From: Spirogloea muscicola
Taxonomy: Eukaryota; Streptophyta; Zygnematophyceae; Spirogloeales; Spirogloeaceae
Length of the DNA: 48,705 bases
Reading direction: 5' to 3'
Assembly: GCA_009602725.1 (NCBI GenBank)
Contig: WELB01000251.1
Coordinates: forward strand, 76,471 to 125,175
In this document: piece after piece, positions 1 through 48,705 of the stretch
Numbering within the stretch: the stretch's first letter is position 1
Layout of the letters: each line of letters starts with the position of its first letter
The notes under the pieces: generated by a model
What the model was told of the DNA's origin: nothing
What the model saw: the letters and a program-made list of their open reading frames with translations, nothing else
Databases searched by the model: none
Position numbers and translations under genes: made by a program

Positions 1-68
1 CGCCGCGGCGCTGGCGGCGGCGGAGGGAGGGGCCTGCTGGCCGGCCGCCGGCGGCGGCGGCTGCCCGC
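1..68 (+). other. Possible 5' exon ahead of the reductase gene (partial)
   Basis: A very GC-rich open stretch of Gly/Arg/Ala codons runs from the window edge to a strong donor (GTGAGT at 69-74). Its phase (two leftover bases) fits the acceptor at 561-563 of the reductase gene, so it may encode a low-complexity N-terminus such as a plastid transit peptide. The true start would lie outside the window. No homology supports it, only splice phase and position. Confidence 0.3.
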
Positions 69-214
69 GTGAGTGCCCCCAGTACGTCAGGCCCTGAGTG
101 GTCCGCGACGGGAAGGACGATGGCCGCCTCCTTGGAGGAGGTGGCTCCTGCCGTCATCGGTGGCCATCGCTACGTCGCCACTACGGCTAGGCGTTGAGGC
201 GCCGGCTCACGGGT

Positions 215-500
215 CGAGTCAGCCGCGATCGAGATGTCGTGTGTCAGCCTGTTTGCAGCGAGCTCAGTCTCATGCTGCGCACCAGAAAGCTGGTCGAGCG
301 TTAGCTGGTGGCACAAGAGCTTGTCAATTGCCGTCCGGTATTCGGGCATCAGTTGGCGATCTCTTATGTGCTGACTCGTGGTTACTGAGCGGGTCAGGTT
401 AGTAGCAGGTGATGTACATATGTCAATGTGCTTGCCTCTGTACTCGCCACTCAGGCCCTCTATTGCTCATTACACACTCCATCTTTGATATGGCTGATTG
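215..500 (+). mobile_element. 5'-truncated LINE, family A 3' end
   Basis: The codons before 390 encode the family A C-terminus (CLQRAQ, HQKAGRALAGG, then YVLTRGY and TGA at about 387-389). They are followed by the family A 3' UTR (GCGGGTCAG, TGTGCTTGCC, TTGTACTyG-like). The copy lies in the presumed first intron of the reductase gene. It is a dead fragment of under 300 bp; the full relative is the minus-strand element at 44868-48705. Confidence 0.8.
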
Positions 501-563
501 GCTCAAGAATGAAATCACTGAATCTCATGAATCTCTCCTCCCTTCACATTCTTTTGCCTCCAG

Positions 564-3500
564 ATTTACGAGGGGCACGACGCAGTTCCGTTCGCAAATC
601 GAGGCTGGCGGCGAGTTCCCACCCGAGGCTGGGCGCTACCACCTCGTCGTTGCCCGCAGCTGCCCCTGGGCGCACCGCGCGCTGTTGCTGCGCAGCCTCA
701 AGGGCTTGCAGGACGTCGTCTCGGTGGGCCTCGTGCACCCGAACCGCGACGACTCCGTCGGCTGGCACTTCCCTGCCGAGCCCGAGGCGGACCCCACGCT
801 GCTGGACGTCGCACCGGACGCCGTCCTCGGCGCGCAGCTCCTGAGCGAGTACTACCTCGCGTCCGATGCCCAGTACACCGGCAGCATCACCGTGCCAGTC
901 CTATGGGTGCGGCTCTCCCCCTTCGCCCCTTCGCTCTCAAGCTCCTGGAGTTAGAAGCCTAGTGCTCCAGCGCTCTCTCTCATATTAGACAGATATCAAA
1001 CTGGCAGCAAGTCGACCAGCTCGAAGAGTCGTGCAGATGCAACAGCTATGCAATGACGTGATGGCGTCTTGCCTTTTGCAGTAGGAGCTCTGCATATTGT
1101 TACATGCCTTTTGCTTGCGTCCGGCAGGACAGAATCTCCCAGAGGATTGTCAGTAATGAGAGCGCCGAGATCATTGTGGTTTTCAACTCCGCATTTGGGC
1201 CCCTCGCCTCGGGCCCAGACTACTATCCCGCCGAGCTCCGGGCGGAGATTGATGAGGTCAATGACTTTGTTTACCACGCCGTGAACAACGGCGTCTACAA
1301 GTGCGGCTTTGCCAAGTCCCAGGAAGCATATAACGAGGCCATCGGGGCACTCTTTGCGGCGCTGGACCAGCTGGAGGAGCGGCTCGGGAGGTGCCGCTAC
1401 CTTGTGGATACCTCCGGATATACTGGAGTTTCCCCCATCCCGACTCTCGCAGACTGGCGCCTCTTTGTGACGCTCATTCGCTTCGACGCCGTGTACTATG
1501 AGCACTTCAAGTGCAACGTCCGCCACATCCGCGACTACCCCAAGCTTCACGTGAGATGCAAGGAGGCCACACTCGAACTTGGTGGATCGAAGTGTCCTAG
1601 TCGTTGACTGGCCTGACTTCAACGGGTTTTCTTATGTGCAAAACCAACCGTTTCTCCGCACTGCTGCAACCGTCGAAGTCCCTGGTGGGTTTGTCATAGC
1701 CTGTCAGGATCCTCACTCGGTTGCACGAATGTCAGGGGTACATGTTGGACCTCTACTCGGATCCCAGGGTGGCTGCTACAGTTTCCATACCCCAAATCAA
1801 GTTGGGCTACTATTTGTCGCACAACTCCATAAACCCCAAGGGCATCGTGCCAAAGGGCGGCGATCCCTTCATCCCAGCCGTGCCCTTTGCACGCCGTGTT
1901 CTTGGTGTGTCCAAGGACGGAAAAGGAGGAGGGCAGGAGCTGCAGGGGGAAAAGGATGTAGGTAAAGGGGTGCCGTCACTCCTGGCTGGTGCGTTCGTGA
2001 GGCCAGACAGCAAGCACAGGAACTGGATCACGGCGGATGGTTCGTCCGGCTTGAAGGCTGAAGCCGGCCGGTACCACTTGTATGTGGCAAATAACTGCCC
2101 TTGGTGCCACAGGTACGAACACTTCTCAGTTAACTCCCTTCTACCGATCCAATGGCAAGCCCCAAGCCTCTCCATGGGATGTCTTGGTGACTTTACTTGT
2201 TCCAGATTCCATTATCCTTTTGGCATCCCTACTAAGGCAGGTCGTGGCCTTGGCCACTGGCTACTCGTCAATCACAGACTGCCTCTGTATTGTTGAGGAT
2301 CACAGGACCATCTTGACGAGAGCACTCCTGGGCCTGCAAGATGTGATCAGCATGGACGTGTGCTGGTTCAAGAGGGACCCAGAGAGAGGGTGGCAATTTA
2401 ACCCCGATGAGCCCGGTTGCACACCAGAGACGGTGAATGGCGGGAAGAAGTTTGTGAGGGAGATCTATGAGCTGGTTGAATCTGCCGAGAAATCGGTAGG
2501 CATGTGATGGGAACCTGTGTGCAATTCTCACTTCGCTCTTGCCAGTGTCTGCTACTCTTGCTCAATAACACGAGCTGCTCAAGATTTGGTAATCAGTGGA
2601 GACTTGACAACACGAGAACACTGTTATACTACTTCTGACATGTCAGCACAAGTGTCGCACAGGTACTGCGTTTTCTCTAAGTAAGGCTGTATTGTTGACT
2701 CAGGTCCCTGTCCTGTGGGACAAGAAAACCTAATCCATTGTGTCCAACGAATCGGCCGACATTATCAGGATGCTGGCTCAGCAGTTCAAAGCCTTCCACG
2801 CTGCTGGAAGCCCTGACCTATGTCCAGAGGCCCTTCTGCCCGAAATAGATAATGTCAATGCCTGGATATATGACTCAATCAGCAACGGAGCCTACAAGGC
2901 CGGGTTTGCTTCACAGCAAGCAGCCTATGAGCTCGCTTTTGACCACTTCTATGAGGCACTCGACAGGGTGGAGCTCATGCTAAGTCAAAACAAGTGCACA
3001 GCAAGCCTCGGCCCCATCACTTTTGATGATGAGAATCTTGCTGCGCTCTGCTTGCCTGTTGTACTCAATTTCATTTTGGTTACTTGTGCACTAAATTTTA
3101 CTAGTACTGGTGGGTAGAAGAGCGTGTGAAGACACTTGCATTTTTCTAGCATAGCTTCCTCCTCCACTTGTGCGTACATCAGATGACCTTTTTTCTCCTC
3201 CAAATAGGTATCTTCTGGGCGATGCTGTTACTGAGGCAGATGTAAGGCTGTTCCCAACCATCTTCCGACTCGATCATGTCTACTATATTCGCTTCATGCT
3301 GAACAAGGTAAGGGGCCATATCGCCGGGCAGGTCCTGACTTGAGCCTCACGTCGTCCTTACCTGCTTCTAGCTCTTTTTTCAAATTCATTCACTGTGCCT
3401 GAAGACTTGCAGGTGCTGAATATATCTCTGTGAGCCTTATGGGGTCTGCCTTTCTCAGCTATTCACTGCTCTGCTCACGACTTAGGGGTGCATTTGTAGA

Positions 3501-3815
3501 GAGTTTGAGTGAGATATTACCATGAGACAATTGCAGACAACTGAAGCTCTGTTGCTATCAATTGTATCTGCTTCTAAGCACACCCCAGGCCACTGGGCTT
3601 AGTTGGCTACACAACTCAGTTTGTCCAGTCTTGCTTTCCAGGCCATGGTTGTTGAGGAGTACCCAAACCTGCAACGGTGGCTGATGGACTTCTATGACCT
3701 GCCGGGTGTCAAGGAAGCTTGCAACATCAGGCATTGCAAGGCTGGCTATTTTGGGCGCTCCGGCAACAACATTGTGCCCAAGGGGCCACAACTCAGCTAC
3801 AGCTTCATGCAGTAG
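564..3815 (+). CDS. Glutathionyl-hydroquinone reductase, two tandem domains (GST Xi/ECM4 family)
   Basis: The family uses glutathione and an active-site Cys to reduce glutathionyl-hydroquinones. Exons read from phase and homology: 564-906, 1128-1550, 1736-2112, 2306-2495, 2704-2993, 3208-3307, 3642-3815; all phases agree. Domain 1 runs from FTRGTTQFR through GRYHLVVARSCPWAHR (catalytic Cys), VPVLW, IVSNES, NNGVYKCGFA, LFVTLIRFD, FKCNVRHIRDYP and ends at INPKGIVPKG. The same exon continues without a stop into domain 2 (GRYHLYVANNCPWCHR), which repeats every landmark up to NNIVPKGP and a TAG at 3813-3815. The product would be about 630 residues, twice the usual 320 or so. Domain 2 holds an in-frame TAA at 2731-2733, between WDKKT and SIVSNES, so it is a recent lesion, a sequence error or a readthrough site. 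The N-terminus is not fixed; an upstream exon at 1-68 is possible. Confidence 0.92.
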
Positions 3816-4555
3816 ACCGCTGACATGAATATTGGCCACATGTGCTTGGGGGTTGCTCCCTGCACACGGGTACGTCAGAGGAGCCTATCCAGCTGAGCAG
3901 TGGTCTGCCACGACTCGGGCCGGCTGTAGAGAAAGTGCAATTTAAGGTTAGCCGGTTGTGTTGTGGCAATCGTGTAAACTGTAGCCTCTAGCGAGGGGAA
4001 ACAGAGGTGAGGAGGACCTGAGTAAGTTAAGACGTGCAGGTGGCTCTGCATTGCCAGAATATTTCAAGCCTGGACACATCAAGTGGCCTTTGAAGGCCAA
4101 CTACACAACCTGTCATGTGAGTGAAACGAGTAGACGCCAGTCAGATGGGGGCCTCTGTTCACACCTGGTAGCAAGCGCGAGTGGCTTCTTCATGGAGATG
4201 AGATGGGAGATAAGAGCAGTTTACTGGGTATAGGCAGGTCACTGCAAAGAAAGGCAGCTCATATTTCTGTTGTAGTGAAAGCAAATTCAAAAAGCAAAAG
4301 CAGCAAACTCTGAGTTCTTGTAGGAGCAACTGATAGGTCAGCCACGAGCAGAAGTGTCATAGTCAATATTGCTTGCACAATCAAGCTCTGAGCTTAAGCT
4401 GCTGGTCTTATCAGCGCGCCCTTTGCGTGGAATGGATGCTCATTGCTGGGGACATCAATTGTGTAACCCCAGTGGAGAGGCTGAGCGAGGCCTGGCAAGG
4501 CAAGATGGGTGGAAGAGTGGAGAAGTAGTGGGTCGGGTGTGCGACAAGGGTATCT
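3816..4555. other. Intergenic, nothing recognised
   Basis: Only short unrelated open frames are present. It presumably includes the 3' UTR of the reductase gene. I see no RNA gene, tandem repeat or LINE tail until about 4556. Confidence 0.5.
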
Positions 4556-4740
4556 TTCATGTATCTCAACAATCAGAGGCCCAAGTGGCCAAGTACAATG
4601 GCAAGCACATCTGATGACGTGTATTACCCACTGCAAACTGACCCGCTCAGTAAGCACAGGTCAACACGTACAGGTCGCTAAATCGATGCCTGAATACCAG
4701 ATGACAAATCTCAAGCCCTTCTGCCCTTGCTGCATATCTG
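4556..4740 (-). mobile_element. 5'-truncated LINE, family A 3' end
   Basis: Reverse complement of the family A terminus: the LTRGY-type end (here mutated), TGA, GCGGGTCAG and the TTGTACTTGGCCA tail. It abuts a plus-strand copy at 4741, so the two are back to back. Both carry the 3' tail, so this is two insertions and not a single 5'-inverted one. Confidence 0.75.
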
Positions 4741-5012
4741 TCGTTCTTGCAACGACGAAATTCGGCATGTTTGCAGCGTGCTCAGGCTAATGCTTTGCAC
4801 CAGAAAGCTGGGCGAGCCCTAGTCGGTGGCAGAAGGGCTTCGAATCTGCCACCTGGTTTTCAGGCATCGATTAGCGACCTTTATGTATTGACCCGTGGTT
4901 ACTGAACGGGTCAATCTGCTGTAGGCGATGTAAGACATTTGATGTGCTGGCCTTTGTACTTGGTTATTTTGGCCTTCGTTTGTTTCAAACACACGAAAAT
5001 TGACTCCTGCCA
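4741..5012 (+). mobile_element. 5'-truncated LINE, family A 3' end
   Basis: Encodes QRAQANALHQKAGRALVGG and ends in SDLYVLTRGY, TGA at about 4902-4904. The 3' UTR follows, with TTTGTACTTGG and a CACACGAAAAT end. It is truncated upstream inside the C-terminal domain. Confidence 0.8.
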
Positions 5013-5430
5013 CCAATTAGAGCTCGCCCGGCTTTCTGGTGCAAAGCATGAGCCTGAGCACGCTGCAAACAGGCCGAGACTCGACGGCGCAAGAACGACA
5101 AATGCAGCTGGCAAGCCCATCTCGGCCGGAAGCACATCTGCATGGTGTGCGTACCCTAGCTTGGCAATATCCTGAGGGAGAGTATATAGAGAAGGGAAAA
5201 GACCGTGTATTAGAAAGAAATGTAGGCCAAATGGCCAGGTACAAAGGCAAGCACATCTAAAGATCTACATAACCTACAGCAGATTGACCCGCTCAATAAC
5301 CACGGGTGAAAACATAAAGGTCACTACTCGATGCATGAATACTAGTTGCCAGGAACCGAGCCCTTCTGCCACCTACTAGAGCTCGCCCAGCTTTCTGGTG
5401 CAAGGCACTAGCCTGAGCACGCAAGGGGAG
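5013..5430 (-). mobile_element. Two minus-strand LINE family A fragments in series
   Basis: The segment 5185-5013 encodes an internal piece (LPAEMGLPAA and beyond) that has lost its own 3' end. The segment 5425-5195 is a separate 3' end with the SDLYVLT-type terminus (altered) and the tail GGCCATTTGGCC, itself a small inverted repeat. With the copies at 4556-5012 this makes a pile of four family A fragments within 900 bp. Confidence 0.7.
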
Positions 5431-5441
5431 GCGGGAGAATT

Positions 5442-6180
5442 TTGGGGGGTGACAGATCTGCTGCTGCTAGGTGGCGCTCGAGAATACCAGCATCATGCCT
5501 CCGACCGCTGGGGCGGATGGCCGCATCCACACCCGGCGCGCCGATCTCGTCGCCAGCGCGCTCGGCAGGGGGCCTCGCCTCATCGCCGACGTTGTCACGA
5601 CTGACTGCTTTGTTTCCAGCAGCGCCAAACGCTCGTCAGAGGAGGCGGGCTACGCAGTCTACCAAGCGGCGGGCGCAAAGGAACGGAAATACTCGGACCA
5701 CCCGGTGGGAGACGAGTTTGTTCCACTGGCAGTCGACGTGCGCGGAGCCTTCGGCACGAAATGGCTTGACTTGCTTCACCACCTTGCGCGGCGTGCAGCG
5801 GCCCGCCGCCTCGGGCAGCAGGGCGAGCAGCCCGGCTTCAACGTCGCCGGGTCCCTTGCTCAAGTCTTCCGACTGCGTTTGGCCATCTCGATGCAGCGGT
5901 CCCTTGCCTTCGCGGTTCACTTGCGCGCAGGCCGAGCTTTGGCGGCGGCCTCCGGCTTCCGTCAGGGCGACGTCTTTCCGCCGGCTAGCTACTCAGACTT
6001 GCATCTCCTGACTAGAGGTTACTGAGCGTTCCCTGGCTGATGTCTTAGTCCTAGTCCTTCGCACTCCGGCTCCATATAACCTTGTCCACTCCTTTGGGCT
6101 GGCCTTTCCCAGCCACCAGTCAATCTGGCCGCGCTTCCTGCTTAGCAGGGGTTACTGAGTGATTTTGTAGCTGCTTTGTT
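5442..6180 (+). mobile_element. LINE family B C-terminal fragment: restriction-like endonuclease and 3' UTR
   Basis: An open frame 5471-6025 encodes the end of a LINE polyprotein. It shows HTRRADLVAS, then IADVVTTD, a GAKERKY Lys block, DEFVPLAVD, QVFRLRLAISMQRSL and the terminal SYSDLHLLTRGY-stop (TGA at 6023-6025). The order Asp, Asp-Val-Val, Lys-x-x-Lys-Tyr is that of the restriction-like (PD-D/E-x-K) endonuclease at the C-terminus of R2-type LINEs. The 3' UTR follows with the hairpin near 6100 and no poly(A). Family B is distinct from A, but both end with the same C-terminal motif. Confidence 0.8.
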
Positions 6181-6770
6181 TCTTTGTGTGCTTGTTTTTC
6201 TTAGCGCTCCCCCTGGCCCACTTCTCGTACTCTGTTCATTCTTTTATGGGCTGGCTTTCCAGCCCCTATCCTCAATGGGCGAGAGCACTTTCTGCGACAG
6301 AGCGCGCGCGTGCGCGCGCGAGAGAGGAGGAAAAGGAAAGAGAGAGATGGCGCGCGGTGCGCATGAAATTGAAGCGAGGCCAATTCAAGCCAATACGTTG
6401 TTCAGGCAGAAATTGCAGAAAGTGCAAAGAAAGCAGGCCTTGTCCATTCCTTTGGGCTGGCCTTTCCCAGCCACCAGTCAATCTGGCCGCGCCTCTTCTT
6501 ATGCAGCGCAAAGCATTTGGCTACTTGAAATGACGCCCTACACTAGGAGGGTCGGAGGTGCCACAGAGCGGGGGAGCCGTGCTGACGGGGGCCATGTCGA
6601 CTCGATCCTGTACCGCTTGTGGAGCTGCTAGAGGAGGGTAAGGAAGCAGCAATGGCAGGAGGGGAAAAAAGCATGCGGCTGCTGATATTAGGAGGGGAGA
6701 GAGAGAAGAAAGTGCTCGCCCATTGAGGATAGGGGCTGGAAAAGCCAGCCCAAAAAAGGATGAACAAGAG
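6181..6770. repeat. LINE family B tail array with hairpins
   Basis: Several 3' tails lie in both orientations: plus-strand hairpins near 6249 and 6455 (GGGCTGG, short loop, CCAGCC) and a minus-strand one at about 6715-6755, preceded by GTGCTCGCCCATTG. Between them, 6350-6400 holds the minus-strand copy of the GCGCGC..CATGAAAT motif shared with family C tails. Confidence 0.7.
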
Positions 6771-6771
6771 C

Positions 6772-6944
<173 letters not shown>

Positions 6945-7229
6945 AGCTGAAGAGCGAAGGAGCGAGAGAGTGCCAAAGTGAAGGTAGAGTGATAAAGCGG
7001 CCTTCCTTCTCACAGTTGTTGTCGTCAAACAGCAGCTTGAAGGGCAGAGGTACTGCGAGCTTCTCTACAGAGGCTATTGCGTGATAATGCAGCTTTCGAG
7101 TAAGTTGCAGATGACTATGGAGCAGGAAGGCTGGATCGAGGCAAGCAGCAACAGCCGCGATCAAGGAAAGCTCACTTAGTCGCGAGGCAGTCAGCTGAGT
7201 AAAGATGGCATTCCGACTAATTCCGACCT

Positions 7230-8170
7230 TTCTGGGCTGGCTTTGCACAGCCCTCGCCCCCTTGGAAAGAGCCACTTTGGTCAGTCACAGAAATCGAGCT
7301 CTTCTAAAAAACAAAAAAGAAAGTTTCTTCCAGAGGGCAGTGCAGTTCCTAAACCCGGAGACTACTTTCTCCGACCTGCGGCTGATCAACAGGGATCACT
7401 GAGTGTCTTGTAGCTACTTGATTCCCCGTCTGCTTTAGCGCTTTCCCTGGCCCCTTCGAACTTCATTCTTTTTTCTGAGCTGGCCTCTCACAGCCACCGC
7501 CCTCTCCTGGAAGCGTCTCTTTCCTTTCTTCCAGAAGGGGGCGGGGGCTGTGAAAGAATTTGCTCGCCCGCAGAGGGTAGGGGCTGGGAAAGAGAGAAAT
7601 TGCTCGCCCATAGAGAAGAGGGGCTGGGAGAGGCCAGCCCAGCTCTCCCAAACAGGGCGAGGGCTGTGACCTTCGTTCACTCTTCTTTCTGGGCTGGCCT
7701 CTCCCAGCCACCGACCTCTCCTGTCTGACCCTGTCTGACCCTCCTTTCTGACTAGAGGTTACTGAGCGTCCCCTTTGCTGACGTCTTAGTCCATAGCACC
7801 CCGGCTCCTTCAGACCTTATCCATTGCTTTGGGCTGGCCTCTCCCAGCCACCAGTTAATGTGGCCGCGCTTGCTTTGTCCTGGAAGCGTCTTTCTTCTTG
7901 TGAACTGCCAGCCCAGAAGGTGACAATAGCGCGTTTAACTACTACCTCTCACCGGAGATGGAGTGTGTATCAAGTGATGGAGGGGCCTGTGTGGCCAAGT
8001 ACAAAGAGCAAAACGCTTCCAGGAGAGGGCGGTGGCTGGGAGAGGCCAGCCCAGATAAAGAAGAAAACAAAGTTCGAAGGGGCCAGGGAAAACGTTAAAA
8101 CCCACACGGAATCAAATAGCTACACACTCAGTAACCCCTACTAAGCAGCCGCAGGTGAGAGAAATTAGTC
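7230..8170. repeat. LINE family B 3' ends and hairpin tails, mixed orientation
   Basis: Plus-strand C-termini are visible at 7358-7402 (FSDLRLINRDH-stop) and about 7740-7764 (a bare RG-Tyr-stop end). Each is followed by a tail with AGCGCTTTCCCTGGCCCCTT and hairpin GGCTGGCCTCTCACAGCC or CTCCCAGCC (7231, 7477, 7690, 7829). Minus-strand tails lie at 7540-7660 and 8160-8010. Many tails end in CTCCTGGAAGCGTC, a second 3' terminus subtype. Confidence 0.7.
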
Positions 8171-8199
8171 TCCTGTTAGCGGGTCCCCTGGCCTTGTAG

Positions 8200-8790
8200 T
8201 GTAGTCCTTTTTCGGCTCTTCTTTCTTTGGCTTTGGACATTGTCCCATTTTTTTGGGTTGGCTTTGCCAGCCCATCTTCTATGGGCGAGCTCTTCTTCCT
8301 GGCTAGGGCCAGAGGCTGCAGGGAGAGCTCGACCAGCACGGAGATGCAGCGCGCGAGCCATGGACCGCTGCAGCGAGACGGCCAAGCGCATGCGATACAC
8401 CTGCGCCAGCGAGCCCGCTGCATGGAAGTCCACCGGCTCCGCAATTCCGCGACGGGCGATAGCGTGTCGTGTGAGTTTGTGGAGCAGCTCGAGCCACCGA
8501 GCGCCCAACGCACCGTGGTGTCGATGGCGAGCGGGACGAACTCGTCGTCCCGCGGGTCGTCAGCGCATTCGAGCTCCTTGGCCCGGGCCGCGCTGGCCGC
8601 CGCATGCCCAGCCGAGGTTGCAGATCGCTTTGGGGTTAGTGTTTGTCGAAGGCGTCGGTAGTCACCCACGTCCAGGATGAGAAGCGGCCCACCGGCCAGG
8701 CCAGGAGCAGACCTCGCCCCCTCCTGACGATCGTAGGACAGAGGCGCACGCATCAGCCCCGAAATGGACGGGAGTGCAAGGGACAAGGTT
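8200..8790 (-). mobile_element. LINE family B C-terminal fragment, frameshifted
   Basis: Reading leftwards, one frame gives LLILDVGDYRRLRQ and DDEFVPLAID. After a frameshift near 8510 a second frame continues ARWLELLHKLTRHAIARR, QVYRMRLAVSLQRSMARAL and LRAGRAL. It then stops being LINE protein at about 8295, where the hairpin tail (8250-8290) begins. The final SDLLLLTRGY block is missing, so the element was internally deleted or joined to a tail. Confidence 0.75.
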
Positions 8791-9437
8791 GCGGGGCGTC
8801 AGAAGTAGGGCCGGCGCCGGCGTCAGTGTCAGCGGGCCCTTTTGCCCGCACCCGCCTCCAGCGGGGCCCACGTCCGGCCACGTGCGCGTCAAATGTACCA
8901 CCACCCCCCCCTTCCCCGCGTGAGGGGCGATTGTCCGGGCCCCGGGCCGCCGGCTGCGGCAGGTGACTCGGCGCCGGGCAGCTCCGGAGGGCGTCGCGAC
9001 GCGCTGCCCGCCGCGGACCTGCGACGAGCGCACGGCGGCGGGATGCGCCGTCGCGCTTGACGTCCGGGAGGTGGGGGAGTGGGACCCGGGGGGAGGCTCT
9101 CGGGTCTCCATCGGGATGTTTTCCCGAGCTGCCCGCCGCCCCCGCCCCGCTGCCCACTGGCCGGGAGGGGTGGGGCTGGGGGGGTGGGGGGAGCCACCGA
9201 GGCGGCGCCAAGAGGAGCGCCCGTCCAAAGGGCTTGACGTCCGTCGAGCCCACCGTTTCCCGCCGTCTCCCCCCCCCCCCCGCGGCGGAGCCCGGCGCCG
9301 CCTTTGGCCCCATCACTCCCGACGCCCCGCGAGACGTCGGGGCCCCCATGCCGAGTCCGTCTCCGCAGGTCTCCGGCGGCGCCGCGCGCGGCCCCGCCGC
9401 CGCCATCGCCATCGCGCCGCCGCCGCCGCGCGCGGCC
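8791..9437. other. GC-rich upstream region of the pyrophosphatase-like gene
   Basis: CpG-rich sequence with long open frames on both strands that look compositional. Several ACGT cores occur near 8870-8885 (CCACGTGC). It probably holds the promoter and 5' UTR of the gene that follows. I see no TATA box that I would defend. Confidence 0.4.
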
Positions 9438-11547
9438 ATGCGGCCCGCCGNTCGCCTCCCTCCTCCCGCCGCCCGCCGCCGTCGACGGTGGCGGTGACGC
9501 GAGTTCGTCCGGCGGCAGCAGCGGGCCCGCCTCGCCGGGCTCCGCCGCCAAGGCCGCCGCCAATGCCGCCGCCCATGACGGCGCGTGGCTGGACGACGAC
9601 CTCGACGTGGGCTACACGAACCTGCTCAAGATCATGCAGTCCCGCTTCCAGCCGCGCGCTGCGGCGGCGGCGGCGGCGGCGGCAGCGGAGCCCGCCGCCG
9701 GCGGCTGCCGGCACCACCACAGGCCCACGTCCTCGTCGTCGTCGCTGTCGTCGTCCACCACGACGGGAGCCGACGACGCCCACGACCTGGAGACGTACAG
9801 CCGTACAGACTCCATGAGCAGCACGGACTCGGCCCGCTCCTCCGAGGACTGCAGGAGCAGCAGCAGCGCAGGCAGCAGCGGCGCGCCGAGCCGCCGGACG
9901 TCGCTGCAGGGCGGCGCCGAGGACGCGGGCAGCCCGCTGCTGGGCAGCCTGATGCGCTATCCCTCCGACGACGCGGCGGACGACGGCGGCGGCGGCTGGA
10001 AGGTCCTGGAGGTCGGGGCGCGCGGCAGCGCCCAGTACCGCGCCATCGTCGTGAACCAGGTCCGCAGCCCCGCAGGACCGACGTCCGCAGCATGCGGAGC
10101 AGCTTGAGGAGACGCAACAATGGAGCTGAGCTCCGGCGGCCTGTGGCGGCGACGTTCGCCAGTGGCTATCACTCCGACATGGACGGCGCTGACTCCACAC
10201 TCCCCATACCATGTTGCTTTCCCTGCCTGCAGATGCGGCGCCAGGTCTCGCCCTGGCACTCGGTTCCGCTGTGCACCAGCGGCGGCCTCCTGCACTTCGT
10301 GTGCGAGACGCCGCGGGGCGAGGAGGTCGTGTGTGAGCTTGCCATGGACGAGGTCAACAACCCCCTGCGCGTCAGCCGTGACGGCGGCGGCGTCTGCCGC
10401 TACCGAGACGGCGCTCCGTGGCACGTCGGCTTCCTGCCTCAGACGTACGGCGATCCGCGGGAACCCAACAAGAGCTTCGGCGGGTTCCAGGTAGAGCCAG
10501 CCCTGGGTGGCGCCGATGCCGCCGGACGCTTGCTTGGTGTGATGCAGAGCCACCAACCACCATGAGCGCTGACGGCGCTGCTGGTACTGGTTGGCAGTAC
10601 ACGGGGAGGGCAATGGAGGTCCTCGAATTTGGCAGTAGGATGAGGCGCACTGGGGAGGTATACAAGGTCAAGCCCATTGCAGCATTCGCGGTCATTGAGC
10701 GGGAGCAGCTGGTCTGGAAGGTTGTTGCCATTGCTTGCGACGATCCCCTTGAGTCCCTCCTTCACGGCGCCCAGGATTTGGTTAGGTGAGCACCGTGTTA
10801 CGCACACGCACTTAGCAATTAACTTCTCAAATGTTACTATTACTTCCTAAGTGCATTGATGTACTATGTGTGACTTGCTATGCGACGGGTAGCCTGCGAC
10901 TTGCTCACTCTCAGACTCCAATCGGTGGGGCAGTGTCAGGCCCGGCCTGGTGGGCGAGATGAGGGAGTGGCTGCGAACGTCCACCCGGGCTGGTGACCGC
11001 TTAGAGCGGCCCAACTACTTCGGCCTCAACGAGCGCGTGGGTGGCCGGAGCTTTACCGTGTCCATAGTCAAGCAGGTGAACTTACAACAGGAATTTGTGT
11101 CCTTATAATCCACACAGTAGGTGCTGCACTGCGAAGCTTTTGTGACTGTCTGCTGTGGAGCATTGAGCTCTTGCCTTGTGGAAAGCTTTGTGGAAAATTG
11201 TCTGTGGACGGCCTTCTCAGGACCTCTGGTGCAATTTGGGTGCTTGGCAGGCACATGTCATGTGGCAGAACCTCAAGCTGCATGGTGTACCACTAGTTCG
11301 CGCCTCTAGCTATGCAGACTTTCAGCAGAGGAGCGCGGCTGTGAAACCGGGGCAGCTGCTGCGCTGCAGCCACTCTCTGCCGGCCCCCAAGCCCAGTCGT
11401 GCTCGATGCCAACTGATGACACAAGGTGATTGCGTCCGCTCTGCCATCTACTTTCTGCATGTGGCAGTATCCAATGCAGCCTACACCCCTCCTCTTACTG
11501 TGGCGTTCTTATGGTGGTGTATGCAGAGTCCATACCGTGACATATAG
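9438..11547 (+). CDS. Soluble inorganic pyrophosphatase-like protein lacking the catalytic aspartates
   Basis: The fold is that of family I soluble pyrophosphatase, closest in feel to the plant plastid type. Exons: about 9438-10059, 10233-10490, 10598-10785, 10940-11075, 11251-11547; phases agree. Landmarks in order: YRAIVVNQ, VSPWHSVPL, CETPRGEEVVCEL, GFLPQTYGDP, EVLEFGS, KVKPIAAFAVIE, WKVVAIACDDP, PGLVGEMREWL, NYFGL and AHVMWQNL. The signature DxDPxDV is replaced by TGRAMEV. The other two metal Asp sites read Glu (VIEREQ) and Val (QLVWK), and the Tyr-Lys pair after the EWFR-like motif is gone. Hydrolysis is therefore unlikely; a regulatory or structural role is inference. About 200 N-terminal residues are Ser/Ala/Gly-rich with an acidic GAWLDDDLDVGY segment. 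The start is uncertain: an N at 9451 breaks the frame between ATG codons (9348, 9438) and the clear coding frame. Confidence 0.88.
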
Positions 11548-12358
11548 AGAGTAGGCACTCAGGCTTCCTTGTTGTTCCATGTGCTTCGCAGCCGCCACTG
11601 ACAAGGACGCCTCACTACTACTGTACCCCTCGTAACACTTCCGCCTCAACGTCTGAGCTCACTAATATTTCAGCTAGCTCCTCAAGCCTGCCGGAGGTGC
11701 AATAAGTGGAGGCACAAGACATCAAGGCTGTCGAATTCGTACTGGCCCTGAACGTCTCGCCAATAAACCTCTCGTTGAAACACGGGGATGAGCCTGTCAT
11801 AAGCTGGTATTGAAGCTGCAATTGTAGCTCCAGCCGCAGGATTTGAATTCAGTAGATCTGCTTAAGCCCATCACCCCTTCCCTTGTACATTTGGCTACTT
11901 CATCATCGACAAGGCAGTGTGCCTTATAATGAAGGACTGGCTCTTGACCAGGCGGCTCACCCATGGTAGGCACAGGTGTGCTCACCTAGCTCCTCCAAGT
12001 CTTCCCAGAAGCATGTAATTTTACTTAAATACGACTGGCTGCTTGAGGAACTTCTCCATCTAGCAACTTGTGAACCAAGATGCCATTGGCGGCATGCAGT
12101 ACCTACTTCACAGAATGCCATAAGCCTGCCTAAGCGCTAAGGCATGATCCTATCTAGAGCTCGCGGTCGGATGTAAGCATGGTGGACAACAATGTCAAAT
12201 GGTTGTCGTAGTAGCATGAACCAGCGACTGGGCTGGGTCCCCACCTGACTCAGCCTTGTGCGCCATGGGAGCGCTCCCTGTGAGAAGGGTTGCCGCGGCA
12301 CATAGGGCTTACTATCCGAATGTGAGGCAACCACGTTGCTGCTCCGGTGCGCCTAGCT
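11548..12358. other. Intergenic, nothing recognised
   Basis: Downstream flank of the pyrophosphatase-like gene. Open frames here are short and unlike any family I know; no LINE tails are evident. Confidence 0.5.
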
Positions 12359-12590
12359 GTGGCTGCCAATCGCTGAGTGAGGCTGAGCCTGTGCTGTTTG
12401 TGTGACTGTGTGGCTAATCACTGAGAGAGGGCGAAGCCTGTGCTATCTGTGTGACGGCGTGGCTGAGTAAAGGCGGAGCCTGTACTGTCTGTGCGACTGT
12501 GTGGCTGATTGCTGAGTGAGGGCGTAGCCTCAGCTGTGTGTGTGACTACGTGGCTGTTGTCTGGGTGAGGGCGGGATCTGTGTGCTGCCG
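12359..12590. repeat. Minisatellite, five diverged units of about 49 bp
   Basis: Units begin with GTGGCT at 12359, 12410, 12459, 12501 and 12550. Lengths are 51, 49, 42, 49 and about 41. Each contains a GAGTGAGGGCG-like core followed by GCCTGTGCT and a TGTGTGACT end. The units differ by point changes and one 7-bp deletion, so the array is old and not an assembly artefact. Confidence 0.85.
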
Positions 12591-13020
12591 TGAGCAGATC
12601 TGCGTCTGAATCACCGAGACGAGGGTGGTCTGCTGGTCCTACGAAGAAGGGCAAATGTCCATTTGAGGAGTTTCAGTGGAGGAGACAAGAAGCGGAGGTC
12701 GCGATTGACAGGAGCAGCCAGAGCAGGAAGACTGTCACATTGTTGGTCGGAAGGGCCCCACTAGCCTGGAGCATGGTGCATAGAGAAGGCGCCCAATGCG
12801 CATTAAATGACTGAAAAAGGTGTGTGAAAGGGAGAGGCCACGCCGAGCCAATACATATTCCAAACGATAATGGCACGAGGAGCGCAGAGAACAGTGCCGC
12901 ACTAAGCGAAGCCCTCCTCGGCTAGGAAGGGATTATAAATGGGCGAAGCGCATCCGGAGGGGGACTTCAGTACCCTCGCGTGAGCTAATGCAGTCTTGTC
13001 AGGCTTAATACAGAATTCTG
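12591..13020. other. Intergenic, nothing recognised
   Basis: No gene, RNA or repeat that I can name between the minisatellite and the next LINE tail cluster, which starts with GGGCTGGCTTTC at about 13047. Confidence 0.45.
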
Positions 13021-13740
13021 GCCCTACGGACCTTGTCCTCTCATTCTGGGCTGGCTTTCAAAGCCCCCGCCCCCTTTAGATATTCCTTTGGCTGGCCTCT
13101 CACAGCCATTGCCGTACTAGAAGTGAGCTCTTCCTTGGAAGATCTCACTTCCGATGGCTGTGACACGGCCAGCCCAAGACATACGAACAAATGATATCGA
13201 AGAAAGTGGCTCTCCGAAAGAATGCTGACTGGATGGATGGTGGCGGCCCGTGACGGGCCGGCCATGGCCCTTGACGGGTGGCCGGAGGGCGAGACGGGGA
13301 GGAGCTGTGACGGACCGAAACGGGTGCACCGCTGACGCGACGGCGAGCGTTGTCTTAGAGCGGGCTCGAGTCGTCTGCGCAGGGGCTTGGGGCGGGGGGC
13401 CCGCCAAGCTATTGGGTGCTGCGGGACGTACTCGGTGGGTCCGGCCCAGCTCACGGCAACAGCGGCGGCAGATTCCCTAGTGGGCGGCAGTGGGTCCCGT
13501 GTTGGCGGGAATGGTGCCGAGTTCCATGGCTCGCGCGCTGCATCTGCGTGCGGGTCGTGCCCTAGCTGCAGCCTATGGCCCTTGCCAGGAGAAGAAAGTG
13601 CTCGCCCATTGAGAATAGGGGCTGGAACAACCAGCCCGAAAAAGAATGAACAGGGGACCCCGCTATCGGGAGCCCAGTATCGCCGACCTGCAGCTGCTTA
13701 GCAGGCGTTACTGAGTGTTTCGTAGCTGCTTGCTTCCATC
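13020..13740 (+). mobile_element. LINE family B tails and a C-terminal fragment
   Basis: Plus-strand tails lie near 13047 and 13087 and a minus-strand one near 13150. A degenerate plus-strand LINE body follows: from about 13530 it reads SMARALHLRAGRALAAAYG. It is then interrupted by a minus-oriented hairpin tail (13590-13650, GTGCTCGCCC start). LINE end sequence resumes as ADLQLLSRRY-stop near 13690-13713, so a tail has inserted into an older copy. Confidence 0.65.
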
Positions 13741-15214
13741 TGTGCTAGCTTTACTGGATACTGAGCAGCCATCTGCATCTCCTCCTGCACCATCTTGCAC
13801 TTTGTAGTGTCGTCCTTTTTCAGCACCTCTTTCTTTGGCTTTGAACATTGTCCATTCTTTTTGGGTTGGCTTTGCCAGCCCCTCTTCTCAATGGGCGAGC
13901 ACCTTCTTTAGCGCTTTCCCTTGGCCCCTTTGACCTTTGAGATTTTTGTTTCTGGGCTGGCCTCTCACAGCCACCGCCGTCTCCTGGAAGCGTCTTTCTC
14001 TAGCTGAGGGGCCTTCGTCCGCTCCAAACAAACAGCTCTTCCAGTATAGAGCAATGGCTGTGAGAGGCCAGCACAAGAAGCGAGAGAAGGACTCATCCAG
14101 TAGATTAACAGCTATTCCAATATGAGGCAGTGGCTGTGAAAGAAAGTGGGCTCTCTCAATGGGGGCAAGGGCTGTGAAAGGCCAGCCCAGAACTATTAAC
14201 CAGGTCCAAAGGGGCGAAAGGCGCCAAAATACACAGCTAAGCAAGGAAATACAGCGAATGGGAGCATAGTAGCTTAGAAACCCCGAGTCAGCAGGCGCAA
14301 GTCAGATCACGATGCAGTAGAGGGCGATGGCTGTGATTGGCTAGCCCAGGTAAAAATATGTACGACGGGCAAAGGAAGCCAGAGAAGCCGAAATGCAAAA
14401 GTCACGAAAATGTCCTTGAGGACTCCTGCAAGTGGGCGCTCAATTACCTCTACTCAACAAGTGCAGACAGAATAAGACTAAGAAGGAAGGACTGGAGGGC
14501 GGAAAAACGCTGCCCTGGCGAAACACGGAGGCAGCAGCCAAGGTGCGACCTGCAAATGGGCAAGGGCTGCGAACAGCCAGAAGAAACATGAACATTCTTC
14601 CAGTAGTGAACGATGGCTGTGGTTGGCAAGCCCAGAACAAGAACGACGAAGTTCGAACTGGCACCCCGACGAGACCCTGAAGTAGCGCCAAAGAGCGAGA
14701 GACACTTCCAGTAAAGGGCTATGGCTGTGATTGGCCAGCTTCGGAAAAAGGAGTGATAAGGCTCGCGGTGCGCATGGTACGAAAGAAGCCGAAAGGACGC
14801 TTCCAGGAGAAGGCGTTGGGAATGTCGTGTCTTTCGGTGGCCGGGAGATGGCCCCCAGAAAAAGATAGTAAAAACATAGTGGCTCGCCCAATGGGGGTAA
14901 GGGCTTCTTGTGAGAAGCCAGCCCTTAAAAGAGTTGACAAGGTTCGAAGGAAAAGAAGAAAGTGCTCGCCCATTGAGAATAGGGGCTGGAAAAGCCAGCC
15001 CAAAAAAGAATGAACAGAGTACGAGAAGCGGGCCAGGGGAAGCGCTAAGAAAAACAAGGACACAGAGAAACAAAGCAGCTACAAATCACTCAGTAACCTC
15101 GAAGAAAAAAAAAGAAGGTGCTCGCCCATTGAGAAGAGGGGCTGGCAAAGCCAACCCAAAAAGAATGGACAATGTTCAAAGCCAAAGAAAGAGGTGCTGA
15201 AAAGAGAGAGAAGG
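13741..15214. repeat. Dense array of LINE 3' tails with conserved hairpins
   Basis: At least ten tails lie in about 1.5 kb. Plus-strand hairpins are near 13862 and 13952. Minus-strand ones are near 14050, 14150, 14325, 14605, 14715, 14900, 14980 and 15130. Three terminus subtypes recur: GTGCTCGCCCATTG, CTTCCAGTAGAGGGCG and the ACATTGTCCATTC leader. No protein-coding LINE sequence separates most of them, so these are insertions of little more than the hairpin. Confidence 0.8.
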
Positions 15215-15480
15215 CGCGCGGGGCGCATGAATTGAAAGAAAAAGGACTACACTACAAAGTGCAAGATGGTGCAGAGGGAGATGCAGATGGCTGCTCAGTA
15301 TCCACGTGTGAACAACAGCAGATCAGAGTAACTCGGAGCAGGAGAAGCGGCACTTTGCCGAGACCCGGAAGCAGCAGCCATAGCACGGCCAGCCCGCGCG
15401 TGGACCGCATGAGCCAAAGAGCGCTGCAGCGAGACCGCCAGCCTCATCCGAAAGACCTGCGAAAAAGGGCTTCTGAAGCC
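15215..15480 (-). mobile_element. LINE family B C-terminal fragment
   Basis: Minus-strand frame reads QVFRMRLAVSLQRSLAHAV, RAGRAMAAASGSRQ and ends SYSDLLLFTRGY-stop at about 15295-15297. A minus-strand tail with the GCGCGC..CATGAATT motif lies at 15215-15240. The 5' side is lost at about 15480, just ahead of the HLH gene. Confidence 0.75.
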
Positions 15481-15626
15481 GAAGGGCCGGAGCGCCGTCT
15501 CGGGCCACTGAGAAGCAGCGGAGCCACGCTTGGGAGACGGCGGGCGACGTCCCCGGGGGGCGCCGGACGTCCGGGGGGGGGGGCGCGGCGCGCCCCGCCC
15601 GACGCTCCGCCGGCGGCGCCGGAGGC

Positions 15627-16719
15627 GTGTCGGCGGCAGAGGGCCCACCCGCCCGACAGTTGGACGTCGGGCGGAGGGGTGGCAACCCGGGAGGGCGACG
15701 ACCACCCCCCTCTCATACTTGTTCCCCGGAGCCCGGAGAGCTGGCCAGCCCCCACTCGCCTCACCATCGCCATCGCCGCCGCCGCCGTGAGCGCCAGTTC
15801 CTGCTCGCGCGGCAGCTGCTCCAGAGCGCCCTGCGGCGGCTGCTGGCCGAGGCGGCGCTGGCGCCGGGCCGGGACGAGCAGCTCAGCGACGGCGAGGTGG
15901 TGCAGGCCGAGGAGGCCGCCGGGCCTGCGCCGCGGCTGCCATGCCGGCGCTCGCGGACGGTGAGCACATGCGGAAGCCATGCTCGGGTGGGGGTGCTGCC
16001 TTTGGCCGGTCGCCAGAATGAACCCCTCTTGAGGGTCCCAGCTATACTGTAGCATGCGGCCTGCAGTTGCTGCTGGATCTCGTAAGATGCTCATGGCGTG
16101 GATGTCAGCAATCATGGCGGCCTCCATGGCTCCATATGCGAAGATTTCGTATCGCGAAGCAAGGCCTTACTGCTGCTAACGTGCCCTCATGAGCTGCGTC
16201 AGCGCTCCGGCTCGGGAATGCCGGAGGAGAGCCGATTCACGTCCGATGGGGCCGGCCGCAGAGCCCCCCATGGCCACCATCCACGGCGATCAGTGCACAC
16301 GGCCGCTTGGTGTCGTAGCCGGCGTGGCAGCGCCGCCTCTGTGGATGCGCCGGAGCTGCCCGCCGACTGGGTTTCCTTTGACGACTTCCTGCCCAAGATT
16401 GCCCGCCTCAAGGAGGTCGTGCCCGACTGCAAGCAGGCATGGCTGCAATCCTCGCCCCCCTAGCTCTCGCCTCCAGGCGGCAGTCCGCCCTGAAGCCCCA
16501 CGAGCTGGCCACCACCGTCTGGTCGTCGTAGTGGATGCCGTCATAGGACTCTTGCTGATGACAAGCTGCCCCAAACGTCTGGTTGTTGCAATGCTGTTTC
16601 TTCTGTAGGACATGGATGTGGAGGCCGTGTTGGACTGCACAATCAAGCACGTGCTTGAGCTGGAGGCTGCGGCTGCACACTCCTTGCAGGGCCTGGCCTC
16701 CGAACACGGTCCCAACTGA
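15627..16719 (+). CDS. HLH protein resembling the LONESOME HIGHWAY C-terminus (5' end unresolved)
   Basis: Three exons fit in phase: a 5' part ending at 15959, 16203-16436 and 16609-16719 (TGA at 16717-16719). Joining the last two gives a helix-loop-helix: KIARLKEVVPDCKQ, then DMDVEAVLDCTIKHVLELE. The LHW family reads KELREIVPNGAK and CSIDALLERTIKHMLFLQ at the same place, so the match is to that class of atypical plant HLH, which act as dimer partners in vascular and root patterning. There is no convincing basic DNA-binding stretch before helix 1. The first exon is GC-rich with a helical LARQLLQSALRRLLAEA segment and has no in-frame ATG that I can find, so the start is missing or further upstream. 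The second intron (16437-16608) uses a GC donor. Another atypical HLH class is possible. Confidence 0.6.
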
Positions 16720-16983
16720 GGAAAAGTTTCCCTCCGCGGCTGCACACCAGCAGAAGTTGCTATATCGGCTAAGTTGTGACTGGCCGCCTCTCCCACTTAG
16801 CTCAAAGGGAGAGTACAAAAGGCAAAGCCAGCAGCAAGATGGCTTCACCCATGAATGAGGATGCAAGCTTCCACCTTGCATCCTCACTGAGGTTCACAGT
16901 CGATCCACTGTAGACGGCATCAGCATCTCCGCACGCATCTGCGCACATTTGCATAGCATTAATAGCAGGAACCGACACTCCAC

Positions 16984-17025
16984 AGGCGCTACAAGGTCTT
17001 CCTTCCTGGAGACCTTTTAGCGCCT
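16984..17025. other. Strong two-step hairpin downstream of the HLH gene
   Basis: AGGCGCT and AAGGTCT pair perfectly with AGACCTT and AGCGCCT around a 10-nt loop, with a 2x2 internal bulge. It starts 265 nt after the stop of the HLH gene. It could be a 3' UTR structure, a small foldback element or chance; it does not match the LINE tail hairpins. Confidence 0.5.
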
Positions 17026-20020
17026 GGGGTAGTTGGCTCGTCCTTCTTTGAAGTCACAATATGATGGGGAGAGTGACTGTGATTGTTATAAATCATTTCA
17101 TTGTTGATAAATTGGGCCCAACTTCAGGTCAGCAAAGTACACCTAAAGCTAGCTACATGTGAGATGCAACTAATAGACATATGCGCAGCTTTGTTGCTCC
17201 AGACTACTACATTCATCTCAAGTCATCAAGGAGCTGCACGGTGTATGCATCTCATGTGCGACACTCTGCATTCTTCTTTCTTAAAACTGAAGTGTGGGTT
17301 ACTTGCTTGCAACTGAAGTGTGTACTACTTGCTTGCACATTTATTTTGACGTCTGTCCATGTTGTACGTAATGCCACAGGCAGTAGATGCACTACAGCTT
17401 AAGGAAAGAAATGGCAGCAAGTAAGCATATTGCTCGGTAACCACTTCAGCGGTTGCTGCTCTAGAAACCTCAGTTATCCAAGTCTTATCTTTTAATAATT
17501 ATATAGCAACCAAACAGCATGCGGCTTGTTCTGAACTTCACTCTTGCCTCACACGGTCAAGCATGCCAGGCTTGTAAGGGCACTTTGCCCCATTGACTCA
17601 ACGGCTCACCGATATGACTTTCTCCCTTCCATATCACATCATAATTTGATGCACGTTAGGCTTGCGGAGGCACGTCGACTCCTCAAGCCTAGAGTAGGCC
17701 GACCTGAAGTCCCGCTTCCCTTCACCCTTGTCAAAAATTGTCAGATTGTCACGTTGTCAAGTGCTGTACAGAACTGATGTAGCAGACGATGCATTAGCTA
17801 CATGACTGGAAGGGCATGAGTCGGTCAGCAACTTTGTGCTTGCCTATATGTAGTCATTCAAAGTAGACAAGCACACCGTTGTGCACAACTGAAGAAATGC
17901 AGGTAAACATGCAACTAAACTTACCTTCTTCCATTGCAGACTGTCGCGTTGCAAAATCTTTCACTATCTTGAATATAAGCGGCAAGTATCCTCACACGGA
18001 TCAGAGAATCATCCATGTACAACGTGAAATACAAGCCCCTCGTGGCTGACAAGGTCGTCTATGATCAAGCATCCGAAGTGAGGGAACGACTGGTGATGCA
18101 AAGTTGCGAAATCCACTTTCAGTTTTCGCCACCAATTGTACCACCAAATTTACAGATGCTCTGCTGCAGCACATGGCCAGTAGTGCCCTTAATCAGAGCA
18201 TCTGGTATCGCTTGGGACGAATGCAATGAAGCTGGATTACGGCAAGCCAAGCCTTGCACAATGAACCCACTCGTTTGCTACACACATCTTGAACACCGTT
18301 CAAATGACTGATTTTCTCGTCTTTGGCCTTTGTGCAGCACAAGGCTATCCGCAGGCTCAACTCCTGGCGAGCTTGACATTCTCAATGCGGGCTCGCAATG
18401 TGGCGCGGTGGACTGGCAGCAAAGTCAAGGACGTGCACTGTGGACGGACCAGAAACTGCTGCATTATTTTGGGTTTGAGTGCATGACTTATTACAGCTCG
18501 ATGTCCCATTTCTGGCAATAGCTGGTGGCCCCACGTCATGTTGGCTGCCTTGGACCGTGGTATGCTCCTCGATCCTGGTTGGGTTCTCATCGGTATCGTT
18601 GGTCGATTGACATTGATTGACTGGCTTTAGTAGACTAACAGATTCTTGACAGCATAAGAGCCTGGCTGCTTCTGCTGTCGTTTGTGGAGCGTCATGCCAC
18701 TGAGCTTCTACATGTGGGCAATTGCTAAGTGCAGCGTCGCCGCTTGTGCAGCATGTAGCTGCACAAGTAGGCAAGAGGTCAAGACGGACATGAAGTGCGC
18801 ATGACAGGTGCTCCTCGACTTCCTCGGTGTTCCATTCAGCTCAGTCAGCAGTGCATATTTCTGGGAGCTGAATCTAATGGAAGCAATTAGGCAGCAAGCG
18901 GTCAAGCTCCCTAGCCCGTGGCCTAGCCTATCTCGACAGGAGATGCCCGACTTGCAATGCCCCACTTGCAGCATGTCCTGCAGAAGGATGTCTTGCAGAT
19001 CTCGTCAAGTCGTGAAGTTCTTTGTGAAAGCATGTTATGATAAAGCTCTCCTCACCTGATGTGAAGGAGCAAGCTACAACAATGTAATGCAGGGGAATGT
19101 GGGCGACACTTCAAGGGGGGCCGCCCCACATGGACCCAAGAGGACCCAATTGTAAGCTATGCTGCAGTTATCCTCGGAGGCTGCCAAAATGATCTAGCTG
19201 AAGTCGGGAGACAACAAAGAGAGGGGGGAATGAAGTAGCAAGCAGCAGTTGCAGCAGCAGCAATGGTAGATCAATCATCAACTGGACCTAGTCAGGCTGG
19301 AGCAAGGTTGAGCGTGATGGGCGAGGAGCCCGAAGGGCATCCTTCTGCTCCGAGCAGGCCCCTAAAGGCCTGCACCACGTGCCGCCCTGCCTTCAATTTA
19401 CCTTGTACTGATATACAGGAGCTCCATTGAGTAAGAATGAAGTGTGAAGATGTATGCTACAGCAACTTTGTCTTGGTATCACAGTAGCTCATCTGAGATC
19501 ATGAGCACCAACAGCACAGTCGCAACCCCTCCATGTCGATTGTAGCAATTGTATTGCTCAGTGGTTGCTCGGACACCGACGTAAGTGCGACCGAACTCTC
19601 TTGAGGTCTTCTGACAGCCTGACTGGGGAAACGGCGTCTTGGCAATGCCGGGCGTCAGGCTTCATCGGCAGTGCTCTGCTGCAAATACTTGGTGAACGTT
19701 TGATGGCGGTGTTGTCACATAGCAGTGATTTCAGAAGACCAGTGCCGCTGGCAGGCACAGCTGCAGAGAGAGGCGCCGCTCAAGCGTGCCGAATGATCTT
19801 GGGAAATCAACGATATGCGCGCCAGAAGTCCGCTGAAGTCATAGCGAGCTTCCTGTGGACCTTATCACCATCCGAGGTTGGCCGGATCCAATCTCGGCTG
19901 GCAACCACCGGCAGTCACCGCTCATGTGCAGCCCATTGGCTCTGGTATGACTGCTTGGCACTGGCCCGGAGAGCGACGTGGTCGTCAGGGAGCAGACTCG
20001 AAATTGTGTGACTTCTGCGG
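17026..20020. other. Intergenic, no gene recognised
   Basis: AT-richer than its surroundings, with many short open frames on both strands. None matches a family I know, splice signals do not chain, and no LINE tail hairpin is visible. The 3' flank of the minus-strand bHLH gene lies at the right edge. Confidence 0.5.
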
Positions 20021-23000
20021 TCACTGGCTGCTGTCGTCCCCACCAAGGTTGCTGTTCTGGTACTCGTCACAGATGTCCATGAGACCATCCAGCGGCCCTC
20101 CCTCCACAGTGGCTGGCACAATCTCTGACAAGTAGACCAGGCACAGCCCCCGGCTGCAAAGCTCCTTGGCGTTGGACCATGCACAGGGCACTAATGAAGA
20201 GCTTGGCTCATCTGCTGCTGCTGTCATTTCCTGCAAGAATGATGGGCAAGGGCCGTGGGCTTGAGTCCCTCATCTGCGCTTGCATGTGCATGTACAGGCG
20301 CAGCAAGTCAGACATGCAGCCATGAGATCTAGACCCCAGCAGTGAGCCTCTGACCAATGAACCCTTCTGCTCCATTCTACAGCGACGTCTATCGTCTCGT
20401 CAGACCTAGCTTACTGCACTGCTGGTATGCCGATATTTAAGGGAATATTCTGACGCTTTCCCAAAGCTTTCTGCATTTCCTTACCGCAATCCTTCTCAGC
20501 AGATAATTAATGTAAAACATAGCTTCCTGCAGCATGAGTTCTGTGGTCATGGCAATGCCTCCAGGCACCAGACCCTGCAGCGCATGCATGCGGGCGTTGA
20601 TGCGCTCTCTCCTGGCACGGGCTGCCATCGCCTGTGGCTCGAGACACTGGCCGCGCCGCTGAGAGAGGAGCGAGGCAGAAGGTCCATTGCCTGAAGCGGA
20701 CACCTGCAATCATACATGAGCAGCAAGTGTTACTGGTTGCTTGCTCTCTTGTCAGCTCAAGTCACCAAATCACGGGCTGGCTGATTGCCCTGGATGTAAG
20801 ACCAATGAAGTGCTTATTGTTTGAAAACTTTGACCAACCAATATCTGGTTATATCTGACTTCAGAAGGCGTTGTTCCAACCTTGAGAGCCAGGCTTGCCA
20901 GGAACTCGTCCTTGAGCTTCTCCTCGGCACTGCGGGCGAGCTCTTTGACGGCCTGCGAAGGTTCCCAAGCGGCCTTCTTGCTCGCTGCCATGGCCTTCTG
21001 GTCCTCTGCTGGCCTCTCTCGTTTGGAAGGGGGGCTTGCCACCAGATAAGATTGACCGGAAGAGGCAGAGGGAGTGGCAGACATCGTTGCTGAGGCCTGC
21101 CTGACCAGAGGTGGGGTTGCAAACGCGGTCCTTCCCAGCAGCTGCTGCACAGGTGGCGGAGTAGCCTCAACTTGCAGCATGTTGGACTTCGATTGTTGGA
21201 CTTCCTGATCAAACAAGCATGCGGCACAGCAATCAGAAGAAGGTAACGAAGAGAAGGACTGGATTGATGCAGAAGCACATCACGAGCAAAAGGTGAAGCT
21301 GGACAATGACACTCGCTCGAGAGATCTTTCTAAGAAGGTATGGAAGGCTGGCAAAGACAATTAGCAGACGCTGCTGTCTCAAGTCTAGCAACTGCCTTTG
21401 CCATATGGAACCTGTATTGCACAAATGTACCGGCTCCAGCCTGCAGCCTGCAGACACGCAGTCATTGTTTCTTCACAGTCACTGTTTAACAGTTCGAGCA
21501 TGTGATAGCTCCACTGCTTGCAGCTGCCACGCCTCACCTTTGCTGGATCTAAAGTTTGCGGGACAGGCAGCTGCACATCTCTGGCCCAAGAGGCAGAAGT
21601 GGTGCTGAAGTTGGTGGATGCGCAGGTCCCACCACCCTCTGCACGGACAGCCATGGTTTGCCGTACTCAAAAGCTTTCATATGCCCAATCAGCTTGGCTC
21701 CTAGCAAGCTAATAGCTTGCCGCATCTGATCTCCAAAGCGAGGGTGAATAGTATGACATATACCTGGTGAAGCAAAATAAGACGTCTTCATCCTCCTCTC
21801 TACCACACATATAAACATATTTCTCTACACCTTGCTCTCGCCTTTCCCCCATCCTCTACCCATTTTTCCCCACGAGTCTATGCCTCTAACTGTCCCCCTT
21901 CTGTTTAGGTAATCTAAGGGTAATCCTCCTCTCTTATCCCACACCTCTCTCAGTCTCACTCTCGCTCTCTCTCGAACTCATTGTCATGCACAACCTTCCC
22001 CTGGTTCCCCTAGTGAAACACCATTAAGGAGACATCGTTCTCACACTTGTTGAGAGAAGGCATGGATGGTCTGACCCACCAGTCGTGGCCTGGTTGTTCA
22101 AGTCGCTCAGCATAAGCTGGAGGCCTGCTGACATGGTCCTGGTGTGATAGTCATCCCGGTCAAGACCTCTGGCATCTGCAAGGTTGACAGGGGAGTGTCT
22201 GCAGTGAGGATGCCTGAGGACACATGCACCCCATCTGGGCATGGAAGCGGATAGAAATCATGCCTTGTGCTATGCATGAATGACTTGCACCAGCAACCTT
22301 CTTCTTACTGAGCAATCAAATTGACGCCAACATTGCATGACCAGATAGATGTAAGACCAAAGCAACCCTTGGCAGGGATGGCACCTCTAAGGTATTTGTC
22401 CAGGAAGAACGGCTGAGTCTCTGGAAGCTCATGGCCCAGCAGGTCCGCAACCCCAGAGCCTGCGACAGGCTGATCTAGGTCCATGATGCCAAAGCTTGAG
22501 CCTGCCTCCTGTTCGCCTGAAGCAGACCCTGAGCAAGCATGGGTGCAGCAGAGTAAGCTGAGGTGCAGGCCCTGTTGAAATTCTCCAAGCAAGCACGCAG
22601 CAGTGCAGTAGAGGCATTCCAGGCCTGTCTTGAAGCTGCAGATAATGAGCTGCAATTGTTTGGATACACAGCACTACTCTAATCATCGAGAGCCAATAGC
22701 TCATCCTGCCCACCCGGAATAGTAATTGTTGTCAGAGTTTTGTTTGCATACAGCAGCATGCCCTTGTCAGTCTTGCAGGCACTATCAAATCACTTGGGCA
22801 ATCACATCCTTAGAACAGTAGTTGCGGAACTAACCACTCTTGATGGCGTCGAGGTTCTGAACCGGGCGTCCAGCAGCCTGCTCCACGGCCCTTGCCTACT
22901 CAGATGGATGTTGCATGGAGCATTGAGGAGACAAGGTTCCAATGCATAGGCAGTGATTCTTGCAGGAGTACAAGATGCATCGACCTGAGGAGACTCCAGG

Positions 23001-25124
23001 TGTTATGTCATACTCCTTCAAGCCTGGGACTGGACTTAGTCAAATGTGGAGTGAGAGCGTTGGCTTCTTACATTGATGGGTGCAGCCGAGGCAAACATCA
23101 CAGTAGGAGGGTGTGCAGAGTCCAGCCATGGGGTCGTCAATGCTAGCGGACTGTGGAGGCCAAGTCAGATTGTCAGCCCTCTGTGATCAATATTAAGCTT
23201 AAATTTCAGACATCTTCAGTAAGTTAGGGACAAGATGACCGACTTGATAGTACATTACGAGTCTCTCTGAAGCTTGTGCAAGGTCTGCCGCTTTTGGTGG
23301 GATGCCAGGTAGGCGGCTGACCGACCTCTGAAGCCTCATGGACGCCACCGAGGACCCGTCGCCAGGAGGAGCGCCAGGCTGCACCTGAAGGGCGGGGACT
23401 GAGCCCCCGGCTCTGCTGCTGCTGGGAAAACAGAGGCATGCGGAGGTTGTCTGGTCAACTTGGAGCGGAAGCACTGGGAATCTGTTATCACAGTGCGCCA
23501 TTGCCGGCTATGCTGCTGTCAAAAGCACGATGCTTCTCATCTCTTCCTGCTGCCGTTCTTGCAAACTTGGTGGCATTGGCACAAGGACCTGCCGACTAGC
23601 AGAAGGGGATGCTTACCAGGTGGTGGCCACTGTGAGCATGGGCCCGTTGCGGCTGCTTCCTCCGGGCGCGGCGACGAGTGGAGTCGTAGTCAGAGGTGGC
23701 ATGGCCGGACCGCCAAACATCGCCTGAAGCTCCGGCACGCCTAGCAGCACGCTGACTGGCAGTCCGGCGTCCACGGAGCTCAGCAGGCCTGGGCGCACCG
23801 CTCACGCGCAAGATCGCGCGTGGTCAGGACCACTGTACGGTCATGACACTGTATGCACCAGACTGCCAATCCGCTTCTTACAATTGCTGTCGTCGGCGCT
23901 GCCAACAGCCAGCAGGCCCTGATGATGGCCTGGTCTTGGCGGAGCCACGCACCGGAGAGGCTGTTGGTGCGGTGCATCTCCATGGCCAGCATGATAGAGA
24001 GCTCCTCGTAAGACAGCCCCTCAAAGCCTGTGAGCACGGGCAAGCTGCCGCCGCCGGCCATGACCGCCGGCGCCTGCAGCGGTGGCAACGGCGGAGCGGA
24101 CGCTCCCAGCATCTGCAGCCTCGCCAGCAGTGCGGCCTGCGCCTGTGGGGAACTGGCGGCCAGCTGCGCTCGCAGAGCACGCCATCGTTCAAGGAGGCGG
24201 GTCACTGCCGGGACCGACACTATGTCCTGCGATGCCTGATCTCGCAGACAAGACTGCCGGCGTCGAGCACCACTGGGCTGCGCCTGCGACGCCAGAGAGG
24301 AGGGACGGCGTGGCATGGCGAGTCACCTGCTGGCGTATGGCCTGCGTCTGGTGCTGCGCAAAGGCCTGCTGCGCCGCGGTGTGCTGGTGCAGGTCCTCCA
24401 GCCCCTGCACCGCTTGCTGCTGCTGCTGCTGCTGCGGCGCCGGCGGCTGCTGCAGCTGCTGCAGCAGCAGTGGCGACGGCAGCAGCGCGACCGCCGCAGG
24501 GCCCTGATGAAGCAGCGGCTGCTGGTCGCCGCCGGCAAGCGAGGAGGAGGCCTGCTCGACAGCGCGCGCCAGCAGCAGGCCCGGGAGCGTCTGCAGGAGC
24601 GCCGTGGACTCCGTCGCACCAAGGCTGGTGTCGCCGCCCCACGGCCTGATCGCAGGCGCGGCTCCACGGTGAGCACAGGCGCCGCTAGAGCGGTCTCTTG
24701 CTCGTCGCAGTGCCATCTTCCAAGGAGCTCTGATCAGCGTGCGCCCGGCTGCCAGTCGCAGATGTTGCCAGAGGCAGCGGTGCATGGCAGGCGACGATCA
24801 GAGGCGGCGCTCGAGGAGCGCTCACATGTACGCGGCGTCGTATGGTGCAGGCAGGTGGAGGCCGTCGCCGCCGTCGTCGCCCGCCAGGCTCTCGGCCACG
24901 TGGCCTTGCACCTGGCCGCCGAGCGCGCCGAGACGAGCGCGCTCGTCAGGGCCTCCGAGGCGCTCCAGCGGTGGGAGCGGCCGCCCAGCGCTCGTTGCGA
25001 GCAGCGCCGCGAGCGCCGCAAAGCGGCGGCAGCGGGGCGCGACGCGCGCGCTCACGGCCAGCGCCATGGGCGAGCTGCTGCGGGGGTCGTCCCCCTGGTC
25101 GTCGTTCCCCGGCTCCGCTTTCAT
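20021..25124 (-). CDS. bHLH transcription factor, HECATE/RSL-like (subfamily VIII type)
   Basis: Nuclear DNA-binding regulator by family. Exons resolved by phase, 5' to 3': 25124-24826, 24645-24327, 24226-23953, 23788-23617, from 23421, one around 22550-22395, 21636-21538, 21204-20881, 20703-20485, 20230-20021. The middle (23400-21640) is incomplete. The bHLH is in 20703-20485: basic region EPQAMAARARRERINARM, helix 1 HALQGLVPGG, helix 2 MLQEAMFYINYLLRRI. The basic region has Gln and Ala where E-box binders have His and Glu, as in HEC and RSL proteins. Exon 2 carries a run of seven Gln plus QQLQQPPAPQ. The last exon holds KELCSRGLCLVYLSEI and an acidic end, TGA at 20021-20023. The start is the first ATG of the first exon (25124); an N lies upstream at 25212. 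Class assignment rests on the bHLH only. Confidence 0.82.
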
Positions 25125-25645
25125 GAAAGCCCCGCAGCGCGACGGCCGGCCGCCGCCGGCGCAGGCCACCCCCGCCGCCACCGCCACACCAAGGCCTCAG
25201 CGCGCGCCGCCNACATGCGCGCCGCTAATGGTGCGCTGGGGGGGCCGGGGGGGGCCTTTCAGAAAAAGGCGGGCCCCGCACCCCAGCCCGTGCGGTGCCG
25301 CCCGCCGGCCACGTGGCGGCGCGCTGGGCCGCGTGGGCCCAGGCTGGGTGGGGCAAATCAAGGGCGTGCCGCCGGCGCCCCTGCTGGGATCTCCTGAAAG
25401 CAGCGGGGCCAGGGGGCGGACCGCCACCTGGCCGCCCTCGCAGGGGGGGGCCCATCCCGGGCTGTCCGGGCGGTGGGCCCGGGCCCGTACCTCCCCGGCG
25501 GCCTGCTGCGCGCTCCAGCCGCGGCCCTGCATTCGTGGGCGCCGCCCGCGCCCTGCCGGGCGGGGGCGGGGGAGAGTGGAGATGAACTCTGAATGAGAGG
25601 GAGGCGAGTGGGCTGTTTCCTGAAGCGATGAGAGTGGAAAGAGAG
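25125..25645 (-). other. GC-rich 5' flank of the bHLH gene
   Basis: Runs of G and C, an N at 25212 and long open frames on both strands that follow from composition. It is the likely promoter and 5' UTR of the minus-strand bHLH gene. Nothing else is recognised. Confidence 0.4.
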
Positions 25646-25649
25646 CGCG

Positions 25650-25840
25650 AGAGCAACTATTGCAATCCCCTTTCCGTTTCTGGCATCTAGTATTCATGCA
25701 TCGATTAGTGACCTTTATGTTTTGACCCGTGGTTATTGAGCGGGTCAATCTGCTGTAGGTTATGTAGATCTTTAGATGTGCTTGCCTTTGTACTTGGCCA
25801 TTTGGCCTACATTTGTTTCTTACACACGAAATCTTTTCTG
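25650..25840 (+). mobile_element. 5'-truncated LINE, family A 3' end
   Basis: Reads HASISDLYVLTRGY and then TGA at about 25737-25739. The family A tail follows: GCGGGTCAATCTGC, TTTGTACTTGGCCATTTGG, ACACACGAAAT. It is nearly identical to the tail of the long element at 44868, so it is a recent relative of that subfamily. Confidence 0.85.
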
Positions 25841-27760
25841 GGCTATTGTTAATCACAGCCATCGCCACCTATTGGAAGACTACTCCTTTCCCAAAATAGG
25901 GGGGGGGAGAAGAGAAAGAGGGAGAGGGGAGATGACGGAATGGGGCGAGGGCTGTGAAAAGCGAGCCCGAGAGGTCCGACGGGCCAAAAGGCGGGGGAGA
26001 GAGGGGGAAAGACGAATGGATGGGCAGAGGGCGCAAGAGGAAGAGGGAGGGAGAGAGGGAGTGTTGGGGACAGAGGGAGAGAGGGAGAGGGGAAAGTGGG
26101 GGCGGCGCTGCAGCAGCGCCGGCCCCCCGTTGCGGGGTGCGTACGAGCGGGGCCCCCCAAAACGGGCCCCGCCAGGAGGCCCTCGAAGCACGGAGGGCGA
26201 GGGAGCGTGCGGGAGAGCGTGGGCTGGGGTGGGCCCACGGGCAAGGGGGGGTGCCGCGGAGCATGAAGCTGCAATCCCACTGGCCGCGGGGCAGTGGCGT
26301 GACTCACGCGAAGGAGGTGGCGGCCGCCCTCGCCTTTCGGGCCCTGCTCACCACGAGCGGGGCGGGGGCCTTCAGAGGCGAGCCGTCTTACATGCCGGGG
26401 AGACGTCTGTGGCGAGCGCCACGACCAGAATCGGCTGAGACACGGAGGTCTTGGGCTGACACACACAGGCCGGCGCCAGCCAGCGGCAGTCGGCCCGGCC
26501 CTCAGGTGGGCAGGGCGAAGGTCAGCCATGGCCTCGGGCGTCAGGGAACCGCCGCTTCAGGCACGTGGTCGGCTCTGATCGCGAACACGAGGTTTGCCAT
26601 GGGGCACGCAGCGATGGCGGAGGAGCTACAGGAGGCGAGCAGCGCGCGGGCGGGCGGAAGTAGCTCTTCGCGGGACAAGAACACGGCACTCGTGTGAAGA
26701 GAAGGACAAGTGGGCGATGGCTGTCACTCCGGCAGGGAGGCCCGCGGACCTCGCCACAGGCGGAGGCTCCGCATTGTGTGCTTCCAATTCCGGGGCGGAT
26801 TGGGAATCGGGCCCGCCAAGAGACCATGAGCTGCATAGGAAAGTGGTCGCCCATTGAGAATAGGGGCTGGAACAAGCTGAGCTGCATACGACCCCAGAAA
26901 CAGTGCAGACGGGAAGTCATCTGAAGAGATCGTAGCTGTGAATGAACAGCCGAGGAAGTCGGATGATTCTTTCACGAAGATAATTGCTCTTGAGCGATGG
27001 CTGTGAATGGCCAGCTCAAAATGATGGAGAATGTCTCAGAGGAAGCCTTGAAAGGACAAACTACTCCAGCAAGACGACTGGCTGTTACAGCCACTTGGTA
27101 ACCCCCTGGTCGACAAGTGCAACTTATATATTAGTAGCTGCAGGGTTGAAATTGCCCGAGAGGAGGAGTAAGAGATAGGAGAGAAGAGGGCTGACTGGTG
27201 GCTCCACCAGAGGGGTCAAAAAATAAACTGCCAGTGAGGGCGCGGCTGCGAATTCTCCTGGTATCATCGACCAAAGAAATAAGCGGAGGCAGGGCAGAGG
27301 TTAGGGATGTTTCGTCCCGAAGCCCCGTGGAGGTGAAGAAGAAGCTCTTGAAGGCGGCAATGCCATTGTTAGGCCAACTCCCACGAGATTAGACAGGGCG
27401 AGGTGGGAGGGAGAGTTCGTTAAAGAGAAAGGGTCTCCTCCAAAGGGGGCGATGGCTGTATGACACACAGTGGCCACTGGAGTCGCTGTGTGCTTTAGCG
27501 CTTTTCTGGCCCCTTCGGGACTACTGTCACTCTTTGACCTGGGCTGGCCAATCACAGCCATCGCCTTCTACTTTCTGTGTTTGGAAAGACACTCTTTCAG
27601 TAGTGGGCGATGGCTGTAATTCTCTGTGATTTACTCTGAGAAAGAAGAAACTCTTCCAGTAGAGGGCGGTGGCTGTCATTCTGTGTGATTCACTGAAAGG
27701 CCAATTTGAGGCGCGCCGCAGGGACCAGAACGACGTCACCGCCAGGCTCCGGGACCGGCC
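25841..27760. other. GC/purine-rich region with scattered LINE tails, no gene recognised
   Basis: Hairpin tails occur near 25845 (+), 25945 (-), 26845 (-), 27000 (-), 27541 (+), 27600 (-) and 27660 (-). Between them, 25900-26110 is a GA/GGA-rich purine stretch. The segment 26240-26700 is GC-rich with open frames on both strands (143 codons on the plus strand) that I cannot assign; they may be compositional. No splice-consistent gene model emerges. Confidence 0.5.
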
Positions 27761-27774
27761 ACATGAGCCCCCCC

Positions 27775-28050
27775 GCGCCGTGACGTCAGGTCCACTAACC
27801 CCCTTGGAGCTGCCTGCGCCGCCACGTAGCACTTATGGGCCCCGCCGCGGCCGCCGCGGGCGGAAGCCCTGGCCCACCCCAACGTCCGGACACGTGACGG
27901 CGGGTGCCGCACGCGGGAAAGGACACGGCGTCTCCGTACCGCCGTGCGCCACGTGGCCCGCGGCGACGTCCGGAGCCCGGGCCCAGCGCGGGGCCTTGCC
28001 GCGGCGGGACGTCGCATGTGACTGCGCACGTCCCGCCAGGCCGTACGTGG
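27775..28050. promoter_or_regulatory. Cluster of ACGT-core elements in a GC island
   Basis: Within 275 bp there are TGACGTCA (27781-27788), CCACGTAG (27822), CACGTG (27891-27896), CCACGTGG (27949-27956), GACGTCC near 27965, GACGTCG near 28009 and TACGTGGG near 28043. ACGT cores are binding sites of plant bZIP and bHLH factors. No adjacent gene was identified, so this is a candidate promoter or enhancer by composition only. Confidence 0.35.
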
Positions 28051-28379
28051 GCCGTACGAAGCTGCCCCTCAGTCCTCCCCCCCGGCCGCCTGGAAGCGCC
28101 TCCTGGCCTGCTGAAGGCCCCTGAGTTGCGACAGAATGTCGTGGCCAGCTCATTTGCTCTGACCGGGGGGGGGGGGTTGACCCTGGCCTGTCAAGAGGAC
28201 CAATCATATGCCGCCGTACTGAGCCTGACCGCGATCCCGATCCCCGTCCCTGCGCCACTGGTTCAACGAGACGGGCGTCGGAAACGGCGGCGGAACGGCG
28301 AGAAGAGGGGGCCGCCGTTCCACTGCAAACGGCGGCAAACTCTCATACGCGCAGCCAATGAGCAAGCCATGAGCCACCT

Positions 28380-28760
28380 CAAAAGAGCGAAGGCGCGCGG
28401 GGCGCATGAAATGTGCATTCTTTTTCGGGCTGGTTTTCCAGCCCCTAATCTCAATGGGCGAGCACTTTCTGAAATGGAATGGAGGCCAATTCAACTCAAA
28501 AGAAGAAGCTTTTTTCAGCACCTCTTTCTTTGGCTTTGAACATTGTCCATTCTTTTTGGGTTGGCTTTGCCAGCCCCTCTTCTCAAAGAAGGAAGTGCTC
28601 GCCCATTGAGGATAGAGGCTGGAAAAGAAGAAGGCTCGCCCATAAAGAAAGAGGGGCTGGCAAAGCCAGCCCAAAAAGAATGGACAATGTCCAAAGCCGA
28701 AGAATGAGAAGCCGAGGAAGGACTCCTCTACTCTACCAATCACGACAACATACTAGGGAA
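28380..28760. repeat. Head-to-head LINE tails forming a 50-bp foldback
   Basis: The plus-strand tail at about 28530-28580 (ACATTGTCCATTC, GGGTTGGCTTTGCCAGCCCC) is repeated inverted at about 28650-28700, with only a couple of mismatches over roughly 50 bp. Between the arms lies part of a third tail (GTGCTCGCCCATTG at about 28597). A further plus-strand tail sits at 28428-28470 beside the GCGCGC..CATGAAAT motif. Confidence 0.75.
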
Positions 28761-28858
28761 GCTCAGTACCCGCGAGTGAGCAACATCAGGTCCGAGTAGC
28801 TCGAGGCAGGGAAGGAGGCACTCCGCCGAGACCCGGAGGCCGCTGGAAAAGCTTCCGT
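28760..28858 (-). mobile_element. LINE family B extreme 3' end
   Basis: The minus strand reads SGSRRSASFP, then SSYSDLMLLTRGY and a stop near 28767. It is the last 30 or so codons of family B only. Confidence 0.7.
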
Positions 28859-29220
28859 GGTGGTGGTTTGGGTCCTCAGTATAGCTTGTCAGATATGCAT
28901 GTGCTCACTCGGGGAATTATTGTCCCCTTAACCAGCTCATTAATAAATCATTTGTAAGGCTAGGATTGGCCTCCCTTTCATTTCATGCGGTACCGCGCGC
29001 CTTCTCAGGCCTCCGGCTTTCGTGGCGACGCTCCAGCTCCCCAAGTTAGCTTGTCGGATTTGTTTGTGCTCACCCGTGGGTACTGATGTCACCTTAGGCA
29101 CCTTACTTCAGGTCTCCGTATTATGTAGCCCTGTTTAGTTTGCCCTAGACGGTGCCTGAACAATGTATCGGCTTGAATTGGCCTCCATTTCATTTCATGC
29201 GCCCCGCGCGCTTCCCCTTT
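28859..29220 (+). mobile_element. Two LINE family C 3' ends in tandem
   Basis: The first copy (28859-29000) encodes a degenerate SLSDMHVLT end. The second (29010-29220) reads APQVSLSDLFVLTRGY and TGA at about 29083-29085. Both continue into a 3' UTR that ends TTTCATTTCATGCG followed by a GCGCGC block. Family C shares the LTRGY terminus with A and B but has its own UTR. The second copy recurs at 44641-44867. Confidence 0.75.
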
Positions 29221-29650
29221 ACTCAGACTACCCCCGCAGTGACCACCTCCTCCCGGCCGCAATCGACACTTTCGGCTGCTTGGGTCCTCGCTTCCATACC
29301 CTACTCGAGAACATAGCGAGTCTGGGATATGCACGACGCGAGGATATGCTCCCAGCCCAGATGGGTATGCCGGCAGCCTATCTGTCATTTCTGCGACGTC
29401 GAGTGTCAACCTGTCTGCAACGAGCTCAGGCGTATGCTCTGCATCAGAAAGCTGGTCGAGCCTTAGCTGCTGGCACAAGAGCTAGTCAATTGCCGTCCGG
29501 TATTCGAGCATCAGCTAGCGACCTCTATGTGCTGACTCGTGGTTACTGAGCGGGTCAGCTTAGCAGCAGGTGACGTACATTTGTCCAATGTGCTTGCCTT
29601 TGTACTTGGCCACACATGGCCTCCCCATCTCTTAATATACACGCATTTTC
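29220..29650 (+). mobile_element. LINE family A C-terminal fragment
   Basis: Coding begins abruptly after the family C tail: YPRSDHLLPAAIDTFGCL, RFHTLLENIASLGY, LPAQMGMPAAYLSFLRRRV, HQKAGRALAAG and SDLYVLTRGY with TGA at 29547-29549. The tail contains GGCCACACATGGCC, a small hairpin. The 5' truncation falls just downstream of the endonuclease Lys block. Confidence 0.85.
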
Positions 29651-30200
29651 TTCTCTCCTAGGAGTAAGTGCGCGCCCATCCATATAAAAGAGGGGCTGGC
29701 AGAGGCCAGCCCGAGAAGACAAAATGTAGGAGCGAAGACTAGGACTCCGCCATCTGTGGACATGAGTTCTTCCATTTGGCAGCGCTGTTGTTTCCCAGAT
29801 ACAGATAGATGGCGCGCGATTCGCATGCAATATGATGGTGGCCAATTCAAGCTCATGCAATGTTTGTGCAAAAGCTAGTGCAATAAGTGGGGCTACATAA
29901 AACAAAGCCCTATGCTAAGGTCGCTGAGGTAAGAGTGAAGGGCAATGGCTACGGCAGAGAGAGAGCGGAGGCGGAAGGGCAGCCCAAGAAGAACGATAAC
30001 GTCATACCGACCTGGTTGCACGATTCGCGCTTTCCAGTAGGAACCCCTTTCTTTCTCTCTTTCGACCTTGTCCATCAGAAAGGTACCTGTACTTTCCATG
30101 AAGGCCGTGGAGGCAGGCGCTGCAGACGATTGATCACTTTCCGAAAGGAAGGCGGCAGCTGTGGGAAGCGAGCCCAAAGTTGATGGACAAGGTCAAGGGG
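29651..30200. repeat. Minus-strand tails and a 14-bp inverted repeat
   Basis: A minus tail hairpin lies at 29690-29715 (GGGCTGGCAGAGGCCAGCCC) and the GCGCG..CATGCAAT motif at 29810-29850. GACCTTGTCCATCA at 30064-30077 is exactly repeated inverted at 30181-30194. It flanks a minus-strand hairpin remnant, so two tails again face each other. Confidence 0.6.
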
Positions 30201-30320
30201 GAAGCCCTAACAGGAATGCACAAACTCCTCATCACCAGAAAGAGCCAGGACACGACTGTGCAGAGTTGGCAGTGCAGCAGCACCTGCCTGGTGCTGCAAG
30301 CATATGCATGGGTTACTCAC

Positions 30321-30403
30321 CTGTACTTGGTCTGATGATGACCAAAGGACGCCAGTCAGCAGCATCTACAAGCAGATGCTTGACCCAAGGGTTGAGGTTG
30401 GAA
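30321..30403 (-). other. Possible single exon, protein unassigned
   Basis: Between acceptor CTTATAG and donor GTGAGT an 83-nt open piece encodes NLNPWVKHLLVDAADWRPLV and a few more residues. It looks protein-like and has perfect splice signals, but I could not chain it to neighbours or name a family. It lies 1.8 kb downstream of pICln on the same strand. Confidence 0.3.
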
Positions 30404-30925
30404 CTATAAGGATAAGAATGCTTGTGTTACCAGGCTAATGCACTTCTCTCTTCACAAGGTATTCGTGGAGGAACATATTCACCAGGGGTCAGGTGTCAGT
30501 ATTGTGATGGATAACATTCTTGACGTATGAAAGCTTCAGATTTCACATCAGGCTTATCTGAAATACAGTCTGCTGATCTTTAGCTGTTCGGCATCGGGTG
30601 CAGATAACAACCCAGTCACTTTACATTAAGATGCTATCTTACACTCCGTCGGTCAGTCTGGCGAATGGGAACTCTACTTTTGCTGATACACAAGCCATTT
30701 ATATCAACTTCTCATTCAGCGACAACCTGGCATCCCTGTGTGTTTCGCATGGTAGGAGCAGGCCATGACCAATCCATCCCGGGATATTCACCATCGATGC
30801 TCGCTCCCATGACCCGCTGGTGTGCTTAGCCACGGTCCGACCCCAGCATTACGAGTGCCCAAGATGGAAGCTGTCCAACTACCTTGCAAACCCCTGATGC
30901 CATTTCTTTGTATGCTGTTAATGCG
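30404..30925. other. Intergenic, nothing recognised
   Basis: AT-richer sequence without a recognisable gene or LINE tail. Confidence 0.4.
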
Positions 30926-30927
30926 TA

Positions 30928-31260
30928 GTGCTTGCTGTGAAGTATACCTGCTCCACACGGCTTAAACGCTGCCGGTTCGCTTGCCCAGGTATTCCAAATG
31001 CGGCTGCTGTCTTCTTCCAACGCTCCCTGGCTCAGGCAGTGCACTTGCGGGCAGGCCGCGCTAAGGCTGCTGCTTCTGGATCTCTTCGGGGTACCTCTTT
31101 TCCAGCTGCAAGTTACTCCGACTTGCGGCTGCTATTTCGGGGTTACTAAGCTCCCCTCCGCTGTACTCTCGTGCACATAGCTGTGTGGTTTAGGCGCCTT
31201 CCGGCTCTTTGCACCTTGTCCACTCTTTATGGGTTGGCCTTTCAGCCACTGCCTTAAAAG
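30928..31260 (+). mobile_element. LINE family B C-terminal fragment
   Basis: Reads FFQRSLAQAVHLRAGRAKAA, then FPAASYSDLRLLFRGY and TAA at 31147-31149. A tail with CTTGTCCACTC and a degenerate hairpin (GGGTTGGCCTTTCAGCC) follows. The usual TGA stop is TAA here. Confidence 0.75.
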
Positions 31261-32204
31261 GGAAGAGCTGTTGTATTTCTCTCCTCGGGCTTGAATGCAG
31301 AATGTAGCACTTTGAGTCAGTGGTACTGACCCAACCAATCTCTTTAGCTAGCGTCCTACATGTTCCTTGTCTTCCTGTCATCCACCATCTGTCAAACATA
31401 TTGTAAGGGCCCACATGTCAGCCAAGCCTTGGGTTAACGTGAGGCCTGGCTGGTCAGTCGAGCCCTCAGCAGCATATCACCAATCTGACGGAAAATTCTC
31501 GTTCCAAAGATCATGCAGACCTCTCTGCCCAACCACCCGAGGCAGCACCTGCACATTTTGTTGCTGGGTCAATCTCTTGAAGCTTTGCATACTTGGTGAG
31601 TCTCTTGACAGCAAGTTCTCGGTCCACCAGTACAGATTCAGAAACATTAATAAACGTCACACATGAAAATCATAAGCTTCCTTCAATTTGCGCCTGCTAA
31701 AGAAGTCTAACTCGTACTTTCATGAGCTCTTATTGTCCTATTGCTATGCTCTGACGGCAAGCACCTCTCTCTTCATTACATTCGTTCACACTGCCCCGGG
31801 ACCAGACGGACTTCCATATTCCGTTTTCCGTCAATAGAGAGCTCACACAACTAAATCGACAATTTCAATTGACAAGATATCATGGTCGATGTCGTTTTGC
31901 ATAGTTCCATTGCTACAGCTAGACATCTTGGATGGTCGGACACAAAGGTCTCAGGGGGTTCAAAGAGAGCTATTGCCTGCAGCTGTGGGCCTGACCGGCG
32001 CCAAGTATTGTGTTGAGGAACGCCCAAGTCAACCTTCTGTGAGCACGAGGAATAGACATTGAGGTCAGGCTGGGATGAGGTACTTGAGCTCATTGATGAA
32101 GGCTGACATCCATTTCATGGTGCCAAAGGCAATGTAGCTGCGATACCTTCTCCCCTTGCATGTGCCCTCTTGACGTCAGAGAGAGGAAGGAGAGCCAGTG
32201 GCTG
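31261..32204. other. Intergenic, nothing recognised
   Basis: Open frames of 60-100 codons on both strands match nothing I know. The right edge is the 3' flank of pICln. Confidence 0.45.
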
Positions 32205-34389
32205 TCATGGTCTTTCGTCCTCTGGTTCATCATCCACCTCGTCCTCGTCCGCGTCCTCAAATTGCTCTGTGCTAATGTCAAGCTGACACGGAAAGATGTG
32301 AAAAGTGAGAGTAGATCCCACCGTTAGAAGTCCAGTACGCAGAATCGTTCTGCTGCCATCACTAGAATGACTAGGCAAAGCAGCAGGCAGCTCCTAAATC
32401 TGCTCGGACATGATGACCTGCGTTTCTCAGCTGCTTACAAAGCGACTAGTCAATATCCATTGACTGCTACAAACAAAGTTGGGCCATCAACCTCGTCAAG
32501 CCCGTGACCACCATTATGTGTCGCAGCTCCAGGAGCCAGAACTTCGTCTGAATTGAAGAACCATTCCCCTTCGCCCTCTTGCTCTGCTCATGCCAGGTTT
32601 GACAAAGCAGATGAATTATAGTACCAAGCTGTCCTCCTGACGTTAAGTCTTATATCCTAACTGCAGATCCGATCTGCATGATTAATATTGGACCTTACCA
32701 TTGCTCAAGCTTTGCCGTGAAATCAGTACTTACCTACTACAGGGTCAGGGTTCAAGGCTGCGCACTCGCACAGAACTTGGAATATGCGGTCCACTGTGCG
32801 GGTCATTGGTGGTCAAAAGGGAGGGGCAAAAGTGCACAAATTGAATGTCAGTGAATGAGAGAAGTGACGGGGGCGCTCCTGATCCATGCACACAGAACTG
32901 CCGTATGAGTACAAGGCTCTTTGGCAGACTCAAAAAGCACCTGATTGCAGGAGCTCTTGTCCACCTTGTCAGGTTTTATTTAAGCCCCTTCAAGCGTGAT
33001 CTGACCAAGAACAACCCTGCTACAACGGCGTTGACTGCATGCACTTACACGTGCTTGGATCATTGGGGACTAGCCGCATCTCCTTCACAGCTGACAGGTC
33101 TTCAACAGTTACAGCCTCAGCTGCCATTGGGTCTCCCTCAGCTTCCTCATCCCCATTGATGCCCACATGATCTCCATCATCATCTTCCCTGCCTTGAATC
33201 TAGAACCCCATGCGTTAGGCTTGCAGGCGATGAGCACGGTGGTAGAGGTCTAAGCGAGCAATCCTCAAGCACTTGACCTTCACAAGATGCATATAGCGCC
33301 AACAGTGGAAACATCTGATGCAAGTGAAGCCAGTAGACCGGGAGATCTGACGGGCCAGGTTGTTGCTTTGGCATGCTTACCTGCATGTAAATGCACGGGT
33401 GGGGGTACGCATCTGTGTCTCTGGATATGGCGTGCATTGTCAAAGAGACAAAATCAACAGCATAGCCTTCTTGCAAGTCTTCGTCACTTAGCCACACGAG
33501 CCGCCTGCAGAACGAAGCTTGGACAGATAGAAATTGACCCATATTAGACGCACGTTTGGCTTTCAAGCAATTGCAGAGACTAGCACACAGAGCTACTGAT
33601 AGTGTAACGTCAAAGGTAACAAGCCATTGAGATCGCCTGGACTGGTCAATTCAAACGCTCAGGCCAACCTAAGAATCCTGGTCGACCTCCTTAATTCCTC
33701 TGAGGTCCTTGAAGCTGAAATATGGGAAACCCCTGGGACGCCCCATCTACGTTGTAGCTATGAGTACCTGCCTCTCGTGAGATACTTAGACCCTGGTCCT
33801 TCTACGGGAAGAGCCCTCCACTGATTCATCCCTTATCCGTTTACCTAGCTCTAAATGTGAAGCATCCTATAAATGTCCACACTGAACCTGACTGCACCTA
33901 TGGCTGCTCTGGTCGCGCCTCTGCACGGCAGGACCTCAGCGGCCGTTAGTAAGGCGGGCCGTTGCCCGCGACTTGTCACTGACTCAGTCCCTGCGAGCGG
34001 CTGCTGATACGTCTGCTCTTGGACGCTGCCTCCCTTCATTGGAGCAGCCCGACGAGCTCAGGACGGATGCCAGTCTCTGTAAGGGCATCGGGACGGTAGC
34101 CTCGCCTAGTGGTCACGTAGAGCTTGCCGGGCCCGGTGCGCGGGCCGTCTCCCAGCACGGCCGCCACCTGCGACTGTACGAGCGCCACCGTCTCGCCGCC
34201 ATCGCCGCCGTCGCCGCCGGCGTCCAGCACCGGCAGGCCCTGCACAGAAGGGCGGCGGGCCGTCAGGCGGGCCGTCCAGCGGCGGGCTAGCTAACGAGCC
34301 GAGCGTGGCGCGGAAGCGGGGCTGGCGTCTGAAGGCCGCGCCTGGGGGCCGCGCTGCGGGGCGGCGACCAGGCCGCCGCCGGGCGCCAT
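32205..34389 (-). CDS. ICLN: pICln, methylosome/snRNP assembly chaperone (CLNS1A/ICLN)
   Basis: pICln carries Sm proteins to the PRMT5 methylosome during spliceosomal snRNP assembly. Exons on the minus strand, all in phase: 34239-34106, 33504-33381, 33199-33049, 32793-32734, 32583-32471, 32282-32205. A short first exon may start at ATG 34389 (MAPGGGL). The product is about 226 residues, the usual plant size. Landmarks: GETVALVQSQVAAVLGDG, PGKLYVTT, RRLVWLSDEDLQEGYAVDF (the PH-like fold), HAISRDTDAYPHPCIYMQ, then KEMRLVPNDPST, LDRIFQVLCECAALNPDP, GEWFFNSDE, and an acidic end ISTEQFEDADEDEVDDE with TGA at 32205-32207. The acidic tail is typical of the family. Intron 33505-34105 has a GC donor. 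Most exons are under 160 nt, so simple ORF scans miss the gene. Only the first exon is uncertain. Confidence 0.94.
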
Positions 34390-35085
34390 GGCCGCCGCGT
34401 CCGCCCCCCCGCTGCCAGCGTCATGGCGGCCCCGCCGAAGGGCGCTACCAAGAATCTGTGATAGCGCTGATCGGGACAGGCCCCCTGCCCGCGGTCCCGG
34501 GGGGCACCGTCACTCTGGGATATGGCTTCTTTTCGTTGTTTCTGGTATTATTGACGGTGCTCATCAAGCGCTAAGAGACGACACTCCCTTTCTTCAGTTC
34601 CATGCGCTCGGCTGCGACTTCGCCCCGTGTGGCCCCGCCGTCGTTGTCGTGTTGCGTCGGCCTTCTTCACCTTGATCGGAGGGCGGGTCAGCCAGGGGAA
34701 ACATGTCGTATATGCGAAACACTCGAAGGCCACGCACAAAGGCACATCAAATGACGTAGCATCTAGCAATTAGTGAAGCTGCTAGAGAATAGGGCAGCAC
34801 CAGTGGCAGGCGAAGGTGAAGGGATGGGGGGAAAGGAGGGCCGGCAGAGCCCCTGGGGGCCTTTCCTGCGTCCGCTTCTGGAGCTGTAGAGGAGTGAGGC
34901 AGTAGTAGTGGCAGGAGGAATGGAGGGGGGGGACAGAAGAAGAAGATGGCTCGCCCACAGAAAAAGAGGGGCTAGCAAAGCCAGCCTAGAAAAGAATGGA
35001 CAATGAGGGAAAGAGGGCCGGAAGTGCCGATTGGGGCGTTGCCGACCTGTCCTGCTGGAGCTGCTATAGAAGACGTGTGTATTAA
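34390..35085. other. pICln upstream region, then LINE-related repeats
   Basis: 34390-34700 is GC-rich and probably holds the pICln promoter. 34780-34930 contains GA-rich pieces also found at 6600-6700 and 35315-35355 (TGGAGCTG..GAGGAGTG, GCAGTAGTAGTGGCAGGAGG-like). A minus-strand hairpin tail lies at 34950-34985. Confidence 0.45.
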
Positions 35086-35089
35086 GAGA

Positions 35090-35310
35090 TGGGGAGGCCA
35101 TGTGTGGCCAAGTACAATGGCAAGCACATTAACAAATGCACGTCACCTGCTGCTAAGCCGACCCGCTCAGTAACCACGAGTCAGCACATAGAGGTCGCTA
35201 ACTGATGCTCGAATACCAGATGGCAATCGACAAGCTCTCGAACTACCAGCCAAGGCTCGACCAGCTTTCTGATGCAACGCATGAGCCTGAGCTCGCTGCA
35301 GACAAGCTGG
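35090..35310 (-). mobile_element. 5'-truncated LINE, family A 3' end
   Basis: Inverse complement of SDLYVLTRGY, TGA, GCGGGTCGG and the TGTACTTGGCCACACATGGCC tail. The upstream limit is near 35310, where a repeat shared with 34900 begins. Confidence 0.75.
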
Positions 35311-35365
35311 GTATAGGAGGAGTGGGGCAGCAGCAGTGGCAGGAGGGATGGCATGGGCAGGGGAA

Positions 35366-35720
35366 GGTGCCGGGCTTCAATGCTGCCGGCTCGCTTGCTC
35401 AGGTCTTTCGCATGCGGCGCTTCGTCTCTCTCCAGCGCTCTCTGGCTCACGCAGTCCACATGCGTGCCAGCCGCGCTATGGCTGCTGCCTCAAGAAGAAA
35501 GTGCTCGCCGGAGTGCTTCCTTTCCACAGATAGACGTCAGGGCGACGTCTATCCGCCTGCTAGCTATTCCGACTTGCTTCTTCTGACTAGAGGTCATTGA
35601 GAGTACCCTTGCTGTTGTCTTAGTATTTAGCACTCCGGCTCCTTCGGACCTCAGACCTTGTCCGTTCCTTTGGGCTGGCCCCTCACAGCCACCAGTCAAT
35701 CTGGCCGAGCTTCCTTTGGG
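35366..35720 (+). mobile_element. LINE family B C-terminal fragment with an internal insertion
   Basis: Reads GFNAAGSLAQVFRMR, VSLQRSLAHAVHMRASRAMA, then PPASYSDLLLLTRG and His-stop (TGA at 35598-35600) in place of Tyr-stop. Between AAAS and RQGD, where relatives have only Gly-Phe, about 40 nt are inserted at 35493-35534. The insert begins with AGAAGAAAGTGCTCGCC, the start of an inverted hairpin tail, and keeps the frame open. The hairpin tail of this copy is at 35672. Confidence 0.75.
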
Positions 35721-35810
35721 CCGGCTCTGCAGCTGGGCCCCTCGGCCCCCAGCAGGCTGACCTGCCGAGACCCACTGTGCCCGTCTGTCTTGCAACCTTT
35801 CAAACTTTCC

Positions 35811-36300
35811 TGCAGCCGGTTACTCGGACTTGATGTTGCTCACTTGCGGGTACTGAGCTTCCATATGCATCGTCTCGTGTCTACTTGTGTAGTTTTCGGC
35901 ACCTTTTTTGGCTTTGGATATTATCCTTTCTGTTTGGGCTGGCTTGGCCAGCTCCTCTTCTCTGAGGGCGCGCCATTCTCTTTTCAGCAGCAGATGATGT
36001 ACATCTGTCGGTGTGCTTGCTGCTGAGAGTTTCGTAGCTGCTTACTTTCTTCTTGTGCTTGTTTGACTTATTCGTGCTTCCCCTGGCCCCTTCTCGCACT
36101 GTTCATTCTTTTTGGCACTTAGTACCTTGCTTTCTGCTCCATCCGGCTCCTTCAAACCTTGTCCATTCTTTTGGGCTGGCCTCTCACAGCCACCAGTCAA
36201 ATTGGCCGCGCTCTCTTTTTGGGCCGGCCTTTTCCAGCCCCTATCCTCTATGAGCGAGCCCTTCTTCTGCTTGCTGCGGCGCGCACTTTCTTCTGCTTGC
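35811..36300 (+). repeat. LINE family B 3' ends and tails
   Basis: AGYSDLMLLTCGY-stop at 35815-35857 is followed by three tails. Hairpins lie at 35937, 36174 and 36222, the last with GGGCCGGCCTTTTCCAGCCCC. The CAGTCAAATTGGCCGCGCT terminus recurs at 6118, 6478, 7850 and 35693. Confidence 0.7.
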
Positions 36301-36439
36301 TCTTGTACTTCGACTTGTACTCGCCCCTTAGGCCATCACTCTATACACGATCCAGTAGCATACGGCTCCGAATCAACAAGGCTCGCTTCACAGGGCCGAG
36401 AAGGCGCCAAAACTGGAGCTGACTGGAGCCGCGCACTCA

Positions 36440-37123
36440 GCTCGACTTAGTTTGTGAAGGGTCCATGTCTACTGTCTATTCTACCGTCCGCCGTCTGCGG
36501 CACAATCGGCGCGTCACAGTCTGCCGCTGGCCAGCAGAATGCGCTCCTCAGTCCCCTCCCGTTGTTCGCCAGGGCCAGCTGCGCGGCCGCCGCCGCCGCC
36601 GCCGCGCCGCCGCCGCCGCCGCCGCCGCCGCTGAGGAGGACACGACCAGGCAGTGCTACGCGCGCCTTCCGCGAAGCTTCGTGACTGCGTCGCCGCCACG
36701 GCGCGTCGGCATCGGCTTCCCGTCCTGGGGGCCTCGTCGGCAACACAGAGCCGCATCTGGAAGCGCCCCTGCAGGCTGGTTGCCGGCGCTCGGCAGACGA
36801 GCCGCCAGCGTCACAACGCCGCACGATTTCCCGAGGATGATGGATCGTCTGTTAAGAGTGTTCTTCAGAATACGGGAGAAGACTTCCCAAGCTCGTTGCT
36901 CCCAGGGCCTTATTAGCTGAGCCTGCGAGGAAACTGTGCTCGACTTTTGAGCCTCTACTTCCCCGGGGCTCAAGCATTACTGGCTCCACACAGCAGCCAG
37001 CAGCCAGACAACCTGCCGAACATACCGCTGATATCCACAGTGAAGTCAGAGATGCATCAGGCTTTCTTTGAGCTGCAAGAGTGCCCCGCAGTCTGAGTCA
37101 GCAGAGGAGATAGATTCGTCAAG
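36440..37123 (+). other. Upstream region of the TORTIFOLIA1-like gene with a CCG repeat
   Basis: A (CCG)n tract covers about 36583-36633 and open frames here reflect it. The segment probably contains promoter and 5' UTR. No upstream coding exon is required, because the ATG at 37124 begins a family-typical N-terminus. Confidence 0.45.
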
Positions 37124-40100
37124 ATGAGCGGCTCCAAGGTGGTCACTGCTTCTCAACAGCGAACGAAGAGCTCCACCTCTGCAAACCTGCAGCTGGCCTT
37201 CATCGAATTAAAGCAGGTGACTCTTCAGCTCAACCCGTCTCACTTTGAGTACTGTCATACGTGACCCACACAGACTGCAGTTGCCCAGCTGTAGAGTAAT
37301 CTGCCTCTATTCGACAAATGTGATATGTGGATAGATGGCACGGCTTGATTGATTGCGCCTCTGGCTGTTGATAGTCATGTGAGGTGCTGCAGTCCTTGTG
37401 CTGCAGCCCATGTTGCTACCTACTCACCTTTTGACATCAGGCAGTCAAAGACCGTTGGCTTTGACTTACAAGGAAACGACCTAGCTTAGCCCCTCAGCTT
37501 CGAGGTCCAGGATCTTATCTCTGCTACATCTTGGACTGCAGAGAATCGTCTGGGCGATCAGCAAGCTGGGCGATCGGGATACACAGAAAGTTGCAGTTAG
37601 TGAATTGGAGCAGATAGCACAGATCACGCCTCCTGAGGGCATTGTAGTATATTTGGCGTGCCTTTACGACAGCGAGCTGCAGCAGAAGAGCTTTGCTCGC
37701 AAAGAATGTGTGCGACTGTTTGGAGTGCTTGGTAAGATGGAGTACAGAATGTCAGATCACTCCTCCACCCCCTTCCGCCACCTCGTGTAGTGCTGGGTCT
37801 GCAGAGTGCCATAAGTATACCCAGTAGACCTGAGGGAGGAATGCATTGCACTTACTTCGATGACCCTGACTGCTTGACGCAGCAGAGCAGGAGTGCTGAC
37901 CATATCTCGATCAAGTGGCTGAGCTCACTATCTTGATCAAGTGACTGAGCACATAGCGACTGTCACTCGGAAGTCACAGGCTTGGGCTTTGTTCTCACCT
38001 GTGCAGCATCACTGCACGGTCAAGGCTTGTATCCCTACCTTAGCAAAATCGTCAGGAGTATTGTTGGACGCTTCAGAGATGCGGATTCCTCTGTGCGTGA
38101 CACATGTGCTGAGACTTTGGGAACCATTACTGCCTATGTCAGAGCTCCAAGCACTTCTCCTTCCTCAGGTGATGTCTTTGCAACTCTGAGTTCAATGACG
38201 AACAAGAGCCTCAGAGTGCGTTGTGTTGGCTTGTGATGACCTTACATGATGCTCGTCTAATTGACAAAATGAGTTGCTTTTTGGGAAGGAGGCAAGGGAC
38301 TGAGTTGCTGCTCATGCACATAGACAATTCTTCACAAAAGGTGCTGAAAGCACTCCTGAAAGCACGTTGCGATAGGCCACTTAGTAATATGTGGGGTACA
38401 ATATTTGCTGGATGCAAACTTGCTGAATTTAAACATTGGCTGACTGACAGAAGCTGCAATCATTTTTGTCCTGCCTGCAGCAGATGAAGGCAATGCACAG
38501 CTCTCCGACGGAAGTGCATCAGGTTCCACATTCTACCTGATGCCAGGCATTGCAGAACCTGAGGTCCAGTCTGAGTATATACAAGGAACTTACTCTGAAG
38601 CACTTCTTCAATGTGGTCTTGGATGCTCAGACCCATTATTGATGCTAAGCTCTTCATGTGCCAGACAAAAATTAATGTGATACTGATCATTATCATTCTC
38701 TGGCGCCAGGAGTTTCTCAGACAATGGCAATGTTTATCAGGCCAATCTTTGAGGCAATGAGCGAGCAGACACGATCGGTGCAGGCCGCAGCTGCCATGAG
38801 TCTGGACCGAGTAGTGCAGAATGCAGATCAAGCTGCTGCATCAACCTTGGCCAAGTTGTGCCCACGTGTTGCTAAGCTTTTAGGCAGCCCATACTTTCAA
38901 GCAAAGGGCGCCCTTCTCCCAGCTCTTTTGAGCATAGTGCAGGTTAATGGCTTCCTCTCCTTTGATTATAGGTATACCTGGTCCTGAACAAATGTCATTT
39001 GTCTTTGGTTGCTACTCAGAGTTGTAGACATGTGGGCCAGGTTGACTCGTTCCGTGCACACATCGAGAGCAAGCCCCTCATATTTAGGACCTCGTGGATT
39101 CTTCGCTGTGATTCCAACCCTCACTCCCGCTTCGACTTGAATTTCGCAGGTCTGTGGTGGTGACATCAGTATACACTTGCCACTTCTAATTCCTCCCGTC
39201 ATTCACGCATTCAAAAACAATGACTGGATGACCCGCAGGGCAGTCTGCGAATTATCTGGTCACATGGCGGCTGTCTTTGGACCAGCATTACAAGCCTACC
39301 ATCAGCAGATTCAAGCTGGTCTGCTGTCATGCCGATATGACAAGGTCCATATTCTTACCAAGTCCACAGATTTCAATCATTGCCTCAACCATTTGAGAGC
39401 ACCGAGTACTTGCTGGCTATGGCATTTCATGAGGGACCTTTGAGACTAGCTGCATGACCTGCCATGGCGAGCCTGGTGCATTATGTCGATGGATTGCAGC
39501 TACTACTTACCTGATCAGACGGCATTGTCGTTTTCCAGGTCAAACCGGTGAGAGATGCTGCCATTGGGGCCCTTGATCAGTGGAAGCTTGCCTTTGGCAG
39601 TTCCGAAATATCTCCAACTGCCCATGGTCAGTCAGGTGTCAGTCACAGTGAGACTATTAACGTACATTTGCTATGCTTAGGTATCATGTCACAGGTCACG
39701 CTATGGAGAACCTCGCAAGGCTGACCTCACGTGCCCGTGCCACGTGCCTCTGTTGTTGCATCCACCCACAATTAACAAGCTTGTCCCGCGGCATTGCGCA
39801 TTGACATCTGCCAATATTAGTTAAATCATACTGAACTCGTGATAGCAGGACCCCAACCACGGGCTCTATTCAAGTCTCCAAGTGCTGCCACAAGTCAGGA
39901 TTCTGCGCAGCCAAACAGTGCGTCAAATGATCTGCACATACCGTCCAGCTCTGGCACAAGCATTGGTGCAAGGACACCCTTGAACAACCCATTGGAGGAT
40001 CTGCCAGGTGCTGAGGAAGCTCAGACGTCAGCCAGTCCCTCCACACGGTCTGCCATCAGCAGGCCAGCTAGGCCCAAGCTCACACCACCTCGAGGTCCAG

Positions 40101-42496
40101 GTGGAGCCAAAGCCATGAACGGCTGGCAAGTGGAGATTGCAGTAGCTGGCAAGGAGAGATCCTTTGTCAGTGTAGTAGGAGAGACTGACGACGTTGACCA
40201 GCCGCAGGAGCAGCCGGACATGCCCAGCCAGAGCTCTGGGGAGTATACACCAGCACAAGAGGAGTCCCTGATGAGCCCCACCCGCCCTGCAGCAACTGGC
40301 AGCAGCGGGCGTGAGGCTGTGGGGGATATTGCAGTTGCTGCAGCGCCAGATGGCGATGTCCAAGACACCATGCAGCATAGCACCAGCAAGCTACCTCCCA
40401 ATCAGCAGGTCACCTCACTTGCTGGGTCCAAACAAGCAGTTTGCAGCAAGGAGCAAGCCTTACGTAGTAGCTGCACTAGCTCGTCAGGAGCAATGAGCTT
40501 GCATGCTCCTGAAGGACTAGGTGCACAAGCAGAGAAGGGACAACTCCAGGAGCGTGGGGACGATTTTCCTGTTGAAGCTGAAACGGACACTCAGAGAAGC
40601 ACAGCCAATGTGACCCCCGCAGGTTCATCAGCTGCATGGTATCGACTATATCTCAGACTGATTCGTGCAGACTGCTGCTTCATAGATGCAGACGAGCCGT
40701 GTCTTCTTTGCACTCATGTAACCTATGCGTAAATGCAGCACAGGGTGGCCATCTGCAGCCTGACTTCACACGTGTTAGTGTGTACCTATGCAGTGATTCT
40801 CATCAGCATCACCACTTGCTACCCAGCTTGTCTGAAGACCCAAAGTCACAGGCTACTGAGCGCAGCACTATTGAGAGGCACCTCGCACGTCTCATGCAGC
40901 AACAGGAGGAGATGGTGAATCTCTTGCAGGTAATCTCTCAGCAACATCTCGCTGGCATCAGTGCTGTTGCAATATAACATGCATCTGTGTTGAGTCACTC
41001 AAGCGCTTTTGCACACAAAGCCGGCAGCTTGTGACATTGCAAGTCAATGTGGAATGCGGTGAAGATCTTCCTGCAGTGGATCTTGAAGTGTAGCAATCCC
41101 CTCACAATGTTACATTTGATGTCTGAGTTCAGATGAGAGCCATGTCTTAGTATAAGTTGCTGCCTGCAAGTATTGCATCGTCTTGGCAGTACAGTTGCAG
41201 TCCAACCTTCCTCTTCAGAGCTAGGAAGTAAGCACCCCGGATTACTCAGTGCATTGCTTTTTATGTCTTTGCTCAGAGGTATATGAGGAGCACAGAAGAT
41301 GCTCTTGGGGGGATGGAAACCCGCCTTCGGGGGTTGGAGCGCACAATTGAGCACCTGAATCGGGACATATCAGTGCAGACTGCCACTACACAGAAGGTGC
41401 CGCTGTCCCCACAATTGCACGAGAATCCTGGAAGTTCGCAACAAGAGCAGCATGATGTTGTGGTACCAGAGAGCCGATTAAGTGCTGGCAGACAGAAGGT
41501 TGCTATATGGCATGGGGACAGTATCCAAGAACATGAAGAAGGGAGGTGGTTGAATGTCAGAGGAGGGGTTCGAGAGGCACCAGTTGTTGGTGGATCCCGA
41601 CAACGAAAGTCGAGAGCACGTTGGTTCTTTGATAGCATGGTGAAGAACGAGGATACTTATCGTGAGTCGGGTATGTTTAACATAGACTCTGACAGTTTTG
41701 GTTATCCAAGTGAAGTCAAAGCTTCCACTCCGGAGGTAAGGTCACACAGTAGGAACAGAGCCACAGTGGACCTTGATTCTGGCCATTTGGATATGCTAAA
41801 CGACAGATGGCCGGCCATGCAGCCAAGTGTCTGGAGCTGGGCATGGGTTCAGGACCTGGTCAAGAGAGGGGATGTGGACTGGGCGTATGCGGAGACGCTT
41901 CGGATGAACGACAATGGCATACTTGTGAGCCTCATGGGCCGCACGGGGCCAATTATAGGCCAGCTTTCTCGGGAGGTCTTGATGGAGCTCCTGCAGAGGT
42001 TGTTGGTGATGCTGCAGGAGAGATCATCAAGAGACTGCGTTTTACCTTGGATGAGTCAGGTGAAGGAGGCAGACGAGCTCTTGTCGACTGGGTGCCAAAA
42101 CTGCTTGCATGTCAAGTCTAGGGCAGCAAAAGAAGCTGAACTCGAATCTAGGGATAGAACTCGAAGCACCATTCCTTATATCGTAACATCAGGTCGTATT
42201 CAGCTGAATGTAGTGGTTGCTTGCCCTACTCCTAGCAGAATCATGACCTGCTTGATGACAGCTTCATCTCCGTGTGTCTTTTTGTTGCTCAGCTTTCTGA
42301 GCTGGTTGGGGAAGGGCATGTCAACTGCAAGGAGCTGGACCCTGCCCTGAAGCTGGACATAGTCGTGAAGCTTCAGCACGTGGCCGAGAGCAGCGAAGAC
42401 GGCGGTGGTTGGGAGAGCCTTGTCAGTGGGCAGTTGGCTGCGGAGCTGGGCAGTGCCTGGCTCGGTGACATACGAGGCACCTCGAGGCAGCAATAA
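37124..42496 (+). CDS. TORTIFOLIA1/SPIRAL2-like microtubule-associated protein
   Basis: The plant family binds cortical microtubules through N-terminal HEAT repeats and controls minus-end stability and growth anisotropy. Eleven exons fit in phase: 37124-37216, 37542-37731, 38007-38168, 38481-38522, 38710-38942, 39150-39344, 39539-39626, 39849-40622, about 40838-40929, 41277-42059, 42293-42496; total 951 codons plus TAA. HEAT region landmarks: IELKQRIVWAISKLGDRDTQ, LYDSELQQKSFARKECVRL, RFRDADSSVRDTCAETLG, FIRPIFEAMSEQ, LCPRVAKLL, NDWMTRRAVCELS, VKPVRDAAIGALDQWK. A long Ser/Pro-rich linker follows, then a coiled segment (RHLARLMQQQEEMVNLLQ, METRLRGLERTIEHLNRD) and the conserved C-terminal domain (WAYAETLRMND, LMGRTGPIIGQLSREV, LSELVGEG). 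Arabidopsis TOR1 is about 860 residues. The acceptor of exon 9 is the least certain point. Confidence 0.95.
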
Positions 42497-42945
42497 TGTC
42501 TTGTTGATAAGGCTGAGACAAGCCGGCAATGATGATGAGAATTACAGTCCGCAGTGTCGTGATGAGGGGACGGCATGCCTGCTGGACTGATGCAGGGCGT
42601 GCATGCAAGCAAGCCCGACCAAGTGGTGGTCCGACCATTGATGGTAGACGAAGTATGACATTGTTGGCCAAGCGACCATGATGTGTTGTTAAAAAACCAC
42701 ACCATACTGAAAGGGGGGGCAGGGTGTTGAGAGCCGCCCGATCAAGTGAGCAAGGAATTGCGAACCGCTAGATTGCTGCTCTGTGTTGTGAGGCTTTCAA
42801 GCATCCCGGATGCTTCCTCTTCATAGTAGAGTACTGTATCAGGAAGGGCACCAGCAGGCTACTGATGTCGTGGGGAAGGTAGCGCATTTTGAGGAGGCCA
42901 TATGTTGCTGGGATGGCTTCAGCGACCTCACAATCCAGCACACCT
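42497..42945. other. 3' flank of the TORTIFOLIA1-like gene, nothing else recognised
   Basis: Presumed 3' UTR and spacer. No LINE tail until about 42950. Confidence 0.5.
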
Positions 42946-42949
42946 AGGG

Positions 42950-43130
42950 ACTCCTTATACAGGGTGAGGCCAGCCCAGGAAAAACGAATGAACAAACCTC
43001 GAAGGGGCCAGGGAAAGCGCTGAAGCTAGCACACATGGAACCAAGCAGCTACAAAGAGCGGGGACTATGAAACACTCAGTAACCCCTGCTAAGCAGCAAC
43101 AGGTCAGAGAGATCTCCTACTAAACACCAG
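42950..43130 (-). mobile_element. LINE family B 3' end
   Basis: The minus strand carries a LINE C-terminal stop context (GGGGTTACTGAGTG at 43075-43088) and the AGCGCTTTCCCTGGCCCCTT tail. A partial hairpin (GGGCTGGCCTCACC) lies at about 42965-42980. Confidence 0.65.
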
Positions 43131-43189
43131 TTTGCTGTAGGCTCTTGCATGGCTGTGTGATTCTGGTGCCTTTTGGCAGCGCTTTTCTT

Positions 43190-43365
43190 TTGGGCCTTGT
43201 CCATTCTTTCTGGGCTGGCTATCCACAGCCCCTGCCTTATTTGCCAGCCCCTCTTCTCTATGGGCGAGCACTTTCTCATTTGTGGGCTCGCTTTCCTATG
43301 TGCTGACTCGTGGTTACTGAGCGGGTCAGCTTCGCAGCAGGTGATATACATCTGTCAATGTGCTT
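43190..43365 (+). mobile_element. Family B tail followed by a family A 3' end
   Basis: A hairpin tail at 43210-43275 is followed by the LTRGY-type codons of family A (CTGACTCGTGGTTACTGA at 43303-43320) and its UTR. The UTR breaks off at about 43364 inside TGTGCTT, where family B coding sequence begins. Confidence 0.7.
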
Positions 43366-43767
43366 CTGGCCGTGGATTTACACGGGGCTCCGGGGTCCCA
43401 GTGGCTCGACCTGCTGGCCAAGCTTGCGCAGCGCGCTGTGTCCCGCAGGCGAGTGAGCCGGCTGACTTCAACCGCCGCTGGCTCATGGTCCCAAGTCTAT
43501 CGCGTGCGGTTGTTGGTCTCCCTTCAGCGGTCCATGGCACACGCCTTGCATCTGCGTGCTGGCCGGGCTCTCGCTGCAGCCTCTGGCTTTCGCCAGGGGC
43601 ATTGTTTTCCCTCTTCTTCTCCTTGTTCTTCTTTCCAGCAGGGGGGATCGTTTCTCTGTGTGCTTGTTTTTCTTAGCGCTTCCCCTGGCCCCCTTCTCGT
43701 ACTCTGTTTACTCTTTTTTGGGCTGGCTTTTCCAGCCCCTATTCTCAATGGGCGAGCACTTTCTTCT
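43366..43767 (+). mobile_element. LINE family B C-terminal fragment with complete tail
   Basis: Coding starts at LAVDLHGAPGSQWLDLLAKL and runs through QVYRVRLLVSLQRSMAHALH and LRAGRALAAASGFRQG. It degenerates at about 43610 before the usual terminus. The tail has CTTAGCGCTTCCCCTGGCCC, hairpin GGGCTGGCTTTTCCAGCCCC (43720-43739) and ends CACTTTCTTCT at 43767. Confidence 0.75.
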
Positions 43768-43810
43768 CCCTCCGTCATTAGAAGAAAGTGCTCGCCCATT
43801 GAGAATAGGG
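43737..43810. repeat. Perfect 31-bp inverted repeat with 12-nt loop
   Basis: Arm 43737-43767 (CCCTATTCTCAATGG to CTTTCTTCT) is exactly complementary to 43780-43810. The left arm is the 3' end of a family B tail and the right arm is the same end inserted in the opposite orientation. The unit can fold into a 31-bp stem. Confidence 0.95.
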
Positions 43811-43904
43811 TCATTTGGCCCCTTCGAACCTTTGTCACTTCTTTCCGCGCAAGAAGGAGCGGCACTACCAGGACCATCCCCGGGGGGACCATCTTTACCG
43901 AAAT

Positions 43905-44265
43905 GCGTGTGTATTAAGGGATGGGAAGGCCATGTGTGGCCAAGTACGAAGGCAAGCACATTGACCAATGTACGTCACCTGCTTTTAGGCTGACCCGCTC
44001 AGTAACCACGAGTCAGCACATAGAGGTCGCTAACTGATGCTCAAATACCGGACGGCAGTTGACAAGCTCTCGAACTACCAGCTAAGGCTCGACCAGCTTT
44101 CTGATGCAACGCATGAGCCTGAGCTCGCTGCAGACAAGCTGACACTCTATTTCGCAAAAATGATAGAGAGGCTGCCGGCATACCCATCTGGGCTGGAAGC
44201 ATATCCTTGCGTCGTCCATATCCCAGACTCGCTATGTTCTCAAGTAGGGTATGGAAGCGAGGACC
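43905..44265 (-). mobile_element. LINE family A C-terminal fragment
   Basis: The minus strand reads RFHTLLENIASLGYGRRKD, LPAQMGMPAASLSFLRNRV, AHALHQKAGRALAG, then the SDLYVLTRGY-stop context near 44000 and the TTGTACTTGGCCACACATGGCC-type tail down to 43905. It is truncated at 44265, where a plus-strand LINE piece begins. Confidence 0.8.
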
Positions 44266-44490
44266 AGGAGCTTTACCCGTTTGCCACAGATATCTACGGA
44301 GGCTACAGCGTGAAATGGTCCTCCCTGATCCAGCATCTGGCCCGGCTGGTTGATGCGCGTCGTCGAAGTTGGGGGGCAAGCTTGGGCCAATCCAGCATTC
44401 CGCAGGCCTTAGTTGAGTATTATAGAATGCGGCTCTCGCTTAGTTTGAAGCGCTTGCAAGCATCGGCTCTTCATCAACGTGCAGAAGACA
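44266..44490 (+). mobile_element. LINE fragment of a further family
   Basis: Reads LYPFATDIYGGYSVKWSSL, LARLVDARRR and VEYYRMRLSLSLKRLQASAL. This is the same domain as A and B (F-x-P-L-A-x-D, then R-L-S-L-x-R) but distinct in sequence; it may be the body of family C. It ends at AEDKK, where a minus-strand hairpin tail starts. The open frame 44037-44510 spans the inverted junction at 44265 and is not one protein. Confidence 0.65.
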
Positions 44491-44640
44491 AGAAAGTGCT
44501 CGCCCATTGAGGATAGGGGCTGGAAAAGCCAGCCCAAAAAAGAATGAACAGAGGACGAGAAGGGGGCCAGGGGAAGCGCTAAGAAAAACAAGCACACACA
44601 GAAGAGCTCGCCCATCAACGTGCAGGGCGCGCTCTAAGTT
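44491..44640 (-). repeat. LINE family B tail
   Basis: Starts AAGAAAGTGCTCGCCCATTG, hairpin GGGGCTGGAAAAGCCAGCCC at 44515-44534, then GGGGCCAGGGGAAGCGCTAA and the UTR. A second partial GCTCGCCCAT follows at about 44606. Confidence 0.75.
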
Positions 44641-44867
44641 AGGCCTCCGGCTTTCGTGGCGGCGCTCCAGCTCCCAAAGTTAGCTTGTCAGATTTGTTTG
44701 TGCTCACCAGTGGGTACAAATGTCACCTTAGGCACCTTAGTTTAGGTCTCGGTATTATGTAGCCTTGTTTAGTTTGCCCTAGACTCTGCCTGAACAATGT
44801 ATTGGCTTGAAGTGGCCTCCCTTTCATTTCATGCGCCCCACGCGCCTTCTCTCATTGCAATTCCGTG
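44641..44867 (+). mobile_element. LINE family C 3' end, stop codon lost
   Basis: Near-duplicate of 29010-29220 (APKVSLSDLFVLT then S-G-Y). The TGA is replaced by AAA at the equivalent of the stop, and the 3' UTR ends in CATTTCATGCGCCCCACGCG. It abuts the tail of the long minus-strand LINE. Confidence 0.8.
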
Positions 44868-47800
44868 TATTAGAAACAAATGTAGGTCAAATGGCCAAGT
44901 ACAAAGGCAAGCACAAATAAAGATCTACATAACCTACAGCAGATTGACCCGCCCAATAACCACGGGTCAAAACATAAAGGTCACTAATCGATGCATGAAT
45001 ACTAGATGCCAGAAACTGAGCCCTTCTGCCACCAGCTAGAGCTCGCCCAGCTTTCTGGTGCAAGGTACTAGCCTGAGCACGCTGCAAACAGGCCGAAACT
45101 CGTCGCCGCAAAAGCGACAGATATGCAGCTGGCAAGCCCATCTCAGCCAGAAACACATCTGCGCGTCGAGTGTAGCCTAGATTGGCAATGCTTTGAAGGA
45201 GAGTGTGGAAACGAGGACCCAGACAGCCAAAGATGTCGCTTGCCGCTGGCAGGAGCTGATCGCATTGGGGGTACTCGGAGTAGTGCCGCAGTTTTCTTTG
45301 CTCTGCACCGCCCACCGCGTGCCCAGCGATGTGTGTCGATGCTGGGCCTTTATATGCCTCCATAACAACAACGTCGACCAGGGCCCGTGGTCCCCCACCA
45401 GGTTGCACGCCACAATATCAAGTGTGCGGCGATGATGACGTCCCTGGGCGTCCGTGGTGATAGGCATGATATTGTTGACTTCCACGACCGCACGGTAGCC
45501 GGTGTCGCGCATCAAGCCCGCCAGGGCATCGCGAAGGAGGTTGTGAATGCCCACCACTTCTGGTCCAGTGGGGCATCTCAGCATGTGAGTGGCGAGCACA
45601 GCACCCTCTGCACGGAAGCCGCACTCGCACTGGCGCACCCCAATCAGGCAATTAGGTGGGAGGCCGAGGAAGAGTTGAAGCGATGTCCGAAAGGCCTCGG
45701 AGCTGATGCTGAAGGCGTTGGCGACGGGGGGAGAGGTGATCCAGTCAGTGGCACCAGGTGTGGCCAGAGAAGTGAGTCTTGCCAAGCTCCTCGGATTGTT
45801 CTGAATCTCTGGCAGCCTCCTCAACCTTCTGCGGCGTTCGTCTTCCACTGCCGTAACCAGTCTGGATTGTGCCCCTCTATCAGAAGCTTGGGCGAGGGTG
45901 GAGAATGGCGTGAGTAGGGGTTGGAGAGAGGGGAAAGAGCTGATGGCTGAGTCGCGGATGCTCCTCAGATCCGCTTGGAAGGGGAAGGAGCCTTCCTCCA
46001 CATTGCGTACAGGGTCGTGGAGGCAAGGGAAGCGCATGGGGAGCAGGGAGGCGATCTGGTGCCAGCAGCCCAGGAAGGCTGCTTGCGCCGTCTGCTCCAA
46101 CGACCGGCAGCCAAGGCCGCCCATGCGAGTAGGGAGGGAGGCCTGGAGGGAAGCTGAAGCTGAGGGGAAAGATGAAGAATGTAGTAGGGCTGCCAGGGAC
46201 TGCTGAAGGGAGTCATCATATTCCTTGTAGAGCTCCGCCACCATGCCCAAGGGGGCGACTGTCCGTTGCAGATAGCAAGCCCGTTGGCCGATGCAGCGGG
46301 TGAGGATGGCCAACGCCAGCTGCGTATCCCCAAGGAGGGGAAGGGAAGGGAGGGGGGCGAGGTGTTTGTGAAGGCGTTCCCGCAAGTCCACTGCCACGTG
46401 AGCTGGTGTATGGAAGGGGACCTTGAGGATGGCCAGCCCATTGGCAGGGGTCTGACAGCCGTGGGGGAGCTGAAGGTTGGCAGGGAGACCGCGTGGGGAC
46501 CAGGCCACGCTCTTGGACGGGCAAACCTGCAGGCCCATCAGGTCCAATTCGCGAACGAGCAAGGGGTAAGCCGCTATGACTTCAGCTGGAGGTCCAATGA
46601 TGTGTGTGTCATCCGCGTAGGAAGGGAAGAGGAGGTCTGGGTGTTGGCTCTGAGTGCGCCGATTAGCCCGGCAATGTGCCAACGCAAACAGGATTGGGCA
46701 AGGGGATCCGCCTGGCGTGTGCCAGAAGATGACCACAGCGTCTTCCATGACTCACCGGCTTGCCACAGCAGCCGCCCTGGGCGGCCATAGGCCATGAGGA
46801 TATAGGGTATAAGGGAAGGGAAGTGATCGCGCAGCTCCTCCATGATGACGCTGCGCTCCACTGTGTTATAGGCGTTACTGATATCCAGCCTAAGGACCAT
46901 CACTGAAGGGTCCACGTCGAGAGCTGCACGGACGCCGTGGATGAGGGCCTCCACCCCGCAGGACATGCCAGCACCAAATTGGTGGGGCGATAGATGGCTG
47001 GTCAGCTGGGTTTCAGCTCGTTGCACACGGCCTTTGATACCAGCCGCATGACAATCTCCGTCATCGCAATGGGTCTGATACCGCCTGTTGGCTTCGCAAG
47101 GGCTAGCAGGTGGCTGGAGTTTAAGGCATCGGCAATGCGTGGTGGAATGGCAGCCCTAAAATGTGCCGGCAGGTGGACAGTAACAAGGAGAAGCTCCTCT
47201 CATCCCCATCAAGCAGTAGGTCGTGTAGGTGCTCAAAGAGCCATCCAGAAGGGCCTCCAGACATCATCCGGGGGGCTTTGGTCAGGGCCACATGGAGCGC
47301 CTCTGCCGATAGGTCGAGAGGGTTGGGGAGCTCGCCAGCCCAGGGCTCAAGGGGGTGTTGTGGAGGGGGGTGGAGCTGTCGCAAGATAGCCTCTGTGGCG
47401 TCATTGGTAGTAGCCAGGGGGTCAGGGCAAAGGGCCTGAGCGGCCCGGGAAAGTTCTCCTACCCTGCCAAAGCGTCTTGCCCGCGCTAGATTGCCAGCTG
47501 TGGACTGTTGAGAGGGCTGGTTGACTGATCCATTGCGCGCCCGCCGCTGAGAGAGCGTGACCCGAGCAGCTGCTGAACGCTGCTGAGCCAACTCCTCCCA
47601 TTTTCCACTTGTAAATTTAGCCAGTCTGTCTTGGAGTGTCTTGCGGCCTCTGACGCCAAAAGAGGGAAGATGGCCAAGAACAAGCTTGGGAAAAAGCATG
47701 TACAAGGCCCAGGCCGCCTCGTCCATAGAGTCCGCTTCGATACGAGCAAGGTAAGGCGTAAGAACCTTGGTGCACTCACGACGTGCCCATCTGGGAGTGT

Positions 47801-48705
47801 GGCGTAGGGTTTGAAGACCGTCAGGGATGAGGAGGGAGGGGAGGTCCACTGTGGCAGCCCAATGTCAGCTCTCTGAAGAAGGGGGTGGTGGAGGCCGGAC
47901 GGTGCCCGGCACATGTGAACTTGCTGCCAGCTGCTGCTGATTCTGACGATTGTGGCAGTGATAGGCATGGACTGGCAGCCCTCTCGTGCAGAATCGTTGC
48001 TGGCATACTGGGCAGGGGACTCTCTGGTCTGGAGCATTTGGGAGGCCCTTGTGGACAGGGCTCGGGTCGTGAGACCGACCCTGCTGATGGCGAGGTCGTT
48101 CGTGATGGTCACCAGCTGGACGGCGTCTTATGACAGCAGATTGAGGCAGCAAGGGAGGAAGAGGTACGGGAAGAGTTAGCAGGGAAGGTAGAGGAGGCAA
48201 TGGTGACGGCGGCACTGCTGGTGGTGGTGAGGTGGTGGCTCCGGGGCAGGGACTGGTGGAGGCACTGGTGAATGCACAGCTGGAGCTTGGGGAAGAGATG
48301 GGCGTTGCCTTCGAAACGAGAGTAGATGCAGCAGACTTCGCGGCCGGCACGGAAGAGAGGGCCCGTCCGCAGTAGAGGAGTCGCTTGACTGTGCCGGGCT
48401 GGTGACAATTGCGACTCGGGGGTCCATGTTGGGGGCCTCGGACTCTGCATCCGAGGAGGCCGAGCCGGGGTCCGCAAGCCGAGCCATCTCATCAGGAGCA
48501 GGGACTGCAGGGACTGCAGGGAGGGGCTCGGGCTCCGCAGCCGTCGTCGGGGAGGAGCGTGAAGAAGCTGAAAAAGCTGGAAGGGGCGTTGAAGGAGAGT
48601 GGGAAGGTCGGCCACTGAGGCAATGGCAGCCCTCGTTGCAGCAGTCGAGCTGCGGGTGCGGTAAGGGCGAGGGGCGCGCCGAGACGGGCTGCGCGCCGCG
48701 CCTCG
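44868..48705 (-). mobile_element. Long R2-type LINE, family A, decayed (5' end at or beyond the window edge)
   Basis: Reading leftwards: a Pro/Ser-rich N-terminus with a C2H2 finger (CPVCQQRF to VHAYHCH, about 47955-48020), then a conserved pre-RT block (KAPRMMSGGPSGWLFEHL). Reverse transcriptase motifs follow: AKPTGGIRPIAM, HQFGAGMSCGVEALIHG, VLRLDISNAYNTVE (first Asp), GTRQADPL and YADDTHIIG (catalytic Asp pair). Next come a zinc knuckle CECGFRAEG..HMLRC and the restriction-like endonuclease RRTLDIVACN, ALVDVVVMEAYKG, AEQRKLRHY. The protein ends SDLYVLTRGY. This order (N-terminal finger, RT, C-terminal endonuclease, one ORF) is that of R2-clade elements. Lesions: frameshifts near 48340, 47150, 46990, 46705 and 45390, an in-frame TGA at 47865-47867, and the final TGA changed to TGG near 44955. 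It cannot be active as read. The tail ends at about 44868 without poly(A). Confidence 0.88.

Follow-up and report, generated by a model that had tools for sequence, protein, structure and literature searches.

In family I inorganic pyrophosphatases (PPases), divalent metals held by five aspartates activate water, and pyrophosphate (PPi) normally binds the yeast enzyme as a metal complex. These are very conserved housekeeping enzymes. In the literature searched, which had most subscription journals outside its scope, neither a pseudo-PPase nor a pseudoenzyme branch was found described, which fits the remark in a first-pass annotation of the present locus that no plant PPase relative of its kind was known. 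The trypanosome prozyme is reported to be a catalytically dead paralogue that is kept and regulates an active one (eLife 2016 e20198, PMC5201418). The locus compared here with these systems lies in a stretch of 48,705 nucleotides of Spirogloea muscicola (the window; C251:76471-125175), and the genome searched comprised 153 Mb in 471 contigs, which are referred to by labels such as C251 (carrying the window copy), C116, C1 and C79.

Gene structure and domain homology

The window gene comprises six exons on the forward strand, from 9439 to 11635, joined by GT-AG introns throughout (Table 1). Two other copies were found on contigs C116 and C1, and the three together are called group C. The open frame claimed in the first-pass annotation stood, but its count of five exons did not, six being given by the GT-AG introns kept in the three copies; its end at 11547 gave way to one at 11635, the stretch 11426-11591 having been read as coding. 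This stretch is an intron, because its borders are kept in the three copies, it contains indels of 1 base and 7 bases between copies, and all three copies have their stop at the same codon after it (TAA in the window gene and TGA in C116 and C1). The C-terminal model was drawn from the alignment of the copies and reused as query, so that for the window copy the result repeats the model; the C116 and C1 copies fit it with zero frameshifts. The start is uncertain: an N at 9451 puts the ATG at 9438 outside the reading frame of the printed exon 1; in C116 an in-frame NTG lies just upstream (by eye), and C1 reads N there. Exon 1 encodes an N-terminal extension of about 180 residues, rich in Ser, Ala and Asp, which bears out the long Ser-rich extension noted earlier, and then the start of the PPase domain (WKVLEVG...VVNQ). 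Downstream of the stop, a TGTAA motif, which we take to be of the chlorophyte type of poly(A) signal, is no more than suggestive of such a signal, with other TGTAA motifs nearby.

Table 1. Features of the window, numbered from its first base
Feature	Position	Strand	Remarks
Exon 1	9439..10059	+	Open frame, donor GTCC; from 9457 aligned to two other copies with triplet indels only
Exon 2	10233..10490	+	SPWHSVPL...GFLPQTYGDP...GGFQ; E48 and E58 kept, K56 and Y93 missing
Intron 2	10491..10597	+	GT-AG in three copies; three forward frames without D-x-D-P or D-P-x-D
Exon 3	10598..10785	+	YTGRAMEV replaces GDNDPVDV; EREQLVWK replaces DEGELDWK
Exon 4	10940..11075	+	PGLVGEMREWLRTST...; Tyr-Lys pair gone
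Exon 5	11251..11425	+	AHVMWQNL...; domain end and C-terminal tail
Intron 5	11426..11591	+	GTGA..GCAG in three copies; non-triplet indels within
Exon 6	11592..11635	+	AATDKDASLLLYPS, then stop TAA; same stop codon position in three copies
TGTAA, possible poly(A) signal	12172..12176	+	533-537 bases past the stop in each of three copies
Glutathione S-transferase-like gene pieces	406-1604	+	GST_C_2 8.9e-11; GST_N_2 1.3e-4, below cut-off
Second similar GST-like piece	near 1700-2500		By eye
Voldacs match (regulator of volume decrease after cellular swelling)	33183-33650	-	8.1e-9
TORTIFOLIA1 C-terminal domain	41232-42347	+	E 9.9e-21; presumably a plant microtubule-protein domain, and as such a hint of the green lineage
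524-residue open frame with YADD stretch	45180-46751	-	Resembles a retrotransposon reverse transcriptase by eye; zero Pfam matches at 0.01
Dispersed repeats of about 150-190 bases	306-484, 29471-29650, 35068-35238, 43888-44070		Also near the C116 and C1 copies; probably mobile-element pieces

The window protein matched PF00719 with an E value of 6.7e-14 and 52.4 bits (curated cut-off, 23.5) over profile positions 1-152 of 153, that is, above the curated cut-off and over nearly the full length. Among solved structures, 25 chains were matched at E values up to 0.001; the best was 8j7q (7.3e-22; query residues 4-202 of 206), itself an altered form with GANAAIAV at its metal site, followed by 6c45 (2.5e-21), which reads GDNDPIDV and which we take to be the human PPase. 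The window copy is 27% identical to the yeast enzyme, 30% to the human enzyme and 39% and 45% to two paralogues of the same genome, E and D, respectively. The framework residues kept are S-x-x-H, P-R after the E48 strand, G-xx-PQT-xx-DP, E-x-G, G-x4-VK, WKV, PG and W-x-R, and the family-frame motifs reported earlier (SPWHSVPL, CETPRG, GFLPQTYGDP, WKVVAI and PGLVGEMREW) all fall in one gene, in exons joined by GT-AG introns. By homology that spans the whole catalytic domain, the window gene is one encoding a family I pyrophosphatase fold.

Active-site residues

Residues are numbered as in the yeast enzyme, with a ruler sequence that equals 1m38 over 234 residues, and the list of metal and phosphate ligands in this numbering is the one we assume for the active site. 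The five metal ligands D115, D117, D120, D147 and D152 read T, R, E, E and V in all three C copies; the earlier statement that all five aspartates are replaced is thus literally right, two of the changes (D120E and D147E) being conservative Asp-to-Glu ones. The enzyme signature D-x-D-P-x-D reads TGRAME in the window gene, and the first-pass readings of this site as TGRAME(V) and of the DEGExD site as EREQLV were both recovered in exon 3, as was the loss of the later Tyr-Lys pair, which reads Ser-Thr. Only K154 is kept in register among the phosphate ligands K56, R78, Y93, K154, Y192 and K193, the C copies showing K56V, Y93V or Y93I, Y192S and K193T or K193S. R78 is ambiguous, the ungapped alignment placing a Cys there and an Arg at the next residue. 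E48, E58 and K154 are retained in the C copies.

The comparison then turned to positions that do not vary among paralogues A (C91) and E (C71) and the yeast and human enzymes, in and out of the active site. The window copy kept 3 of 13 active-site invariants versus 34 of 60 elsewhere (Fisher P = 0.035), with the same counts in C1 and with 3 of 13 versus 35 of 60 in C116 (P = 0.031), so that the contrast for C is modest (P = 0.031 to 0.035). In the two fuller copies of paralogue D, 3 and 4 of 13 were kept versus 39 and 42 of 60 (P = 0.011 to 0.012).

A D-x-D-P-x-D motif was found neither in the forward frames of positions 8000-13000 nor in 8-kb regions around the other two copies (one of which, L029, holds 2803 N), in a scan that would miss a motif interrupted by an intron, which is the case in paralogue A. 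The halves D-x-D-P and D-P-x-D were likewise absent from the forward frames of positions 9400-11700 and of the corresponding regions of C116 and C1; the positive control, paralogue A, gave DNDP. On these scans an alternative exon in or near intron 2 with the motif, intact or divided, was rejected, and the exon that had been envisaged at 10490-10598 is unsupported, because neither DxDPxD nor its halves were found in the forward frames scanned.

Copies, paralogues and selective constraint

The three C loci are collinear, with the same active-site losses, open frames and five introns in all of them. DNA similarity to the window copy extends into the flanks (C116, 87% over 8298-12693; C1, 92% over 9457-13225, with N read upstream of 9457), and since introns are kept and similarity continues beyond the gene, the loci are chromosomal segments, not retrocopies. 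Silent divergence among copies (NG86) was 0.09 to 0.14 for C (core), 0.13 to 0.18 for A, 0.16 for D (C79/C1) and 0.17 for E, and 0.24 and 0.35 in D pairs with the truncated copy on C70. Three loci were found for five of the six PPase groups described below, and the four groups measured (A, C, D and E) resemble one another in silent divergence; the three loci in most groups, taken with this similarity, suggest a triploid, hybrid, three-haplotype or subgenome assembly.

Whole-genome searches gave 28 exon-level matches with PF00719 and 36 with the window protein, and by models and listings the PPase loci form six groups, mostly of three loci each. Groups A (C53, C91 and C282) and E (C71 and C308, only two loci found) are of the eukaryote type with all 13 invariant active-site residues intact, so that the genome apparently also has intact PPases. 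Group B (C51, C197 and C103) is a second PPase type, group C (C251, C116 and C1:1231949) is altered and group D (C79, C70 and C1:743910) is a second altered subfamily with one truncated locus. Group F (C12, C230 and C108; L030, L031 and L032) is of the bacterial type by eye, with two of three matches under the Pfam cut-off; its translations, also by eye, read AGDNLDAVV in place of the expected DGDPxDV, with the first aspartate missing and two retained, and NGDVDDK farther along, and it may represent a third PPase group that is altered in part. No relative in viral contigs (39 pattern matches) or prokaryote genome contigs (49) was confirmed by tblastn.

At the five aspartates, D reads G, K, E, E and Q; E48 is lost in the two D copies that reach that position, Y93 is kept and the N terminus is acidic. 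The third D copy (C70, L024) has unrelated sequence in place of the 5' exons and is either a truncated copy or an assembly join. C and D formed a clade with support of 100/100, or 100/99 with the active-site columns left out, and the split of E, C and D from the remaining sequences had support of 97/95, E being the nearest intact relative of C on the tree; the tree program gave a long-branch warning on both trees. Three intron positions are common to C and D and absent from A and E (columns 116, phase 0; 178, phase 2; and 226, phase 0), the C79 model stopping short of the one at column 226. The first intron differs, lying at column 27 (phase 0) in D, like A, and at column 23 (phase 0) in C. 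Since a sister subfamily lacks the same five aspartates, their loss looks old and most likely predates the C/D split. The N-terminal extensions of C and D showed no detectable similarity, none of six pairings beating shuffles (228 to 937 of 1000 as good or better), so that a shared regulatory tail is unsupported; a likeness seen by eye (GAW...DVG...LL) was rejected on the same shuffles.

One reading of these replacements is a neofunctionalised enzyme, whose pocket, with its new Glu, Arg and Cys, would bind and act on a different substrate. The acidic D120E and D147E, the persistence of E48, E58 and K154 and the sameness of the pocket in the three copies would suit such an enzyme, but the remainder of the metal cluster is lost through D115T, D117R and D152V, and the other letters of D (G, K and Q) at these sites leave no common new active site conserved; we regard this reading as improbable.

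The dN/dS comparison proposed in the first-pass annotation was run and gave values below 1 for the C core (0.17 to 0.38). By NG86 these were 0.173 for C251-C1 and 0.368 and 0.376 for the other pairs (lower by YN00, 0.13 to 0.28); the full coding sequence gave 0.29, 0.38 and 0.42 and the N-terminal extension 0.39 to 0.43, where YN00 was unstable. In D, values were 0.23 for C79-C1 and 0.30 and 0.32 for pairs with C70, and among the active paralogues 0.10 for E and 0.015 to 0.032 for A, so that by dN/dS the constraint on C is 5- to 25-fold weaker than on A. When the observed base changes were placed randomly on the sequence (5000 permutations, six directions), 64 to 68 amino-acid changes were expected in full-length pairs with C116 and 41 to 42 in C251-C1, versus 49, 52 and 27 observed; permutations gave counts as low in 0, 0, 0, 0, 0 and 2 of 5000 for full C and in 0 to 53 of 5000 for the core, the pairs with C116 having the weakest signal (up to 53 in the core). 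From 9457 on, leaving out the first 18 bases with the N, exon gaps were multiples of three in six of six rows, all in exon 1, versus 3 of 13 rows of intron gaps between C copies. Missing stops alone were not significant, 1.1 to 2.1 being expected per full-length comparison. Third-position GC was 0.84 to 0.85 in C (0.77 to 0.79 in the core) versus 0.55 for intron GC of the window copy. On these sequence measures, the constraint on C is moderate.

That the C genes are redundant duplicates in slow decay under relaxed selection, with no present function, is about as improbable as the new enzyme. Their dN/dS lies well above that of the active paralogues, and in the D copy on C70 the 5' part is replaced, as decay would have it; against this stand the significant deficit of amino-acid changes, the triplet-only exon indels, the splice sites and stop conserved in three copies and the persistence of two subfamilies on a long shared stem.

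Function and comparison with known systems

We consider it likely, with a probability of roughly 0.7, that the window gene encodes a pseudo-PPase that is maintained, does not hydrolyse PPi and serves as a binding or regulatory module. It is a homologue of an enzyme family without the essential catalytic residues and with a selection signal of moderate strength; the first-pass view of a maintained pseudoenzyme rather than a dead gene accords with the open frames of three copies, the triplet exon gaps and the amino-acid change deficit, at that moderate constraint. Because the metal-binding aspartates are lost, the C protein would have no metal cluster, and hydrolysis of PPi by the family mechanism should be impossible; with K56, Y93, Y192 and K193 gone, it would also be expected to bind metal-pyrophosphate poorly. 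A sensor that binds PPi or phosphate without hydrolysis and passes the signal on is slightly less probable than the new enzyme or the slow decay weighed above, for although the protein retains E58 and K154 and has an Arg adjoining the R78 position, K56, Y93, Y192 and K193 are lost together with all five Asp ligands, and PPi is normally bound as a metal complex. An annotation or assembly artefact, with the real DxDPxD in another exon or a misassembled stretch, is very improbable, as the N at 9451 is a local uncertainty near the start, whereas three contigs agree and the motif and its halves are absent from the forward frames scanned.

For the pseudo-PPase we therefore envisage that the retained barrel, what remains being mostly framework, may serve as a protein- or ligand-binding module. 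The long Ser-rich and probably disordered N-terminal extension could be a regulatory tail, perhaps phosphorylated; an RRTS stretch occurs in it in two of three C copies. The most likely single job would be the control of another protein through binding, and the plainest guess for the partner is one of the active PPase paralogues (A or E), which we offer as a tentative and rather doubtful candidate. Chances seem about even that C and D represent an old two-branch pseudo-pyrophosphatase family in green algae, derived in a single event from an intact PPase, with at least two subfamilies that have different rewritten pockets and N-terminal tails and a regulatory or scaffold role, not acting on pyrophosphate. 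A retained branch without the aspartate cluster is a natural test of the role of the barrel without catalysis, and the C genes may be a lead to a protein that regulates pyrophosphate or phosphate metabolism in algae. They are also a warning for annotation, since the PF00719 score alone would label them active pyrophosphatases.

With the trypanosome prozyme the proposed role shares the principle of a dead paralogue as regulator; the enzyme is unrelated and the partner of the C protein putative. The acidocalcisomal pyrophosphatase (PDB 5cuu) carries its PPase domain late in a longer chain, the match covering residues 196-406 of 414. Paralogue E, the nearest intact relative, differs from C in its intact active site and in other intron positions. 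Paralogue D is like C in the loss of the same five aspartates and in the three common introns, and unlike it in its replacements, in keeping Y93 and losing E48, in its acidic N terminus and in a first intron four columns away. Yeast IPP1 and human PPA1 (family I, PF00719) share with the window protein homology over the whole domain and 34 of 60 invariants outside the active site; the window protein differs from both in the replacement of the five Asp ligands and most PPi ligands and in its long Ser-rich N-terminal extension.
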